Below, in pieces: positions 1-64,000 of a stretch of 64,000 bases of DNA. A program made the translations under genes and the position numbers. The notes under the pieces are model-generated. The model saw only the letters and a program-made list of their open reading frames with translations, had not been told where the DNA came from and did not search any database. The first letter of the stretch is position 1. Each line of letters starts with the position of its first letter. This stretch comes from Methylomonas sp. 11b (GTDB taxonomy: Bacteria; Pseudomonadota; Gammaproteobacteria; Methylococcales; Methylomonadaceae), in NCBI RefSeq assembly GCF_000515215.1, contig NZ_KI911557.1, positions 3,777,741-3,841,740 on the forward strand, read 5' to 3'.

Positions 1-3000
1 AACGAGCGTGGATGTCCGGCAAGTAGTCTTCCGGAATCAACGCGGCGATTTGCAAATCCACTTCCGGGCCGGTATCCAGCGGCGCGTCCAGTTCCGGTTG
101 TTTGCCGGATTTCAAGGCTTTGACCGCGCGCTCCAACAACTCGGTGTACATGGTAAAGCCGATTTCCTGAATCTGGCCGCTTTGCTCGTCGCCCAGCAAT
201 TCCCCGGCGCCGCGGATTTCCATGTCGTGCGAAGACAGCATGAAGCCGGCACCCAGTTCGCCGGAGGTCTCGAAGGCTTCCAGACGTTTGATGGCGTCCT
301 TGGTCATTAACGACTTGGGCGGCACGATGCAGTAAGCATAGGCGCGGTGATGGGAACGACCGACTCGGCCGCGTAACTGATGCAATTGAGCCAGACCCAG
401 CTTGTCGGCGCGGTTGATGACGATGGTGTTGGCACTGGGGATGTCGATGCCGCTTTCGATGATCGTGCTGGCAATCAGCAGATTGAAACGCTGGTGGTAA
501 AAATCCAGCATGATCTGCTCCAGCTCGCGTTCGGCCATCTGGCCGTGGGCGATCTGAATCCGCGCTTCCGGCACCAGTTCGCTCAGCTCGCGCATCATTT
601 TTTCCATGCTTTTCACGTCGTTGTGCAGGAAAAACACCTGGCCACCGCGTTTGATTTCCCGTTGGCAGGCTTCCTGTACTTGCGAGTCTATCCATTCGGT
701 GACGAAGGTCTTAATGGCATGGCGATTTGGTGGCGGTGTGGCGATGATGGAAATATCGCGCAGCCCGGCCATGGCCATGTTCAAGGTGCGCGGAATTGGC
801 GTCGCGGTCAGCGTCAGCAAATCCAGTTCGTGGCGCAGCTTTTTGAAATGCTCTTTTTGGGTGACGCCAAAACGGTGTTCTTCGTCGATGATCACCAGGC
901 CCAGGGCTTTGTACCGCATTTCCTTGGATAACAGCTTGTGCGTACCGATGACAATATCAACTTTGCCGTCCGCCAAGTCGTCGGCGATGGCTTTTTGCTG
1001 TTTAGGCGTAACGAAGCGCGAGGTGACTTCGATACGCACCGGCCAGTCGGCGAAGCGGTCGCGAAAATTTTGATAATGCTGCTGAGCCAGCAGGGTGGTC
1101 GGCACCAGCACCGCGACTTGTTTACCGCTTTGCACTGCCACAAAGGCCGCGCGCATCGCCACCTCGGTTTTGCCGAAACCGACGTCGCCGCAAACCACTC
1201 GATCCATCGGTTGAGTGGCGGCCATGTCTTGCAGGATGGCTTCGATGGCGCTGAGCTGATCCGGGGTTTCCTCGAAGGGGAAGGCGGCTGCAAAGGCGTT
1301 GTAGTCGCTGTTGTCGATGTTAAAAGCAAAACCTTCGCGGGCCGCGCGTTTGGCGTGGATGTCCAGCAATTCGGCGGCCACGTCGCGGGCGCGCTCCATG
1401 GCTTTTTTCTTGGCCTTGCTCCATTGGTCGGTGCCTAAACGATGCAGCGGGGCGTTTTCGGCGCTGACGCCGCTGTAACGACCGATCATGTGCAGCGACG
1501 ATACCGGCACATAAATCTTGTCGTTATTGGCGTATTCCAGCATCAAAAACTCGGCGTCGATACCGCCGACGTTAAGGATCTGCAAACCCAGGTAACGACC
1601 GACGCCATGTTCCTGATGCACCACCGGCGAACCGATGCTCAGCTCGTCGAGGTTGTTGAAAATGTTTTCCAGCGCCCGCGCCGCGGATTTTTGCCGGCGC
1701 CGGCGTTGCTGGACTTTTTCGCCGCTGAGCTGGCTTTCGGTGATGATGGCTAGTTTTTGATTCTCGAGCCAAAGCCCATGATCCATCGGCGCGACGACGA
1801 TGCATGGTGAATGATCGGTTTGGAGAAACTCCGGCCAGCTTTGTACTTGTTTCGCAGTGAGTTTGACGCTTTTTAGTTTGTCGATCAGGCCTTCGCGGTG
1901 GCCGGCGGTTTCGGCGACGAAAAGGATTTTACCGGCAAAGCCTTCGATGAATTGGCGCAGGCGTTGGGCGGGTTCTTTCAAACGGCTGTCGATAGCCACA
2001 TCCGGCAGCAACTTGCAGTCGAAGGAGTGGGCGGTTTCTGCTTGGTTGTCCAGCACTACGCGGCTGAAACTATCGGTGTGTTGCTGGATTTCCTCGGCTG
2101 ACAAAAATAGGCGCGTCGGCGGCAACAAGGGCCGGTCGGTATCGTATTTGCGTTGCTGATAGCGTTCGTCGGCTTCGCTGTAAAAGCGCTGGGCGTTTTC
2201 CGCAAACTGGGCAGGTAGCACAAACAAAGCGGATTTCGGTAAATAGGCAAACAACGATTCGGTGCGTTCGACGAACAGCGGCAAGTAATATTCGATGCCG
2301 GCCGGGGCGATTTGCTTGGAAACGTCGAGGTACAGATTGTTCTTCGGTGAGGCCTCCGGGAATTGCTCGCGGAAGGCTTGGCGGAAGCGTTTGATGGCTT
2401 CGTCGGTAAACGGAAACTCGCGGGCCGGAAACAACTCGACTTTTTGCATTTTGTCTTGCGACATTTGCGTGTCGGGGTCGAAGCTGCGGATCGATTCCAC
2501 GTCGTCGTCGAACAATTCGATGCGATAAGGCTGCTTTGAGCCCATCGGAAACAAATCCAAAATCGAGCCACGCACCGCGAATTCGCCGTGTTGATAGACT
2601 TGCGACACGCATTGATAGCCCACCGCTTCCAGTTTGGCGCGGGTGACTTCCAGGCTTAAAGTGCCGCCGACTTCGATGGCAAAGCTGTGTGCCAGAATAT
2701 GCTCGCGCGGCGCCAGCCGGTGCATTAGCGTTGCCACTGACAGGATCAACGCGCCGCGTTTGGTGTCGGGCAGCAGCGCTAAAGTGCGCAAGCGCTCGGA
2801 GATAATCTCCGGCAACGGCGAGAATACGTCGTACGGCAGGGTTTCCCAATCCGGAAAATGCAGAATCGGCAGGCTGTTGTCTAAAAAGAACGCCAGCTCG
2901 TGTTCCAGGCGCAACGCGGTTTGCGTGTCCGGCGTGACGATGACCAGCAGGCGTTTTTCCTGGGTAATTGTTTGGGCCAGCGTCAGGGAGTCGCCGCAAC

Positions 3001-3073
3001 CGTTCAGGCCGCTCCAGAATACCGTGGTGGGTTGCTGCGGCAATGCCGCGGCGGGTATTAGCGGTAAGGACAT
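1..3073 (-). CDS. mfd: Transcription-repair coupling factor Mfd (3' end cut by window edge)
   Basis: ATP-dependent translocase that removes RNA polymerase stalled at DNA lesions and recruits UvrA. About 1024 codons are visible from ATG at 3073; the family is about 1150 residues, so the C-terminal roughly 120 are missing. In order I read the UvrB-like N-terminal module (DTKRGALILSVATLM region), the polymerase-interaction domain (GSPVVHQEHGVGRYLGL) and the superfamily 2 helicase core with Walker A GDVGFGKTEVAMR, DEEH-type Walker B (IIDEEHRFGV) and the LTATPIPRTL motif, followed by QLRGRVGRS. Start supported by family alignment from memory (MSLPLIP). The frame stays open to the window edge. No operon partner is visible upstream; a 159-bp gap separates it from the PilZ gene. 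Very sure. Confidence 0.97.
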   Translation of the reverse strand, partial: MSLPLIPAAALPQQPTTVFWSGLNGCGDSLTLAQTITQEKRLLVIVTPDTQTALRLEHELAFFLDNSLPILHFPDWETLPYDVFSPLPEIISERLRTLALLPDTKRGALILSVATLMHRLAPREHILAHSFAIEVGGTLSLEVTRAKLEAVGYQCVSQVYQHGEFAVRGSILDLFPMGSKQPYRIELFDDDVESIRSFDPDTQMSQDKMQKVELFPAREFPFTDEAIKRFRQAFREQFPEASPKNNLYLDVSKQIAPAGIEYYLPLFVERTESLFAYLPKSALFVLPAQFAENAQRFYSEADERYQQRKYDTDRPLLPPTRLFLSAEEIQQHTDSFSRVVLDNQAETAHSFDCKLLPDVAIDSRLKEPAQRLRQFIEGFAGKILFVAETAGHREGLIDKLKSVKLTAKQVQSWPEFLQTDHSPCIVVAPMDHGLWLENQKLAIITESQLSGEKVQQRRRRQKSAARALENIFNNLDELSIGSPVVHQEHGVGRYLGLQILNVGGIDAEFLMLEYANNDKIYVPVSSLHMIGRYSGVSAENAPLHRLGTDQWSKAKKKAMERARDVAAELLDIHAKRAAREGFAFNIDNSDYNAFAAAFPFEETPDQLSAIEAILQDMAATQPMDRVVCGDVGFGKTEVAMRAAFVAVQSGKQVAVLVPTTLLAQQHYQNFRDRFADWPVRIEVTSRFVTPKQQKAIADDLADGKVDIVIGTHKLLSKEMRYKALGLVIIDEEHRFGVTQKEHFKKLRHELDLLTLTATPIPRTLNMAMAGLRDISIIATPPPNRHAIKTFVTEWIDSQVQEACQREIKRGGQVFFLHNDVKSMEKMMRELSELVPEARIQIAHGQMAERELEQIMLDFYHQRFNLLIASTIIESGIDIPSANTIVINRADKLGLAQLHQLRGRVGRSHHRAYAYCIVPPKSLMTKDAIKRLEAFETSGELGAGFMLSSHDMEIRGAGELLGDEQSGQIQEIGFTMYTELLERAVKALKSGKQPELDAPLDTGPEVDLQIAALIPEDYLPDIHAR

Positions 3074-3232
3074 TAGTTTGAAATCAGATTTTTGAAGCGC
3101 TCAATTATAACCAGTAAGGTCAGGCTTGGACTAAGCATCCGCACTTTGCCAGTGGCCGGCGTTGGGAATGCTGTTTTGGTGAGTATTTGCCGCAAATTCG
3201 CGGCCTAAAACCTATGCTCAGCTGTTTGGGAT

Positions 3233-3982
3233 TTAAATGCTTAAATTTTTTTGCTGCAATTCGATTTCCTGCATGTAACGCTGGAGGTTGTTTTCGAACA
3301 CCTGCGGTATGTGAGTGAATTTGCAGCCTATGCGATGTTGATAGGTTGTGGCGTTGGCTCGAACATTGGTCACGCTTTTAATCACAAAGCCTACGTGGGC
3401 CCTGCTGCCATCGTGCAAATACAAGGCGCATTCGTCTATGACGGTATCAGGCACTAAAAAGTCGGCAATTTTAGTGTCGGGATTCAAAAACGAAAATCCG
3501 GAAATACTGATGTCGGCCACGCTGAACACTTTGGTTTGCGTGTCGACTTCGCCCGCTTCATTTTCTGTGGCAAGGTTGAGTTCGCAGGTACTGTTTTTAT
3601 GTGACAGCGGCACTTTAACCCGATAATACTGGCGGCGTTGCATCCAGAATATAGCGTCCGGGATAGGCATCGCAAAAACCGGGTGGCCGTCGCTTTGCGA
3701 CTTTTTGATGGCTTTGCCGCGGAATGAAACTTTAATACCTTCGTATTCGGTGCGGAACAGCACTTTCGCTGAACCTAGCAGCTGCTTATTCAGTAATTCT
3801 GTCGGCGCAACATCCAGTGTAATCAGATTGGCTTTTTGATCGAGATCGATGATGGTGGTCAAAAATGATTGGTTATGTTCGCCAAAATGCGCGGAGATAA
3901 TGCATTTCTTTTTGATTAGATCGCTCAAGTGGCCAAAAATCAGTCTGGCGCTTCTAACAAGATAGTCGGATTCTTTTTCCAT
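3233..3982 (-). CDS. YcgR-like flagellar-brake/PilZ domain protein
   Basis: Probable cyclic-di-GMP receptor of 249 residues. The N-terminal part (about 20-105) looks like the YcgR flagellar-brake domain; the C-terminal PilZ domain carries the ligand motif RxxxR (R117-R121 in QRRQYYR) and DISISG (157-162), the D/NxSxxG motif that contacts c-di-GMP. The frame is open further upstream, to 4144, but that would overlap the gdx gene on the other strand and add 54 residues without family resemblance, so I use ATG 3982 (MEKESDYLV). It is divergent from gdx with an 80-bp gap that must hold both promoters. Role in motility or exopolysaccharide control is inferred from the family; no flagellar genes lie nearby. 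The window also holds one GGDEF and one HD-GYP protein that could make and degrade its ligand. Confidence 0.85.
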   Translation of the reverse strand: MEKESDYLVRSARLIFGHLSDLIKKKCIISAHFGEHNQSFLTTIIDLDQKANLITLDVAPTELLNKQLLGSAKVLFRTEYEGIKVSFRGKAIKKSQSDGHPVFAMPIPDAIFWMQRRQYYRVKVPLSHKNSTCELNLATENEAGEVDTQTKVFSVADISISGFSFLNPDTKIADFLVPDTVIDECALYLHDGSRAHVGFVIKSVTNVRANATTYQHRIGCKFTHIPQVFENNLQRYMQEIELQQKNLSI

Positions 3983-4061
3983 TAAATTACTAAATATTGC
4001 GGATAGGTGAGAGCACTGCTGTAAAATACCGCAGATTATAGTGCATAGGAAAGGAGTTTTG

Positions 4062-4382
4062 ATGGGTTGGTTGCTATTGTTCGCCGCGGGTTGCTCGGAA
4101 ATCGTGTTTGCGATAAGTCTTAAATACAATGACGGGTTTACCAAGCTATGGCCGAGCGTAGTAACCGGCGTGTCGGGGGCGGGCAGTTTTTACCTGTTAA
4201 TGCTGGCGATCAGAACCTTGCCCCTGGGTACGGCCTATGCGGTGTGGACCGGCATGGGGGCAGTGGGTGTCGCGATAATCGGGATTTTTCTGTTTAAGGA
4301 GTCGGCAGACTGGTTCCGCTTGGCGTCTATCCTGTTAATCATCGTCGGCATCGTCGGTTTGAAGCTGACGCATGTGGAATAA
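4062..4382 (+). CDS. gdx: SMR-family guanidinium exporter (Gdx/SugE type)
   Basis: Small multidrug-resistance-family membrane protein of 106 residues with four predicted helices. The glutamate in helix 1 (GCSEIVFA) matches the essential proton/substrate-coupling Glu. The run LGTAYAVWTGMGAVG followed by FKESAD and GIVGLKL is typical of the SugE/Gdx branch, which exports guanidinium, rather than of EmrE. Start chosen at ATG 4062 because AGGAAAGGAG precedes it by about 6 bases; an in-frame GTG at 4041 would place the ribosome site inside the gene. The stop overlaps the next ATG (TAATG), so it is probably cotranscribed with dsrH and dsrC. I saw no guanidine riboswitch in the short upstream gap. 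Confidence 0.88.
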   Translation: MGWLLLFAAGCSEIVFAISLKYNDGFTKLWPSVVTGVSGAGSFYLLMLAIRTLPLGTAYAVWTGMGAVGVAIIGIFLFKESADWFRLASILLIIVGIVGLKLTHVE

Positions 4383-4675
4383 TGCTGCATTTGTTGTCGC
4401 AATTGCCGTTGCAAGCGGCGGTTATCGAGCGCATTGGCAGTGGTGACGATGTTGTCTTGATGGATGGCGCGGTGTGTGCCGCGCGGGCCGGGCATAGTGG
4501 CAATGCGTTGTTGCGGCAATTGTTGAGTCAGTTGTGTAGGGTTTATGCATTGCAAGAGATGTTATTGGTTCATGGCGTCGAGCCGCAACTTTTGTTGTCA
4601 GGCGTGGAACCAGTCGATTATGCGGGCTTGGTCGAGCTGACCGTGCAGAACCCGGTGATTCATTCGTGGTGTTGA
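4382..4675 (+). CDS. tusB: DsrH/TusB-family sulfur relay protein
   Basis: Small protein (97 residues) of the DsrH/TusB family, a subunit of the DsrEFH/TusBCD hexamer that hands persulfide sulfur to DsrC/TusE. Seen: N-terminal MLHLLSQLPLQ, the DDVVLMDGAVCAA strand-turn with a cysteine at residue about 32, and QNPVIHSWC at the end, all like the family. In E. coli tusB sits with tusC and tusD; here no DsrE/TusD or DsrF/TusC gene is adjacent. The start codon overlaps the gdx stop by one base and its end overlaps the dsrC start, so translation is probably coupled. Confidence 0.8.
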   Translation: MLHLLSQLPLQAAVIERIGSGDDVVLMDGAVCAARAGHSGNALLRQLLSQLCRVYALQEMLLVHGVEPQLLLSGVEPVDYAGLVELTVQNPVIHSWC

Positions 4676-4998
4676 TAGTTGATGGCGTTGCGCTGCCAAC
4701 CAGTGACGATGGTTTTCTGCGCGATGCCGGGCAATGGAACCGACAAGTCGCGGACGAGTTGGCCCGGCTTGAATCTATTGAAATTAGCGATGCGCATTGG
4801 GAAATCCTGTTGTACATTCGCGATTACTATCAAAAATTCCAGCACTTGCCCAATGCTCGGATGTTTGTGGCGGCTATCCGCAAACAATTTGGTGAAGACA
4901 AGGGCAATAGCCGCTATCTGCAAAAACTGTTTCCGCAAGGGCCGCTGAAATACGCCTGTAAAATCGCCGGCTTGCCCAAGCCACCCACCTGTTTATAA
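4666..4998 (+). CDS. dsrC: DsrC/TusE-family sulfur carrier with both C-terminal cysteines
   Basis: Sulfur carrier of 110 residues. The core WEILLYIRDYYQKF and KGNSRYLQKLFPQGP is diagnostic. The flexible C-terminal arm carries Cys98 and the penultimate Cys109, eleven positions apart, the arrangement of true DsrC that can form an intramolecular disulfide or trisulfide; E. coli TusE has only the last one. GTG at 4666 overlaps the end of tusB by 10 bases; GTG at 4669 is an alternative. Proteins with both cysteines act with DsrAB or in other sulfur-oxidation or regulatory roles, while one-Cys TusE works in tRNA 2-thiouridine synthesis. Which job this one has cannot be told from here; rimO follows 21 bp downstream. 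Confidence 0.88.
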   Translation: MVLIVDGVALPTSDDGFLRDAGQWNRQVADELARLESIEISDAHWEILLYIRDYYQKFQHLPNARMFVAAIRKQFGEDKGNSRYLQKLFPQGPLKYACKIAGLPKPPTCL

Positions 4999-5019
4999 AA
5001 ATGTTTTCAAGAGAGTTTC

Positions 5020-6330
5020 ATGACTAACCCCCGCGTTGGATTTATCAGTTTAGGTTGCCCCAAAGCCTTGGTCGATAGCGAGCAGATTCTGACCCGGCTG
5101 CGCAGCGAAGGCTATCAAGTCTCGCCGAACTACAAGGATTCGGATTTGGTGATTGTGAATACCTGCGGCTTTATCGATGCGGCGGTTGAAGAGTCGCTGG
5201 ATAGCATCGGCGAGGCCTTGGCGGAAAATGGTAAGGTGATCGTCACCGGTTGTCTCGGTGCGCGCCAGGATGAGATTTTGGCGCGGCATCCGCAGGTTTT
5301 AAAAATCACCGGCGCCCACGCGACTGACGAAGTGGTGTCTGCGGTGCATGAATACTTGCCGCCGGCGCATAATCCGTTTACCGACATAGTGCCGCCGCAA
5401 GGTATCAAACTAACGCCCAAGCATTATGCTTATCTGAAAATTTCGGAAGGCTGCAATCACAGATGCACGTTTTGCATTATCCCGTCGATGCGCGGGGATT
5501 TGGTGAGCCGGCCTATCGACGATGTGATGCAGGAAGCCGAGCGGCTGGCCGATGCCGGTGTTAAGGAATTGCTGATCGTCTCGCAAGATACCAGTGCTTA
5601 CGGTTTGGATTTGAAGTATGAGAGCCGGCGCTGGCGGGGTCGGGAAATGCAAACCCGGTTTTACGATTTGGCCGAAGCATTGGGTGAGCTGGGTATCTGG
5701 GCGCGGATGCATTATGTCTATCCCTATCCGCATGTCGATGACGTGGTGCCGTTAATGGTGGAAGGCAAAATTCTGCCGTATCTGGATATTCCGTTTCAGC
5801 ACGCCAACAGCCGAATTTTAAAGCTGATGAAACGTCCGGCGGCAGCGGAAAATAATCTGGAGCGCATCCGCGCTTGGCGGAAGATTTGCCCGGATTTGAC
5901 TATTCGCAGTACGTTTATCGTCGGTTTTCCCGGTGAAACCGAGCAAGATTTTGCAGAGTTGTTGCAATTCTTAAGCGAAGCGCAAATGGATAGGGTAGGT
6001 TGTTTTGCTTATTCGCCGGTGAAGGGTGCGGTAGCCAACGATTTGCCGGATGCTGTACCGGAAGAGGTCAAGCAAGAGCGCTTGGCGCGCTTTATGGAGC
6101 ATCAGTCGGCAATCAGTGCCGAGCGCTTGCAACGTCGGGTCGGCAGAGTCGAGACAGTATTGGTCGATGAAGTGGTCGAAGAGGGCGCAGTCGCGCGCAG
6201 CCGCAGCGACGCACCCGAGATCGACGGTCAGGTCTTTATCGACGGCGCAAGCCATTTACAAGTCGGGGATTTCGTCGATGTGGAAATCGAGGAAGCCGAC
6301 GAGTACGACTTGTGGGCTAAACTGATCTAA
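5020..6330 (+). CDS. rimO: Ribosomal protein S12 methylthiotransferase RimO
   Basis: Radical-SAM enzyme that adds a methylthio group to Asp-88/89 of ribosomal protein S12. Length 436 residues, normal for the family. The N-terminal UPF0004 domain has the auxiliary-cluster cysteines C13, C49 and C78; the radical-SAM motif [11 protein letters not shown] supplies C145, C149 and C152; a C-terminal TRAM domain ends the protein (acidic, [18 protein letters not shown]). The motif [13 protein letters not shown] near the start distinguishes RimO from MiaB. ATG 5020 lies 10 bases after AAGAGAG. It follows dsrC by 21 bp, so the persulfide carrier and a sulfur-inserting enzyme may share a transcript; a bidirectional hairpin terminator follows. 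Confidence 0.97.
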
Positions 6331-6332
6331 CG

Positions 6333-6359
6333 AAAAAGCCGCTGGTTAGGCGGCTTTTT
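6333..6359. terminator. Bidirectional rho-independent terminator between rimO and the cold-shock gene
   Basis: Perfect 10-bp inverted repeat AAAAAGCCGC / GCGGCTTTTT with a 7-base loop (TGGTTAG). The A-run on one side and T-run on the other let it terminate both the forward rimO transcript and the convergent reverse cold-shock transcript. Confidence 0.9.
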
Positions 6360-6368
6360 CAGTTCAAT

Positions 6369-6578
6369 TTACAGCGGTGTTACGTTTTCCGCTTGTGGAC
6401 CTTTTTGGCCGTTGGTCACTTCCATCGTGACTTTTTGGCCTTCTTTCAAGGTTTTGCGGCCGTTGCCGTTGATGGCGCTGAAATGTACGAATACATCTTT
6501 GCCGCCTTCTTGCTCAATGAAGCCGAAGCCTTTTTCATCATTGAACCATTTTACTTTGCCTTCTACTTGAACTGACAT
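6369..6578 (-). CDS. CspA-family cold-shock protein
   Basis: Single cold-shock domain of 69 residues that binds single-stranded RNA/DNA as an RNA chaperone. RNP1 (KGFGFI, 16-21) and RNP2 (VFVHF, 29-33) are intact, and the ending [10 protein letters not shown] is typical. AGAGAG lies about 7 bases before the ATG. Paralogues CspA/C/D/E cannot be told apart by sequence alone, so no symbol is given. The gene is followed at once by the terminator shared with rimO and preceded by a long non-coding stretch that may hold a temperature-responsive 5' leader. Confidence 0.95.
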
Positions 6579-7035
6579 AAATCTCTCTTGCTAATAAAGT
6601 GCTATTCGCTGGTTTGTAACTAGGGTTGGTGAATAAAGCAGGTAGTGGAAAACAATGTTTGTTGATCCGATTGCAGACTTGAAAAGCGACAACGATACCG
6701 AGCTAAATCGACTCCATTATACATCGCAATCGGCGGGTATCCACAAAAACTAGCTAGATTTTGCGTGTTAAATGATTGTGACAATAGGTTCTCAGCCGCC
6801 TTTGTTGGGTGCGTATGTCAGGCTAACGCAGGTTGCGGGTGGCTATTGGCTGGCTAAGATATTGAAATGAAGTGGTTTTTTATCAGGCTTTTGGGGGGGG
6901 CCGTTTTGCTTAAGTCCGACTTTGGGCTATTGCAAATGCGAAATTGATCGTCGCAAAAAAGCAAAAAAATACTGGATTTTGCAATTGACCTATTGGGCAG
7001 GCCATGAAAAAGACTGCCCAATAAAGCTTATCGTT
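6579..7035. other. Intergenic region between the cold-shock gene and nhaD
   Basis: No convincing gene. The part next to 6579 must contain the promoter and 5' leader of the cold-shock gene. A run of eight or more G occurs near 6893-6900 and A-rich stretches near 6956-6968. The only clear structure is the hairpin at 6991-7023. The forward open frame 6922-7191 runs antisense into nhaD and has no recognisable protein character. Confidence 0.5.
6991..7023 (-). terminator. Hairpin downstream of nhaD, probable terminator
   Basis: TATTGGGCAG / CTGCCCAATA, a perfect 10-bp inverted repeat with a 13-base loop, starts 13 bases past the nhaD stop. No strong U-run follows on the minus strand, so it may be a transcript-end stabiliser rather than an intrinsic terminator. 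Confidence 0.55.
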
Positions 7036-8475
7036 TCAAAAATAGCTGCCATTAATCAGAAAATGGGTAGCAATGCTGCCGAAAAAACCGATCAAAATGA
7101 CCGGCATCCATTTCAAGTGCGCGCTAAAGGAGTAAACGCCTTTCATTTGGCCCATCAAGCCTACGCCTGCCGCCGATCCGATTGCCAGTAAACTGCCGCC
7201 GACGCCAGCGGTTAATGTCACTAACAGCCATTGGCCTTGCGAGATGTCGGGATGCATGGTGAGTACCGCGAACATGATGGTGCCGTTATCAATAAACGCC
7301 GACAGGATGCCGACCACAATGTTGGCGATGGTCGGGTCCATGCCGACGTACAACACATCCGAGGCCATGGTCAAATAACCGATGAAACTCAGGCCGCCGA
7401 CGCTGATCATCACGCCGTAAAAAAACAGCAGGGTGTCCCATTCCAGCGTGGCAACGCTTTTAAATACGTCGAATTTTTGGCTTGGCCTCGCGTCGGGAAC
7501 CGCAACGTTAAATAACTTATACACGTGGGCGAAATCGCTAATTTTGCCGTTGTCTTTATCGGCGGTTTTTTGCAAATAAAAACCTAAGAATTTTAGATAA
7601 GTCAGGCCCGCCAGCATGCCGGCCGCAGGCGGTAGTTTCAACATGTTTTCGAAGCAGACCGCGGTAATAATCGTCAGTAAAAACAGCACGATCATCGTTA
7701 TTGCGCCGCGTTTCATTTTTGGGGCTTTACCCACTGCCGCCGGTTGTTGCTTGGGTATCCAGAAATGCATAATTATCGCCGGCAGTGCGAAATTGACCAC
7801 CGCGGGAATGAACAGTGAGTAGAAATCTTTAAAGGGTACTACCCCGCTTTGCCATACCAGCAGCGTGGTGATATCGCCGAAGGGGCTGAACGAACCGCCG
7901 GCATTCGTGGCGACCACTACGTTGATGCAAGCCAATGTAACGAATTTGCGATTATCCTTGCCCATTGCCGCGATCACTGCGCCCATCAGTAGTGCAGTGG
8001 TCAGGTTGTTGCAAACCGAGGACATAAAAAACGACATGACTCCGGTAATCCAGAATAGCTTACGGTAGCTGAAACCCTTACTGAGCAACCAAACTCGCAG
8101 ATTATCGAAAACGCCGCGATCTTCCATGGCGTTGAGATAAGCCATGGACACCATGATGAACAAAAACAATTCCGCGTAGCCTTCCAGACAAGCACGGAAT
8201 GCGTGGCCGGCCTGTTCGCTCATGCCATTATTCACGTAAATGCCGGCGATAAAGGCCCAGATCAAGCTTGCGGCTAACACCATGGGTTTGGATTTGTTTA
8301 ATTCGGTGACCTCTTCGGTCATTGCCAGTAGATAGGCAACGGCAAATATACCGATAGCCAAATAACCCACCCAATGCTTAGTCAGATTAAGCGCTTGTGC
8401 TGCTTGTTCTGCGTCTGCCCAAGCTAGTAGTGGTGAGCAGGCGAGTAAAATGAGTAGAAGGATGCGCGAAAACAC
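7036..8475 (-). CDS. nhaD: Na+/H+ antiporter NhaD
   Basis: Inner-membrane sodium:proton antiporter of the arsenite-permease-like (IT) superfamily, 479 residues. A signal-like first segment (MFSRILLLILLACSPLLAWA) is followed by many hydrophobic helices; the conserved stretches SSVCNNLTTALLMGAV and NAGGSFSPFGDITTLLVW are characteristic NhaD motifs, and NGTIMFAVLTM and AGVGGSLLAIGSAAGVGLMG recur in the C-terminal half. The frame opens at 8514, but I choose GTG 8475 because AAAGGAG sits 7 bases before it; this also restores a signal-like N-terminus. The transcript begins with a structured leader (8476-8580), suggesting ion-dependent control. It is probably monocistronic. Confidence 0.93.
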   Translation of the reverse strand: MFSRILLLILLACSPLLAWADAEQAAQALNLTKHWVGYLAIGIFAVAYLLAMTEEVTELNKSKPMVLAASLIWAFIAGIYVNNGMSEQAGHAFRACLEGYAELFLFIMVSMAYLNAMEDRGVFDNLRVWLLSKGFSYRKLFWITGVMSFFMSSVCNNLTTALLMGAVIAAMGKDNRKFVTLACINVVVATNAGGSFSPFGDITTLLVWQSGVVPFKDFYSLFIPAVVNFALPAIIMHFWIPKQQPAAVGKAPKMKRGAITMIVLFLLTIITAVCFENMLKLPPAAGMLAGLTYLKFLGFYLQKTADKDNGKISDFAHVYKLFNVAVPDARPSQKFDVFKSVATLEWDTLLFFYGVMISVGGLSFIGYLTMASDVLYVGMDPTIANIVVGILSAFIDNGTIMFAVLTMHPDISQGQWLLVTLTAGVGGSLLAIGSAAGVGLMGQMKGVYSFSAHLKWMPVILIGFFGSIATHFLINGSYF

Positions 8476-8580
8476 GGGTGAACTCCTTTCAATAACTGGG
8501 TGCTGGACAGTCACGGTAGGGGGTGAGTTCCTCGACCGTGATTGCTTTTTGCCCTGCCCGCATAGCTACGGGCCTGGCCT
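8476..8580 (-). promoter_or_regulatory. Structured 5' leader of nhaD, candidate riboswitch
   Basis: Directly upstream of the nhaD ribosome-binding site the minus strand can fold into two stems. Stem A pairs 8535-8541 with 8511-8517 (7 bp, ACCGTGA type) and has a small inner helix GAG/CTC; its closing side ends only about 25 bases from AAAGGAG. Stem B pairs 8569-8573 with 8556-8560 (GCCCG/CGGGC), extended by GCC/GGC outside. An A-rich linker lies between them. Size and position suit a translation-controlling riboswitch, and the gene suggests Na+ or Li+ as ligand. I cannot match it to a specific known motif from memory, so the class is open. Confidence 0.45.
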
Positions 8581-8632
8581 TCACGATGCTACAAAGTTTG
8601 TAACATTACAGCGAGTCTAGTTTAGTATTTCT

Positions 8633-8666
8633 AAATACGGGCATTCGGCTTCGAATGCCCGTATTT
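8633..8666 (-). terminator. Strong hairpin terminator after the 1216-aa oxidoreductase gene
   Basis: Perfect 15-bp stem AAATACGGGCATTCG / CGAATGCCCGTATTT with a 4-base loop, 40 bp after the stop of the minus-strand oxidoreductase gene and before the nhaD promoter region. The T-rich stretch after the stem is short, but the stem stability makes a terminator likely. Confidence 0.75.
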
Positions 8667-8706
8667 TATAGTCTACCGGGGTTAGGCTTAAAGTCAGCCT
8701 ATCTTG

Positions 8707-11700
8707 TTACGATTGGGCTTCCAGCAAATACGTCAGCCAGAGCGAGGACAGTTTTTCCTGTACCGTGTTTTGCCGCAGACGGGCAGCCAGGTTCGGGAAA
8801 TCTACATAGTCCAGCGCCTGATCCTGGTTGTAACAAGAGTACATAAAGCTCTCTTCGCCGCTTTCCGGATCCACGTGTTTGCATAAGCATTGGGCGCAGA
8901 CGCCTTTCATCATGCATTGCATAGGCGAGTTGATTGAGCCGACCGCCTCGTGGCCTTCCTTCAAGTACGGTTTTAATGCGACAAAGCGTGCCGCTTTTAC
9001 CGCTGCCATCATCCGATCCGAGCCGATGACGATCAGGTGATCGACGTCTTGCAGACGTATGCTAGTTTCCCCCAATTTTCCGGTGGCATAGGACACCATC
9101 GCTTCGACGATATTACCGACGAAGGTTTTATCCTGAGGTCGTGTGACGGGTATCGCGTCGTTGCCCGGCCGGTCATCGACAGCCCAAACGATCACGTCGG
9201 ACGCCTCTTCGATTTCAGGAACCTTGAACAAGTCTTCGCTGTTACGGTAGCCGGCGAAATACAGCACCTTGTTACCAGCATTGCGCATGGCTTTACCGAT
9301 TGAGAACAATACCGCGTTACCCAAACCGCCGCCCAGTAGCAAAACGGTTTTGCCGGTTGGGATTTCAGTCGGGGCGCCTGTTACGCCCATCAACACCAGC
9401 GGATCGCCGACTTTCCAGGTTGCGCATAAGCGGCTGGAGCTGCCCATTTCCAGGGCAATCAAAGATACCAAGCCTTTTTCCTTGTCTACCCAGGCGCCGG
9501 TTAGGGCCAAGCCTTCGGCGGCTAGCGTGGTGCCTTCGACTACAGGGGCTAGTGATTCGTAATTTTGCACCCGGTAAAACTGGCCGGGCTCAAAATGTTT
9601 CGCGGCGGCGGGTGCTTTGATGACCACTTCGATGATGGTTGGTGTCAGGCGATTCACTTCGACGACATGCGCCAGGAAAGTCGCATCGAGTCTGTCCTGC
9701 AAGTCGCGTAACCGGGCATCGCGTTGCGGTTGCTGTGATGCATCCAATTCAGCAATCTCGTTGGCAAACAGTTTAACGATATACGGATAACCGTCTTTCG
9801 CGCTGGCCATGGCTTTTACCACGTTGCCGGCATAAACCGGATGGTTGTCGCCATAAAAAGTGATGTACCGGCCGTTGCTGTGATAGGAAGTAAACGGTGC
9901 CGGTTTGCCCACTTTGACTTGCGCTTCATCGGCCATCGGCGCCAGTTGCGCATTGCCGTCCAACCAGTCGGGTTCGTGGCGCTTGTAAAATTTGCCTTCC
10001 ATCGCGAAAGTGCGGGGATGCTCGGACTGGTAGATCGTGTTGGGAGCTGTGCCGGCGGCGATAAACAGGCCGCGTAGCTTCACTTCCACTTCATCCGTTT
10101 TGCGCCATTTACCGTCTTGTTCGGTCAGTCTCTCAAAACGTACGGCTTGCAAATGGCCATATTGATCTTCGACAGCTTCCAGTGGGCTCATGCCTTCGGC
10201 CAGGTAAATACCTTCCGAGAGTGCTTCGTGAATTTCTTCGTGGTTCTGCCGGTATGCTGGCGAATCCTTAATACCTTTGCGGTAGAACAGCGTTACGCCG
10301 CCCCATTGTTTCAGGAAAGGCAGGAAATTAGGCATTTCACCGGCGGCAGCCGCACGTTCGCGTTCTTGCTCGATCACACGGCCATGCGCCAAAAACTCCT
10401 CGAGGATTTCTAGCTCTTCGGCATCATAGCGGCTACGTACTGAGGCCTCGCCGTATTTAGCCACTAATTTTTCGTAGCGATGTAGAATTTTGCTGACTTG
10501 ACCAGGATAGTAAGCCAGTAATTCGGTGGTGGTATCGATGGCGGTCAAGCCGCCGCCGATGACGCCGGCCGGCAGACGCACCTGCAAATTAGCCAGCGAG
10601 GATTCTTTGGCCGCGCCGGTCAATTGCAGGCCCATCAAAAAGTCTGAGGCCTTGCGGATGCCACGGGTCATGTTGTTTTTCAGATCGATCACCGTCGGCT
10701 TGCCGGCGCCACTGGCAATCGCTATGTGGTCGAAACCCATTTCCCAGGCTTCGTCAATGGTGATGGTGCCGCCGAAACGCACGCCGCCGTAGCATTTGAA
10801 AGCGTTGCGGCGCAGCAAAGTCAGGTAAATGACTTTCAAAAAGTTTTTATCCCAACGCACGGTAATCCCGTATTCGGCCACGCCGCCAAAGCCCAGCAAT
10901 ACACGCTTATCCAGATCTTCGTAAAGGTCTTGAAAGTCCATGATCGGCATTGGCAGATTGTCGCGGTCGCCGGTCAAATGCAGGGGTAGCGGCTCGATTT
11001 TCAAGGCATCGATACCGACCACGCCAAAGCCTTCATTCAACAGATAGTGCGACAAGGTATAGCCGGCAGGGCCCATGCCCGCTACCAGCACATTTTTACC
11101 GTTGTAAGGCAATGTGGTGGAGCGTTTGATATTCAGCGGGTTCCAGCGGGTCAACAGACTGTATATTTCAAAACCCCACGGCATGAACAGCACGTCGGTC
11201 AGCACATTGGTTTCGATTTGCGGAATATTCACCGACTCGGTTTTTTGATAAATACAACCGCGCATGCAATCGTTGCATATCCGGTGGCCGGTGCCGGGGC
11301 ACATCGGATTGTCGATGATGATCATCGCCAGCGCGCCGATATTGTCACCCTGGCGTTTGACTACATGCATCTCGGAGATTTTTTCTTCCAGCGGGCAGCC
11401 GGTCATCAGTGCGCTCAAATGATTCGTTTTGAACGTGCCGTCTTTTTTGTTCTTGATGCCTTTCGAGCAGGAGTCGTTGTCCCTGTCGTGGCAGTAAATG
11501 CAATGATCTACTTCATAGAGCACCTGGCGTTGCTTGAAGCGTTTGTCGGTCAACGCGAAGCCGTCGCGGCGGCGCTGATGGTGATCGTCGCAGGCCCAGA
11601 CGTCATAACCGTTTTGCGCCACCGTTTCGTGGTCAACCAGATTGTCCAGATTGGTTTTTTCCGGGATTTTGAAGCTCACCCATTTGGCTACATAGGCTTG

Positions 11701-12357
11701 CAATTCTGGGTCGTGTTGGGCGGCAAAGCTCCAGCGGCGGATGATGTCAAGCAGACCGGCTACCAGCGCAGCAGGGCTGTCGTAGCCGGTCAATTGGTTT
11801 TTGAACGCGGCAACGTCGGCATCGGTAATTTCTGCCTGTTGCGACAAGCGCCATAAATCGGCACCGAGTTGGCTAATCGCCAACTCCGGATCGGCCTGGA
11901 ATAAATCCTGTTTGTCGGCGGCGGTCAACAAACCATCTAGTTGCACCCGCAATGCGGCAATATCCCAACCTTCGATAGTTTGGCCTTTGAATAGCTTGCT
12001 CAAAGTGCCTACGATTTCGGTGCGATAAACAAATACGGCGTCGAATTCGCCACGAATATTGCCGATTTGTTGCTCGCGCACATCGTTGACATTGAACAAA
12101 CGCGCGACAAAGGTGCCGACCAGCGGCGCCATCTTCACCAATAACTCGGAAATGTCCTCCGGCTTCATGCCCTCGCCGCCGCAGGCGCGGTAAGCGGTAA
12201 TTTCCGCAAACAAGGCTGCATCGTGTTGCTGTACCGACTGATCGAATACTGTCAACAAATCAGACAGACGTTTGGCATCGTATAAATCTTTATATTCGAA
12301 GCCGGGGATGCCGAGGGTGAGTTGGGTAAGGTCGCGAGTATTAAGCTTTTGTGTCAT
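8707..12357 (-). CDS. Large fused FAD/NAD(P)-Fe-S oxidoreductase (GltD-like plus ferredoxin reductase-like)
   Basis: A 1216-residue multidomain protein with no single known name. Residues 1 to about 270 are helical with no recognised motif. Next comes a cysteine array (CIYCHDRDNDSC; MCPGTGHRICNDCMRGC) like the Fe-S region of glutamate-synthase small subunits, then a GltD-like pyridine nucleotide-disulfide oxidoreductase domain with dinucleotide-binding VAGMGPAGYTLSHYLL. About residues 880-1130 resemble ferredoxin-NADP reductase/PyrK (GQFYRVQNYE, LLLGGGLGNAVLFSIG), and the end has CMMKGVCAQCLC, a PyrK-like Fe-S motif. ATG 12357 is used; TTG 12360 adjoins it. Probably moves electrons between NAD(P)H and an unknown acceptor. 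secF lies 48 bp upstream on the same strand, perhaps cotranscribed by chance. Confidence 0.85.
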   Translation of the reverse strand: MTQKLNTRDLTQLTLGIPGFEYKDLYDAKRLSDLLTVFDQSVQQHDAALFAEITAYRACGGEGMKPEDISELLVKMAPLVGTFVARLFNVNDVREQQIGNIRGEFDAVFVYRTEIVGTLSKLFKGQTIEGWDIAALRVQLDGLLTAADKQDLFQADPELAISQLGADLWRLSQQAEITDADVAAFKNQLTGYDSPAALVAGLLDIIRRWSFAAQHDPELQAYVAKWVSFKIPEKTNLDNLVDHETVAQNGYDVWACDDHHQRRRDGFALTDKRFKQRQVLYEVDHCIYCHDRDNDSCSKGIKNKKDGTFKTNHLSALMTGCPLEEKISEMHVVKRQGDNIGALAMIIIDNPMCPGTGHRICNDCMRGCIYQKTESVNIPQIETNVLTDVLFMPWGFEIYSLLTRWNPLNIKRSTTLPYNGKNVLVAGMGPAGYTLSHYLLNEGFGVVGIDALKIEPLPLHLTGDRDNLPMPIMDFQDLYEDLDKRVLLGFGGVAEYGITVRWDKNFLKVIYLTLLRRNAFKCYGGVRFGGTITIDEAWEMGFDHIAIASGAGKPTVIDLKNNMTRGIRKASDFLMGLQLTGAAKESSLANLQVRLPAGVIGGGLTAIDTTTELLAYYPGQVSKILHRYEKLVAKYGEASVRSRYDAEELEILEEFLAHGRVIEQERERAAAAGEMPNFLPFLKQWGGVTLFYRKGIKDSPAYRQNHEEIHEALSEGIYLAEGMSPLEAVEDQYGHLQAVRFERLTEQDGKWRKTDEVEVKLRGLFIAAGTAPNTIYQSEHPRTFAMEGKFYKRHEPDWLDGNAQLAPMADEAQVKVGKPAPFTSYHSNGRYITFYGDNHPVYAGNVVKAMASAKDGYPYIVKLFANEIAELDASQQPQRDARLRDLQDRLDATFLAHVVEVNRLTPTIIEVVIKAPAAAKHFEPGQFYRVQNYESLAPVVEGTTLAAEGLALTGAWVDKEKGLVSLIALEMGSSSRLCATWKVGDPLVLMGVTGAPTEIPTGKTVLLLGGGLGNAVLFSIGKAMRNAGNKVLYFAGYRNSEDLFKVPEIEEASDVIVWAVDDRPGNDAIPVTRPQDKTFVGNIVEAMVSYATGKLGETSIRLQDVDHLIVIGSDRMMAAVKAARFVALKPYLKEGHEAVGSINSPMQCMMKGVCAQCLCKHVDPESGEESFMYSCYNQDQALDYVDFPNLAARLRQNTVQEKLSSLWLTYLLEAQS

Positions 12358-12405
12358 CAAGTTATTCCGTGAGCGTTCGCTTGAAGTGATAAATGAAAAT
12401 TCGGG

Positions 12406-13335
12406 TTAAGGCATGTCGTCGACGACGCTGTCCTTGGCGGGCGGCATCAGGTCGTCGCGGCTCAAGCCCAGGCTCAGCGCTAGTGAGCTGGCAATGTAAA
12501 TCGATGAGTAGGTGCCTTTAACGACGCCGATCAGCATCGCAATGGCAAAGCCGTGGATGGTTTTGCCGCCGAGGAATGCCAGGGCCAACAGCGTTAAAAA
12601 TACGGTCAACGAGGTCAGGATAGTTCGGCTCAGAGTGTCGTTCAGTGCGGTGTTAACGATGTCGTTAATGGATTCCTTGATTCGGCTAGAGCGGACGGTT
12701 TCGCGAATCCGGTCGTAGACGACGATGGTGTCGTTGATGGAATAACCGATCAAGGCCAAAATCGCCGATAACACGGTCATGTCGAATTCCCAGCCAAATA
12801 CCGAGAAAAAACCCATCGTAATGATACTGTCGTGGAATAAAGCCGCGATCGCGCTCAAGGATAATTTCCATTCGAAGCGAATGCTGACGTAGACCATGAT
12901 GCCGACAAAAGCGAAGAATAGCGCCAGACCGCCATCGTTGACCAAATCATCCCCCACTTGCGGGCCGACGAATTCTACTCGACGCAGTTCGCCAGGTTGG
13001 CTTTGGCTGCTATTGGCGACGCTTAGCACTTTTTCGCTAAGTTCTTTTTGACTAACGTTTTCTACCGGTTTCAGGCGGATTAACACATCGGCCGCGCTGC
13101 CGAAATGTTGCAGATTGGCATCGGCGAAGCCTTGTTGTTCCAGTGTGCTGCGCATCTTGTCCAGATCCGCCGCTTGGTTGTAATGCAATTCGTAGACGCT
13201 GCCGCCGGTAAAGTCTATGCCCAGATCCAGACCCTTGACGAAAAACGAAACAATGGAAATCAATAGCAGAGTGCCGGAAAAGTAAAAGGCCAGTTTTCTT
13301 TTACTAAGAAAATCAATGTGTGAAGCGGAAGTCAT
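12406..13335 (-). CDS. secF: Protein translocase subunit SecF
   Basis: Inner-membrane RND-type subunit of SecDF, which uses the proton gradient to pull exported proteins through SecYEG. Length 309 residues, normal. Seen: one N-terminal helix, the family motif GIDFTGGSVYEL (about 37-48), a periplasmic domain, then five helices with ALIGYSINDTIVVYDRIRE and SLTVFLTLLALAFLGG. secF normally follows secD, but no secD is within 10 kb on either side here; the upstream neighbour is trkH, 98 bp away. The sequence appears intact and functional. Confidence 0.96.
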   Translation of the reverse strand: MTSASHIDFLSKRKLAFYFSGTLLLISIVSFFVKGLDLGIDFTGGSVYELHYNQAADLDKMRSTLEQQGFADANLQHFGSAADVLIRLKPVENVSQKELSEKVLSVANSSQSQPGELRRVEFVGPQVGDDLVNDGGLALFFAFVGIMVYVSIRFEWKLSLSAIAALFHDSIITMGFFSVFGWEFDMTVLSAILALIGYSINDTIVVYDRIRETVRSSRIKESINDIVNTALNDTLSRTILTSLTVFLTLLALAFLGGKTIHGFAIAMLIGVVKGTYSSIYIASSLALSLGLSRDDLMPPAKDSVVDDMP

Positions 13336-13433
13336 GCCAATGTTCCTGATAAATAATTATGGTTGTGGTCCGACCGGATTTAATGGTTCGGCAATAAAAC
13401 TAAGTTTGTCTGCTTAAAGGGATGAGAATTGTA

Positions 13434-14891
13434 CTATTTTCTCCAGAAAGCAGGCGTAAAAAGCATTATCAGAGTAAAGACTTCGAACCGCCCCAACAGC
13501 ATTGCAATCGAACAAATCCAGGTCTGGAAATCGCTTAAACCCTGGTAATTGCTGGCAGGCCCTACCTGTCCAAGGCCTGGGCCGGCGTTGTTGATGCATG
13601 CCAGTACCGCGCTGAGTGCTGAAATCGGTTCCAAGCCGGAAAATAGAAGCGAAAAAGTTAGAACTACAATCGAAATGAAGTAAAGAAAAATAAAGGCTAA
13701 TACCGAGAAAATAATTTTATTGGCAACGGGAGTGCCGCCGATGCGTATGGGGTTGATAGCGCGCGGATGCAGAATGCTGAACATTTCCCGTCCGGCCTGT
13801 TTCCATAACAATATGGTGCGGAACATTTTGATGCCGCCGCCGGTGGAACCGGTATTGGCAACGATACAGCTCAAATAAAGCATCCACCAAGGCACAAACG
13901 GCGGCCATTTATCGTAATCGACGCTAACGAAGCCGCTGGAAGTGCCAACCGAAACCAGGTTGAAAGTGACATGGCGCAGAGCGGTGAGAAAATCGGGATA
14001 AACATGGTGATACCAGATGAGTCCGGTACATAACAAAATACTCCCGGCAATTACGCCCAACATGGGAATGGCCTCTGGATCTTCTAAGTAGGGTTTAGCG
14101 CTGCGCTGATGCAAGGCTTGAAAATGCACGGCAAAATTCATCGCCGAAATAAGCATGAACACGGTTAGAACGAGTTCGATGGCCGGAGAATCGAAATAGC
14201 CGACACTGGCGTCATGGGTCGATAAGCCTCCCAGGCCCATCGTCGCGAAGCCATGGCAAATGGCGTCGAACCAGCTCATTCCGGCCAATTTCAGGGATAC
14301 GATGCAGGCAACTGTAATGCCGGCATAAACTATCCAAAGCAATCTGGCGGTTTCGGTGATTCGTGGCGTCAGTTTGCTGTCTTTGATCGGGCCGGAGATT
14401 TCGGCTTTGTAAAGCTGCATGCCCCCGATTCCCAGCAGTGGCAAGATAGCTACCGCCAAAACGATAATGCCTAGGCCGCCGATCCAGTTCAATTCGTGGC
14501 GCCAGAGGTTTAGCGACGGTGCCAGATTATCCAGGCCGACGAAAACGGTAGCTCCCGTGGTGGTTAACCCCGATGTGGTTTCAAAAAACGCATCGGTAAA
14601 CGATAGCCCCGGCATCCCCCAAAGCAACGGAAATGTTGCTGTTGCAGACATCAATATCCAGAAAGAAGCTACCAATAAGTAGCCGTCGCGTGTTTTTACT
14701 TCGCCGCGAAAGCGCATGGTTAAGCCGGATAGCAGGCTGCCGACCCCGATATTCAGCGACATGCCGTTCAAGAAATGATCGACCATGCCATCCTCGAAGT
14801 ACAGCGAAGTGGCTATCGGTAGCGTGTAAGTGATGCCGAAGACCATCAAGATCAGGCCGAGTACAAACCCTAAAGTGCAAAAACGTTGCAT
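13434..14891 (-). CDS. trkH: Trk potassium uptake system membrane subunit TrkH
   Basis: Potassium-translocating channel-like subunit of 485 residues, close to the 483 of E. coli. Four pore-loop segments can be recognised by their glycine filters, e.g. TTSGLTTTGATVF, CHGFATMGLGGLSTHD, VSVGTSSGFVSVDYD and INNAGPGLGQVGPA. ATG 14891 (MQRFCTLGFVLG) is preferred; the open frame extends 55 codons upstream but that part is cysteine/arginine-rich and unlike the family. The regulatory NAD-binding subunit TrkA is not in this window. Ends 98 bp before secF. Confidence 0.95.
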   Translation of the reverse strand: MQRFCTLGFVLGLILMVFGITYTLPIATSLYFEDGMVDHFLNGMSLNIGVGSLLSGLTMRFRGEVKTRDGYLLVASFWILMSATATFPLLWGMPGLSFTDAFFETTSGLTTTGATVFVGLDNLAPSLNLWRHELNWIGGLGIIVLAVAILPLLGIGGMQLYKAEISGPIKDSKLTPRITETARLLWIVYAGITVACIVSLKLAGMSWFDAICHGFATMGLGGLSTHDASVGYFDSPAIELVLTVFMLISAMNFAVHFQALHQRSAKPYLEDPEAIPMLGVIAGSILLCTGLIWYHHVYPDFLTALRHVTFNLVSVGTSSGFVSVDYDKWPPFVPWWMLYLSCIVANTGSTGGGIKMFRTILLWKQAGREMFSILHPRAINPIRIGGTPVANKIIFSVLAFIFLYFISIVVLTFSLLFSGLEPISALSAVLACINNAGPGLGQVGPASNYQGLSDFQTWICSIAMLLGRFEVFTLIMLFTPAFWRK

Positions 14892-15167
14892 AGTGCCCTG
14901 ATTAAAACCGAAAAGGTTTTGCCGTGTTGTTATGGATCGCCGGTCGAGCGCACCAAACAGCCGAGCGCCCCGCAGCCGGCAATTGTAACAAACAATCGCC
15001 GAAATGGGCCTGTCACATAAGCTTAAACAAAGCTTCATATTGTTGTCACAAAGCATCTCTAAGCTGGCCTCGTTATCAGGGATAAACGTGAAACGGAAAA
15101 TCGACGATTTTCAACTGCTGCACGAAGCTCGCGGTCGACGCGTGCGGCAAACAACGAGGGCCAGACC

Positions 15168-15689
15168 ATGAAGCTGATTTACTCGATCCATAAGTACGAC
15201 GTGACGATGTTTACTTGGCTAAACAGTGTTGCCATTCATGCCTATTTAGTGCGCTTTTGCCGCATGATTTCCCGCACCGCCGACGGTTTTCTGTACGTCA
15301 TTCTCGCGGCTTGGCTTTACTGGGATCAAGGCATCAACGATGCGTTGTTGCGGGCCATGATACTGGCGTTTTTGATCGAAAGGCCGGTCTATACGCTGCT
15401 GAAAAAAGGCTTTAAGCGCAACCGCCCGCAGCAAGCGTTACCGGATTTCAAAAGCGTGATTACGCCATCGGATCAGTTCAGTTTCCCCTCCGGACATACC
15501 TCTGCCGCTTTCATGGTGGCAACCTTGGTAGGGTATTTTGCGCCGTCGTTGCTGCCGGTTCTTTATGTTTGGGCCGCGCTGGTCGGTTTTTCCAGAGTGG
15601 TTTTGGGCGTGCATTTCCCCACCGATACGCTGATGGGCGTGGTCTTGGGGGTTAGTACGGCAATTTTTAGTCTCGATTACATTTTATGA
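15168..15689 (+). CDS. PAP2-family membrane phosphatase
   Basis: Membrane phosphatidic-acid-phosphatase-type enzyme of 173 residues. The three catalytic motifs are all present: KKGFKRNRP, PSGHTSAA and SRVVLGVHFPTD, with about five hydrophobic segments. Family members dephosphorylate undecaprenyl pyrophosphate, phosphatidylglycerophosphate or lipid A. The stop overlaps the next gene (ATGA), so it is translated together with a glycosyltransferase-like protein; this suggests a lipid or lipid-linked-sugar substrate. Divergent from trkH across 276 bp in which I see no distinct structure. Confidence 0.9.
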   Translation: MKLIYSIHKYDVTMFTWLNSVAIHAYLVRFCRMISRTADGFLYVILAAWLYWDQGINDALLRAMILAFLIERPVYTLLKKGFKRNRPQQALPDFKSVITPSDQFSFPSGHTSAAFMVATLVGYFAPSLLPVLYVWAALVGFSRVVLGVHFPTDTLMGVVLGVSTAIFSLDYIL

Positions 15690-16729
15690 TGAAAATTTTT
15701 TACGGTGTGCAAGGCACGGGCAATGGACACATCACCCGCGCCAGAGTGATGGCGAAAGAACTATACGCGGCGGGTTTTGATGTCACCTTCCAATTTACCG
15801 GCCGGCCGGCGGAGAAATACTTCGATATGGAGGTGTTTAACGGTTATCAAGTCAAAACCGGCTTGACCTTTAACACCCACAACGGCCAAGTCAGTTATGT
15901 GAAAACCGCGTTGGAAGCCAGTCCGATCCGCTTTGTCAAAGACATCAACAGTCTGGATTTAAGCGCTTACGATCTGGTGATCAGCGATTTCGAGCCGGTT
16001 ACCGCTTGGGCCGCGAAACGGCAAAAGAAAAAAGTGCTGGGGATCGGCCATCAATATGCGTTTAGACACAAAATTCCCCGTGCCGGCGGCGATCCGATTG
16101 CCGAACAGGTGATGAAGTATTTCGCGCCGGCCGACATCGGCATCGGCTTGCACTGGCATCATTTCGGTCAGCCGATCTTGCCGCCGATTATCGAAACGCC
16201 GGAGTTTCCGCAAAATACCCAAGCCAATAAGATAGTGGTGTATTTGCCCTTCGAAGACCCGCAAGCGGTGGTTAAGCTGTTGTGTCCGTTCGAAAACTTC
16301 GAGTTTCACGTCTATGCGCCGGAACCGGCGGTGTCGAAATATCCGCACATCGTTTGCAAACAACTATCCAGAGAAGGCTTTCAGCGCGACTTGTACGATT
16401 GCGCCGGCATTATCAGCAATGCCGGGTTCGAATTGGCCAGCGAGTCCTTGCAATTGGGCAAGAAGATTCTGGTCAAGCCCTTACACGCGCAAATGGAGCA
16501 AATTTCCAACGCCGAGGCTTTAAAGCAACTGGGCTACGGTCACACGATGTTCGATCTGGACGACGCAGTGATCGAGGACTGGCTGCACAATCCACATGCT
16601 GTGCATGTTACCTACCCCAATATCGCTAAAGTTATTGTGCAGTGGCTTCAGGATGGCATGCCGGCGATGGATGCGGAGTTCACCGAGCGGGTTTGGGAGT
16701 CGGTTCAGGTGTTGCCGATCAAATACTAA
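15686..16729 (+). CDS. MJ1255/VC2487-type glycosyltransferase-like protein
   Basis: Protein of 347 residues with a GT-B-like layout. The start MKIFYGVQGTGNGHITRA is the glycine-rich opening of the MJ1255-type family (MurG/UGT-like). The C-terminal half has IISNAGFELASESLQLGKKILVKPL, which resembles the nucleotide-sugar-binding region of MurG-type enzymes. ATG 15686 overlaps the PAP2 stop; ATG 15689 is one codon later. The donor and acceptor are unknown; coupling to the PAP2 gene suggests glycosylation of a membrane lipid. Confidence 0.8.
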   Translation: MMKIFYGVQGTGNGHITRARVMAKELYAAGFDVTFQFTGRPAEKYFDMEVFNGYQVKTGLTFNTHNGQVSYVKTALEASPIRFVKDINSLDLSAYDLVISDFEPVTAWAAKRQKKKVLGIGHQYAFRHKIPRAGGDPIAEQVMKYFAPADIGIGLHWHHFGQPILPPIIETPEFPQNTQANKIVVYLPFEDPQAVVKLLCPFENFEFHVYAPEPAVSKYPHIVCKQLSREGFQRDLYDCAGIISNAGFELASESLQLGKKILVKPLHAQMEQISNAEALKQLGYGHTMFDLDDAVIEDWLHNPHAVHVTYPNIAKVIVQWLQDGMPAMDAEFTERVWESVQVLPIKY

Positions 16730-16737
16730 GCCGGCTG

Positions 16738-17766
16738 CTAATCCTTATCTTCGTCAGGTATCAGACCTTTCAATTGTTGCGATAACAGCGTTTGCGCGCC
16801 GGTGGTGACGATTTCTTCGCCGGGCCGCAAGCCGTCGGCCACGAAATAACCCTGGCTATCGCTGGTGTATTGCTTAAGCGGCCGGCGGCTGAAATGCTCC
16901 GCATCGGTTTTGATAAATACAAACGCCTGGCCCAGATGCCAGACCAGGGCTGATTGCGGGATATTAACCCCTTCGCTGATTTGGCCGCCTTCCGGAATCC
17001 AGGCAGTGATATGGGTGCCGAATGGTAGGCGGCAGTCCGCACATTTGAAAAAATAACGCGGACCTTGCGATACCGGATCGACCTGAGGCGCCGCGGAAAT
17101 CAGCGCGGCGGGCAAGGCTGCTTGACGCTGGCCGCGTTCCTGAATATGGATAAGCTTGACGCCCGGATCGAGCCGGCTATTGGCGGGCAGGGTGATTTGC
17201 AGCAATTGTGCTTGATGTTCCAACAGTTGCGTGGCGTTTTTATCTTGGGCTTTGGTAAACCAGCTACTCAAGGTGTCGCCCCAGACCAGGCGGCTGTTGG
17301 CGGCGATCAGTTGCTGTTGGTAATTATTGGCGGCCAGATTGGCTTTGTCGGCCTGCCAGATCGCTTGCTGTTCCTGCAGGCGGCGGGTGGAAACGATGTC
17401 CTGATGATGCAGGTCTCGGGTGCGATTCAGGTTTTGCGCCGCTTCGCTGTAACGGGCTTGGGCGCTGTCTTGCTGGGCGCTGGCGGCCAGGAATTGTTGG
17501 CGGATGCTCAGCAGCGGTTCCGGGTTGACCACCGTGCCGTAAGCGGCAAATTCGGGCGTTTGTTTAACCGCTACGAGTGTTTGGGTTTGAATGCCGGCCA
17601 ATTTCTGGGCTGCCTGATCCAGCTGTAATGCATCGGGGGCGGCATTCGGGCCGGCCTGTTTGGTTTGGGCGGCGCTTGACGGTGAGTCGTCATCGTCCGC
17701 CCTGGCGGCGGTCGGAGTCAGGCTAACAAAGCCAAGCCAGCCTGCTAGGAAAAGTGCTATTCGCAT
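16738..17766 (-). CDS. RND efflux periplasmic adaptor (CusB/CzcB type), no pump adjacent
   Basis: Periplasmic membrane-fusion protein of 342 residues. A signal peptide (1-23, ending ARA) is followed by an acidic DDDDS stretch, a barrel-sandwich region, an alpha-hairpin rich in Q/A (about 95-160) and a C-terminal membrane-proximal domain with GLRPGEEIVTTGAQTLL, typical of heavy-metal adaptors. FFKCADCRLPFG at about 245 has a CxxC pair, possibly metal binding. It stands alone, convergent with the glycosyltransferase gene, with no pump or outer-membrane factor nearby. A heavy-metal RND pump without adaptor sits at 42303-45401, which could be its partner, though they are 25 kb apart. Confidence 0.82.
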   Translation of the reverse strand: MRIALFLAGWLGFVSLTPTAARADDDDSPSSAAQTKQAGPNAAPDALQLDQAAQKLAGIQTQTLVAVKQTPEFAAYGTVVNPEPLLSIRQQFLAASAQQDSAQARYSEAAQNLNRTRDLHHQDIVSTRRLQEQQAIWQADKANLAANNYQQQLIAANSRLVWGDTLSSWFTKAQDKNATQLLEHQAQLLQITLPANSRLDPGVKLIHIQERGQRQAALPAALISAAPQVDPVSQGPRYFFKCADCRLPFGTHITAWIPEGGQISEGVNIPQSALVWHLGQAFVFIKTDAEHFSRRPLKQYTSDSQGYFVADGLRPGEEIVTTGAQTLLSQQLKGLIPDEDKD

Positions 17767-17932
17767 GAATTTTGTTAAATGTAGTTTGACGTCTTAATGG
17801 CCGAACTTGTTGTAAGTGCTCCCCATAGAGTTGGGATTATAAAGTTTGGGCTGACGTCTGTAATTTTTTGTTGTGTTAAAAAAATAGCCGGTTATCCTTT
17901 TGGATTACTGTCACGGCTTGAGGGAAATGCAA

Positions 17933-18316
17933 ATGAGTGAAACACCTGAAAATTTGAAATATGCCGAGACCCATGAATGGGCCAAGCTGGAAGACGACAA
18001 TGTCGTGCGCGTCGGTATCACCGATTTTGCTCAGTCCGAATTGGGCGACATAGTGTTTATCGGCTTGCCCGATGTGGGCCGGGTCGTGAAAGCCGGCGAA
18101 CAACTGGCAGTGGTGGAATCGGTAAAAACCGCTTCCGATCTGTTCAGCCCGGTCAGCGGAAGTGTGGTTGAGGTCAACGAAGCAGTGACTGACGAACCGG
18201 AATTGGTCAATGACGGCGCTTATCAAACCTGGCTGTTTTGTATCAAAGCCGATAACCCAGCGGAGCTGGAACAATTAATGGATGCCGATGCTTATCGGAC
18301 TCTGATCGAGGAGTAG
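17933..18316 (+). CDS. gcvH: Glycine cleavage system H protein
   Basis: Lipoate-bearing carrier that shuttles the aminomethyl group between the P, T and L proteins of the glycine cleavage system; 127 residues. The lipoylation site is Lys65 in VVESVKTASDLFSPVSG. ATG 17933 is chosen over ATG 17927 because GAGGG lies 8 bases before the former and only 2 before the latter. gcvT and gcvP are not adjacent. dgkA follows 9 bp downstream. Confidence 0.97.
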   Translation: MSETPENLKYAETHEWAKLEDDNVVRVGITDFAQSELGDIVFIGLPDVGRVVKAGEQLAVVESVKTASDLFSPVSGSVVEVNEAVTDEPELVNDGAYQTWLFCIKADNPAELEQLMDADAYRTLIEE

Positions 18317-18325
18317 GACTAGCCA

Positions 18326-18685
18326 ATGGCAAATCAAAATGCAAAGGGATTTAAGCGGCTGATCAACGCCTGTTTCTTTTCGGTCGCCGGTTTCAAGGCC
18401 ACCTGGCAACATGAGGAAGCGTTTCGCCAGGAAGTAGCGCTGTTCGTGGTGACGACGCCGCTGGCAATCTGGTTCGGCCAATCCGCCATTGAAAAAGTCC
18501 TGTTAATCGGCAGCGTGGTATTGGTGTTGCTGGTGGAGTTGTTGAATTCCGCAGTGGAAGCGGTAGTGGATAGGGTGGGTTTCGAACATCACGAACTATC
18601 CGGACGAGCCAAGGATATAGGCTCGGCGGCGGTCATGCTGTCCTTGATTTGGGCCGGCGTGACTTGGGCGTTGATACTGTTATAA
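18326..18685 (+). CDS. dgkA: Diacylglycerol kinase DgkA
   Basis: Small integral membrane kinase of 119 residues that rephosphorylates diacylglycerol to phosphatidic acid. Three hydrophobic helices and the family signature ELLNSAVEAVVDR (about 71-83) with GRAKDIGSAAVM are present, including the catalytic Glu. Follows gcvH by 9 bp on the same strand, likely cotranscribed. Confidence 0.96.
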   Translation: MANQNAKGFKRLINACFFSVAGFKATWQHEEAFRQEVALFVVTTPLAIWFGQSAIEKVLLIGSVVLVLLVELLNSAVEAVVDRVGFEHHELSGRAKDIGSAAVMLSLIWAGVTWALILL

Positions 18686-18789
18686 GCGGGAAAGAGGAAG
18701 AATAGCGGTTGATTTTATCGCTTTCGTCTTGTGCCTATTTCCAACATCCGTTACCTTAGGGCCGCTGAAATCGTTAAACAAGGATAATA

Positions 18790-19722
18790 ATGAGTGCATT
18801 GATCTGTGGCTCCATGGCCTACGACACCATCATGGTGTTTCACGACAAATTTAAACATCACATCCTCCCAGAGAAAGTACATATGCTGAATGTGTCTTTC
18901 CTGGTGCCGGCCCTGCGTCGCGAATACGGCGGCTGTGCCGGTAACATCGCTTATAACCTGAAATTGTTGCAGGAAGAGCCGTCCATCATGGCGACTGTCG
19001 GCCACGATTTCGAACCCTACGCGCAATGGCTGAGCCAGTGCGGCATCTCCAGTCGTTATATCAAGGTGCTGGACGATCATTACACCGGCCAGGCCTACAT
19101 CACCACCGACGTCGACGACAATCAAATTACCGCGTTCCATCCGGGGGCGATGAGCTTTTCGCATTTAAACGCAGTGCCGGCCGACTCGGGCATTACTATC
19201 GGCATCGTCTCGCCGGACGGTAAACAAGGTATGCAGGAACATGCGCAGCAATTTGTTGAGCAAGGCATTCCGTTTATTTTCGATCCAGGCCAAGGTATGC
19301 CGATGTTCGATGGCGACGAGTTGTTGGCGTTTCTGGAACTGGCTAATTACGCCACCTTTAACGACTACGAGTCGGAATTGATGCAGCAACGCACAGGCTT
19401 GACGCTGGAGCAAATTGCCGAAAAAGTCGATGCCTTGATCATCACCTTGGGCGGCAACGGTTCCAAAGTGTATACGCGCGGCGAATGCATCGATATTCCG
19501 CCAGCCAAGCCCAAACAACTGCTGGACCCCACCGGCTGCGGCGACGCTTATCGTGCCGGTCTGCTGTACGGTTTGATCAACGATTACGATTGGGATGTTA
19601 CCGGTCGGATTGCTTCCCTGTTAGGCGCGATCAAAATCGAGCACAACGGCACCCAGAACCACACCTTTACGATGGCGGAATTCAAAAAACGCTATCAGGA
19701 TACGTTCGGTTCGACATTTTGA
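18790..19722 (+). CDS. PfkB-family carbohydrate/nucleoside kinase (adenosine kinase-like)
   Basis: Ribokinase-fold kinase of 310 residues. The N-terminal glycine motif EYGGCAGNIAYNLKLL fits substrate binding, and DPTGCGDAYRAGLLYGL (about 240-256) is the anion-hole/catalytic-base motif, with GCGD replacing the usual GAGD. Substrate is uncertain: the family includes adenosine kinase, ribokinase and fructokinases, and this sequence is closest in style to bacterial adenosine-kinase-like proteins. The stop overlaps the likely mazG start, so it is coupled to a nucleotide-pool enzyme, which favours a nucleoside substrate. Confidence 0.82.
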   Translation: MSALICGSMAYDTIMVFHDKFKHHILPEKVHMLNVSFLVPALRREYGGCAGNIAYNLKLLQEEPSIMATVGHDFEPYAQWLSQCGISSRYIKVLDDHYTGQAYITTDVDDNQITAFHPGAMSFSHLNAVPADSGITIGIVSPDGKQGMQEHAQQFVEQGIPFIFDPGQGMPMFDGDELLAFLELANYATFNDYESELMQQRTGLTLEQIAEKVDALIITLGGNGSKVYTRGECIDIPPAKPKQLLDPTGCGDAYRAGLLYGLINDYDWDVTGRIASLLGAIKIEHNGTQNHTFTMAEFKKRYQDTFGSTF

Positions 19723-19724
19723 GG

Positions 19725-20534
19725 TTGACCAAAACCCAGGAACTGCTGGCTTTGATGGCCCGCTTGCGCGACCCGGAACAGGGGTGTGCCTGGGACGTAA
19801 AGCAAGATTTCCATAGCCTGATCCCCTATACCATAGAAGAAGCTTACGAGGTGGCCGACGCCATCGAACGTAATGACTTCGATGATTTGCGCGGCGAATT
19901 GGGCGATCTGTTGTTACAAGTGGTGTTTCACTCGCAGATTGCCGAAGAACGCGGCTTATTCGACTTTGAGCAGGTGGCGGCGGCAATCAGCGAGAAACTG
20001 GTTAGCCGGCATCCGCATGTGTTTGCCGATGTCAAATTCGATACCGATGAGCAGCGCCAGCAAGCCTGGGACGCAGCCAAAGCGCAAGAACGCCGCCTGA
20101 AACAGTCCGCACAAATGACCGAAAGTGTGTTAGCCGGCGTGGCGCAAAGCCTGCCAGCCCTGGTGCAGTGCGAGAAGATTCAGAATCGCGCCGCCAGCCA
20201 CGGTTTCGATTGGCCGGCAGCGGAACCGGTATTCGACAAGGTGCGCGAAGAATTGCAAGAAGTCCACGAAGCCTGGCAGTCAGGCGATCAACCGCATATT
20301 CAGGAAGAAATCGGCGATTTGCTGCTGGTGGTCGTCAATCTGGCCCGGCATCTGAAAGTCAATCCGGAAATTGCCTTGCGCGAAGCCACTAAAAAATTCA
20401 CCCGTCGGTTTAATTACATCGAGAAGCAGGTGGAAGCCTCCGGCCGTGAGTTGCGCGATTGCGAATTGGCGGAGCTGGACGGCTTATGGAACGAAGCCAA
20501 GCGTCACTTAAAGCAATTGCAGAACAATGGCTAA
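19725..20534 (+). CDS. mazG: Nucleoside triphosphate pyrophosphohydrolase MazG
   Basis: House-cleaning enzyme hydrolysing (d)NTPs to NMP and pyrophosphate; 269 residues against 263 in E. coli. Two MazG repeats are visible, each with the metal-binding EExxE/ExxD helix: TIEEAYEVADAI...LRGELGDLLLQVVFH and VREELQEVHEAW...IQEEIGDLLLVVVNL. The start is uncertain: there is no ATG before residue 11, and TTG 19725 (or TTG 19719, overlapping the kinase stop) gives the family length with LLALMARLRDPEQGCAWD. The last 8 bases overlap the next gene. Confidence 0.93.
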   Translation: MTKTQELLALMARLRDPEQGCAWDVKQDFHSLIPYTIEEAYEVADAIERNDFDDLRGELGDLLLQVVFHSQIAEERGLFDFEQVAAAISEKLVSRHPHVFADVKFDTDEQRQQAWDAAKAQERRLKQSAQMTESVLAGVAQSLPALVQCEKIQNRAASHGFDWPAAEPVFDKVREELQEVHEAWQSGDQPHIQEEIGDLLLVVVNLARHLKVNPEIALREATKKFTRRFNYIEKQVEASGRELRDCELAELDGLWNEAKRHLKQLQNNG

Positions 20535-20991
20535 TTTGCGCAAGCGTGGCTTCAAACCCTCAAGTTACAAAGCGTACTATTTGAGTGTGCTTTTCAGCGT
20601 CTGGGTATATAGCGGCAGCGCAACGGCCGAATTATTGGGCACAATCTCTGATGACACCGCGCCGGTTAGCAAGTCGCTAGAACCCAAAACCGGCAAAAAC
20701 GACGACCGGAGAATCATCTATCGCGTCATTTGCTCGCCTGAAGATCAAGACTTACCGGACTGTGATCGATCCGCCGTGGATGACGGCAACGAAACTGCCG
20801 CATTGCCGATGCCGGATTTGCCGCCGGATAGCGCGGACCTGGCAGAGCAGTCTGCGCAGACTGACGCTGCGAAAGTTACTGCGGAGGAAAATCCGCAGAA
20901 ATCCGGGCATAAAAAAGTAGCCAAGCCTAGTAAGTCCGCAAAAAAGACGACGGCCAAAAAACCGGATAGTAAGAAAAAGCCGCGCAAATAG
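20527..20991 (+). CDS. Unknown exported protein with lysine/alanine-rich tail
   Basis: Not recognised; 154 residues. After a basic N-terminus (RKRGFKPSSYK) comes a hydrophobic stretch (about 17-33) resembling a signal peptide or anchor with an AXA-like end (SATAE). There are two cysteines (ICSPEDQDLPDC), an acidic middle and a strongly basic Lys/Ala/Pro-rich C-terminus (about 125-154) of histone-H1-like composition. The tail could bind nucleic acid or cell wall; this is only compositional. It overlaps mazG by 8 bases, so it is probably cotranscribed. Confidence 0.65.
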   Translation: MANLRKRGFKPSSYKAYYLSVLFSVWVYSGSATAELLGTISDDTAPVSKSLEPKTGKNDDRRIIYRVICSPEDQDLPDCDRSAVDDGNETAALPMPDLPPDSADLAEQSAQTDAAKVTAEENPQKSGHKKVAKPSKSAKKTTAKKPDSKKKPRK

Positions 20992-21108
20992 AGTTTAAGC
21001 TGATGCGGATTGCCAAATCGACAAAGCCCGTGGCGTGACTTTGGCGCAGGCGGAACTGCCTGCCCGGTTTATGGTCGAGTAGTTCTAAACTTTTCAAGAG
21101 GCGTCCCC

Positions 21109-22038
21109 ATGAAACTTCCCGGCATCCCTGCAATTCCCGCTTCCGAAATCACGCCACGCGAGCTGTTTTACCAGCGCCGGCATTTCATGCAGTTGGCACT
21201 GGGCGGCTCCACTGCCTTGCTTGCCGGCGCAGCCTTCGGCGGGGAAAAACTGGCGAGCAGTCTCTCCGAAGCATATGGCTTGACCGATAAATTGACGCCG
21301 CTGGAAGACGTCAGCCAATACAATAATTTTTACGAGTTCGATACCAGCAAGGAAGGTCCGGCCAAAATGGCCGGCCGTCTGAAAACCCTGCCCTGGACGG
21401 TCAGTGTGGAAGGCGAAGTCCGTAAACCCAAACAATTTGCCATAGAGGATTTACTGAAATTGGCGCCGATGCAGGAGCGCATCTACCGCTTACGGTGCGT
21501 GGAAGCTTGGTCGATGGTGATTCCCTGGCTAGGTTATCCGTTGGCGGAGTTGCTGAAACAAGTCGAGCCGACTAGTGAGGCCCGTTATGTGGAGTTCGTC
21601 AGTCTGCACGACCCCGAACAACTGCCCGGGCAGCGGCGCGCTGTCCTGGAATGGCCGTATCGCGAAGGCCTGCGCATCGACGAAGCCATGCATCCCTTGG
21701 CTTTACTGACGTTTGGCTTATACGGCGAAGTGTTACCCAATCAAAACGGGGCACCGGTCAGAATGGTGGTGCCCTGGAAATACGGCTTCAAAAGCGCCAA
21801 GTCCATCGTTAAGATTCGCTTGGTTAAACAGCAACCGACGACCAGTTGGATGCAGGCCGGCCCCAGCGAATACGGATTTTATGCCAACGTCAATCCGGAA
21901 GTCGATCACCCGCGTTGGAGTCAAGCCAAGGAACGCCGGCTGGGCGACTTTCTGAAGCGGCCAACCTTGCCGTTCAACGGCTATGCCGAGCAGGTGGCCG
22001 GTTTGTATGCCGGGATGGATTTGACAAAAAACTTTTGA
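21109..22038 (+). CDS. msrP: Periplasmic methionine-sulfoxide reductase catalytic subunit MsrP
   Basis: Molybdopterin enzyme that repairs methionine sulfoxide in periplasmic proteins; 309 residues. A twin-arginine signal ([15 protein letters not shown] at 23-24) directs folded export. Cys130 in [20 protein letters not shown] is the molybdenum ligand of the sulfite-oxidase fold. ATG 21109 follows AAGAGG by 7 bases; the frame is open 33 codons upstream but without a ribosome site. msrQ starts 4 bases after its stop. Confidence 0.95.
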
Positions 22039-22041
22039 ACA

Positions 22042-22674
22042 GTGAACTGGAAAACTCTTGACGATCAAAACCTTCGCCGTCATAAAGTGCTGGCGTTTTT
22101 GGCGGCTTTGCTACCCTTGGCGCTATTGCTGACTGCGGTCTGGCAAGACCAATTGGGCGCCAACCCCATCGAAAAAATCACCCATAACACCGGTTACTGG
22201 ACATTGACGTTTTTGCTGATAAGTATCGGCGTCACGCCGCTGCGGCAACTGAGCGGCGCAAGCTGGCTTATCCGGCTTAGACGTATGCTGGGATTGTTTG
22301 CCTTTTTCTACGCCTGTCTGCACTTTCTGACTTATCTGGTTTTGGACCAGTTTTTCGATTGGTCGGCAATAGCCAAAGATATCCTGAAACGTCCCTACAT
22401 TACTATCGGTTTTACGGCGTTCTTGTTCCTGATTCCTTTGGCCGTAACCTCCACCAATGCGATGCAGCGCCGGCTCGGCGGCAAAAATTGGAAACGCTTG
22501 CACCGTATGGTTTACCCGATTGCCGCTGCAGGGGTGGTGCATTTTGCCTGGCTAGTCAAAAAAGATCTGAGCCGGCCGCTGCTGTTCGGCGGGATACTGG
22601 CTTTGTTACTGGCCTTGCGCTGGTTTTATAAAATTAAATCTGCCCGTTTACGTCGTTCGTATTCGTCGATATAG
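22042..22674 (+). CDS. msrQ: Heme-binding membrane subunit MsrQ
   Basis: Inner-membrane cytochrome b-like protein of 210 residues that passes electrons from the respiratory chain to MsrP. Six hydrophobic segments with conserved histidines (ACLHFLTYL, KRLHRMVYPIAAAGVVHF) fit heme coordination as in the ferric-reductase superfamily. The start is GTG 22042, 4 bases after msrP, so translation is coupled. Confidence 0.94.
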   Translation: MNWKTLDDQNLRRHKVLAFLAALLPLALLLTAVWQDQLGANPIEKITHNTGYWTLTFLLISIGVTPLRQLSGASWLIRLRRMLGLFAFFYACLHFLTYLVLDQFFDWSAIAKDILKRPYITIGFTAFLFLIPLAVTSTNAMQRRLGGKNWKRLHRMVYPIAAAGVVHFAWLVKKDLSRPLLFGGILALLLALRWFYKIKSARLRRSYSSI

Positions 22675-22697
22675 GCTAGGCTTACACGTTTTACGAT

Positions 22698-23231
22698 GTG
22701 CAAAGGGATGCTCAGTTGCAAATCATCAGACCGAATGTAATCGATTTCGAAGCTTCCGGGTTTGGCTTCGATAGTTATCCCATCGAAGTAGGCGTGGTAT
22801 TGGGAAACGGGCAAAAATATTGCGCGTTGATCAAGCCTGCCAGTGACTGGACTTATTGGGACGCGCAGGCCGAACGGGTGCACGGCCTCAGTCGAGAGAC
22901 TTTAATCAGTTATGGAAAGCCCATCGCTCTGGTGGCCAGCGAATTGAATGATTTTTTAGCCGGTAAAACGGTGTATAGCGATGGCTGGGTGGTCGATAAG
23001 CCTTGGTTATCTCGCTTGTTTTTTCGCTGCGGCGTACAGCCGGGCTTTTATCTCAGCGCGTTGGAAATGATATTGAAAGAAGCGCAAATGGACATCTGGA
23101 CCCAAACCAAACGGCAAGTGATTCAGGATATGGCCTTGTTGCGGCATCGGGCCAGTACCGATGCCTTAATCATTCAGGAAACCTATGCCCGTACCCGGCA
23201 ATTGATTAACAGCGGCTTCACGCCGGCTTGA
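22698..23231 (+). CDS. DnaQ-like 3'-5' exonuclease family protein
   Basis: Predicted DEDD-type exonuclease of 177 residues. VIDFEASGFG near the start supplies the D-x-E metal pair of ExoI; GKTVYSDGWVVDKPWLSRLF gives a further Asp (ExoII), and RHRASTDAL carries a H-x4-D (ExoIII) arrangement. The stretch IEVGVVLGNGQKYCALIKP is typical of these proteins. GTG 22698 is the longest start, but TTG 22716 sits 6-7 bases after AAAGGGA and would begin MQIIRPNVIDFE, perhaps the true start. Substrate unknown. Follows msrQ by 23 bp. Confidence 0.72.
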   Translation: MQRDAQLQIIRPNVIDFEASGFGFDSYPIEVGVVLGNGQKYCALIKPASDWTYWDAQAERVHGLSRETLISYGKPIALVASELNDFLAGKTVYSDGWVVDKPWLSRLFFRCGVQPGFYLSALEMILKEAQMDIWTQTKRQVIQDMALLRHRASTDALIIQETYARTRQLINSGFTPA

Positions 23232-23366
23232 GGTTGAATTGATTGCCGAAATTCGCCTTTTGGAGCGCAACGAATTTGCCAAAAGTTGATAACTGACCGT
23301 GGCCTTGATAGCCTATGCCGCCGGTCGAAGCTTAGCGGCGTATTTGGCGGAAAACAATTTGAGCCA

Positions 23367-23382
23367 GGGTTGGCGCCAACCC
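23367..23382. repeat. 16-bp perfect palindrome upstream of a small gene
   Basis: GGGTTGGCGCCAACCC is self-complementary over its full length and lies 39 bp before the ATG of the 109-aa gene, next to an A/T-rich TATAAT-like segment (23389-23394). Position suits an operator; no regulator is identified. Confidence 0.45.
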
Positions 23383-23420
23383 GATAATTATAATAAACGA
23401 GAAAATCGAGAGCTCGCATC

Positions 23421-23750
23421 ATGAAACTGGAAACCCAATTTAGCAATCAGCAACTCAAACGCATCAACGTTCAGGGCATTTTGTATATGTGTTCTTGCCC
23501 GTCGCAGGTTGGCGGACAAATCGATAGCTTGCGCAAGCTGTTTGACTATCAGGCCAATTGCTCCGAGCGCAGCGGCAGCGAGGTGCAAACCAGAGTACAT
23601 CAGCGCATCGCCGATGCTACCCAGAAAGCCCATTTGATCATGGAAGAATGCCTGAAAGATGTGCTGGAGCTGGAAGGCTGGGATCCGGAAACCCTGGAAA
23701 TGCCGGCCGGCCTGCGGACTTTGCTGGAACAAGAGATAGACAGCGAGTGA
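23421..23750 (+). CDS. Conserved-looking small protein of unknown function
   Basis: Not recognised; 109 residues, no signal or membrane segment. Three cysteines cluster early (YMCSCPSQ and YQANCSE), the middle is helical (VQTRVHQRIADATQKAHLIMEECLKDVLELEGW) and the end acidic. Composition and codon use match neighbouring genes, so it is probably real. AGAGCTCGCATC precedes the ATG with a weak GAG ribosome site. A perfect palindrome lies in its promoter region and a hairpin follows, so it is probably a single-gene transcript. Confidence 0.72.
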   Translation: MKLETQFSNQQLKRINVQGILYMCSCPSQVGGQIDSLRKLFDYQANCSERSGSEVQTRVHQRIADATQKAHLIMEECLKDVLELEGWDPETLEMPAGLRTLLEQEIDSE

Positions 23751-23782
23751 GTAAACGCGGGCATTCCTTGGTCGAGAACATG

Positions 23783-23808
23783 CGCTGGATTAACGTGAAT
23801 ATCCAGCG
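23783..23808 (+). terminator. Hairpin after the 109-aa gene
   Basis: CGCTGGAT / ATCCAGCG, perfect 8-bp stem with a 10-base loop, 33 bp past the stop. The following TTGATTAG is only weakly U-rich, so terminator activity is tentative. Confidence 0.4.
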
Positions 23809-23865
23809 TTGATTAGCTTAGCCCATTTGATTTTTCCGCACTGCACGTGTGCCGGGCTGCATTCG

Positions 23866-24315
23866 TCATTGCACGTATTTCTTTTCCAATTCCCGCGATA
23901 GGGCTTCGGCTTCCTCATCGGACATATTTTCCAATTCTTGTAGGCTTTTGCCGGTCACTTGTTTTACCGCCGCTGCGCCTTGGCCTTGACTAAGCGCACT
24001 GCGAGCTTCCTGAGCCAAGCGATTGGCGTCTTCCGTGGTTTGTTTGATCTTGGCGTCGTACAGACGATTCACTTCTGCATCCGATTTGCCCTTGGCCGCC
24101 GCGCCCAGGTTTTTACGCTTACTGCCCATCATCTCCCGGTTTGCCTTGGCATTGGCTTCGTTAATCAATTTTTGCGCCTCACGTGCCCTGGCTTGTTCGG
24201 CGCGCTGGGTAGCTTCGCGCTGTGCTTGTTCTTGAGCTTCCAGTTCCGGGTCCCAATCCGCCGGGGCATTGGTGTTAAAAATCGTCAGTAACATCAGCAC
24301 GATAACGCGGTTCAT
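23866..24315 (-). CDS. Exported, alanine/glutamine-rich helical protein of unknown function
   Basis: Not recognised; 149 residues. A signal peptide (MNRVIVLMLLTIFNTNAPA) is followed by a long charged helix-forming region (EAQEQAQREATQRAEQARAREAQ and onward) with coiled-coil character, and a GAAAVKQVTGKSLQELE segment. No cysteine. It converges with the 109-aa gene and is divergent from the hydrogenase locus, so it probably has its own promoter in the 24316-24846 gap. Possibly a periplasmic structural or chaperone-like protein, which is only a guess. Confidence 0.7.
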   Translation of the reverse strand: MNRVIVLMLLTIFNTNAPADWDPELEAQEQAQREATQRAEQARAREAQKLINEANAKANREMMGSKRKNLGAAAKGKSDAEVNRLYDAKIKQTTEDANRLAQEARSALSQGQGAAAVKQVTGKSLQELENMSDEEAEALSRELEKKYVQ

Positions 24316-24846
24316 AAGAGCTCTCCCGGCGATGCGGTGGAACGGACTTTAGTGCCGTCTCCGCTTAATTATTTTGAGTTAATCCCGTCTTCAAAGGCTT
24401 CGAGGACGGTTATTCACTTTAGTCGCCTCCGCTTGGGGCTGTCAACCAAGTGCTGGACAGGTTTTCGAAGCCCCATTCTAAAAGCTATGCATATGTCGTA
24501 TTTCTGGCAATCATTGTGTAGTTTTGTTGGGTTTGTTAGTTAGCAGACAGAGGGTAAGCCGCGTTAAACGCTAATAGTCCCACTAATGCAAAGGTTTTAA
24601 CGTTGCCCTATGGCCGGCATAGATGTTGCTCTGGCAAGGCGGGGCAACGCTGGTTCTTAGTGTTGTCACCTAAATAATAACAAGCAAAGGTTTTCAAACT
24701 TCCGGCGAATTCCGGCCGGCATAGCTGCGGGGGCGGCTTTGAAAACCTGCTATTAAAGCTACTGGATAACAACCATCAGCGCCGAACCTCGCGCGGTGTC
24801 GTCAAGCCAGTCACTTTAATTAGCCACAACGACGACTGGAGTGTCC
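24316..24846. other. 530-bp control region upstream of the hydrogenase operon
   Basis: No gene seen. It should hold the promoter of the exported 149-aa gene (left) and the main hydrogenase promoter (right). I looked for a sigma-54 site (GG-N10-GC): the nearest, around 24632 (TGGCAAGGCGGGGCAAC), has spacing one base short, so I do not call it. The clearest structure is the spaced inverted repeat at 24688-24748, described separately. Confidence 0.5.
24688..24748. repeat. Spaced inverted repeat in the hydrogenase promoter region
   Basis: AGGTTTTCAAA (24688-24698) and TTTGAAAACCT (24738-24748) are perfect 11-bp inverses separated by 39 bases that include CCGGCGAATTCCGGCCGG. It lies about 100 bp before the hupS start and could be a two-site operator or an mRNA-leader stem. 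Confidence 0.5.
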
Positions 24847-25938
24847 ATGATCGAAACCTTTTACGATGTGATGCGCAGGCAAGGCATCACCCGCCGCAGT
24901 TTTCTGAAATTTTGCAGTTTAACCGCCGCCTCGCTGGGCCTATCGCCGGCATTCGCGCCGAAAATTGCCCACGCGATGGAAACCAAGCCGCGTATCCCGG
25001 TATTGTGGCTGCACGGCTTGGAATGCACCTGTTGCTCGGAGTCGTTTATTCGCTCCGGCCATCCGCTAGCCAAAGACGTGATTTTGTCGATGTTGTCGCT
25101 GGATTACGACGACACCATCATGGCCGCCGCCGGCCATAATGCCGAAGCTATCGTCACCGAGATTGTCGAAAAATACAAAGGCAATTACATTCTGGCCGTA
25201 GAAGGTAATCCGCCGCTGGCCGAAGACGGCATGTATTGCATCATCGGCGGCAAGCCGTTTGTTGAGCAACTGAAATATGCCGCAGAGAGTTGCAAAGCTA
25301 TCATTTCCTGGGGTTCTTGCGCTTCTTGGGGTTGCGTACAAGCCGCCAAGCCTAATCCCACTCGGGCGACGCCGGTACATAAAGTCCCCGGTTTAGCCGA
25401 CAAGCCGATTATTAAGGTGCCTGGTTGCCCACCGATTGCGGAAGTGATGACCGCCGTGGTGGCTTATCTATTGACCTTCGACAAATTGCCGACCCTGGAT
25501 AAACAAGGCCGGCCGCAAATGTTCTACAGCCAGCGCATCCACGACAAATGCTATAGACGGCCGCATTTCGATGCCGGCCAGTTTGTCGAACAATGGGACG
25601 ACGAAGCCGCCCGCCAAGGTCATTGCCTTTACAAAATGGGTTGCAAAGGACCGACCACTTATAACGCCTGCTCCACGGTGAAATGGAACGAAGGCACCTC
25701 CTTTCCGATTCAATCGGGCCACGGCTGTATCGGTTGTTCCGAGGATGGTTTCTGGGATAAAGGCAGCTTTTACGACCGCCTCACCGGCATCAATCAATTT
25801 GGTATCGAAGCCAACGCCGATGTGGTCGGCGGAACCGCCGCAGCGATTGTAGGTGCCGGCGTCGCCGCGCATGCGGGTTTGACGGCCTTGAGTCGCGCCA
25901 AACAGTCCGGGGATAAACAACCAGGAGCAGAACAATAA
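24847..25938 (+). CDS. hupS: Uptake [NiFe]-hydrogenase small subunit, oxygen-tolerant type
   Basis: Iron-sulfur electron-transfer subunit of a membrane-bound periplasmic H2-oxidising enzyme; 363 residues. Twin-arginine signal TRRSFLKF (RR at 16-17). Proximal-cluster region [11 protein letters not shown] gives Cys60, Cys62 and Cys63, and [10 protein letters not shown] adds two more; with the GCPP cysteine this makes the six-Cys pattern of [4Fe-3S] clusters in oxygen-tolerant enzymes such as E. coli Hyd-1. Medial/distal cluster motifs [15 protein letters not shown] and [14 protein letters not shown] follow, then a C-terminal membrane anchor (about 325-350). ATG 24847 is preferred to GTG 24841 because CTGGAG lies 5 bases before it. 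Stop overlaps hupL start. Confidence 0.97.
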
Positions 25939-27734
25939 TGACAGTCCGAAACACCCCCAATGGTTTTAATTTAAACGACGCCGGTCGCCGCGTCGTGGTC
26001 GATCCGGTTACCCGCATCGAAGGCCACATGCGCTGCGAAGTCAACATCGACGACGACAACATCATCCGTAACGCTATCTCCAGCGGCACCATGTGGCGCG
26101 GCCTGGAAGTGATTTTAAAAGGCCGCGATCCGCGCGACGCCTGGGCCTTCGTGCAACGCATTTGCGGCGTCTGCACCGGTACCCACGCATTGACCTCGGT
26201 GAGGGCGGTCGAAGATGCCTTGAAAATCAAGATCCCGGAAAATGCCAATTCGATCCGCAACATCATGCAGCTCAGTCTGCAAGCGCACGATCACTTGGTG
26301 CATTTCTATCATTTGCATGCCTTGGACTGGGTGAATCCGGTCAATGCTTTGAAGGCCGATCCGGTGGCAACCTCTGCTTTGCAGCAACAGATTTCGCCGA
26401 GCAATCCCAAGTCTTCGCCGGGCTATTTCCGCGACACGCAAAACCGCCTGAAAAAGTTCGTCGAATCCGGCCAGCTCGGCCCGTTCAAGAACGGTTACTG
26501 GACTAATCCGGCCTATTTGCTGCCACCGGAAGCCGATTTGCTGGCCGTGACCCATTATCTGGAAGCGCTGGATTTTCAAAAAGACATCATGAAAATCCGC
26601 ACCATCTTCGGCGGCAAAGATCCGCATCCGAATTGGCTGGTCGGCGGCGTGCCGTGCGCGATCAATCTGGACGGTGTTGGCGCGGTCGGCGCTATTAATA
26701 TGGAGCGGCTGAATCTGGTGTCCTCCATCATCGACCGCACCATCACCTTTATCGATCAGGTTTATATTCCGGATTTACTGGCGATTGCTCAGTTCTACAA
26801 AGGCTGGATGTACGGCGGTGGTTTGGCCGGCGCCAGCATGCTGTCTTACGGCGATATTCCGGACAAGGCCAACGATTACTCCGCCGCTAACCTCTTAATG
26901 CCGCGCGGCGCGATCATCAACGGCGATCTGACGAAAGTTCATGAAGTGGACTTGACCGACCCAGAGCAAATCAAGGAATACGTACCGCACTCCTGGTACA
27001 GATACCCGGACGAAGCGCTGGGTCTGCATCCTTATGACGGCATCACCGAACCGAACTACAAAATCGGCGCCAAAACCAAGGGCGACCGCACCAATATTCA
27101 GGAACTGGACGAAAGCGCCAAATATTCCTGGATCAAAGCCCCACGCTGGCGCGGCCACGCTATGGAGGTTGGCCCGCTAGCCCGTTACGTAATTGGCTAT
27201 GCGCAAGGCAACAAAGAAATCACCGAGCAAATCAATTTTGTCCTGAAAACTCTGGACGTGCCGGTCAGTGCCTTGTTCTCGACCTTGGGCAGAACCGCCG
27301 CGCGTGGTTTGGAAGCGCAATGGGCCGCCGGCAAGATGCGCTATTTCATGGACAAACTAATCACCAATCTGAAAGCCGGCGATCTCAGCACGGCTAATGT
27401 CGAGCGTTGGGATCCGGAAACCTGGCCGAGCAACGTCAAAGGCGTCGGTTTCACCGAAGCCCCGCGCGGCGCATTGGGTCATTGGTTGAAAATCGAAGAT
27501 ACCAAAATCGCCAACTATCAATGCGTGGTGCCGACCACCTGGAACGGTTCGCCCCGCGACGAGCAAGGCAATATCGGCGCGTTCGAGGCTTCTTTGATGA
27601 ACACCAAGGTCGAGGTGCCGGACGAACCCGTGGAAATTTTGCGCACACTGCATAGTTTCGACCCGTGTTTGGCTTGCTCCACGCATGTGATCAGCCCCGA
27701 CGGTACAGAATTAACCCGCGTCCAAGTCAGATAA
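25938..27734 (+). CDS. hupL: Uptake [NiFe]-hydrogenase large subunit
   Basis: Catalytic subunit of 598 residues holding the NiFe(CN)2CO site where H2 is split. L1 motif [10 protein letters not shown] gives Cys76 and Cys79; L2 motif DPCLACSTH gives Cys577 and Cys580. HupD should remove the last 15 residues after His583 once nickel is inserted. Near the N-terminus [14 protein letters not shown] is the classic group 1 signature. ATG overlaps the hupS stop (TAATG), so the two subunits are translated together. It travels to the periplasm with hupS on the latter's Tat signal. Confidence 0.98.
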
Positions 27735-27743
27735 GGAATAGCC

Positions 27744-27959
27744 ATGAAAAATTTGTTTTCGATTCTGTTTCTGCTGGCCCTGGCCGGCAATGCCCAAGCG
27801 CACAGCCATCCAGGCATCGACAGCCTAACGCATGCCGTCGAACATATGTTTTTGCTGCAAGGTTTATCTATGCCCTATGCCTTGGGTGCCAGTCTATTGC
27901 TACTGGTGCTGGCGGTGGCTGGGGTGTGGTGGGCTAGCCGGTGGCGGAGACCCTTATGA
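27744..27959 (+). CDS. Small exported/membrane protein between hupL and hupC, unknown
   Basis: 71 residues, not recognised as any standard hup product. A signal peptide (about 1-19, ending NAQA) is followed by a His-containing stretch (HSHPGIDSLTHAVEHMF) and one hydrophobic helix (ALGASLLLLVLAVAGVWWA) ending in a basic tail. It is not HupE, which has six helices, although the early HxH-PG region recalls HupE/UreJ starts. AAGGAATAGCC precedes the ATG. It overlaps the hupC start by four bases (ATGA), so it is translationally coupled within the operon. The histidines could bind nickel, heme or another metal; untested. Confidence 0.75.
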   Translation: MKNLFSILFLLALAGNAQAHSHPGIDSLTHAVEHMFLLQGLSMPYALGASLLLLVLAVAGVWWASRWRRPL

Positions 27960-28651
27960 GCGCGCCGCTTGCTCCGGTTTATGTCTACGAACTGCCGGTT
28001 CGCCTATGGCACGGCATCAACGCGCTGGCGATCACGGTGTTGGCGGTCAGCGGTTATCTGATTGCATCGCCGTTGCCTTCACCGGGCGGCGAAGCTAGCG
28101 AGCATTTTCTGATGGGTTACATCCGCTTCGCGCATTTTGCTGCGGGCTATGTGTTGGCGATCAGTTTGCTCGGGCGTTTGTATTGGGCGTTTGCCGGCAA
28201 CGAGCATGCCCGGCAAATCTTTCTGCCACCGCTCTGGCAAGCGCATTTCTGGGACGGTGTCCTGCAAGAAGTCTTGTGGTATGCCTTTCTGACCAAGTCG
28301 CCGCGCCACTACATCGGGCATAACCCGCTTGCGATCTTGGCGATGCATTTCGTGTTGGTGTGGGGCTCTCTGTTCATGATCTTCACTGGCTTTGCCTTGT
28401 ACGGCGAAGGTGAGGGCCAAGGCAGTTGGCAATACACGCTGTTCAGCAGTTGGTTGTTGCCGCTGTTTGGCGACAGCCAAACCGTGCACACCTGGCATCA
28501 TCTGGTGATGTGGTTCATCGTCTGCTTCGTGTTGATTCATGTTTATGTCGCGGTCCGCGAGGATAAATTGTCCGGGCAGAGCATGCTTTCGACGATTGTG
28601 AGCGGCTGGCGCACTTTTAAAGACGACAAACCGGTGGACGATGCCCATTAA
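27956..28651 (+). CDS. hupC: Ni/Fe-hydrogenase b-type cytochrome subunit
   Basis: Membrane diheme cytochrome b of 231 residues that anchors HupSL and passes electrons to quinone. Four main hydrophobic segments with histidines in the family pattern: PVRLWHGINALAITVLAVSGY, IRFAHFAAGYVL, AILAMHFVLVWGSL and VHTWHHLVMWFIVCFVLIHVYVAVRED, which is the signature ending of HyaC/HupC. ATG 27956 overlaps the previous stop. Downstream, a repeat element fills the 89-bp gap before hupD. Confidence 0.96.
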   Translation: MSAPLAPVYVYELPVRLWHGINALAITVLAVSGYLIASPLPSPGGEASEHFLMGYIRFAHFAAGYVLAISLLGRLYWAFAGNEHARQIFLPPLWQAHFWDGVLQEVLWYAFLTKSPRHYIGHNPLAILAMHFVLVWGSLFMIFTGFALYGEGEGQGSWQYTLFSSWLLPLFGDSQTVHTWHHLVMWFIVCFVLIHVYVAVREDKLSGQSMLSTIVSGWRTFKDDKPVDDAH

Positions 28652-28654
28652 ATT

Positions 28655-28724
28655 CGTAGGGTGGGCACGGTTTTTGTGCCCACGCGGAATCGAACGGTGG
28701 GCACTTGATTGTGCCCACCCTACG
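28655..28724. repeat. REP/REPIN-like doublet between hupC and hupD
   Basis: A 70-bp palindromic element: ends CGTAGGGTGGGCAC and GTGCCCACCCTACG are perfect 14-bp inverses. Each half folds alone: GTGGGCAC/GTGCCCAC (28661-28683) and GGTGGGCAC/GTGCCCACC (28696-28719). This is the layout of REPINs, short repeats moved by RAYT transposases. No RAYT gene is in the window. Confidence 0.75.
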
Positions 28725-28740
28725 CTTGTCTGAGCGAGCC

Positions 28741-29430
28741 ATGGCAAGTACTCCATCCAACAACATCCTGCTGCTCGGCATCGGCAACCTGCTTTGGGCT
28801 GACGAAGGCTTTGGCGTGCGCGTTATCGAGCATCTGCAAAAGCACTACCGTTTCCCGGATAACGTGCAAGTGGTGGATGGTGGTACGCAAGGCGTATACC
28901 TGATTGAACATGTGCAAGCGGCGGACGTGCTGGTGGTGTTCGACGCGGTGGATTACGGCTTGCTGCCGGCCACCATGAAGCGCGTTGAAAATGACGAGGT
29001 GCCGAATTTCCTGGGCGCGAAGAAAATGAGCCTGCACCAAACCGGCTTTCAGGAAGTATTGGCCCTGGCGCAAATGCTCGGTCAATATCCCCAGCATTTA
29101 CTGCTGATTGGCGTGCAGCCGGAAGAACTAGAAGATTACGGTGGCAGCTTGCGGCCCGCCGTCAAAGCGCAAATTCAACCGGCTATTGAAATGGCTCTGT
29201 CTTATCTGCAAACGTTCGGCGTCGTTGCTGAGTGCGTGGACACGCCGCAAGTATTGGCCGATCCGATCTTGAATATCCAACGCTACGAACAAGAACGCCC
29301 CTCACCCGAGCAAGCCTGTCGGCTCGGGGATGAACGCATCGTATTATCCGCTGCCTTTGAGGTGAAGCCACCGTCTGCGTCTGACTTGCCCAGTCTGCAA
29401 GTCGATGTAGATTACCGGGGCAAATACTGA
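28741..29430 (+). CDS. hupD: Hydrogenase maturation endopeptidase HupD
   Basis: Nickel-dependent protease of 229 residues that trims the HupL C-terminus after NiFe assembly. Seen: LLGIGNLLWADEGFGVRVIE with the nickel-ligand Glu/Asp, DGGTQGVYLIEHV, and DAVDYG with a second ligand Asp, then SLHQTGFQEVLALA with the conserved His. Family members are about 195-205 residues; the last 30 or so here (RIVLSAAFEVKPPSASDL...) are an extension. ATG 28741 is chosen because the frame upstream runs through the REP element. Confidence 0.95.
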   Translation: MASTPSNNILLLGIGNLLWADEGFGVRVIEHLQKHYRFPDNVQVVDGGTQGVYLIEHVQAADVLVVFDAVDYGLLPATMKRVENDEVPNFLGAKKMSLHQTGFQEVLALAQMLGQYPQHLLLIGVQPEELEDYGGSLRPAVKAQIQPAIEMALSYLQTFGVVAECVDTPQVLADPILNIQRYEQERPSPEQACRLGDERIVLSAAFEVKPPSASDLPSLQVDVDYRGKY

Positions 29431-29726
29431 TGTGCATCGGCATCCCCATGCAAGTCATTGAACCCCTCGGCGATTCCGCGCTGTGCGAGTATCGCGGCCA
29501 AACCACGCTGATCGACATGATGTTGGTGGGCGAACAAGTCGCCGGCACTTGGTTGCTGGTATTTCTGGATGCGGCTCGGGAAGTTATCTCAGCAGAACGC
29601 GCCGCACAAATCGCCGATGCCTTGGAAGCCATGCGTTTAGCCATGCAAGGTGAAACCAACTTCGATCATTTATTCGCCGATCTGGTCGACCGCGAACCCG
29701 AACTGCCGGAGTTTTTAAGAACATGA
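29430..29726 (+). CDS. hupF: HypC-family hydrogenase chaperone HupF
   Basis: Paralogue of HypC, 98 residues, starting MCIGIPMQV with the essential Cys2 that holds the Fe(CN)2CO precursor or contacts HupL. HupF forms have a longer C-terminus than HypC (75 residues here at 36994) and help protect the large subunit when oxygen is present. Start overlaps hupD stop (TGATG) and the end overlaps hupG. Confidence 0.93.
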   Translation: MCIGIPMQVIEPLGDSALCEYRGQTTLIDMMLVGEQVAGTWLLVFLDAAREVISAERAAQIADALEAMRLAMQGETNFDHLFADLVDREPELPEFLRT

Positions 29727-30145
29727 GCACACCCTTGCTGGAGCAACTGCAAACCCGCCATGGCCTGCCGCTGCTGGATGCCGATGGTTATGATTTATTC
29801 GTACACGGTCGTGACACCGTTGTACTGTTCTTTGCCAACGATCCCATGATGTTTCCGGAAAGCCACGATGTGGCCGTGATTTTGCCGGAGTTGTTAAAAG
29901 CCTTTGCTGGGCGTTTACACGGTGCGGTGATCGATAAATCCATCGAACGCGAATTGCAGGCCAGGTTTAGATTTACCAGTTGGCCGTCTTTGGTGTTTTT
30001 GCGCGGCGGTGAGTATCTGGGCGTGATTACCGGGATTAAGGATTGGGCGGAATACGGGCAGGAGTTTGCGCGGATTTTGGCCGCCGAGCCGGGGCAGCCG
30101 CCGGGGTTTGATCTTGGGAAGGTTTGTGGGGTTGGGCATGCTTAG
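29723..30145 (+). CDS. hupG: HyaE/HupG thioredoxin-like hydrogenase chaperone
   Basis: Chaperone of 140 residues with a thioredoxin fold but no CxxC active site; family members bind the Tat signal peptide of the small subunit. Seen: VVLFFANDPMMFPESHDVAVILPELL and RFRFTSWPSLVFLRGGEYLGVITGIKDW, both typical of HyaE/HupG. It overlaps hupF by 4 bases. It is the last hup gene before a 2.9-kb insertion that separates it from hupH, its usual neighbour. Confidence 0.9.
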   Translation: MSTPLLEQLQTRHGLPLLDADGYDLFVHGRDTVVLFFANDPMMFPESHDVAVILPELLKAFAGRLHGAVIDKSIERELQARFRFTSWPSLVFLRGGEYLGVITGIKDWAEYGQEFARILAAEPGQPPGFDLGKVCGVGHA

Positions 30146-30161
30146 TTTTCAAAAAATGTAG

Positions 30162-30192
30162 GTTGGGTTAGCTCGATAGAGCGTAACCCAAC
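30162..30192. repeat. Hairpin repeat just after hupG
   Basis: GTTGGGTTA-GCTC / GAGC-TAACCCAAC folds into a 13-bp stem with loop GATA and a single bulged G at 30183. Such GTTGGGTTA elements look like dispersed small repeats. A second small hairpin AGCCAG/CTGGCT (30206-30221) followed by GCGCGCTTTTT may terminate the first half of the hup transcript. Confidence 0.55.
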
Positions 30193-30288
30193 ATTCGAAG
30201 CCAAAAGCCAGTTTTCTGGCTAGCGCGCTTTTTGGTCGAGGATTAAGTTCTCACCGGCTCTTTAACAATTTGGTGTCACTATTGCGCA

Positions 30289-30317
30289 GTACTCCAACAG
30301 TCTTTATGTTGGAGTAC
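30289..30317. promoter_or_regulatory. Operator-like inverted repeat upstream of ccdAB
   Basis: GTACTCCAAC / GTTGGAGTAC, perfect 10-bp inverses with a 9-base spacer, 39 bp before the ccdA ATG. Toxin-antitoxin operons are normally repressed by their own antitoxin-toxin complex bound to such repeats. Confidence 0.6.
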
Positions 30318-30355
30318 AATGCGCATAATAAAGCCGTACTCATGGAGACAACATC

Positions 30356-30595
30356 ATGGCAGCCACGAACAGCGCCTCAAAGAAAGCCACCAACATCACC
30401 TTGTCTGCCGATGTGCTCGCAGAGGCCAAGGCATTGAATATCAATATTTCGCAGGCCTGCGACCGACACCTGCGCGAGTTGGTGCGCGGCGAAAGAGAGA
30501 GGCGTTGGCAGCAAGAGCATGCCGAGTTTATCGCAGCCTACAACCAAACGATTGAGCAAGACGGTTTGCCGCTAGACGAATGGCGGTCTTTCTGA
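30356..30595 (+). CDS. ccdA: CcdA-family antitoxin
   Basis: Antitoxin of 79 residues. The N-terminus (ATNITLSADVLAEAKALNINISQACDRHL) is the ribbon-helix-helix DNA-binding domain of CcdA; the C-terminus (about 45-79, ending LPLDEWRSF) is the flexible part that wraps the toxin and matches the CcdA ending. It lies 1 bp before ccdB. Located inside the hydrogenase cluster between hupG and hupH, with its own operator-like repeat, so it is an insertion and not part of the hup system. Confidence 0.9.
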   Translation: MAATNSASKKATNITLSADVLAEAKALNINISQACDRHLRELVRGERERRWQQEHAEFIAAYNQTIEQDGLPLDEWRSF

Positions 30596-30596
30596 A

Positions 30597-30914
30597 ATGG
30601 CGCGTTTCGATGTTTACCGCAATAGCAGTACAACGTCTGACGACGTACCGTATCTGCTGGATGTGCAAAGCGATGTCTTGAATTCTTTGGAGAGTCGAGT
30701 CGTCGTACCGCTGCGCCGGCTTGATCGCTTTCCGGCAGTCAAATTACCCACTAATTTGAGCCCGATTGTGGTGGTCGATGGTCTTGAGTGTGTGTTGGAA
30801 ACGCCGAAATTGGCAGCTGTTCCGGCTCGGATTTTGAAATCACCGATTATGTCGTTGGAAGCGCAGCGGTTTGAGATAGGGGCCGCGTTGGATTTTTTGT
30901 TTCAGGGGTTTTGA
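30597..30914 (+). CDS. ccdB: CcdB-family toxin (gyrase-poison type)
   Basis: Toxin of 105 residues. MARFDVYRN, YLLDVQSDVLNSLESRVVVPL and AVPARILKSPIMSLE match CcdB along the length. The F-plasmid toxin kills through its C-terminal Trp-Gly-Ile; here the end is LDFLFQGF, so Trp is replaced by Gln and Ile by Phe. Some chromosomal CcdB proteins may have lost or changed target, so toxicity to gyrase is uncertain. It ends 4 bases before the left copy of the long inverted repeat. Confidence 0.88.
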   Translation: MARFDVYRNSSTTSDDVPYLLDVQSDVLNSLESRVVVPLRRLDRFPAVKLPTNLSPIVVVDGLECVLETPKLAAVPARILKSPIMSLEAQRFEIGAALDFLFQGF

Positions 30915-30918
30915 TTGA

Positions 30919-31251
30919 TTTGGTGTCGCTATCGCGACGGTTTTTTCGAAGTCGGTTTCACGAAAAACATCCCTGTTTTTCGCCCTACGGGTGCTTCGCA
31001 TGCAAATCGGCAATCCTGCCGATTTGTCGGCCCGACAGCCGAAATACTTTCTTTTGCGTGACCAAAAGAAAGTATCCAAAGAAAAGGCCACCCGACATTC
31101 CGCCTCAATCCTGCGCTTCTCGCTTTTGGCGAGGGTTTTCGGAAGGGGCTTCCCAGCCCCTCCGAAAACGAGCGGCATCCCTGCCGCTCCCCTGCGGGCT
31201 GATCTCGCCAAAAGCTGCGATGCTCGGGGCGGAATAACGGGAACAGCCCAC
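30919..31251 (+). repeat. Long repeat, left copy of an inverted pair flanking the ankyrin gene
   Basis: Starts at the end motif TTTGGTGTCGCTATCGCG and includes GGCCACCCGacATTCCGCC, CTGCGCTTCTCGCTTTTGG, GAGGGTTTTCGGAAGGG, CGAGCGGCATCCCTGCCGC and AAAAGCTGCGATGCTCGGGG. The same blocks, in reverse complement and the same relative order, occur at 32766-33023. The left copy is about 75 bp longer near its outer end. Short open frames across it are not convincing genes. Confidence 0.85.
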
Positions 31252-31387
31252 TCCAGCGGTTATTGTGTGTAGCAAAGGTTTTTTGGTGGGTTGGGATGCG
31301 AGTGTAAACCCAGTTTTGGCCTATATTGCTGGGTATCGCTTTGCTCTATCCAGACCACGAACTGCCACAAACGTTTTGGAGTGTTTG

Positions 31388-32692
31388 ATGTATCGAATAT
31401 TGTTGCTGTCATTTTTTTTGCTTCCCGGTTGTCAAACGAATGTCAGACCAGACTCCGCTTGCCAATCCATAATTGAAATTGCCGATGCCGGAAAAATCCA
31501 ATCTGCGGTGTTACGGGATGACCCTTCCTTGCGTGAATCATTTCCGGCAATACTCAAAACATCAATTTATACCGTTAAAGCAGATCTTAATGGCGATGGC
31601 TTTGAAGAGATATTTGGTTCATTTCCAGTCGATGCATCACTTAGTGGGTTAGTTGCTGGAATCAATTCAGACTATGAATTGGCGCTGATAAATTCGGTCC
31701 GTGAGCACGGGGATGAAATAAAGGTTAGTGGGGCGCAAGACTTCATCAATCCGATTACTACAGATACTTATGAAAAACGAGTAGTTAAAGTCGATGGTGT
31801 ACCGTACATCGTTGTATTGAATGCAGGTTATCGAGGACGCCACGCTTTTGTCACTGACGAGAGTTCTCCTAGGGCTGTTTGGCGGGTAACGGACAATTTT
31901 CAGCTTGCTGTTGAATGCGAGCTTGAGCAATTTCAAGAAGCGGACGGTAAAAAATATCACCGAATTCTAAAAGATGACGAACGCATTCTTCGGGAAGCTA
32001 AGGAAAATCGCACGCCTGATAATAATCCGTGGTATTCGATTAGCCGTTTGCCTGGACTTACTGCTTTTGAGGTAGCGCTTGCCGCAGGCTGGGATATAAA
32101 TTCATCAGGGGAATACTCAACACCACCACTATGGGTGGCTATTTATGAAAAACGGTTGGATTTGGTCAAAGCGCTCTTGTTAGCGGGTGCTTTGCCAAAT
32201 GTCTTTCCGGAAGAGCCGGAAAAGGGGCATGAAAACCGATCGGTGACCCCTATTGAATATGCAATTTATCCTGAAGCAGACTACAACCTAGCAAAAATCC
32301 TTGTCGAAGCCGTAGGTAGCAACAATTTAAAGATTCAAAATGGTGGTAGCGCATTGTCTGATGCAATTCTTTACGATCAACCGGAAATTGTGGAGCTTTT
32401 ATTAAATAACGGTGCTGAAATAGACGACCTGTCAGTTGCACAGTGGATGGGAGGGGCCGAAAACGATTCCGCAGAGAAGATGCTCCAACTATTGGTGGCG
32501 CATAGATTGAACCTAAACAAGAGTTATAGATTTGAATTTCCAGTTTCGGGAATTAATCGAATCAATGAGACCACGCTGTCTGTCGGTCCAGACATTACAT
32601 TTGCCGAAAAGCAATTGACCCCGCTTGAGTTTGCGAGATATATGGGGAATAAGCCAGCCGAGAAATTACTTATTCAGGCTGGGGCGAAATAA
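31388..32692 (+). CDS. Lipoprotein with ankyrin-like repeats, unknown function
   Basis: 434 residues. A lipobox LLPGC (Cys15) follows a short signal, predicting an outer- or inner-membrane lipoprotein. Residues about 20-210 are an unrecognised domain that includes a DLNGDGFEEIFG calcium-loop/FG-GAP-like stretch. From about 225 ankyrin-type repeats follow: LTAFEVALAAGWDIN, TPPLWVAIYEKRLDLVKALLLAGALPN, SALSDAILYDQPEIVELLLNNGAEID and LTPLEFARYMGNKPAEKLLIQAGAK. ATG 31388 is chosen for the lipobox; the frame upstream lies in the repeat. Base composition is visibly more A+T-rich than the hup genes. It sits between inverted repeat copies, so it was probably acquired horizontally. Not a known hydrogenase factor. 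Confidence 0.8.
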   Translation: MYRILLLSFFLLPGCQTNVRPDSACQSIIEIADAGKIQSAVLRDDPSLRESFPAILKTSIYTVKADLNGDGFEEIFGSFPVDASLSGLVAGINSDYELALINSVREHGDEIKVSGAQDFINPITTDTYEKRVVKVDGVPYIVVLNAGYRGRHAFVTDESSPRAVWRVTDNFQLAVECELEQFQEADGKKYHRILKDDERILREAKENRTPDNNPWYSISRLPGLTAFEVALAAGWDINSSGEYSTPPLWVAIYEKRLDLVKALLLAGALPNVFPEEPEKGHENRSVTPIEYAIYPEADYNLAKILVEAVGSNNLKIQNGGSALSDAILYDQPEIVELLLNNGAEIDDLSVAQWMGGAENDSAEKMLQLLVAHRLNLNKSYRFEFPVSGINRINETTLSVGPDITFAEKQLTPLEFARYMGNKPAEKLLIQAGAK

Positions 32693-32765
32693 TAAGTCAT
32701 CCCTAGATGATCGGGGATACATCTTGTGTTCACCTGATTTACCTTTGAATTTCAGAACGGTTTTC

Positions 32766-33023
32766 TCCCGTTATTCAGCCCCGAGCATCGCAGCTTTTGG
32801 CGAGATTAGCCCGATAGGGGAGCGGCAGGGATGCCGCTCGTTTTCGCAGGGCCAGGGATGGCCCTTCCGAAAACCCTCGCCAAAAGCGAGAAGCGCAGGA
32901 TTAAGGCGGAATTCCGGGTGGCCTTTCTTTTGGTGACTTTTCTTTGGCCAAACAAAGAAAAGTTACTCGGCTGTCGGGCCGAGACCCGACATGCAAAACC
33001 ATCCTCGCGATAGCGACACCAAA
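32766..33023 (-). repeat. Long repeat, right (inverted) copy
   Basis: Reverse complement of the 30919-31251 repeat, ending with CGCGATAGCGACACCAAA (33006-33023), the inverse of the left end motif. Largely matching blocks alternate with divergent ones. It lies 73 bp before hupH and 73 bp after the ankyrin gene. Forward open frames across it have repeat-derived sequence and are not called as genes. Confidence 0.85.
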
Positions 33024-33096
33024 TAAACCAACAATCCGACGCCGGATACATTTCGTCTATCCAGCCTACGAACTTAATTCAACAAACAACCAAAAT

Positions 33097-33945
33097 ATGA
33101 CCAGCATATCTCTCCCAATTTTCGGCCAAGGCAGCCAACCCGCCGAGGAAGACGGCGTCGAACTCGACTATCTGGCGATGCCGGAAGAAATGGCGACCTA
33201 CCGGATGCCGACCATTTCGGTGGACTTGAATGCGACCGATTTGGCGCAGGCCAAAACCGTATTGCAGCAACTGGAACAGGATTTGGCAACGTATCCGGCA
33301 AGCAGCCAAACCATAGATTTGATATCCCTGGACCAAACCAATCGCCAGTTCGTCGACGAACTGCTCGGCGAAGGCGAAGTCAGCATGCTCTGTAAAGGCG
33401 CGCAAACTCTGCGGATTCAGGAATCGGTGCTGGCCGGTGTCTGGCGTTCGCAACGCCTCGACGCGCAAAAGCAGATCGTTACCGATACATTGGAAGTCGG
33501 CATCATTCCCCAAGCCATCCTGCAAACCGCATTTGCCGATGCCGCCAAGCATATCGATACTGACATGAGCGCGCTGCCGGACGGTGTGATGAACGCACCG
33601 CCGTTGTTGGCGGAGTTGAATGCCAAGATCGCCGAGTATCAACCCGGCACCGAAGCGCATATCATCAACTTGAGTTTGCTGCCGCAAACCGAGCAGGATT
33701 TGGCGTTTCTGGAGCAACGCTTGGGCAAGGGCGCGGTGACGATTTTGTCGCGCGGTTACGGTAATTGTCGGATCGACGCTACCGCCACCCACAATGTCTG
33801 GTGGGTGCGGTATTTTAATTCGCAGGATACGTTAATCCTGAATACGCTGGAAGTCAGCGAGGTGCCGAACGTAGCTTGTGCGTCCGCGGAAGACATCGCC
33901 GATAGCCATCAGCGTTTGCAGGAAATTTTGCAGGTGTATTTGTGA
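33097..33945 (+). CDS. hupH: Hydrogenase expression/formation protein HupH (HyaF family)
   Basis: Assembly factor of 282 residues for the small subunit/oxygen protection, as in Rhizobium HupH. Two related halves are visible: SQTIDLISLDQTNRQFVDELLGEGEVSMLCKG and EAHIINLSLLPQTEQDLAFLEQRLGKGAVTILSRGYGNCRI, and the ending NTLEVSEVPNVACASAEDIADSHQRLQEIL fits the family. ATG 33097 is used: the open frame upstream crosses the repeat. It overlaps hupI by 4 bases. Since an insertion separates it from hupG, its promoter must now lie in or near the repeat, or read through from ccdAB/ankyrin. Confidence 0.9.
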   Translation: MTSISLPIFGQGSQPAEEDGVELDYLAMPEEMATYRMPTISVDLNATDLAQAKTVLQQLEQDLATYPASSQTIDLISLDQTNRQFVDELLGEGEVSMLCKGAQTLRIQESVLAGVWRSQRLDAQKQIVTDTLEVGIIPQAILQTAFADAAKHIDTDMSALPDGVMNAPPLLAELNAKIAEYQPGTEAHIINLSLLPQTEQDLAFLEQRLGKGAVTILSRGYGNCRIDATATHNVWWVRYFNSQDTLILNTLEVSEVPNVACASAEDIADSHQRLQEILQVYL

Positions 33946-34163
33946 GCGAAGGCTTTTTTGCCGGGGCATACGGCGGCGATGCCTCGCGCTTGCCGGCGGA
34001 AGCCAAGTTGGAATGCAAGATTTGCTGGCATGTCTATGACCCGGCTGAGGGCGATGCCGTTTGGCAAGTGCCGCGCGGTACCGCGTTTGCCGACCTGCCC
34101 GACCATTGGAGTTGCCCGCAATGCGGCGCACCCAAACAAGGTTTTTTGGTGTTGGACGATTAA
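33942..34163 (+). CDS. hupI: Rubredoxin HupI
   Basis: Rubredoxin of 73 residues with the two iron-binding pairs CKIC (about 25-28) and CPQC (58-61), and the conserved WHVYDPAEGD and LPDHWSCP. The N-terminal extension (about 22 residues) is typical of hydrogenase-linked rubredoxins. GTG 33942 overlaps the hupH stop. In Rhizobium, HupI is needed for small-subunit assembly under oxygen. Confidence 0.94.
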   Translation: MSEGFFAGAYGGDASRLPAEAKLECKICWHVYDPAEGDAVWQVPRGTAFADLPDHWSCPQCGAPKQGFLVLDD

Positions 34164-34165
34164 TT

Positions 34166-34627
34166 ATGCAATGGCAGGACGGTGAGCAGATTCGGCAGAC
34201 CTTGGACGCGGTGTTTAACGATATTCTGACCACGCGGATGCAGGATATGCCATTGCTGAATCCGGCATTGGCGGTGCGAGCCCTCGGATTTAATCGCTAC
34301 AACGCCGATTGGGTGGGCTTATTGATTACGCCATGGTTTATGAATCTGTTGCTGCTGCCAGGCGCGGATAGCCAATGGCCGGCGCAAGCGCCAGGAACCA
34401 AGTTTGAACAGACTTTTCCCTACGGCAGTTTCGAGTTTGTCGTCGCTGACGAAGTGCTATTGGGGCGCTACGCGCAATGTTCGCTATTTTCGCCGATGTT
34501 TCAATTTGCCGATCAGGCGGCGGCCGTGACTGCGGCGAAAAGTGCTTTGCAAGCTTTGCTAGCCGCTCCCGCGCCACGAGCCATCAGTCGTCGCGATTTG
34601 TTGCGCGGCAATCTGGCAAGACCTTAA
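34166..34627 (+). CDS. hupJ: HybE/HupJ-family [NiFe]-hydrogenase assembly chaperone
   Basis: Chaperone of 153 residues. The stretch NRYNADWVGLLITPWFMNLLLLPG and FPYGSFEFVVADEVLLGRYAQCSLFSPMFQFAD are diagnostic of HybE/HupJ. The C-terminus reads ISRRDLLRG, which looks like a twin-arginine motif though it is at the wrong end for export. ATG 34166 begins 2 bases after hupI; the listed longer frame overlaps hupI and is rejected. Confidence 0.92.
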   Translation: MQWQDGEQIRQTLDAVFNDILTTRMQDMPLLNPALAVRALGFNRYNADWVGLLITPWFMNLLLLPGADSQWPAQAPGTKFEQTFPYGSFEFVVADEVLLGRYAQCSLFSPMFQFADQAAAVTAAKSALQALLAAPAPRAISRRDLLRGNLARP

Positions 34628-35785
34628 GTGACGCCGGCGGGCGAGATTACTATCGAACTGACGCATCGTGCCGGCCAGGTCGGTGCGGTGAAGATAGACT
34701 CGACTCGGCCCGAAGCGGCGCGGGTGTTTCGCGGCAAAACCCCGGAACAGCTGTTGAGTATGGTGCCGCTGCTATTTTCCCTGTGTAGCAATGCTCAGGC
34801 TTACGCCGCATTACTGGCTTGTCGCGCCACGCTGAGCTTGGACGCCGAGCCGGAAGCGGATGCCGCTCGGGAATGTTTGCTGCAACTGGAAACGGTCCGC
34901 GAACACGCTTGGCGGATATTACTGGATTGGCCGGTTTTGCTGGACCAGCCTGCCGATAAGATCGCGCTTGCGGCGCTTTTAAAATTGGATAGACAGTTCA
35001 AATCGTGTTTATTTAAAGATGGCGAGGCGTTTAAGCTGGATAGCCAGTTGCAGATCGACGGACCGTTTTTGCAGACTTTGCTTGTTGAATTGACCAGCTT
35101 GATTGATCAAGCGATTTTTGCTGGTGGCCTCAGCGGATTTCTGGCGATTTCGGACGAAGCGCATTTGCGCGACTGGTTGGATGAAAATACAGGATTGGCA
35201 GCGCAACTATTGAATGCCGTATATCAACGCGATTGGCCGGCGCTGGGGAGCAGCCTTGTGGTGGGTTTGCCGGAATTGGATCCGGCAGAACTGGACAGGC
35301 AGATGCAAAACACAGATCCTTTGGGCTTCTGTCGGACGCCGCAGTGGCAGGGTTGCTGTTTTGAGACGACGCCTTTGAGTCGTCAGCAAGCGTCACCCTT
35401 GCTCGCGGATTTGCATAGCCGTTACGGCAATGGTTTGTTGCTGCGCTGTGTTGCCGTGTTAATGGAAGTGGCAGTAATCCCGCGGGGAATAAGCTCAATG
35501 GCTGGCATGATGTCGGCATACGCGGCTGATGACGTTGGCTTGGCGCAAGTCCAAGCCGCGCGCGGCTTATTGATTCATCGCCTGGAGTTGCGTCAAGGCA
35601 GGGTGTACGATTACCGCATAGTGGCTCCGACCGAATGGAATTTTCACCCCGATGGTGTGTTGGCCCAAAGTTTAAAGTCTTTGCAAGCGGACGCTGTCGA
35701 TGGCTTGCGGCAGCAGGCGGAATGGCTGATTAACGCGGTGGACCCCTGTGTGCAATACCGACTGGTGTTAACGCCGGAAAACTGA
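34628..35785 (+). CDS. hupK: HupK, degenerate large-subunit-like assembly protein
   Basis: 385 residues, distantly like HupL and thought to act as a scaffold for the metal centre under oxygen. Remnants of the large-subunit signatures: LLFSLCSNAQAYAAL in place of L1 (RICxxC), and VDPCVQYRLVLTPEN in place of L2 (DPCxxC), keeping only one Cys each. The middle carries ELRQGRVYDYRIVAPTEWNFHPDGVLAQSL, a characteristic HupK/HupL-like region. GTG 34628 directly follows the hupJ stop. Confidence 0.9.
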   Translation: MTPAGEITIELTHRAGQVGAVKIDSTRPEAARVFRGKTPEQLLSMVPLLFSLCSNAQAYAALLACRATLSLDAEPEADAARECLLQLETVREHAWRILLDWPVLLDQPADKIALAALLKLDRQFKSCLFKDGEAFKLDSQLQIDGPFLQTLLVELTSLIDQAIFAGGLSGFLAISDEAHLRDWLDENTGLAAQLLNAVYQRDWPALGSSLVVGLPELDPAELDRQMQNTDPLGFCRTPQWQGCCFETTPLSRQQASPLLADLHSRYGNGLLLRCVAVLMEVAVIPRGISSMAGMMSAYAADDVGLAQVQAARGLLIHRLELRQGRVYDYRIVAPTEWNFHPDGVLAQSLKSLQADAVDGLRQQAEWLINAVDPCVQYRLVLTPEN

Positions 35786-35804
35786 AATTTACAGAGCAAT
35801 CATC

Positions 35805-36146
35805 ATGCACGAAATGTCGCTCTGCGAGAGCGTGTTACAGATTATCGAACAACAGGCCAAGGCCCAGCAATTTGCCAAAGTCAAAACCGTGTGGCTGGAG
35901 ATTGGCGCTTTGTCCGGTGTGGAGCCGGATGCGATGCGGTTTAGTTTTGAAGTGGTGATGCAAGGTTCGCTCGCAGACCAGGCCCGCTTGGAGATTATCG
36001 ACGTGCCGGGTGTGGCTTGGTGCATGCCCTGCGGCTGTGAGGTGCTGGTGCGACAGTTATACGACGAATGCCCGCACTGCGGCAGTCATCAATTACAAAT
36101 CGTCGACGGCGATCAAATGCGAATTAAAGAACTGGAGGTAGAGTAA
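35805..36146 (+). CDS. hypA: Hydrogenase nickel incorporation protein HypA
   Basis: Nickel-binding metallochaperone of 113 residues. [11 protein letters not shown] has the nickel-binding N-terminal His2; the zinc site uses CMPCGC (about 73-78) and CPHC (88-91). Works with HypB to load nickel into HupL. ATG 35805 is 19 bp after hupK and the stop overlaps hypB. Confidence 0.96.
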
Positions 36147-36964
36147 TGTGCGGCGTATGCGGCTGCGGCGAGGGCCCTATTCACTCGCACGACGAACCAC
36201 ACGATCACGAGCATGCTCATGATCACAGCCATGACCACGGACATCATCGTCACGAACATACTGCAGAACATTCTCATGCGCCAGGTTTGACGCAGGCACG
36301 GATGGTACAGATTGAGCAGGATATTCTGGCTAAGAACAATCGTTATGCCGACGAAAACCGCCGCTATTTCAGTGAACGCGGCATGCTGGCTTTGAATCTG
36401 GTGTCCAGTCCCGGCTCCGGCAAAACCACGCTCCTGACCGAAACCATTCTGCGGTTGAAAGAGGAGTTAAGCATCGCGGTGATCGAAGGCGACCAACAAA
36501 CCGCCCGCGATGCCGACCGCATTCGCGCTACCGGCGTGCCGGCACTGCAAATCAATACCGGCAAGGGCTGCCATTTGGACGCGCATCGGGTGGGTCACGG
36601 TTTGGAAAGTTTGAATCTACCCGAGCATAGCCTGCTGTTTATCGAAAACGTCGGTAACTTGGTGTGCCCATCGGCCTTTGACTTGGGTGAGGCGCATAAA
36701 GTGGTGATCCTGTCGGTCACCGAGGGCGAAGACAAGCCAATCAAATACCCGGATATGTTTCACGCCGCCGACTTGATGATCTTAAACAAAACTGATCTGC
36801 TGCCTTATTTGGATTTCGACAGTGCTCAATGCATCCAATATGCGAAGCAAGTTAACCCACGCATCAAGGTGTTGTCCTTATCGGCGAAGACCGGTGAGGG
36901 CATGGAAAACTGGTTGACCTGGTTGCGCGCGGAGATGGCCTTGCAGCGGATAGCGTATGCTTAA
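36146..36964 (+). CDS. hypB: Hydrogenase nickel incorporation GTPase HypB
   Basis: GTPase of 272 residues. The start [10 protein letters not shown] is the high-affinity CxxCGC nickel site, followed by a segment with 15 histidines (about 13-48) that can store nickel. P-loop [22 protein letters not shown] switch region, a NKTDLL-type guanine motif and SAKTGEGM complete the G domain. The His-rich form suggests a combined storage and delivery role. hypA overlaps its start by one base. Confidence 0.97.
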
Positions 36965-36993
36965 CCGACGTTGCCGCAAATTTTAATACCGCT

Positions 36994-37221
36994 ATGTGCT
37001 TAGCCCTACCTGCCCAAATTACCGATATTGATTTTGCGACCCAGATGGCGACGGTGTCGGTGGACGGCGTCAAGGTGGAAGTGTCGTTGGCTTTGGTGGA
37101 TGATGTGAAAGTCGGCGATTACGTGCTGGTGCACGTCGGTTACGCGCTAAACAAGATCGACGAGGACGAAGCCCTGAAAACCTTGGCATTGTTTGCCGAA
37201 GCGGGTCTAAGCGCATCATGA
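36994..37221 (+). CDS. hypC: Hydrogenase maturation chaperone HypC
   Basis: 75-residue chaperone that carries Fe(CN)2CO from HypD to the large subunit. MCLALPAQI contains the essential Cys2; the rest (VGDYVLVHVGYALNKIDEDEA) is the family signature. It overlaps hypD by four bases (ATGA). Confidence 0.96.
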   Translation: MCLALPAQITDIDFATQMATVSVDGVKVEVSLALVDDVKVGDYVLVHVGYALNKIDEDEALKTLALFAEAGLSAS

Positions 37222-38327
37222 AGTACATCGACGAATTCCGTCAGCATGATGTAGCAAAGCAATTGGCGCAGGTCATTGCCCAAACCGTTAATCCAGATCG
37301 GCATTACCGGCTAATGGAGTTTTGCGGCGGCCATACCCATGCGATTTTTCGTTACGGCGTGCAGGATTTAATGCCGAGCAATGTCGAGTTCATTCACGGC
37401 CCCGGCTGCCCGGTGTGTGTGTTGCCGACGGGACGCATCGACAACGCGATTCAATTGGTGGAACAGCACGACGTAATCCTCTGCACTTATGCCGATCTGA
37501 TGCGAGTGCCGGGTGGCGGCAGGCAAAGTCTGATGAAAGCCAAAGCGGCCGGCGGCGATATTCGAATGGTTTATTCCACCCAAGACGCCTTGAAAATCGC
37601 CCGGGATAACCCGGACCGGCAAGTCGTGTTTTTTGCGATTGGCTTTGAGACCACCACCCCGCCCACAGCCGTTGCCATCAAACAGGCACAGACCGAAGGG
37701 CTGACTAATTTCTCGGTGTTTTGCAACCATGCACTCACCCCGTCAGCAATGCAGGCTATTTTGGATGCGCCGGAGCCGGTGGCTATCGACGCTTTTCTTG
37801 GCCCCTCGCATGTGAGCAGCGTGATCGGTAGCAAACCCTACGAAATCTTCTCTGAACATTACGCCAAGCCCATTGTCATCGCCGGTTTCGAACCGCTGGA
37901 TGTGATGCAGTCGTCCTTGATGCTGATTCGGCAATTGAACGATGGCCGGCATGAAGTGGAAAACGAATACAGCCGGGCGGTGACGCGCGACGGCAACGTT
38001 AAAGCCCAAGCCTTGATGGCCGAGGTGTTTGAGTTGCGTCCGCAATTTGAATGGAGAGGCTTGGGACTGATTCCGAATAGCGCATTGAAATTACAAGCTG
38101 CTTATGCCGAATTTGACGCCGAACAGCGCTTCGAAATGCCGGCTATCAAAGCCAGCGATGTCAAAGGCTGCGAATGTCCCGCCATCCTGCGCGGCGCGAA
38201 AAAACCGCAAGATTGCAAATTATTGGGCACCGTTTGCACCCCGGAAAACCCTATGGGCTCGTGCATGGTGTCGTCTGAAGGCGCGTGTGCTGCGTATTGG
38301 AGTTATGGACGGCTGCGGCAAGTGTAG
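37218..38327 (+). CDS. hypD: Hydrogenase maturation protein HypD
   Basis: Iron-sulfur scaffold of 369 residues on which Fe(CN)2CO is assembled with HypC and HypE. CGGHTHAIFRYGV (about 35-47) and GPGCPVCVLPTG give the CGGHTH and GPGCPVC motifs; the 4Fe-4S cysteines are in KGCECPAILRG, KPQDCKLLGTVCTPENPMGSCMVSSEGACAAY at the end. Followed by two hairpins that probably end the hup-hyp transcript. Confidence 0.97.
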   Translation: MKYIDEFRQHDVAKQLAQVIAQTVNPDRHYRLMEFCGGHTHAIFRYGVQDLMPSNVEFIHGPGCPVCVLPTGRIDNAIQLVEQHDVILCTYADLMRVPGGGRQSLMKAKAAGGDIRMVYSTQDALKIARDNPDRQVVFFAIGFETTTPPTAVAIKQAQTEGLTNFSVFCNHALTPSAMQAILDAPEPVAIDAFLGPSHVSSVIGSKPYEIFSEHYAKPIVIAGFEPLDVMQSSLMLIRQLNDGRHEVENEYSRAVTRDGNVKAQALMAEVFELRPQFEWRGLGLIPNSALKLQAAYAEFDAEQRFEMPAIKASDVKGCECPAILRGAKKPQDCKLLGTVCTPENPMGSCMVSSEGACAAYWSYGRLRQV

Positions 38328-38336
38328 GCGTAAAAA

Positions 38337-38361
38337 GGTGGACACAGATAAAGTGTCCACC
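38337..38361 (+). terminator. First hairpin after hypD
   Basis: GGTGGACAC / GTGTCCACC, 9-bp perfect stem with a 7-base loop, 10 bp after the hypD stop. The U-run is absent, so it may act with the following hairpin. Confidence 0.55.
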
Positions 38362-38366
38362 TGGAT

Positions 38367-38388
38367 CACCCCGACTTAAAGCGGGGTG
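38367..38388. terminator. Second hairpin between hypD and the cytochrome c gene
   Basis: CACCCCG / CGGGGTG, 7-bp stem with an 8-base A/T-rich loop, placed between two convergent genes. It could end either transcript. Confidence 0.5.
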
Positions 38389-38400
38389 AGTAAACTGGGC

Positions 38401-38658
38401 TTATTTATAGATTTCTGCGGCAGCGGCTTTCAATTTCGCGTCATTGCCTTGCATTGGTTTCATCATTTCGTTTTTAGACGCTTTAGCGCCGGCGACCAAT
38501 TCGTCAGCGGTTTTGAATTTGGCTTTCAAAGCGTCAACAGCCGGCGCCACGGAGCCGTTGTGGCAACCTTTACAGGTGTCCGCCTCGCCAGCAGATGATA
38601 GGGAAGGAATTAAAGCAACAGAAGCAATCGCCAGCAGTGCAAAAATTTTAGTTTTCAT
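38401..38658 (-). CDS. Small periplasmic monoheme cytochrome c
   Basis: Class I cytochrome c-like protein of 85 residues. Signal peptide (1-23, ending SSA), one CKGCH heme site soon after, and a likely axial Met in MMKPMQ near the C-terminus, typical of small c553/c5-like electron carriers. It is on the opposite strand, between hypD and hypE, so it has its own promoter in the 38659-38894 gap shared with hypE. A link to hydrogenase electron transfer is suggested by position only. Confidence 0.92.
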   Translation of the reverse strand: MKTKIFALLAIASVALIPSLSSAGEADTCKGCHNGSVAPAVDALKAKFKTADELVAGAKASKNEMMKPMQGNDAKLKAAAAEIYK

Positions 38659-38894
38659 TGTGGTTTCCTCGTGATTGTAGTTATTTTACCGAGCGGTGAG
38701 CGCTAACACTGTTTGACATCAGTATCCGGAGCCAACCGACGGTGCTGATGAATTTTTCACCGGCGGAAGTTTTCTATCACAGCCTGAAATGCGAAGCAAA
38801 CATCTCGCGATGCTGTGGGAGTTTTTAAGTGGTTTGCTGTGCATGCCTTACGAGCTTGTCCGCCATGAATTCTTTCAAAAACGAGACCTGAACT

Positions 38895-39938
38895 ATGCCA
38901 GAGCGCTATGCTGTCCCTTTAAATCTGAAATCCGGCCACGTCGATCTTAGTCATGGTGGCGGCGGTCGCGCCATGGCGCAATTGATCGACGAGCTGTTCA
39001 TCAAGCATTTTGACAACGAGCTACTGCGTCAGCATAACGATCAAGCGTTATTCAATGTACCGGCTGGGCGCTTGGCGATCAGCACCGACGGTCATGTGAT
39101 TTCACCTTTGTTTTTTCCGGGTGGCGACATCGGCTCATTGGCGGTGCATGGTACGCTGAACGACGTGGCGATGTCCGGTGCAAAACCCTTATATCTCTCG
39201 GCAGGTTTTATCCTGGAAGAAGGTTTGCCGCTGGCCGATCTGGAAAAAATCGTTATCAGCATGTCTGCCGCTGCCAAGGCTGCCGGCACGCCGATTGTTA
39301 CTGGCGATACTAAGGTAGTGGAACGTGGCAAGGGCGACGGCGTGTTTATCACCACGACCGGCGTGGGCCTGGTGCCGGATGGAGTGACTATCTCCGGCGA
39401 CCGTGCTGAGCCGGGTTGCGCGATTTTGCTCAGCGGCAGCATCGGCGACCACGGCGTGGCAATCATGGCCAGTCGCGAAAATCTGCAATTTCAGACCACT
39501 ATCGTTTCCGATTCAGCGGCCTTGCATGGCTTGGTAGCCGATCTAGTCGCAACAGCGCCGACGGCTTTACGTTGCTTGCGCGATCCGACGCGCGGCGGGT
39601 TGGCAACAGCTCTGAATGAGTTGGCCAAACAGTCCGGGGTGGGGATGGTGATCGACGAAGCCAAGATTCCGGTCAAAGCCGAAGTCAAAGCTGCCTGTGA
39701 AATCCTCGGCCTAGATCCCTTATATGTCGCCAACGAAGGTAAATTGGTATGCATTTGCGACGCCGCTGCCGCCGACGACTTGTTGGCGGCGATGCGGCAG
39801 CACCCGCTGGGTCGCGACGCCGCTATCATCGGCGAAGTCATTGCCGACCAGCACGGCTTCGTGCAGATGACCACGGCTTTTGGTGGTCGGCGTATCGTCG
39901 ATTGGCCGGTCGGTGAGCAGTTACCGCGCATCTGCTGA
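38895..39938 (+). CDS. hypE: Hydrogenase maturation protein HypE
   Basis: 347-residue ATP-dependent dehydratase that turns its C-terminal thiocarbamate into thiocyanate to supply the cyanide ligands of the iron. LSHGGGGRAMAQLIDELF and GDTKVVERGKGDGVFITTTGVG are PurM/HypE motifs; the C-terminus GEQLPRIC ends in the essential Cys347. Its stop overlaps hypF (TGATG). Separated from hypD by a reverse cytochrome c gene, so it is likely transcribed from its own promoter. Confidence 0.97.
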   Translation: MPERYAVPLNLKSGHVDLSHGGGGRAMAQLIDELFIKHFDNELLRQHNDQALFNVPAGRLAISTDGHVISPLFFPGGDIGSLAVHGTLNDVAMSGAKPLYLSAGFILEEGLPLADLEKIVISMSAAAKAAGTPIVTGDTKVVERGKGDGVFITTTGVGLVPDGVTISGDRAEPGCAILLSGSIGDHGVAIMASRENLQFQTTIVSDSAALHGLVADLVATAPTALRCLRDPTRGGLATALNELAKQSGVGMVIDEAKIPVKAEVKAACEILGLDPLYVANEGKLVCICDAAAADDLLAAMRQHPLGRDAAIIGEVIADQHGFVQMTTAFGGRRIVDWPVGEQLPRIC

Positions 39939-42250
39939 TGCCTGGCAAAGCCATTCGAGCGCGCGGCGTGGTGCAGGGCGTCGGGTTTCGACCGACGATC
40001 TGGCATTTGGCGCGCCAGCACGGCTTGACCGGATCGGTGTGGAACGACGGCGAAGGGGTGATGATTCATGTCTTCGGAGACTCGCAAGATTTGATCAACT
40101 TTATTGCACAAATCCCGCAGCAGTTGCCACCCTTAGCACGCCTGGATAGTTTGGAAGTTGATGAATTGCCGGGCATCGCGCCTGATGAATTTACGATTAT
40201 GGCTAGCCGTCACAATGGCATCGATACCCCGATTGCCGCTGATGTCGCGACCTGTCCGGAGTGTTTGGCGGATAGTGCCGATCCGCACAATCGCCGCTAT
40301 CGCTATCCCTTCACCAATTGCACTCATTGCGGCCCGCGCTTGTCTATTGTGCGCAGCGTCCCCTATGACCGGCCCAACACCAGCATGGCGGCATTTCCCA
40401 TGTGTCCGCACTGTCAACAGGAATACAATGATCCAGCCGACCGGCGCTTTCACGCTCAGGCTAATTGTTGTCCAGCGTGTGGTCCGAGCTTGTGGCTGGC
40501 GGATCATCAGGGGCAGACTTTGGCAGCGGATGATCCGATTGGCCGTACCGCCGAATTGATCCGCCAAGGTTACATCGTCGCCATCAAAGGACTGGGAGGT
40601 TTTCATCTTGCTTGCGATGCCAGCAATGCTGAGGCTGTCGATAGACTCCGGCAGCGTAAGCGCCGCTATGCTAAACCGTTTGCTTTGATGGCAAAGGATC
40701 CGGCGATGGTTAGCCGTCATGCGTCCCTAAGTCCACTGGAACTGTCTGCCTTGCAGCATCGCGCTGCGCCGATTGTGCTGTTGCCAGCCCGAGGCGACCA
40801 ACTTCCTCCCGGTATCGCGCCGGGTGACGACAAGCTCGGTTTCATGTTGCCTTATACACCCTTGCATACCTTGTTGATGCAAGAACTGGACAGTCCTATC
40901 GTCTTAACCTCCGGCAATATCAGCGACGAACCGCAATGTATCGATAATAGCCAAGCACGGGAAAAACTCGCGGGCATCGCCGATTATTGGCTCCTGCACG
41001 ACCGCGACATTGTCAATCGTCTGGATGATTCGGTGGTGCGTTTGATGGATGGACAGATGCGGATGTTGCGCAGGGGCCGAGGTTTTAGTCCGGAGGCACT
41101 GAGTTTGCCGGCTGGTTTTAAGGATGCAAGCAATATCCTGGCGATGGGTGCCGAATTAAAAAATAGCTTTTGCTTACTGAAAAACGGCCAAGCCATCGTC
41201 AGCCAGCATATCGGCGATTTGGAAAATGCCGTCGTGCAGCAGGATTACCGGCAAGCCATCGATTTGTACCTAAAACTTAACGATTTTCGTTCGAACCAGA
41301 TCGTTGTCGATGAGCATCCCGGCTATCTGTCGACCCAATACGGACAGGCTTTGGCGGCGACCGAGGGGATCGAACTTGTCAGTGTTCAGCATCATCACGC
41401 CCATTTTGCGGCTTGCCTGGCGGAACACAGTGCGGGTTTGGATGCACCGCCGGTATTGGCGGCAATTTTCGATGGCCTGGGTATGGGCGTAAACGGCGAG
41501 TGGTGGGGTGGCGAGTTTTTGTTCGGCGATTACCGCAGATGCGCGCGGCTGGGGCATATTCAACCCATCGCTATGCTGGGCGGTACACAAGCGATGCGCG
41601 AGCCTTGGCGGAATACTTATGCGCAATTGCGGCATTATTTTGACTGGCAAACTTTGGCACGCGATTATGCGGATTTGGACATCATTCAGTTACTAGCCGG
41701 CAAACCCTTGCTGACGCTGGATACGATGTTGGCAAAAAATCTCAACTCGCCGCTCAGCAGTTCCTGCGGACGTTGGTTCGATGCCTTTGCCGCCGCGTTG
41801 GGCTTGCATGCCGAGCACGTTCATTACGAAGGCCAAGCGGCTATTGCGCTGGAGGTTTTAGCGACGCCGCTATTCGCGGAAGAACAGCCTTACCAGCGAG
41901 CCTGGTCTTTGGGCCTTAGCGGCGGGTTGGTGGTACTAAGCTGGCAAGGACTATGGCTAGCGGTGTTGGACGATCTGCAACGCGGCACCGACAAATCTCG
42001 CATTGCCGCCCGCATCCACCAAAGCCTGGCGGCGGCAACCGTCGAGTTGCTGAATCGATTGAGCAGCCAAACCGGCGCAAATAGTATCGTCTTAAGCGGC
42101 GGCGTATTTCAAAACCGCTTGCTGCTGGAAGCGGTGAGCGAACAATTGCGCCAACACGGTAAAACGGTGCTATCACCGCAACGCTATCCGATGAACGACG
42201 GTGGCTTGGCTTTAGGGCAGGCGGCGATTGTCGTGGCTGTTAAGCTATAA
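39938..42250 (+). CDS. hypF: Carbamoyltransferase HypF
   Basis: 770-residue enzyme that makes carbamoyl-AMP from carbamoyl phosphate and transfers the carbamoyl group to HypE Cys347. Domains in order: acylphosphatase-like (RGVVQGVGFRPTIWHLA, 1 to about 90), two CxxC pairs as zinc fingers (CPECLAD, CTHCGP; CPHCQQ, CPACGP), YrdC-like (GLGGFHLACDASN), then a Kae1/TobZ-like domain with SVQHHHAHFAACLAEH and SGGVFQNRLLLEAV. Ends the hyp block; the weak hairpin GCCTA/TAGGC 16 bp later may terminate it. Confidence 0.97.
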   Translation: MPGKAIRARGVVQGVGFRPTIWHLARQHGLTGSVWNDGEGVMIHVFGDSQDLINFIAQIPQQLPPLARLDSLEVDELPGIAPDEFTIMASRHNGIDTPIAADVATCPECLADSADPHNRRYRYPFTNCTHCGPRLSIVRSVPYDRPNTSMAAFPMCPHCQQEYNDPADRRFHAQANCCPACGPSLWLADHQGQTLAADDPIGRTAELIRQGYIVAIKGLGGFHLACDASNAEAVDRLRQRKRRYAKPFALMAKDPAMVSRHASLSPLELSALQHRAAPIVLLPARGDQLPPGIAPGDDKLGFMLPYTPLHTLLMQELDSPIVLTSGNISDEPQCIDNSQAREKLAGIADYWLLHDRDIVNRLDDSVVRLMDGQMRMLRRGRGFSPEALSLPAGFKDASNILAMGAELKNSFCLLKNGQAIVSQHIGDLENAVVQQDYRQAIDLYLKLNDFRSNQIVVDEHPGYLSTQYGQALAATEGIELVSVQHHHAHFAACLAEHSAGLDAPPVLAAIFDGLGMGVNGEWWGGEFLFGDYRRCARLGHIQPIAMLGGTQAMREPWRNTYAQLRHYFDWQTLARDYADLDIIQLLAGKPLLTLDTMLAKNLNSPLSSSCGRWFDAFAAALGLHAEHVHYEGQAAIALEVLATPLFAEEQPYQRAWSLGLSGGLVVLSWQGLWLAVLDDLQRGTDKSRIAARIHQSLAAATVELLNRLSSQTGANSIVLSGGVFQNRLLLEAVSEQLRQHGKTVLSPQRYPMNDGGLALGQAAIVVAVKL

Positions 42251-42302
42251 CTAACGTACCTCTACTGCCTATTTTATAGGCGAATATCAAGCATTCAGGC
42301 TA

Positions 42303-45300
42303 TCAAACCTGCTTCTCAAACGCCACCTCAAACCGGCCATAACGCTGCAAAATAGCCGGCAACAACAATAAATTCAATACGGTCGAAGACGTCAAGCCGC
42401 CGATGATGATGGCAGCCATCGGCCCCATGATTTCCCGGCCCGGATTGTCGCTGCCTATCGCAATCGGCAGCATCGCCAGTGCCGTGACCAACGCAGTCAT
42501 CAGGATGGCCGGCAGGCGTTCTTGGGCGCCGCGAATCAAGGTCTCCGTCGACCAGATTTGACCTTCCAGCTCAACCAGATGGCGGTAATGAGAGATCAGC
42601 ATGATGCAGTTGCGCACGGTGATGCCGAACAAGGTAACGAAGCCGACGAAAGAGCCGACCGACAGCGTGGCGTCGGTGATCACGACCGCCGCCACGCCGC
42701 CCAATAGGGCAAACGGCAGATTCAGCAAGGTCAGCAGCATGTGTCGCAGGCTACCCAAGGCAATGAACACGAAAATCAGCACGCCGGCACCGGCCAGCAG
42801 GGCGTGGATGATCAGCGTTTCGCGGGCCTTGGCTTGTTCCAGCGCCGCACCGATGAACTCCGGGTAGCTGCCGTCGCGCCAACTGATCTCGTTTTGTACC
42901 CGCTGTTTCAGTTCCGTCATAAATGCATCCATATCCCGCTCTTCCACCTTGCAAGTAACGGTCTGAATGCGCTGTGCACCTTGATGCAGGATGTTATAGC
43001 GGCCTTCGCCGTGGCGGATTTCGGCCACTTCGCCAAGCAGCACCCGCTTGCCTTCCGTGTTTTTCAACTGCAACTGAGCCAGGTAATCCGGTTGGCTGCG
43101 CCATTCCGGGGCCAATGCTACCGCGACATTGAAAATCCGGTTGCCTTGCAGATGTTTGCCGACGATGCGACCTTCGTAAGCGGTTTGCAGGGCGCTCATC
43201 ACTTGGGCCGGGCTGATGCCGCGAAACTTCAACTGCTCCAAATTGAGTTCTACTTGCAGCATGGCCGTGGCCGGCGGCGAGCGCAGTTGCACGTCTTCCG
43301 CGCCGGGAATCGTATTGATTAGCGTGGAAAGCTGTTGGGCCTTGCGGTCGAGTTCGGCTAAATCGTTGCCGTAGATATTGACTACCACCGGCGCGGTGTA
43401 ACCGGAAATGGTCTCGTCGACCCGTTCAGTTAAAAAGGTATTGGCTTCAAAATTGATGCCGGGGAATTGTTCTAAAACCTCGCGTAAGCGGTCCTGCACC
43501 TGCTGTTGTTCTTGGCCGGATGATGGTTTTAAGCGCACTTCGTATTCGCTGTAATGGCTACCGTAGGTATCGGCGCCGCGTTCGGCGCGGCCAGCCCATT
43601 GTGACACCGATTCCACGCCGTCGATAGCCGTGATTTGCTCGGTGAGTAAACTGCCGACGCGAATCGATTCCTGCAAGGACGTACCCGGCACGCTGGCGGT
43701 GTGGACGATGAAATGGCCTTCGCGTAGTTCCGGCAGAAACTTATGATCCAAACGCAGAAACGCGGCCACGCCGATGAGGCAGGCTACCGCACCTATCGCC
43801 ATCACGGCTTTGAAGTGCCTGATAGCCCAGAGTAATTGCTTGGCATACAGTGGTTTAAGCCGGCGCAACAAGGGAGGATCGCTGTCGTCCGGCAGTTTGT
43901 TACGAAACAGTAAATGGCATAGAGCCGGTGTCAGGGTTAACGCCACCAGCAACGACATCAAAATCGCCAGAATATAAGACACGCCCAGCGGCGCGAACAA
44001 GCGGCCGCTGACGCCATCCAAGGTCAGCAACGGTACAAATACCAAGGCGACGATGAAACTGGCGTAAACCACCGAGCTACGTACTTCCAGCGAAGCTTGA
44101 TAAATCACCGTTTCAGCGCTATCGGGGAAGATTTTTAAACGATTTTCGCGTAGGCGTCTAAAGATGTTTTCGGTGTCGATGATGGCGTCGTCCACCACTT
44201 CGCCCAACGCAATGGCCAGCCCACCGAGCACCATGATATTTAAGTTGATGCCGCATTCTAAGAGTACTATCGCGGCGGTCAGCAGCGACAACGGAATGGC
44301 AGTGGCGGCGATAAAGGCACTGCGCAGATTGAATAAGAACACATACAGCACCACCAGTACGAACAGACCGCCGATCAGTAAATGTCCGGACAAATTATGC
44401 ACCGAGGTTTCGATGTAATCGGCTGGCCGGAACAAGTGAGAATAGAAATCCACGGACTGTTGTTTAAAAATCGGTTGAAATTCCTCTAACACGCTTTCCA
44501 CCTGCCGCGACACCGACAAGGTATTGGCGCCATACTGGCCGATCACCATCATCACGATGCCGGGCTTACCCATGATTTGCGCCGCACCTATGGGAGGCTC
44601 GGCGCCATAACCGATCTGCGCGACATCGCCCAAGGTCACGTTCATGCCGTCCTGGCGTTTGACGACCAGCTGTTTGAACTGCTCGGGATTGGCTGGCTGG
44701 CCACTGATTTGTAGTGTAAAACGCTGGTTGGCGTTTTCAATGAAGCCGGCACCGTTCAGTTCCGCCGCACCGGCCGCCGCGTTGACAATGTCGTCTATCG
44801 ACAGATTGAAGCGCTGTAAGGCCGCCGGTTGTAACTGCACCTGTAGTTGCTGGATGTCGCCGCCGAACACATTCACATCGGCCACGCCCGGAACAGCCAG
44901 CAGGCGTGGCACTAAGCTCCAGTCCACCAAGCTGCGTAGTTCCATCAGCGTCTTACTATCCGAATGCATGCCTATCGTCAATACTGTAGCCGACGAGGAC
45001 GACAGCGGTACCGCTACGGGCATACCGACGCCCGCCGGCAAGCGTTGGCTTAGACTGTTCAGGCGTTCGCTGACCAATTGCCGATTGCGATATACATCGC
45101 TGTGTTCGTTAAACGTCGCGGTAACGATGGATAAGCCCTGAATAGACTGCGAACGCAAGTTTTGCAGACCAATCAGGCCGCTGATACTGTTCTCAATTTG
45201 CTGGGTGACCAGCACTTCCACTTGCTCGGCGGCCAGGCCGGGTGCTTCGGTCTGGATGATGACTTGCTTAGGCGAGAACTCCGGGAAAATATCCAGGCCG

Positions 45301-45401
45301 GCGTTCGCCAGACGGTAAATGCCGTAAGCGAATAGCAGTAGCGCCAGGGCCACGACGATGCCGGAATAACGGATGGAAAAACGGACCAGAAGTGCGAGCA
45401 T
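42303..45401 (-). CDS. Heavy-metal RND efflux pump (CzcA/CusA family), no adaptor adjacent
   Basis: Inner-membrane proton-driven exporter of 1032 residues, normal length. N-terminal helix, then [29 protein letters not shown] opening typical of HME-RND pumps; helix 4 reads [27 protein letters not shown], the acidic VDxxI/EN region that relays protons. Ligand is unknown: CzcA (Co/Zn/Cd) and CusA (Cu/Ag) pumps are both possible, and I could not place the CusA methionine triad. No adaptor or outer-membrane channel adjoins it; the adaptor-like gene at 16738-17766 is a candidate partner. The gene converges with hypF. Confidence 0.92.
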   Translation of the reverse strand: [1032 protein letters not shown]

Positions 45402-45534
45402 GAGCGACGAAAGGGATTAAATAGCGGGCTATTGTGCCTTGTCGGTCAGGATTGGTCCATGTTGATACGCCGCCCCGGCTATGCGGGGAGGAAGAAGCGC
45501 TAGCTCTGCGGTGTTTTCCGAGCGGAATAGTGCT

Positions 45535-45568
45535 TAAAAAATCACCTCCGCACTAGAGGCGGAGGTGA
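45535..45568 (-). terminator. Rho-independent terminator of the first CTERM gene
   Basis: TCACCTCCGC / GCGGAGGTGA, 10-bp perfect stem with a 7-base loop, followed on the minus strand by a TTTTTT run. It begins 21 bp past the stop of the gene at 45589. Confidence 0.88.
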
Positions 45569-45588
45569 GCGTTGTAGATTTTTGAGAA

Positions 45589-46275
45589 TCAGGAAAGTGA
45601 TTTTTTGCGGGATACGGCGATGAAGCCCAATAATGCCGAACCCATTAATCCAAAGGCCGCAGGCACAGGAACAGGAACAGGAACTGGGGTCGTGGTAGTT
45701 AACAGCCTGAACTGTCCGTCCCACTTTGCCGGGCCGGTGAAGTTCAAGCGAAAACTATGCAGGTTGGTAAACACCGCAAGATTGGTGAAGTCGCTGAAAC
45801 TTACCAAGTAATTATTGTTGCCGGTAAACGTTTTGATACCTGAGCTTGAGCTGCCGTTGGCTACCATTTCCACATTGACACCCAGGTCGATTGCCAACAC
45901 CTCCAGTAGGATGGCGTTGCCGTGAGCGCTTAAATCAAGTGGGTCGAAATTCCACAGAATGGAGGCGCTCCCGGCTGAACGGCCGTCATTTGATATGATC
46001 AGCTGGTTACCGCCGGAAACGATTTCCGTGGTGTTGGCTGACGCGGTTCCCGAGGCTTCGGCGATAAAGGTCCTTGAGGCATTGCTCAGGTCCGTGCCGG
46101 TAAGAACAGATACTGTATCGCTGGTAGAGCCTGAGCTACTGCCGTCGTCGAATACGGTTTGAGAATGGCTGAAATTATCAATCGTCAGTATACCTGCTTG
46201 GCTTGGGCTGGATAGCGCTAAGCCCAGGCTTAGAAGCAAAGGCGCGAGGTTTTTGTGAAAATGTTTAGCATTCAT
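45589..46275 (-). CDS. VPLPA-CTERM-type exported protein, paralogue of its neighbour
   Basis: 228 residues. A signal peptide (about 1-27) leads a Ser/Thr-rich, beta-like body (ILTIDNFSHSQTV; SASILWNFDPLDLSAHGNAILLEVLAID). The C-terminal tripartite sorting signal is VPVPVPVPAAFGLMGSALLGFIAVSRKKS: a VPxPA motif, a hydrophobic helix and a basic tail. The repeated VP comes from a tract of GGAACA-type hexamers (45664-45685) on the plus strand. Such proteins are thought to be cleaved by exosortase-type enzymes and displayed on the surface or in exopolymer. Alignable with the next protein (46334-46984). Confidence 0.85.
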   Translation of the reverse strand: MNAKHFHKNLAPLLLSLGLALSSPSQAGILTIDNFSHSQTVFDDGSSSGSTSDTVSVLTGTDLSNASRTFIAEASGTASANTTEIVSGGNQLIISNDGRSAGSASILWNFDPLDLSAHGNAILLEVLAIDLGVNVEMVANGSSSSGIKTFTGNNNYLVSFSDFTNLAVFTNLHSFRLNFTGPAKWDGQFRLLTTTTPVPVPVPVPAAFGLMGSALLGFIAVSRKKSLS

Positions 46276-46333
46276 GTGAATTATCCGTGATCAGAATTGA
46301 AATTTGGAAATCAGAAGATTTTGACGGCAGGCG

Positions 46334-46984
46334 TTAAACGGCTACTAATTTTTGGCGTTTGCCTACGGTAATGCCCAAAGCGCCTATGATCAATAAAGCG
46401 GTGACGGAAGGTTCGGGGACCGTTGATAACTGGCTGAAGTCAGCGTCCCAAGCGGCATTGGTACCCCGCAATTTCAGCTCCAGACTGTTTAGATTCTTGA
46501 AAGCCGCGGGATTCGAGAATTGTGAGAAGTCGAATCTAATAGTGCTGGGCGAACCGATTGCAACGCTGGCCAAATTCTGAAAACTTAGCATCGAAGTGCC
46601 GTTGGCGATCATTTGAATTTGGTAACTGGCATCGCTAGATTCGGTCGTTAGCAGTATCGCGTTAGCGAAAGCAGTAAAGTCGACGGCAGCGAAATTGTAA
46701 AAGATGCTGGCGGTACCTGTTGAATTGCTACTGTTCCCGACCGTCAACAAGCCATCTTCCACAAAAATTCTGGTGGTACCGCCTGGGGTAGGGCTGGAAT
46801 TTAATGTTCGTTGCAAATTGCTTAGATTTGATCCGGATACATTAACTGGGCCGTTGACGTTGTTAGTGGTGGATTGACGGTTGGCAAAATTATCGATCAC
46901 TGTTGCCGACTCGGCGGCTTGAGTGAATAAGGCTAAAATCAGGATTAATCCGGATAAGGGCATTTTCGGCATTACAGAATTCAT
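46334..46984 (-). CDS. PEP-CTERM exported protein, paralogue of its neighbour
   Basis: 216 residues. Signal peptide (about 1-26), body VIDNFANRQSTT...LSNLQRTLNSS...SNSTGTASIFYNFAAVDFTAFANAILL resembling the preceding protein (IDNF, SLLNF..FDPLDLSAHGNAILL, LNSLELKLRG vs LHSFRLNFTG). The C-terminus is VPEPSVTALLIIGALGITVGKRQK, a PEP-type signal rather than VPLPA. Lies 58 bp upstream of the paralogue on the same strand. Confidence 0.86.
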   Translation of the reverse strand: MNSVMPKMPLSGLILILALFTQAAESATVIDNFANRQSTTNNVNGPVNVSGSNLSNLQRTLNSSPTPGGTTRIFVEDGLLTVGNSSNSTGTASIFYNFAAVDFTAFANAILLTTESSDASYQIQMIANGTSMLSFQNLASVAIGSPSTIRFDFSQFSNPAAFKNLNSLELKLRGTNAAWDADFSQLSTVPEPSVTALLIIGALGITVGKRQKLVAV

Positions 46985-47135
46985 GTCGATTCCTTTTTGT
47001 CAGTGGCTGAAAGATAAGTGATTCGCTTGCAAGCCATTGGGTTGCATAGTGCGTCAATCTAACTAAGCATTAGTGGTGCCAATTTAATTTAAATTAATCC
47101 AATCAATTATTTAAATGTGATTTGGTAGTAATTTT

Positions 47136-47303
47136 TCAGTTAAGCAGCTGACAGCCGGGGCAGATGTTGCGACAGTTTTGGCAGGATGGCATGGAGCTGT
47201 CATGTCCGGCTTTTAGTAGTAAGCGAAGTTGCTGTTTGTCGTCGTGGTGAGTGAGTTGGAATGTTTGTGATACTTTGCCGATCTTTTCAAAGTACGATAG
47301 CAT
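47136..47303 (-). CDS. Short Cys-rich ORF, 55 aa, unknown
   Basis: Reverse-strand frame ATG 47303 to TGA 47136. The protein starts MLSYFEKIGKVSQTF, has HHDDKQQLRLLLKAG in the middle and ends CQNCRNICPGCQLLN, with four cysteines spaced C-x2-C-x3-C-x2-C, suggesting a metal or Fe-S site or disulfide pair. GAAGG lies about 11 bases before the ATG, which is far but possible. Amphipathic and cysteine-dense composition is not what a random frame would give. It is divergent from the HD-GYP gene; its first codons overlap the palindrome at 47291-47309. Not recognised. Confidence 0.5.
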   Translation of the reverse strand: MLSYFEKIGKVSQTFQLTHHDDKQQLRLLLKAGHDSSMPSCQNCRNICPGCQLLN

Positions 47304-47309
47304 CGTACT
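47291..47309. promoter_or_regulatory. Palindrome in the divergent region before the HD-GYP gene
   Basis: AGTACGAT AGC ATCGTACT: 8-bp perfect arms with a 3-base centre, 28 bp before the HD-GYP start. Could be a dimeric regulator site, but part of it is also the start of the small reverse ORF. Confidence 0.5.
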
Positions 47310-47336
47310 AACACCTTCAATCTGGAGTCCAGCCTA

Positions 47337-48563
47337 ATGGATAGTCAACATATCGATTTGCACCGCTCCATCATCTCCCTGAGTTGTGCGCTGGATTTAG
47401 TCGGTATCGACGAAGTGAAACACGGCAAGCGGGTCGCGATGATGGCTTGGCATATTGCCGGTAAGCTCGATTGGTCAGCTGTCGATAGATTGAGCATTCT
47501 ATATGCCGGCATGCTGCACGATTGCGGGGTGGCGAAGGTTCGCGAGCATAGGCATTTGACCGAATCGTTGGAGTGGGACGGCGCCGAGGCACATTGCTTA
47601 CGCGGCGCGGAATACTTACAAGCCTGCCCACCGCTGGCCTATCTGGCAGAGGAGATTCGCTACCATCACACGCGCTGGGAGCAATTAGTTGAGTTGCCGC
47701 TGGCGCCTCGTGTGCGGTTGCGTGCCAATCTGTTGTTTCTGGCTGATCGGATTGATGTGTTGCAAGTCCCGTATTTGGCCAGCGAACAAATTCTGGTGGC
47801 CGCGCCCAAAATAGTGGAGCGATTACTGAGCTATTCGGGATCGCTGTTTGCGCCTGAGCTGTTGGCTGCGTTTGCGGAACTGGCGAAAAGCCAGGCGTTT
47901 TGGCTGGCGATGGATCCGGATTATTTGGATGAGGATTTACGCGAATTGGGGCGCGACTTGCCGACGGTAGACTTGGCTTATCCTTCGCTGCGGGAAATGG
48001 CGCGGCTATTTTCGCGAGTGGTGGATGCGAAAAGCCCGTACACCGAGCAGCATTCTGAACGGGTTGCGCAAATCTCCAGGCAATTGGCATTGGATTTGGG
48101 GGTGACTGGTTGCGATCTGGAGCAGGTGGAAATTGCTGGTTTATTGCACGATCTTGGCAAATTGCGGGTTTCCGAAGACATCATCGACAAACCGGGTAGC
48201 CTGACCCCTGAAGAACGGGCCTGCATGCAGCGGCACAGTTACGATACTTACCGAATTTTGCAGCGGGTATTTACCGACTCTAAGATTCCGCAATGGGCTG
48301 GCTTGCACCACGAAAATCTGCGTGGCGAAGGCTATCCGTTCAAGACTATCGGCAAGTCTTTGGAGTTGGAGTGTCGGATTATCAGCGTCGCTGATATTTT
48401 TCAGGCCTTGGCGCAGTCCCGCCCCTATCGCGAGGGTATGTTATTGGCTGGCATTATCGAGCATCTGCGGCAACGCGTGGCTGAAGGCGTATTGGATGGC
48501 GAGGTGGTTGCTAAGTTGATCGAGAATGCGGACGTTTATTACGAACTGGCGCAAGGCAATTGA
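47337..48563 (+). CDS. Tandem HD/HD-GYP domain protein (likely c-di-GMP phosphodiesterase)
   Basis: 408 residues with two HD-type domains. The first (about 10-190) has MLHDCGVAKV and YHHTRW, a diverged HD-GYP. The second (about 225-400) is a full HD-GYP: AEQHSERVAQ-type start, LLHDLGKLRVSEDIIDKPG, HSYDTYRIL and HHENLRGEGYPF with the GYP motif, then SVADIFQALAQSRPYREG. HD-GYP enzymes hydrolyse c-di-GMP to GMP. ATG 47337 follows TGGAG. With the GGDEF protein (54779) and the PilZ protein (3233) this window has making, breaking and sensing parts of a c-di-GMP pathway, though unlinked. Confidence 0.93.
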   Translation: MDSQHIDLHRSIISLSCALDLVGIDEVKHGKRVAMMAWHIAGKLDWSAVDRLSILYAGMLHDCGVAKVREHRHLTESLEWDGAEAHCLRGAEYLQACPPLAYLAEEIRYHHTRWEQLVELPLAPRVRLRANLLFLADRIDVLQVPYLASEQILVAAPKIVERLLSYSGSLFAPELLAAFAELAKSQAFWLAMDPDYLDEDLRELGRDLPTVDLAYPSLREMARLFSRVVDAKSPYTEQHSERVAQISRQLALDLGVTGCDLEQVEIAGLLHDLGKLRVSEDIIDKPGSLTPEERACMQRHSYDTYRILQRVFTDSKIPQWAGLHHENLRGEGYPFKTIGKSLELECRIISVADIFQALAQSRPYREGMLLAGIIEHLRQRVAEGVLDGEVVAKLIENADVYYELAQGN

Positions 48564-48655
48564 TCAATGGCTTAAACCGGCCGCCAAAGCACTGTGCTTG
48601 TCCGCGACATATAGGTCTGGGCCTTGTAAAAATATTCGCTCGAAGCCGAAAACAC

Positions 48656-48691
48656 AAAAGCCGAAGGCATCAATACACGCCTCCGGCTTTT
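48656..48691. terminator. Hairpin between HD-GYP and the next CTERM gene
   Basis: AAAAGCCGAAGGC / GCCTCCGGCTTTT folds with one A-C mismatch and a 10-base loop; T and A runs at its ends allow termination in both directions between the two convergent genes. Confidence 0.75.
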
Positions 48692-48715
48692 AGCGACAGC
48701 GAACTAAACCGCTGA

Positions 48716-49396
48716 TTACGCTTGGCGTTGTTTTCTGGTATTAAAGCCCATCAAACCGAGTAAGCCGGAACCCATCAGCCAGGCTGCGGCGGGAACCGGT
48801 ACTGAGGTAATTGGGCCGCTTCCGCCATTGTTGTCTAGGCAATATTCAACATAGAGCTCTGCCGCTTTGAAAAAATAATCTTTGCTACCAGAATCCTTCA
48901 CGCCCAATACGGCCGTCAATGAGGCGAAGCCGGTTTTGGAAAGAAAATCGCTAACATCCAAACTAATATATTGTTTGTAGCCATCGACTTCGGTCCAGCT
49001 TGTGGAAACGTTGGAGCCGTTAATCGATGTAATACGGGCGTATTCCTTTCTATCTTTTATCAGGCCATTTGAGTTGGAATCGTCCGCCGATGTTGAGTCA
49101 TCGCGCAACCATATTTTCAGTAGAGCGTTATTGATAAAGGTGGTGTCCAGCTGATAGTCGAAGTTAAGGGTGTAGCTATTATTGCTGGTATCGCTATCTG
49201 CTTTCGAAATTAGCATGCCGCTGCTGCCGCCGGATAAAGTCAGACTCAATGTTTCTAAATCGCAAGACGCTTGGTTGCCGCAGCCACCGTGTCTGGAATC
49301 GTTGTCGTGTTCATGTTCAAAACCATTTGACGCAAAGGCGGAGGGAGTGAGCAGGGCCGAAGATAATAGAATGGAAGCAGTCAATAGCGTTTTCAT
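48716..49396 (-). CDS. VPLPA-CTERM exported protein
   Basis: 226 residues. Signal peptide (about 1-22, ending AFA), then HEHDNDSRHGGCGNQASC with His/Asp and two cysteines, a beta-rich body (SYTLNFDYQLDTTFINNALLKIWLRDD; GFASLTAVLGVKDS; ELYVEYCLDN), and the sorting tail VPVPAAAWLMGSGLLGLMGFNTRKQ. Function unknown; likely cell-surface or extracellular. No exosortase gene is in the window. Confidence 0.85.
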   Translation of the reverse strand: MKTLLTASILLSSALLTPSAFASNGFEHEHDNDSRHGGCGNQASCDLETLSLTLSGGSSGMLISKADSDTSNNSYTLNFDYQLDTTFINNALLKIWLRDDSTSADDSNSNGLIKDRKEYARITSINGSNVSTSWTEVDGYKQYISLDVSDFLSKTGFASLTAVLGVKDSGSKDYFFKAAELYVEYCLDNNGGSGPITSVPVPAAAWLMGSGLLGLMGFNTRKQRQA

Positions 49397-49842
49397 GGCA
49401 AGTACCCAGAAGTAATGAATGGAAATTTATCGGAGGCGATTGGACGCAGAACAGGATGTGTGCGGCAAATCAGCTGGTGATCAGTGTATCCAGGTATGTA
49501 ACTGTGTTTAATTGTCCGTTCGTGCCATGACAATTTTGTCATGGCGGACGGTTTGGACGGAGAGATTGGATTGCCGAGATAGCTTAAGGGCGGTATGGAT
49601 TACCACCCTACCGAGTCCGCTGTTGAGCGGGATGAAAACCTAACAGAGCTGAATAGTGGCATCAAAAGAGCGAATTCTTAGCTCAGTTGCTTGTAGTGTA
49701 AGCAGTTATGACTAGAGAGTTAATTCAGCGGCTGGAAGTCCGTCAGTCTTGACGTCTGCAATTCGGTAAAGAAATCGACGCTGCCGCGATTACCGCATAG
49801 CCGGGTATAATCCGCCGCTATTGTTTGCAACCGCTGTTCGCC
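49397..49842. other. Intergenic region before dnaB
   Basis: No gene seen over 446 bp. Left part should hold the CTERM promoter, right part the dnaB promoter (TATAAT-like at 49806). A small inverted repeat GACAAAATTGTCA-like occurs near 49530 (GCCATGACAATTTTGTCATGGC; 22-base palindrome positions 49525-49546), the best regulatory candidate. The usual rpsF-rpsR-rplI genes do not precede dnaB here. Confidence 0.5.
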
Positions 49843-51237
49843 ATGTCCGAAGACTACTATTTCACCCCCGACCAAGCCGTCGAATCCCTAAAAGTACCGC
49901 CGCATTCCATTCAGGCCGAGCAGTCGGTGCTGGGCGGCTTGATGCTGGATAACCAAACCTGGGATTCGGTCGCCGACAAAGTGGTCGAGACAGACTTTTA
50001 TCGCCGCGATCATCGATTGATTTTCCGTGCTATAGCCCAGTTGGCGGAGAAACAAGATCCGTTCGACGTGGTGACCTTGTCAGAGGTGCTGGAAACGACC
50101 GGCGAATTGCAGGATGTGGGCGGTTTGGCATATTTAAGTACGCTGGCGCGAGATACACCCAGCGCAGCGAATATCGTGGCCTATGCCAACATCGTCCGTG
50201 ATCGCTCGGTTTTGCGGCAACTTATCCACGTCGGCACCGAAATTTCCGATTCGGCATTTACCACCGAGGGCCGGGAAACTGCCGATTTGCTCGAAAATGC
50301 CGAACGCAAGGTATTCGAAATCGCCGAACAGCGCCAACGTGGGCAGGGGGGATTCAGCTCTATCAAATCCTTGCTGGCCAAAGCCGTGGATAAAATCGAA
50401 ACTCTCTACGAACTCGATGGCGACATCACCGGCGCCAGCACCGGCTTCACCGATCTGGACGAAAAAACCTCCGGTTTGCAACCCGCCGATTTGATTATCG
50501 TCGCCGGCCGGCCATCGATGGGTAAAACCACGATTGCGATGAATATGGCCGAAAACGTGGCGCTGAAAAGCGGCATGCCGGTGGCGGTGTTCAGTATGGA
50601 GATGCCGGGCGAATCATTGGCGATGCGGATGATGTCGTCGCTGGGCCGCATTGATCAACACAAGGTACGCACAGGTAAGCTGGACGACGACGATTGGCCG
50701 CGTTTGACTTCGGCGATCAACTTGCTGGCGGAAACCAAGATGTTTATCGACGACACGCCAGCCTTGACGCCGACCGAAGTGCGTTCGCGCGCCCGCCGTT
50801 TGACCCGCGAACACGGTCAGCTGGGCTTGATCGTGCTGGACTATTTGCAGTTGATGCAATCGCCGGCCAGCGGCGATAACCGGGTGCAACAGATTTCCGA
50901 TATTTCCCGCGGCTTGAAGGCGCTGGCAAAAGAGCTCAATGTACCGGTGATTGCACTGTCTCAGCTCAATCGTAATCTGGAGCAACGCCCCAACAAGCGG
51001 CCGGTGATGTCCGATCTGCGTGAGTCCGGCGCGATCGAGCAGGACGCCGATTTGATCATCTTTGTTTATAGGGACGAGGTCTATCACGAAGACAGCCCGG
51101 ACAAAGGCATCGCCGAGGTGATTATCGGCAAGCAGCGGAACGGCCCTTTGGGGACGGTGCGGCTGACTTTCCTGGGCCAATACACCCGCTTCGAAAACTT
51201 TGCCGGCGTCTATAACGGCCCCGAGGATTACGAATGA
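49843..51237 (+). CDS. dnaB: Replicative DNA helicase DnaB
   Basis: Hexameric 5'-3' replicative helicase, 464 residues (471 in E. coli). The N-terminal domain (VPPHSIQAEQSVLGGLMLDNQTWDSVADKVVETDFYRRDHRLIF) is diagnostic. RecA-like domain: Walker A GRPSMGKTTIAMN, Walker B GLIVLDYLQLMQ and arginine finger/Q motif SQLNRNLEQRPNKRPVMSDLRESGAIEQDAD. ATG 49843 (MSEDYYF) is chosen over TTG 49825. The last four bases overlap alr. Confidence 0.98.
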   Translation: MSEDYYFTPDQAVESLKVPPHSIQAEQSVLGGLMLDNQTWDSVADKVVETDFYRRDHRLIFRAIAQLAEKQDPFDVVTLSEVLETTGELQDVGGLAYLSTLARDTPSAANIVAYANIVRDRSVLRQLIHVGTEISDSAFTTEGRETADLLENAERKVFEIAEQRQRGQGGFSSIKSLLAKAVDKIETLYELDGDITGASTGFTDLDEKTSGLQPADLIIVAGRPSMGKTTIAMNMAENVALKSGMPVAVFSMEMPGESLAMRMMSSLGRIDQHKVRTGKLDDDDWPRLTSAINLLAETKMFIDDTPALTPTEVRSRARRLTREHGQLGLIVLDYLQLMQSPASGDNRVQQISDISRGLKALAKELNVPVIALSQLNRNLEQRPNKRPVMSDLRESGAIEQDADLIIFVYRDEVYHEDSPDKGIAEVIIGKQRNGPLGTVRLTFLGQYTRFENFAGVYNGPEDYE

Positions 51238-52346
51238 CGCCTGCGGCTTTTGTGCATCTGGATTTGGACGCCGTGCGCCACAATTTGGCGCAAGTGAAGC
51301 GTTACGCGCCGGACAAAAAAATCATGGCGGTGATCAAGGCCAACGGCTACGGCCACGGCATGACGCTGGTAGCCACCGCTTTGGACTTGGCGGACGGCTT
51401 TGCCGTCGCCAGGGTGGACGAGGGCGTCAGGCTGCGGCAAGCCGGATTTAAACAATCCATCACCGTGTTGCAAGGCTTTGTCTGCGTCGATGAGTTGTGG
51501 CAGTTGTTGAAATATCAATTGGCGGCGGTGATCCACACTCCCCAGCAAATCGCTATTTTGCAACAGCAAGCCGACTCCGAAGGCAAGCTTGCCGTCTGGC
51601 TGAAAATGGATACTGGCATGAACCGCCTGGGTTTTAAGGGCGCGGACTTCAGCGCTGCTTATCAGCAGTTATTGGGCTGCGCGCTAGTCGAGCAACCGAT
51701 CAATCTGATCACCCATTTTGCCAACGCAGACGACTTGCTGGACGACAAAACCCGCCGGCAAATCGATTTGTTCAACGACGCGGTCAAAGACTACCCCGGC
51801 GTGTGCAGCATCGCCAATTCCGCGGGCATTATCGGCTGGCCGAATGTCCGCTTCGGCGCCGCTCAGGATCGCAGTAGCGATTGGGTTAGGCCGGGGTTGA
51901 TGCTCTATGGCTGTTCGCCGTTTGCCGGCAAGACCGGGGCGGATTTTGGTTTGAAGCCGGTGATGAGTTTGCATTCACGGTTGATCGCGGTCAAGGATGT
52001 CGCCGCCGGCGAAACGGTCGGTTACAGCGGCACCTGGCAATGCAAAACTGCGACTCGGCTGGGTGTGATTTCCATCGGCTACGGCGACGGTTACCACCGC
52101 CACACCAAGAGCGGCGCGCCGGTGTTGGTAAACGGCCAACGAGTGCCGTTAATCGGCCGGGTATCCATGGACATGATCACCGTCGATCTTAACGAACAAC
52201 CGGCTGCGCAACCCGGCGACCCCGTGACCTTGTGGGGCGACGGCTTGCCGGTCGAAGAAATCGCCCGCTATGCGGAAACCATCCCCTACACCTTGCTGTG
52301 CGGGATTACGCAGCGGGTGCAGGTCATCGAGCAGGGCACGGAATAA
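51234..52346 (+). CDS. alr: Alanine racemase
   Basis: PLP-dependent racemase of 370 residues that makes D-alanine for peptidoglycan. Lys35 in KANGYGHG binds PLP; the second-domain signature is GYSGTWQ followed by GVISIGYGDGYHR and GRVSMDM. It overlaps dnaB by ATGA, an order common in gammaproteobacteria. ATG used. Confidence 0.97.
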   Translation: MTPAAFVHLDLDAVRHNLAQVKRYAPDKKIMAVIKANGYGHGMTLVATALDLADGFAVARVDEGVRLRQAGFKQSITVLQGFVCVDELWQLLKYQLAAVIHTPQQIAILQQQADSEGKLAVWLKMDTGMNRLGFKGADFSAAYQQLLGCALVEQPINLITHFANADDLLDDKTRRQIDLFNDAVKDYPGVCSIANSAGIIGWPNVRFGAAQDRSSDWVRPGLMLYGCSPFAGKTGADFGLKPVMSLHSRLIAVKDVAAGETVGYSGTWQCKTATRLGVISIGYGDGYHRHTKSGAPVLVNGQRVPLIGRVSMDMITVDLNEQPAAQPGDPVTLWGDGLPVEEIARYAETIPYTLLCGITQRVQVIEQGTE

Positions 52347-52493
52347 GTGCGAAGGTTCCTTAATCCTTAATCATCGAGCTTTTTTGGGCTATTCAGCTTT
52401 TAACTCGAGTATCCGGATATGGGCGATCACTAATCGGTGCGAGTTCGTTTCTTCCATGTTCTGCAAAGAGCGGATAAAAATGGCTTAATTGAC

Positions 52494-53174
52494 TTACCGG
52501 TAATTTTTTCTTAGTGCCAGAAAACCGGCTATGCCGGAAACAAACAAAAACAGTGCTGATGGAATTGGAACAGGCGATGCTAATAAAAGACCCTGGCCAT
52601 TTCCCAGTCTTCCCCAGGTCACATCCTTTGCTGTTAAGTAAGTTGGAATTAAATCAACAGCCGATACAGTATCGGGCAAGTTCCGCAAAGCTATTTGCAT
52701 AAACGACGGAAGCACGGATTGTGCGTAGGAATATTGCATTCCAAAAATAATGTTGCTTGCACTCCAAGGATTGATGTTATACGCAACACCAGAATATGGC
52801 GTAATGCTAGAATACCAAGATGATGAGGGATTTTCAGAAGCGAAATAACTTACTCTAGATAAGAAAAAATTAGCTTCTGTTGGGTCTGAAAAATCTTGTC
52901 TTTTTATATAAGCAATTTCAGGCAAAAACTCAAAATACAACTGTTCAAACATTCCATTTGGGTTCGACAGAGAGATATCTATGTTAATAGAGTTACTAGA
53001 TACGTCAGTTATTGTTACTGCAGCAAATGGTGTATTTAAGTTTTCTATATCATGGTCTGTCGCGTAGATCGATGGGGCGTTTTTGAAAAAAGAATAAGAA
53101 AAAGTGCTTCCTGAACAAATACTACTAAAACTAAATAAAGAAATAAGAAATACAAAAATTGATAACTTCCTCAT
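52494..53174 (-). CDS. VPLPA-CTERM-like exported protein, A+T-rich gene
   Basis: 226 residues. Signal peptide (about 1-22, MRKLSIFVFLISLFSFSSICSG), a Ser/Asn-rich beta body, and a C-terminal tail SPVPIPSALFLFVSGIAGFLALRKNYR with the VPxP motif in the form VPIPSA, so a VPLPA-like sorting signal. Base composition is clearly richer in A+T than dnaB/alr and DUF2797 on either side, so it may have been acquired. Function unknown. Confidence 0.82.
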   Translation of the reverse strand: MRKLSIFVFLISLFSFSSICSGSTFSYSFFKNAPSIYATDHDIENLNTPFAAVTITDVSSNSINIDISLSNPNGMFEQLYFEFLPEIAYIKRQDFSDPTEANFFLSRVSYFASENPSSSWYSSITPYSGVAYNINPWSASNIIFGMQYSYAQSVLPSFMQIALRNLPDTVSAVDLIPTYLTAKDVTWGRLGNGQGLLLASPVPIPSALFLFVSGIAGFLALRKNYR

Positions 53175-53329
53175 GATGTTTTTTCCCTGTAGGTAAAGTT
53201 GTGTATTGATTAAAACGCTATAGCCGAAAACTTCAAATCGGGTTATCCGGCCTTATGTTGGCGGAACACATTTCAGGTGCCGATTACCACAAATTATTGC
53301 AAGCCCAAAACGAGCCCACTTTATCAAAG

Positions 53330-54145
53330 TTATACCCCCACTTCCACTTCGTACCCCGAGTATTTGCGGATATTGATCACGCCGTTGTCGAAGATCAAAT
53401 ACTGGCCTTTGATGCCTTCCAAGATGCCGGACACCAGTGGTTCTTTGTCGAAATTAAACGATTTTACCTTGCTGGGGTATTGCAGCACCGGATAGTCCAG
53501 CGTCAGGGATTCGGCATCGCTGAGCAATTGCGGCGGGCTGTCGGGAAATTGCGCGGCGATGCCTTGCAACTGATCCGCGCATTCTTTCAGCAATTGATCG
53601 CGGATTACAGCCAGATCCAAGGGCACGGTGTTGTTTTTCAACATTTGTTGCCAGCTGGTTTTATCGCTGACATGTTGCGCCAAGGTGACTTCGATCAATC
53701 CCGACAGATGGCGGGAAACGACCTTAAAAATGGGTAAGGCTTGCACCGCGCCTTGATCGATCCAGCGGGTTGGGGTTTGCGATTGGCGGGTGATGCCGAC
53801 CTTAATTCCGGAAGAGTTCGCCAGATAAACAATATGCGGTTGAAAGCAAAACTCCTCGCCCCAACTGGGTTCGCGGCAAGTACCGGCAGCGTAGTGGCAG
53901 GTTTCCGGTTTCATGATGCACATATCGCATTGCGCCAGCTTGATGAAACAGGGGTAGCAGTAGCCTTGATTGAAGCTTTTATTGGTTTTTTTCGCGCAAT
54001 GGACGCAAAAAATCTGGCCGGTGTAGCGTAGCGACAGTTGTTTGCCCAGCAGCGGGTTCAATTCGATTGCTTGTGCGCCGACCGGCAAGCGGTATTGCAC
54101 TGGCTCGGCCAACGCGCTGGTCATTTTTTGCAGACTGCCTAACAC
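53330..54145 (-). CDS. DUF2797 protein
   Basis: 271 residues, family DUF2797. The N-terminal half carries many cysteines as likely zinc sites: FCVHCAKKTNKSFNQGYCYPC and CDMCIMKPETCHY, then a HIVYLANSSGIKVGITRQSQTPTRWIDQG stretch that resembles the opening of GIY-YIG nucleases. The C-terminal third has no recognised motif. Starts with GTG 54145 (GGGA about 9 bases before) or the later ATG 54124. Function not known; it lies divergently next to ppa. Confidence 0.8.
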   Translation of the reverse strand: MLGSLQKMTSALAEPVQYRLPVGAQAIELNPLLGKQLSLRYTGQIFCVHCAKKTNKSFNQGYCYPCFIKLAQCDMCIMKPETCHYAAGTCREPSWGEEFCFQPHIVYLANSSGIKVGITRQSQTPTRWIDQGAVQALPIFKVVSRHLSGLIEVTLAQHVSDKTSWQQMLKNNTVPLDLAVIRDQLLKECADQLQGIAAQFPDSPPQLLSDAESLTLDYPVLQYPSKVKSFNFDKEPLVSGILEGIKGQYLIFDNGVINIRKYSGYEVEVGV

Positions 54146-54217
54146 TTGATTTAATCCCGATAGCTTAATAACGGCGGCTATAATGACAGCGTTTCCAGCG
54201 TACTCAAAGAGGATTCG

Positions 54218-54763
54218 ATGTCATTCATGCAAGTTGCTGCTGGTGGCAATATTCCGTTTGAAATAAATGTGGTGGTCGAGATTCCCGCCTTCAGCGATCC
54301 GGTCAAATACGAGGTGGATAAACATACCGGCGCTCTAACAGTGGACCGCTTCATGGGCACCGCCATGCAATATCCCTGCAATTATGGGTACATCCCGCAA
54401 ACTTTGTCCGAAGACGGCGATCCGGTGGACGTGATGATCATCACGCCGGCACCTTTACTAAGTGGTTGCGTGATCAATTGTCGGCCGGTAGGGGTGTTGA
54501 AAATGATAGACGAAGCCGGCCCTGATCCTAAGCTGTTGGCGGTACCCGTGCCGCGCTTGACGCCGTTTTACAATCACGTCACCGATTACAAAGATTTGCA
54601 ACCGGACAAGTTGGCCAAGATCACCCACTTTTTTCAACACTACAAAGACCTGGAGGAAGGCAAATGGGTCTGCGTGGAGGGGTGGGGCGGTATTGAAGAT
54701 GCGCGGCAGGAAATTCTGGCTAGCGTCGGCCGCTACAAAACGTCGCATAGCAGCCGTCGCTAA
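54218..54763 (+). CDS. ppa: Inorganic pyrophosphatase
   Basis: Soluble family I pyrophosphatase of 181 residues. The metal-binding signature EDGDPVDVM (about 65-72, Asp66/68/71) and [12 protein letters not shown] are intact; [12 protein letters not shown] and [17 protein letters not shown] are typical. ATG 54218 lies 7 bases after AGAGGA. Drives biosynthetic reactions by removing pyrophosphate. Confidence 0.97.
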
Positions 54764-54778
54764 TCCTATTTTCCAAGG

Positions 54779-55546
54779 TTATTCAATTTCTTGCGAGAGT
54801 TTCAGTTTTTTCGCGCGGTACATCGCGCTATCGGCTCGGTTTAGTAAATCGATGCTACTTTGGCCGTCGTGATGATAGATGGCCGCGCCTATGCTGGCGC
54901 TGATAGCAACCGGTTTGCCATTAATGCTGCAAGCTTCTGCCAATTGCGACTGAATTTTTTCTATCACTGCCGCTACGCTACGATCAGCATCGACTTCGCC
55001 CAACAACACCAAAAATTCGTCTCCGCCATAACGGCAAGCGGTGTCGCCACAGCGAAGACAAGCTGACAAGCGTCCCGCCACTTCTTTGAGTAATTGGTCG
55101 CCGGCCGCGTGGCCGAGTTCGTCGTTGATGTTTTTGAATTCGTCCAGATCGATAAACAATAGCGCGACCGGCCGTTGCTGACGATCCGCTTGGGCCATGG
55201 CCTGTTGCAGTCTATCAAGCAGTAAAACTCGATTGGGGAGGCCGGTTAACTCGTCGTGATGTGCGCAATGCAAGGCTTGTCTGTAGTTCTCGTCACTTTC
55301 CAGCAGTTGCTTTTCCAAGGTTTTGCGTGTCGCGGCAAGCGATTCGATTTGTCGGCGGGCATCGGCCAACTGCTGTTGACTAATCGCCAAGGCGCGCTCC
55401 AATCCGGCAATCTCCGCACGGGATTGCTCTAACTGACAGCATTCGCTGTTGCTTTCGCATTCTGGAGTTTGGCTGAGCCAGCGTTGGGCGACAACCGATG
55501 AAATAAGGCTTTGCTTCTGGGGCTGGTGTCTGATTCGGCTATTCAT
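54779..55546 (-). CDS. GGDEF-domain diguanylate cyclase
   Basis: 255 residues. A coiled-coil-like N-terminus (about 30-85, EIAGLERALAISQQQLADARRQ) precedes a GGDEF domain with active-site YGGDEFLVL and the inhibitory RxxD site (RCGD) five residues earlier. HHDELTGLPNRVLLLDRL is the family opening. It makes c-di-GMP. I use ATG 55546; GTG 55549 is one codon upstream. No sensor domain is visible, so its input may come from the coiled coil or the tiny ORF that overlaps its start (TGATG). Confidence 0.93.
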   Translation of the reverse strand: MNSRIRHQPQKQSLISSVVAQRWLSQTPECESNSECCQLEQSRAEIAGLERALAISQQQLADARRQIESLAATRKTLEKQLLESDENYRQALHCAHHDELTGLPNRVLLLDRLQQAMAQADRQQRPVALLFIDLDEFKNINDELGHAAGDQLLKEVAGRLSACLRCGDTACRYGGDEFLVLLGEVDADRSVAAVIEKIQSQLAEACSINGKPVAISASIGAAIYHHDGQSSIDLLNRADSAMYRAKKLKLSQEIE

Positions 55547-55626
55547 CACAGCACCTCCATTAGGGCAGTTGCTGAATTGATGGCAGTCAACGCCGCGATG
55601 AATAAAATCGAATTATCAACTTTCAT
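55546..55626 (-). CDS. 26-aa hydrophobic ORF directly upstream of the GGDEF gene
   Basis: ATG 55626 to TGA 55546: MKVDNSILFIAALTAIN, then SATALMEVL. One short hydrophobic helix. AGG lies 10 bases before the ATG. Its TGA overlaps the ATG of the diguanylate cyclase (TGATG), so translational coupling is possible. Too short to be sure; may be a leader peptide or noise. Confidence 0.4.
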   Translation of the reverse strand: MKVDNSILFIAALTAINSATALMEVL

Positions 55627-55821
55627 GACAATAACCTGTATGAATTGAGTGGCCGGAAAGCTCGTTAACCGAGGTTTGTTGGCTTAATAAGATCAATTCT
55701 TATGCCAGGACTTGTGATCTTGAAAGTATTGCTAAGTAACTGCCTGTTGTTTAAGGAGTTTAGGAGGAATGAAAAGATGGAAGAGGAGCTGGATAATGCG
55801 AGGTGTTGGGGCTAAGTGCGG

Positions 55822-55852
55822 ACGGTATTTCGTCAATATTACGAAATACCGT
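55822..55852. repeat. 12-bp inverted repeat between GGDEF and lytic transglycosylase genes
   Basis: ACGGTATTTCGT / ACGAAATACCGT, perfect arms, 7-base centre CAATATT, 40 bp past the transglycosylase stop. Could be an operator or a weak terminator (GTGTTTC after it). The rest of 55627-55891 shows no gene; a TAAGGAG-like stretch at 55754 has no usable start codon near it. Confidence 0.5.
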
Positions 55853-55891
55853 GTTTCTAAGCTTGGGTAGATCAGGAGTATTGGTTATAAC

Positions 55892-56749
55892 TTAGGTTTT
55901 CTGTTCAATAACAAGGTTTTTTTGCAGTTCCTGCGGCGGTACCGGATGGGTCGGTTTTTGATACGCCGCCAGAATTTGCTTCACATAATTGCGGGTCTCT
56001 TGATACGGGGGGATGCCTTGATAGCGCTCTACCGCACCTTCGCCGGCATTATAGGCCGCCAGTACTAAATCGACTTTGCCTTCGAAATGCCTTAGCAGCC
56101 AATGCAGATAGGCGGTGCCGCCTTTTATATTTTGAATCGGATTCCAACTGTCTTTTACCCCGAAGCGTTCGGCGGTTGCCGGTATCAGCTGCATCAGGCC
56201 TTGGGCATTTTTGCCGGACAGTGCGCTGGGGTTGAAAGCCGATTCGGCTTGAATTACCGCCATGATCAGTTGTGGATCGATACTGTAAATCGGCGCAATC
56301 TCTTTAACCCAGGCTTCGACCAGTTCGCGCTTAGGATTGGGTTCGGCAACCAGTTTAACTTCGGGTTCCGGTGCCTGCGGTTGGCATGCTGGGTCTTCAC
56401 TGGGGGTGACATCGCCAAAACGGATCAGCATTTGTTGCGCATGCGTGTCGCCATGCTCTGCGGCCAATTTAAACCAATGACTGGCTAGCGGAATGCTACG
56501 GGTTAGGCCGCGGCCGTTGAAGTACATAAATCCGATGCTGTAAGCTGATTCGGCATCGCCTTGCAGTGCGGCCTTGCAGTACATATCAAATGCTTGATGG
56601 TAATCTTGTTTGACTGTGCGGCCGTGTTCGAAATCGGCAGCGGTCTTGCGGATTTGTTCCAGATTAACTGGTGCAGCATCCTGGGCGTTGCCGATTTGGG
56701 CGGCGAAACCTAAGCACAGGGCAAGTAGCGATTGGCGTTTCAAGTTCAT
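55892..56749 (-). CDS. Lytic transglycosylase with Sel1-like repeats
   Basis: 285 residues. Signal peptide (about 1-22, ending GNA), then Sel1-type repeats (ALQGDAESAYSIGFMYFNGRGL; ASHWFKLAAEHGDTHAQQML), then an SLT domain (about 145-275) with catalytic Glu in IQAESAFNPSA, GLMQLIPATAERFG and LVLAAYNAGEGAVERYQG. Cleaves peptidoglycan glycan strands in the periplasm. The repeat-plus-SLT layout is seen in some transglycosylases that assist secretion systems or pili; no such operon is here. Confidence 0.9.
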   Translation of the reverse strand: MNLKRQSLLALCLGFAAQIGNAQDAAPVNLEQIRKTAADFEHGRTVKQDYHQAFDMYCKAALQGDAESAYSIGFMYFNGRGLTRSIPLASHWFKLAAEHGDTHAQQMLIRFGDVTPSEDPACQPQAPEPEVKLVAEPNPKRELVEAWVKEIAPIYSIDPQLIMAVIQAESAFNPSALSGKNAQGLMQLIPATAERFGVKDSWNPIQNIKGGTAYLHWLLRHFEGKVDLVLAAYNAGEGAVERYQGIPPYQETRNYVKQILAAYQKPTHPVPPQELQKNLVIEQKT

Positions 56750-57315
56750 AAAATTCTCGTTCTGTATTGCTGAGACTAGGCTCTTCTAAACCCGGCCGGA
56801 AAAGGATTGAAGCGTCAATCCTCCAAGCTTCCAGCTACCGTATACATTGCAAGTGCTTGATCGCCCATATGGTCGAGTTTCCGTGCAATTGCGCTTAATT
56901 GCATCCCGCAGGATGTTGGCAAACCTTGAAATAGTCCCGGAGCCGCTGAGGGTGTTAGCTTTACCGGAACTGCTTCAAGGTTGTCCGCACTATACCCTCT
57001 GTTTTGCTGAGGCTATATTGCCCATATGGGCAGGTGAGCGTGGCGCGAATATATCACAGGGTTGAGTTTACGGCGATTTAAACTGTTGTTTTTGATGTGA
57101 TTGTGGCTGGTCTGCCGGCGCGGGGCCTGGTTGGGTCCCTTGTTTTCGATTGGCAGAGAGCAGACAAACTCATCCCCTGATTTCTTGCTATAGGACTCTA
57201 TCTGTTGTTCAAATCCGCCTCAGTCAGTATCCAATTTGTCTGTCACGGAATTCAAACAGAGGGTCAACCCAAATCCAAATAAAATTCGAATTCAAGATGA
57301 CTGGCCGCCGATTTT
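56750..57315. other. Intergenic region with a 14-bp palindrome, no gene seen
   Basis: 566 bp with no convincing ORF or RNA gene. The only notable site is TGCCCATATGGGCA (57019-57032), a perfect palindrome; the same GCCCATATGG core occurs near 56867-56876. These may bind a regulator. The frame 56847-57065 spans both but lacks protein-like sequence. Confidence 0.5.
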
Positions 57316-58203
57316 TTAGGATTCGCCGGCAAATTTATTTATGCGAGAGATTGCGCTTACTAAGCCCATGCCCAAAGACATCAGCAGGAAGCCGCCAGGC
57401 AGAGGTACAGCCGCTGGTGGCGGTACTATTGTGACACCGCTGAAATTCACTTGCTGTAGTCCGCCAAAATCAAAAGCGAGTGCAGTGTCAAACGCTTCGT
57501 CGCCCCAATTGATTACCCCAAACTCAAGAAAATACGATCCCGTTGCGGTGAACGAGTAAGCAGACTTAATCCAGCCGGTCGGGCCACAGGTGTTGGCGTT
57601 ATCCCAGCAAACGCCGCTTGAGCCACCCAATGGGGTCCAATTTGTGCCAGCTACAGCAAAGCCAATGGTGTTACCGTCATTCAATACGGCATCGAGTTCA
57701 TCCGGTAAGTTGTTATCTACCTGACGGTTCAACACATTACCCGGTACGACATTCCCGTTAGCGGAATTGGTGCTGCGCGCTGTAAACAACCAGGCGGCTG
57801 TATTGTTAGTATCCGCATTGACCAAGCGTGCCCAGGCATAGTCGTCGTAACCGCGACCATCGGTTGAAATGTAATTGAATTGTAAAGTCACAGTGTCATT
57901 TGCATTGGCATTGAAAGCATTCGATTGAATTTTCGAGCCATTGGTTTGGTTCTTGGTGCCGCGTCCTTCATCTCTCAGAACCAAAGGCGAAACATCATAG
58001 ACACCGCCAGATGTCGACACGTAACCGAACTGAGCGTTTCCCGTCGGTGAATTATTGACCGTGTTGTCCCCGTAAATCAGCCCTGCTGCGCCGCTTGCCG
58101 TCCAGGTGTTACTGTTTAAGGATATATTGGAAGCTTGTGCGGCAGGTATCACAAGCGCTCCGCTCAAACTAAGGGCGATCAGGGGAATACGCGTAATTTT
58201 CAT
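57316..58203 (-). CDS. PEP/VPLPA-CTERM-like exported protein
   Basis: 295 residues. Signal peptide (about 1-24, ending AQA), then an Asn/Thr-rich beta domain (SNISLNSNTWTASGAAGLIYG; DTVTLQFNYISTDGRGYDDYAWARLVN; GSYFLEFGVINWGDEAFDTALAFDFGGL). C-terminal tail PPPAAVPLPGGFLLMSLGMGLVSAISR is a PLPGG-type sorting signal. One Cys pair (VCWDNANTCGP). The body resembles a group of Asn-rich proteins common with exosortase. Preceded by about 285 bp before coaBC. Confidence 0.83.
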   Translation of the reverse strand: MKITRIPLIALSLSGALVIPAAQASNISLNSNTWTASGAAGLIYGDNTVNNSPTGNAQFGYVSTSGGVYDVSPLVLRDEGRGTKNQTNGSKIQSNAFNANANDTVTLQFNYISTDGRGYDDYAWARLVNADTNNTAAWLFTARSTNSANGNVVPGNVLNRQVDNNLPDELDAVLNDGNTIGFAVAGTNWTPLGGSSGVCWDNANTCGPTGWIKSAYSFTATGSYFLEFGVINWGDEAFDTALAFDFGGLQQVNFSGVTIVPPPAAVPLPGGFLLMSLGMGLVSAISRINKFAGES

Positions 58204-58488
58204 GGTTTTGCCTTTTAAAATCTGTCTCTATAAGTCATCAGGGTTTTGTTGAATAAGCCGCGCGAATCCTATTAGGTCGTGCTATTTGCCTCTTTCAACG
58301 GCGCAACTTATTTCGCGGTGTATTCCGTGTGGCGGCTAAAAGGTTCAAAACGGGAGGCCGGTTTTAAGTGAGGCAACTGTAAAATCCACGGTTTAAGCCT
58401 CGGCGGCATGGACTGATTGCAAAATAAGCTGTTCCTATACATCAAAGGTCGAGTTTGCCATAATTCCAAGAACTGATCTTTTTGGGGC

Positions 58489-59700
58489 ATGAACATTAAC
58501 AAGCGAATTTTGTTGGGGGTTTGCGGTGGTATCGCGGCATATAAAGCGGCGGAACTGGTGCGCTTGTTGCGTAAGCAAGGCCATGAAGTTCGCGTGGTGA
58601 TGACCGCCGCCGGCCGCCAGTTTGTCACGCCGCTGACGTTTCAGGCCTTGAGCGGCCATGCCGTGCATAGCGATTTGCTGGATGTCGAGCAGGAACAGGC
58701 CATGAGTCACATCCATTTGGCGCGCTGGGCGGACCTGTTGCTGATTGCGCCGGCGACCGCCGATATGTTGGCGAAAATGACGCATGGTTTGGCGGACGAT
58801 TTGTTATCTACCTTATACCTTGCGGCCGAATGCCCGGTATTCGTTGCGCCGGCGATGAATCAGGCGATGTGGGCTAAGTTGGTAACGCAAGAAAATATTG
58901 CCAGATTGCAAAGCCACGGCGTGCATTTTATTGGCCCTGCGGCTGGTGAGCAGGCTTGTGGCGAGCAAGGCTTGGGGCGGATGCTGGAGCCGGCCGATAT
59001 TTGTCGGCAAGTGCTGGGGCCTGAGCCGCCCGGCTTTCTGTCAGGCTTTAATATAGTCATTAGTGCCGGACCGACGCTTGAGCCGCTTGATCCGGTGCGT
59101 TACATCACTAACCGAAGCTCCGGCAAAATGGGGTATGCCTTGGCGGGCGCAGCCCTGTCAGCCGGCGCCAACGTGACATTGGTCAGTGGTCCGGTGAACT
59201 TAGCAGCGCCGGCCGGAGCCAAACTTATTCCGGTGGAAACAGCTCTGCAAATGTATGATGCGGTGATCGAGCATTGCCGGCTGACGGATATTTACATTGG
59301 CGCTGCGGCGGTAGCGGATTACCGTCCGCAACAGCTGGCTGACGGCAAGATAAAAAAGGCTGGCGACACCAGCAATATAGCCTTGGTAAAAAATCCGGAT
59401 ATCATCGCCGCAGTGGCTGATTTGCAACCAAAGCCCTTGGTAGTGGGATTTGCCGCGGAAACTGACGATCTGGAAAATTACGCCAAACACAAGCTGCAAA
59501 GCAAAAATCTGGACCTGATCGCCGCGAATTGGGTAGGGCAGGCTGAAGGCGGTTTCGAGAGTGATCGCAATGCCTTGCAAGTATTTTGGCCGGGTGGTCA
59601 ACAAATCCTGCCGATGACCGATAAACATACCTTAGCCGCACAGCTGCTTAAACTGATAGCCGAGAAATTGCATGAAAAAAATCCAGTTAAAAATTCTTGA
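58489..59700 (+). CDS. coaBC: Bifunctional phosphopantothenoylcysteine decarboxylase/synthase
   Basis: Two-step coenzyme A enzyme of 403 residues. CoaC domain: [22 protein letters not shown], the His in [28 protein letters not shown] and the substrate clamp [10 protein letters not shown]. CoaB domain: [26 protein letters not shown], then [10 protein letters not shown] and VLVKNPDI-type KNPDII. ATG 58489 follows GGGGC. It overlaps dut by 29 bases, as in several gammaproteobacteria. Confidence 0.97.
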
Positions 59701-60127
59701 TCCGCGCCTGGGCCAGGAGATTGCTTTGCCCGCCTACGCTACCCATGGCTCTGCGGGACTGGATTTGCGCGCTTGCCTGGATCAGGCTTTGACCTTGCAA
59801 CCCGGCGAAACGGCTTTGATACCCACCGGCCTGGCCATTCATATCGACGATCCGCATTTGGCGGCGGTATTGCTGCCGCGCTCTGGACTGGGGCATAAGC
59901 ATGGCATTGTGCTGGGTAATTTGGTGGGCTTGATCGACTCGGATTATCAGGGACAGATTTTTATCTCCTGCTGGAATCGCGGCAACAGCCCGTTTACCGT
60001 CGAGATAGGCGAGCGTGTCGCGCAAATGGTGTTTGTGCCGGTGGTGCAGGCCGAGTTCGAGTGTGTGGCCGAGTTCGACGAAAGCCATCGCGGCAGCGGC
60101 GGTTTTGGGCACAGCGGCCGGCACTAA
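59672..60127 (+). CDS. dut: dUTP diphosphatase
   Basis: Trimeric dUTPase of 151 residues that prevents uracil incorporation into DNA. Five motifs are visible: [38 protein letters not shown] and [10 protein letters not shown], and the C-terminal [10 protein letters not shown] that closes on the substrate. ATG 59672 overlaps the end of coaBC. Next to algC, a frequent order. Confidence 0.97.
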
Positions 60128-60142
60128 GCGGAGCCGCGACAG

Positions 60143-62680
60143 ATGGGACGCATATTTAGCATAGTTGCCGGCATTGCGGCGCTGATGGTGTTATTGGCCG
60201 GCGGCGGCGCCTATTGGTTTTCGGCGGCCCAGGTTAGAGAAACCCAACAAACCAGTACCACAGCCATTGCCAGCGGTATGACAGTCAGCATCGTCAGCCA
60301 GATCGAGACGCTACAGCGGGTTATCGATGGTCTGGCGCAGGCGCCGGATGTGGTGGCGCTACTTGCCAGCGATAGTCACAATCAAGCGGCGCTGGATAAC
60401 GTCGCTATCAGGCTGCAGAACACGATTCCGCAAGCGATGCGAGTGCGTTTGCTGCCGGCCACGGTCAGCGAACCGGATCTTACCCAAGTGCCGAATATGG
60501 GCTTTGCCGACTTGGAAATGGTGCGCGCCACGCTGACCGCCAAGCAAAAGCCGTTCGTGCAAGGTGAGGGCGAGCATCGGCATTTGGCGATGACAGCGGC
60601 TGTCAGCCAAAATCAGCAGGCAATCGGCGTGATTTTGGTCAGTTTAAAACCTGATTTGTTGCAACAGTTGATTACCAAGACTACCGTCAGTAATGGCTAT
60701 GTGGAGATCAAGCAAGAGCAGGCCGTATTGGCCAGTGTCGGTATGGCGGAGTTGAGGGACGACGAGCCGCAAGTGATGCCGTTGACTAACAGCCGGTGGT
60801 CGTTGGAGCTCTCGATTGGTGGCGGCACCAGTGCAGGCGACATCATTTTATTTTCCTGCATTATCCTGATCCCGGCCTTGTTGGGTTGTCTGGCGTTTTT
60901 TATTGGTTATCGTAAATTGGCCGACTATCTGCACCACGATCAAAGTAGTATTTTAAAGGCTGCCAAGGACATGATGACCGGCAAGCAGGTTGGCCACTAT
61001 CCTGTGCAACTGGATGAGATGCGGCCGATCATTTCTACCTTGTCCCAGTTCAAACGTATCTTGGAACAAGAAAAAAGCCCGAGTAAAGCACCTGACGAAT
61101 TGGGTGAATATGACTTTTTTGACGAGTCGTTCGACATCGATTTTATCGAAGACTCACCCAAAACAGCCGAACAATATGCCAGTGTGCCGGTGAGCCTGGC
61201 GACGGCGCCGATCAGCATGGCCGATCAGGCCCCGCTTAGTTCGGCGGCTCCCGCCGAGAAATCGGCAGCCGTAGCGATGCCGACTGTCGCGCCGACGGCG
61301 GGGGAGTCATTTGCCGATATTTTTCGGACTTACGATATTCGCGGTATCGTCGGCAAGGGATTGACCTCGGAAACTGTGAGAAATATCGGTCGGGCTTTAG
61401 GTAGCGAAGCCAGGCAGTTGAATATCAAAACTATCGTCATGGGCAGGGATGGACGATTATCCAGCCCGGGCTTAGCCGACGCGTTGGCAAAAGGCATTAC
61501 AGAAGCAGGTTGCGATGTGTTGGACACAGGCCTGGTACCGACGCCACTGCTGTATTTTGTCACCCAGCACAGCGAAGGCCGCAGTGGCGTGATGATTACC
61601 GGTAGCCACAACCCGGCGGACTATAACGGCCTTAAACTGGTTTTGAACGGCGAAACCTTATCTGGCGACAAGATTCAACAACTGAAAAAACGCATCGAAG
61701 CCAACGATTTTAGCGACGGAGCTCCTGGTTCCATTGAGTTGAATAGCCTATTCAGTAACGAATATATCGGCATGATCTCCGACGATGTGCATTTGGTCAG
61801 ACCGATGAAAGTGGCTGTCGATTGCGGCAATGGTGCGGCCGGACAATTGGCCCCCATCCTGTTACGAACCATGGGTTGTGAAGTTATCGAGTTGTATTGC
61901 GAGATTGATGGCAACTTTCCTAATCATCATCCCGATCCCAGCAAGCCGGAAAATCTGGCTGATCTGATTAAGGCCGTGCAGCATTACGAGGCGGATATCG
62001 GTGTGGCCTTTGATGGCGATGGCGACCGGATCGGCGTGGTCGATTCCGGTGGTAAAATCATTTGGCCGGATCGGCAAATGATGCTCTATTCCCGTGATGT
62101 GTTGGCGAATAAGCCCGGAGCGGAAATTATTTACGATGTGAAATGCTCCCGGCATTTGCACGATCAAATTGTTAAGCGCGGCGGACGGCCATTGATGTGG
62201 AAAAGCGGTCATTCCCTGATGAAAGCCAAGCTCAAGGAAACGGCGGCAGCACTGGCAGGCGAGATGAGCGGGCATATTTTCTTCAACGACCGCTGGTTTG
62301 GTTTCGATGATGCCTTGTATGCGGCGGCGCGCTTGATCGAAATTTTGTCTGGCGATATGCGCAGTAGTAGCGACGTATTTGCCGATCTGCCTGACAGTAT
62401 CAATACGCCGGAACTGCATGTGCCGATGGCCGAAGGCGAAGGCGTGCGCTTCGTGGAACAGCTATTCAGCCAGGCCAAATTCAAAGACGGCAAGATTATC
62501 AATATCGACGGCATGCGTGTTGAATTTGCCGACGGCTGGGGACTGGTCAGAGCCTCGAATACTACGCCGGTATTGACAGTACGTTTCGAAGCGGATAGCC
62601 AGGACGCGATGCAGCGTATTCAAACTCAATTCAGGCAGCTGATGCTGCAAATCAAACCCGACATCAAACTTCCTTTTTAA
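60143..62680 (+). CDS. algC: Membrane-anchored phosphomannomutase/phosphoglucomutase AlgC
   Basis: 845 residues: an N-terminal extension with two hydrophobic helices (about 5-27 and 231-251) around a periplasmic sensor-like region (28-230), an acidic/Pro-Ala linker (to about 390), then the full mutase. The mutase carries phospho-Ser in TGSHNPADYNG, metal loop DGDGDRIGV and sugar-binding GEMSGHIFF. Converts mannose-6-P/glucose-6-P to the 1-phosphates for alginate, LPS and other polymers. Pseudomonas AlgC has the same N-terminal extension and the same dut-algC-argB order. GGAG-like GCGGAGC precedes the ATG. Confidence 0.95.
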   Translation: MGRIFSIVAGIAALMVLLAGGGAYWFSAAQVRETQQTSTTAIASGMTVSIVSQIETLQRVIDGLAQAPDVVALLASDSHNQAALDNVAIRLQNTIPQAMRVRLLPATVSEPDLTQVPNMGFADLEMVRATLTAKQKPFVQGEGEHRHLAMTAAVSQNQQAIGVILVSLKPDLLQQLITKTTVSNGYVEIKQEQAVLASVGMAELRDDEPQVMPLTNSRWSLELSIGGGTSAGDIILFSCIILIPALLGCLAFFIGYRKLADYLHHDQSSILKAAKDMMTGKQVGHYPVQLDEMRPIISTLSQFKRILEQEKSPSKAPDELGEYDFFDESFDIDFIEDSPKTAEQYASVPVSLATAPISMADQAPLSSAAPAEKSAAVAMPTVAPTAGESFADIFRTYDIRGIVGKGLTSETVRNIGRALGSEARQLNIKTIVMGRDGRLSSPGLADALAKGITEAGCDVLDTGLVPTPLLYFVTQHSEGRSGVMITGSHNPADYNGLKLVLNGETLSGDKIQQLKKRIEANDFSDGAPGSIELNSLFSNEYIGMISDDVHLVRPMKVAVDCGNGAAGQLAPILLRTMGCEVIELYCEIDGNFPNHHPDPSKPENLADLIKAVQHYEADIGVAFDGDGDRIGVVDSGGKIIWPDRQMMLYSRDVLANKPGAEIIYDVKCSRHLHDQIVKRGGRPLMWKSGHSLMKAKLKETAAALAGEMSGHIFFNDRWFGFDDALYAAARLIEILSGDMRSSSDVFADLPDSINTPELHVPMAEGEGVRFVEQLFSQAKFKDGKIINIDGMRVEFADGWGLVRASNTTPVLTVRFEADSQDAMQRIQTQFRQLMLQIKPDIKLPF

Positions 62681-64000
<1,320 letters not shown>

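What the first reader, a model, noticed from the sequence alone, without database searches (positions are those of the whole stretch)
30146..33096. Foreign cassette with TA pair and ankyrin lipoprotein inserted in the hup operon
hupG and hupH are normally adjacent. Here about 2.9 kb between them holds ccdAB, then a left repeat copy, an A+T-richer lipoprotein-ankyrin gene, and an inverted right repeat copy. It splits the operon yet all hup/hyp genes look intact. The cassette could be a transposon-like unit or an addiction module that stabilises the cluster.
Basis: partly seen in the sequence, partly recalled or inferred. Interest (0 to 1): 0.75.

Follow-up and report, generated by a model that had tools for sequence, protein, structure and literature searches.

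The report
Swappable gene slots between structured repeats
The ankyrin gene wedged into this methane-eater's hydrogenase operon sits in one of about two dozen chromosomal slots, each framed by a mirror-image pair of elaborately folded repeats, whose single cargo gene, sometimes a phage-defence gene, differs from species to species.

Summary
In detail: 30146-33096 parts hupG from hupH and carries ccdAB, an inverted repeat pair and an A+T-richer ankyrin gene. It is one case of something larger. The ~255-bp repeat ('arm') is a genome-wide family; in this Methylomonas genome 24 inverted pairs frame spacers, inner ends facing inward (24 of 26 close inverted neighbours). In relatives the same slots are usually occupied and arms stay slot-specific, but cargo changes: 175 of 201 same-slot genome pairs carry non-homologous cargo. 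The hup slot holds 11 different alleles in 14 species. Cargo is mostly one A+T-rich gene; some match defence families (dCTP deaminase, type II-A retron, KAP, SIR2). The arm shows strong covariation (25 of 63 pairs compensated, strand-asymmetric wobble), two GGA-loop hairpins and no Rfam match, and occurs in 27 of 274 genomes of the class, in at least ten other families as inverted pairs. No consistent target duplication was seen, so 'transposon' is not supported. Most likely: ancient REPIN-like arm pairs now act as fixed docking slots whose cargo is replaced by same-slot homologous recombination (BrnT-like protein 97% identical between species whose flanking hup proteins are 72-73%). How new cargo first enters is unknown.

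The parts
29723..30145 (+). hupG (HyaE family), left neighbour of the slot
   Evidence: PF07449, 100 bits
30269..30286 (+). outer left terminus TTTGGTGTCACTATTGCG of the slot, remnant of an arm's outer hairpin
   Evidence: same motif (up to 3 mismatches allowed) 79-208 bp after hupG in 17 of 18 relatives scanned
30356..30595 (+). ccdA antitoxin
   Evidence: PF07362
30597..30914 (+). ccdB toxin-family protein
   Evidence: PF01845
30919..31242 (-). left arm (structured repeat, 5' end cargo-proximal at 31242; ~66 bp extra between arm positions 217 and 218); its outer terminus 30919-30936 is the second, direct copy of the 18-bp motif
   Evidence: profile hits 30921-30958 and 31025-31242; motif
31388..32692 (+). 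cargo: 434-aa ankyrin-repeat protein with a lipobox-like N-terminus (LPGC, by eye)
   Evidence: Ank_2 etc.; nine other close homologues (E 1e-104 or better) among the 7997 candidates scored, the three named ones Methylomonas
32766..33022 (+). right arm (structured repeat, 5' end cargo-proximal)
33006..33023 (-). outer right terminus CGCGATAGCGACACCAAA (inverted copy of the left terminus)
33097..33945 (+). hupH, right neighbour of the slot
   Evidence: PF04809, 224 bits

Best explanation
The hupG-hupH insert is one of about two dozen fixed 'docking slots' in this Methylomonas chromosome. Each is an inverted pair of ~255-nt structured arms, inner ends facing mostly a single, A+T-rich accessory gene. 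Shown: arms have a covarying, strand-asymmetric fold (closing stem H0, long stem H1 enclosing two GGA-loop hairpins H2/H3, hairpin H4, two overlapping helices H5, outer hairpin H6); arms persist at orthologous slots; cargo is replaced; shared cargo mostly stays in its slot; identity patterns at the hup slot disagree with the flanking genes. Inferred: replacement happens by homologous recombination between same-slot alleles, with arms and flanks as homology; the arm pairs were laid down earlier as giant REPIN-like doublets, perhaps helped by REP-associated tyrosine transposases (RAYTs); the arm RNA acts as a symmetric insulator or 3' UTR around genes of either orientation, possibly bound by CsrA through its GGA loops. 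Not explained: how a new gene first enters so close to the arms' inner edges.
For: Pairs: 24 '-+' vs 2 '+-' close inverted neighbours in the own loci (p=1e-5); 97 vs 8 over all loci in hand, which include orthologues and so are not independent. Turnover: 175 of 201 same-slot genome pairs have non-homologous cargo; 104 families among 140 cargo ORFs. Slots conserved: of 58 slot-genome combinations bridged in the fetched regions, 54 have both arms, 2 one, 2 none; in 15 of 58 the flanks align to within 5 bp in all of the arms' outer ends. Arms are slot-specific: same-slot different-cargo identity 0.86-0.95 in arm columns 1-140 vs 0.71-0.86 between slots. Shared cargo other than RAYT/IS: 13 same-slot protein sharings (11 cassette pairs) vs 2 different-slot; permuted mean 1.8, 0 of 2000 as high; common descent adds to this. 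Discordance: BrnT-like 96.8% and CopG-like 91.2% between G017 and G011 whose hupG/hupH are 72.8/71.5%; cargo of G028-G035 83% with hupG/hupH 74/72%, while G028-G012 is 65% with hupH 92%. Structure: 25 of 63 pairs with two-sided changes, covariation 0.274 vs 0.092 shuffled and at most 0.060 slid; G-U 45 vs A-C 5; class-wide 38 of 38 predicted pairs compensated (alignment fitted to the model); two GGA hairpin loops in 19 of 19 representatives.
Against: No recombination event was observed. In arm columns 161-220 the slot signal nearly vanishes (0.01-0.02 above background) and returns outside them, so some exchange between slots occurs. Homology stops within 10 bp of the arm edge in 46% of 350 junctions but runs on >100 bp in 20%, and same-slot likeness continues ~80 nt inside the arms on average (which counts ORF-less spacers as different cargo), so break points are not uniform. 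CsrA binding rests on the motif only. RAYTs are mostly outside the pairs (3 of 13 over cut-off inside). In another family an arm pair flanks metG without G+C difference, and '+-' or '++' neighbours occur (G069, G308, G332). One of five covariation measures (further pair types, 53 vs 49.6, 52 of 500) is not remarkable.
Confidence: 0.6

Rival explanations
1. RAYT-driven mobility: the arms are giant REPs and the whole arm-cargo-arm unit is cut and pasted (or copied) by REP-associated tyrosine transposases acting in trans on hairpin ends.
For: Inverted doublets, including short-spacer forms of 128-279 bp in the 9 of 98 pairs without an ORF, look like REPINs (abstract of PMC3116915). RAYT is the most recurrent cargo: 12 of 98 pairs; 3 of 13 own RAYTs over cut-off (one more is in pieces) lie in pairs, which cover about 0.8% of the genome by my rough figure (p about 1e-4 with 12 RAYTs assumed). 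The outer-hairpin motif has 46 exact hits in the genome, control 0, nearly all at arm ends.
Against: Cargo rarely changes slot; arms are slot-specific to their inner edge; most bridged slots are occupied in relatives; arms are far longer than known REPs (recalled).
Confidence: 0.2
2. A dedicated, unidentified recombinase inserts or exchanges single genes at the arms' inner edge, integron-like, using the folded arm as its site.
For: 46% of cargo junctions lie within 10 bp of the arm edge; cargo resembles integron cassettes (recalled) in being single, A+T-rich and diverse; the 18-bp terminus is doubled as a direct repeat around ccdAB in 7 of 8 ccdAB carriers.
Against: Arms are inverted, not in tandem arrays; 20% of junctions lie >100 bp inside. 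No integrase was seen among cargo scanned, but no genome-wide integrase search was made.
Confidence: 0.12
3. Ordinary composite transposon or MIC-like insertion of ankyrin cargo between two IS-like ends.
For: Inverted ends around foreign-looking cargo.
Against: No consistent target-site duplication at 24 pairs, no transposase among the ORFs of the hup unit (by eye), same slot occupied in most relatives with other cargo.
Confidence: 0.05

Closest known systems
Minimal mobile elements (MMEs) of Neisseria
   Different: Here each slot has dedicated inverted structured arms of one genome-wide family, also found in other gammaproteobacterial families; the cargo change point often lies at the arm edge.
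REPINs / RAYTs
   Same: Inverted doublets of a hairpin-forming repeat with a spacer, linked to RAYT genes (abstract of PMC3116915).
   Different: Arms are ~255 nt with a multi-helix covarying fold and GGA loops; spacers hold genes, up to 2.9 kb in the own genome; doublets are fixed at slots.
Integron gene cassettes
   Same: Single, diverse, A+T-rich accessory genes next to a folded repeat (recalled).
   Different: Inverted, not tandem; slots scattered over the chromosome; no integrase seen among cargo scanned (not searched genome-wide).
CsrB/RsmZ-type sRNAs (Rfam clan CL00106)
   Same: Hairpins with A(N)GGA loops, the CsrA-binding motif as described in passages of PMC5864184; weak sub-threshold hits TwoAYGGAY and RsmW.
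   Different: No Rfam family reaches its gathering score; two GGA hairpins embedded in a larger fold; many genomic copies in inverted pairs.

Membership tests
Minimal mobile element | different whole-gene cassettes between the same two conserved genes in different strains | tested here: met
   hup slot: 11 cargo alleles in 14 species with an arm pair; 175 of 201 same-slot genome pairs differ; species rather than strains were compared
Minimal mobile element | incorporation by homologous recombination | tested here: inconclusive
   identity patterns fit same-slot exchange; no event observed
Minimal mobile element | no dedicated border element needed (recalled) | tested here: not met
   arms border the slot on both sides in 54 of 58 bridged combinations
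REPIN | inverted doublet of a repeat | tested here: met
   24 of 26 close inverted neighbours in one orientation in the own loci
REPIN | short REP unit with its conserved 5' tetranucleotide (recalled) | tested here: not met
   arm is ~255 nt with eight helices
REPIN | cognate RAYT | tested here: inconclusive
   RAYTs in 12 of 98 pairs, but 10 of 13 own RAYTs over cut-off are not in the pairs in hand
Transposon / MIC | target-site duplication | tested here: not met
   24 pairs, 23 with both ends readable: shared words of at most 5 bp at varying places
Transposon / MIC | empty site in relatives | tested here: inconclusive
   58 bridged: 2 without arms, one of them near-empty (G017, 218 bp) but poorly aligned; G032 hup gap 314 bp
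Integron cassette array | attC sites in direct orientation | tested here: not met
   arms are inverted
Integron cassette array | integron integrase | not tested
   no integrase search was made
Known Rfam RNA | score at or above gathering threshold | tested here: not met
   0 matches in 20 arm-bearing loci; only sub-threshold hits in the window stretch
CsrA-binding RNA | GGA, mostly ANGGA, in hairpin loops | tested here: met
   41 of 42 (H2) and 42 of 42 (H3) own arms hold GGA; 19 of 19 representatives of the class have two GGA loops in their predicted fold; CsrA is encoded
CsrA-binding RNA | binds CsrA in vitro or in vivo | not testable with these tools
   -

The most novel reading that the evidence does not exclude
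A previously undescribed gene-cassette system of Gammaproteobacteria: a structured RNA (or ssDNA) arm with paired CsrA-type hairpins, placed as inverted pairs at fixed chromosomal slots, which promotes capture and exchange of single accessory and anti-phage genes at its inner edge, distinct in mechanism from transposons, integrons and phage-borne islands.
Probability: 0.35. Interest if true: 0.95.

Novelty: categorically new. Interest (0 to 1): 0.85.

Why it matters
It points to an uncatalogued structured element, spread patchily over a bacterial class, that marks where bacteria keep swappable single genes, some of them defence genes. The arms give a simple handle for finding new defence genes (scan what lies between them) and make it directly testable whether a folded repeat can create a recombination slot. 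It also shows how a hydrogenase operon can be split at one fixed point in most relatives and keep its genes.

Tried and rejected
Target-site duplications: none consistent. Rfam identity: none. Phage origin: no match in 50,697 phage records and no exact pattern match in viral contigs. Plasmids: only a 52-54 nt piece of the H4 region in 1 Aeromonas and 3 Pasteurella records; the Pasteurella piece looked at lies beside dapF; not followed further. RAYT as sole driver: most own RAYTs lie outside the pairs. Crossovers inside arms between slots as the main route: rejected because slot-specific identity reaches the inner edge. Clean empty site: not found. Literature: nine searches (sought minimal mobile elements) listed nothing that by title describes this element; the library holds open-licence papers only, and of four papers opened I saw passages or the abstract and outline.

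Selections: the own loci were chosen because they hold arms (one search scored 40 of 77 candidates), so counts are for sites in hand. Five own spacers under 500 bp and one opposite-orientation pair were left out of the G+C test. Cargo families F0-F4 and F6, judged RAYT (F0 and F2, four members confirmed) or IS or travelling with IS (by eye), were left out of the slot test. Arms not near full length were left out. PADLOC was run on 30 cargo proteins, 10 own and 20 of the larger ones of relatives: 15 of the 20 had no hit at 1e-4 and 5 of the 10 own none at 0.01. Slot grouping by flanks merged several slots, which I split by hand.
Full report
OBSERVATION. The window lies at 3777741-3841740 of a 5.41-Mb single-contig genome. 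hupG ends at 30145, hupH starts at 33097.

THE REPEAT IS A GENOME-WIDE FAMILY. The 3.2-kb query found 124 matches in the own genome, nearly all to the arms. Thirty-four of 37 genus genomes (own included) and 6 of 24 others of the order match the right arm. A profile built from 31 copies found the arms in the own loci; 234 chained copies are in hand, 43 own and 119 other near full length. Close neighbours are 24 '-+', 2 '+-', 4 '++' and 2 '--' in the own loci, and 97, 8, 11 and 9 over all loci (p=1e-5 and 1e-20 for the inverted ones; orthologous loci are not independent). Own spacers run from 150 bp to 2.9 kb, five under 250 bp, the rest with one to four ORFs, most with one. In 19 of 19 own spacers of 500 bp or more G+C is below that of the flanks (mean 0.44 vs 0.54).

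FIXED SLOTS, CHANGING CARGO. The hup interval was fetched from 22 relatives, some cut by contig ends, and compared. In 14 species, own included, an inverted arm pair frames cargo there: 11 alleles, among them the ankyrin protein (own and G036), a 320-339 aa membrane protein (G012, G028, G035) and otherwise different genes. A RAYT is cargo in G015; in G016, G013 and G007 a RAYT lies in the interval without a complete arm pair. Outside the arms but inside the 18-bp termini lies a toxin-antitoxin module: ccdAB in 8 genomes counting the own, BrnT/CopG-like in G017 and G011, ParE-like in G009 (BrnT and CopG of G017 score below the Pfam cut-offs, ParE above). Eighteen of 19 scanned intervals (own and 17 of 18 relatives) have both termini, up to 3 mismatches allowed; G032 has neither. 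In 7 of 8 ccdAB carriers the left terminus is doubled as a direct repeat about 650 bp apart with ccdAB between.

For 16 own slots a flank query was run against five relatives and regions fetched. With flanks of 18 own slots, 58 slot-genome combinations could be bridged; 54 have arms in both orientations, 2 one arm, 2 (both at the 3345-kb slot) none. The rest were not fetched or not colinear. In 15 of 58 the two flanks together leave at most 5 bp unaligned at the outer ends. Among 201 same-slot genome pairs 26 have homologous and 175 non-homologous cargo. Homology ends within 10 bp of the arm's inner edge in 46% of 350 junctions, runs 11-100 bp in 33% and beyond 100 bp in 20%; some slots keep a slot-specific stretch of 100-170 bp on one side.

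WHAT MOVES. Arms of the same slot in different species are more alike than arms of different slots, up to the inner edge, even when cargo differs (ORF-less spacers count as different there). The signal nearly fades in columns 161-220 and returns in 221-252, so short tracts seem to be exchanged between slots there. Apart from families judged RAYT or IS, cargo shared between species is in the same slot 13 times (11 cassette pairs) and in different slots twice; shuffling slots within genomes gives 1.8 on average and never 13 in 2000. This shows that cargo seldom changes slot; descent contributes to it. The ankyrin gene occurs in 3 of 37 genus genomes; in own and G036 it is in the hup slot, and in G005 a truncated copy lies about 0.77 kb upstream of a hupH tail. 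Identity conflicts suggest exchange between species: BrnT-like 96.8% between G017 and G011 against 71.5% for hupH; cargo of G028 and G035 83% against 72% for hupH, while G028 and G012 have cargo at 65% and hupH at 92%. Of 13 own RAYTs over the NCBIfam cut-off 3 lie in pairs; over all loci 12 of 98 pairs hold one.

CARGO. Pfam and PADLOC on cargo: dCTP deaminase (PADLOC dCTPase, 543 bits), KAP NTPase (PDC-S20, 512 bits), type II-A retron RT (402 bits) with its NDT partner (276 bits) in one cassette of G012, AAA/OLD-type ATPases (HEC-04 171 bits; AriA 48 bits), SIR2 (59 bits), HNH, Mrr, GNAT, LprI, and many with no family. Of 30 cargo proteins scanned with PADLOC eight (seven cassettes) score better than 1e-9, the ankyrin protein among them (PDC-M72A, 38 bits, over its ankyrin part); the set was chosen, not random, so no enrichment is claimed.

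THE ARM'S FOLD. On 42 own arms (A1) RNAalifold finds 81 pairs, 32 with two-sided changes. A hand-drawn structure of 63 pairs in 8 helices is paired in 98.6% of cells, with 25 pairs changed on both sides; covariation 0.274 against 0.092 in shuffles and at most 0.060 when slid; the count of further pair types is unremarkable. The structure was derived from these sequences, which favours it against the slid control, and paralogues are related, which favours it against shuffles. G-U pairs outnumber A-C 45 to 5 on the strand read from cargo outward, which favours that strand, as RNA or ssDNA. Helices H5a and H5b overlap as a would-be pseudoknot; the one-base third loop makes simultaneous formation doubtful, so they may be alternatives (inference). 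A model of the 5' domain (R1) finds the element in 27 of 274 class genomes, own included (24 of 222 genera), and in 3 of 299 phylum genomes, own and two of the same class. In ten genomes of ten other families both members of a '-+' pair are listed at 1e-5; of 11 intervals I looked at, 6 hold an ORF in DNA poorer in G+C than its surroundings, one (G288) holds metG without contrast, four are short or without a convincing gene. '+-' neighbours occur in G069 and G332 and '++' in G308. On 32 matches of the class 38 of 38 predicted pairs show compensation, on an alignment fitted to the model and with four weak rows lacking H2/H3. H2 and H3 carry GGA in the loop of the predicted fold in 19 of 19 genomes' representatives. 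That this is a CsrA-type site follows the A(N)GGA description in passages of PMC5864184 and recall; CsrA is encoded. No Rfam family reaches its threshold. The outer hairpin at 30924 followed by a T run is among 16 terminator-like sites (7.1 expected) and reads inward, compatible with an insulator; no promoter-like site was found there (4.9 expected).

CONCLUSION. The slot works like a Neisseria-type minimal mobile element (passages of PMC3082526) but is bordered by a dedicated structured arm family that I know from no other kind; the doublet form recalls REPINs (abstract of PMC3116915). I rate the architecture as new, same-slot homologous exchange as likely (0.6), and active mediation by the arms as open. 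Nine literature searches listed no description; absence from that library is weak evidence.

Noticed in passing
own genome G000:C1 2019151-2021298 (L082): Three fragmented arms in direct orientation about 920 bp apart, unlike the inverted pairs elsewhere.
   Followed up: no
own genome G000:C1 1609736-1633023 (L078, L079): Four arm pairs within 23 kb; three of them were bridged in relatives and mostly hold different cargo there.
   Followed up: partly
own genome G000:C1 1738096-1739766 (L081): One of two close '+-' neighbours in the own loci (the other, L084, has a fragmented arm); it encloses a 374-aa ABC-permease-like ORF (by eye) with G+C 0.50 vs 0.55.
   Followed up: no
L259 1101-3593: In another family an inverted arm pair flanks a 682-aa methionyl-tRNA-synthetase-like ORF (by eye), a core gene, without G+C contrast.
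   Followed up: no
L154 4001-4052 and L153 4001-4054: A 52-54 nt piece of the arm's H4 region is 94-96% identical in Pasteurella (beside dapF) and Aeromonas records; only that piece matched.
   Followed up: no
window 30158-30197 and 31340-31363 / 33051-33074: Other short repeats (GTAGGTTGGGTTAGC hairpin; a 24-bp direct repeat at 83%) lie in and beside the slot.
   Followed up: no
L270 1165-3240 (G005): A relative keeps a truncated ankyrin gene, arm remnants and the last 46 codons of a hupH like the own one, apart from its intact, more distant hupH.
   Followed up: partly
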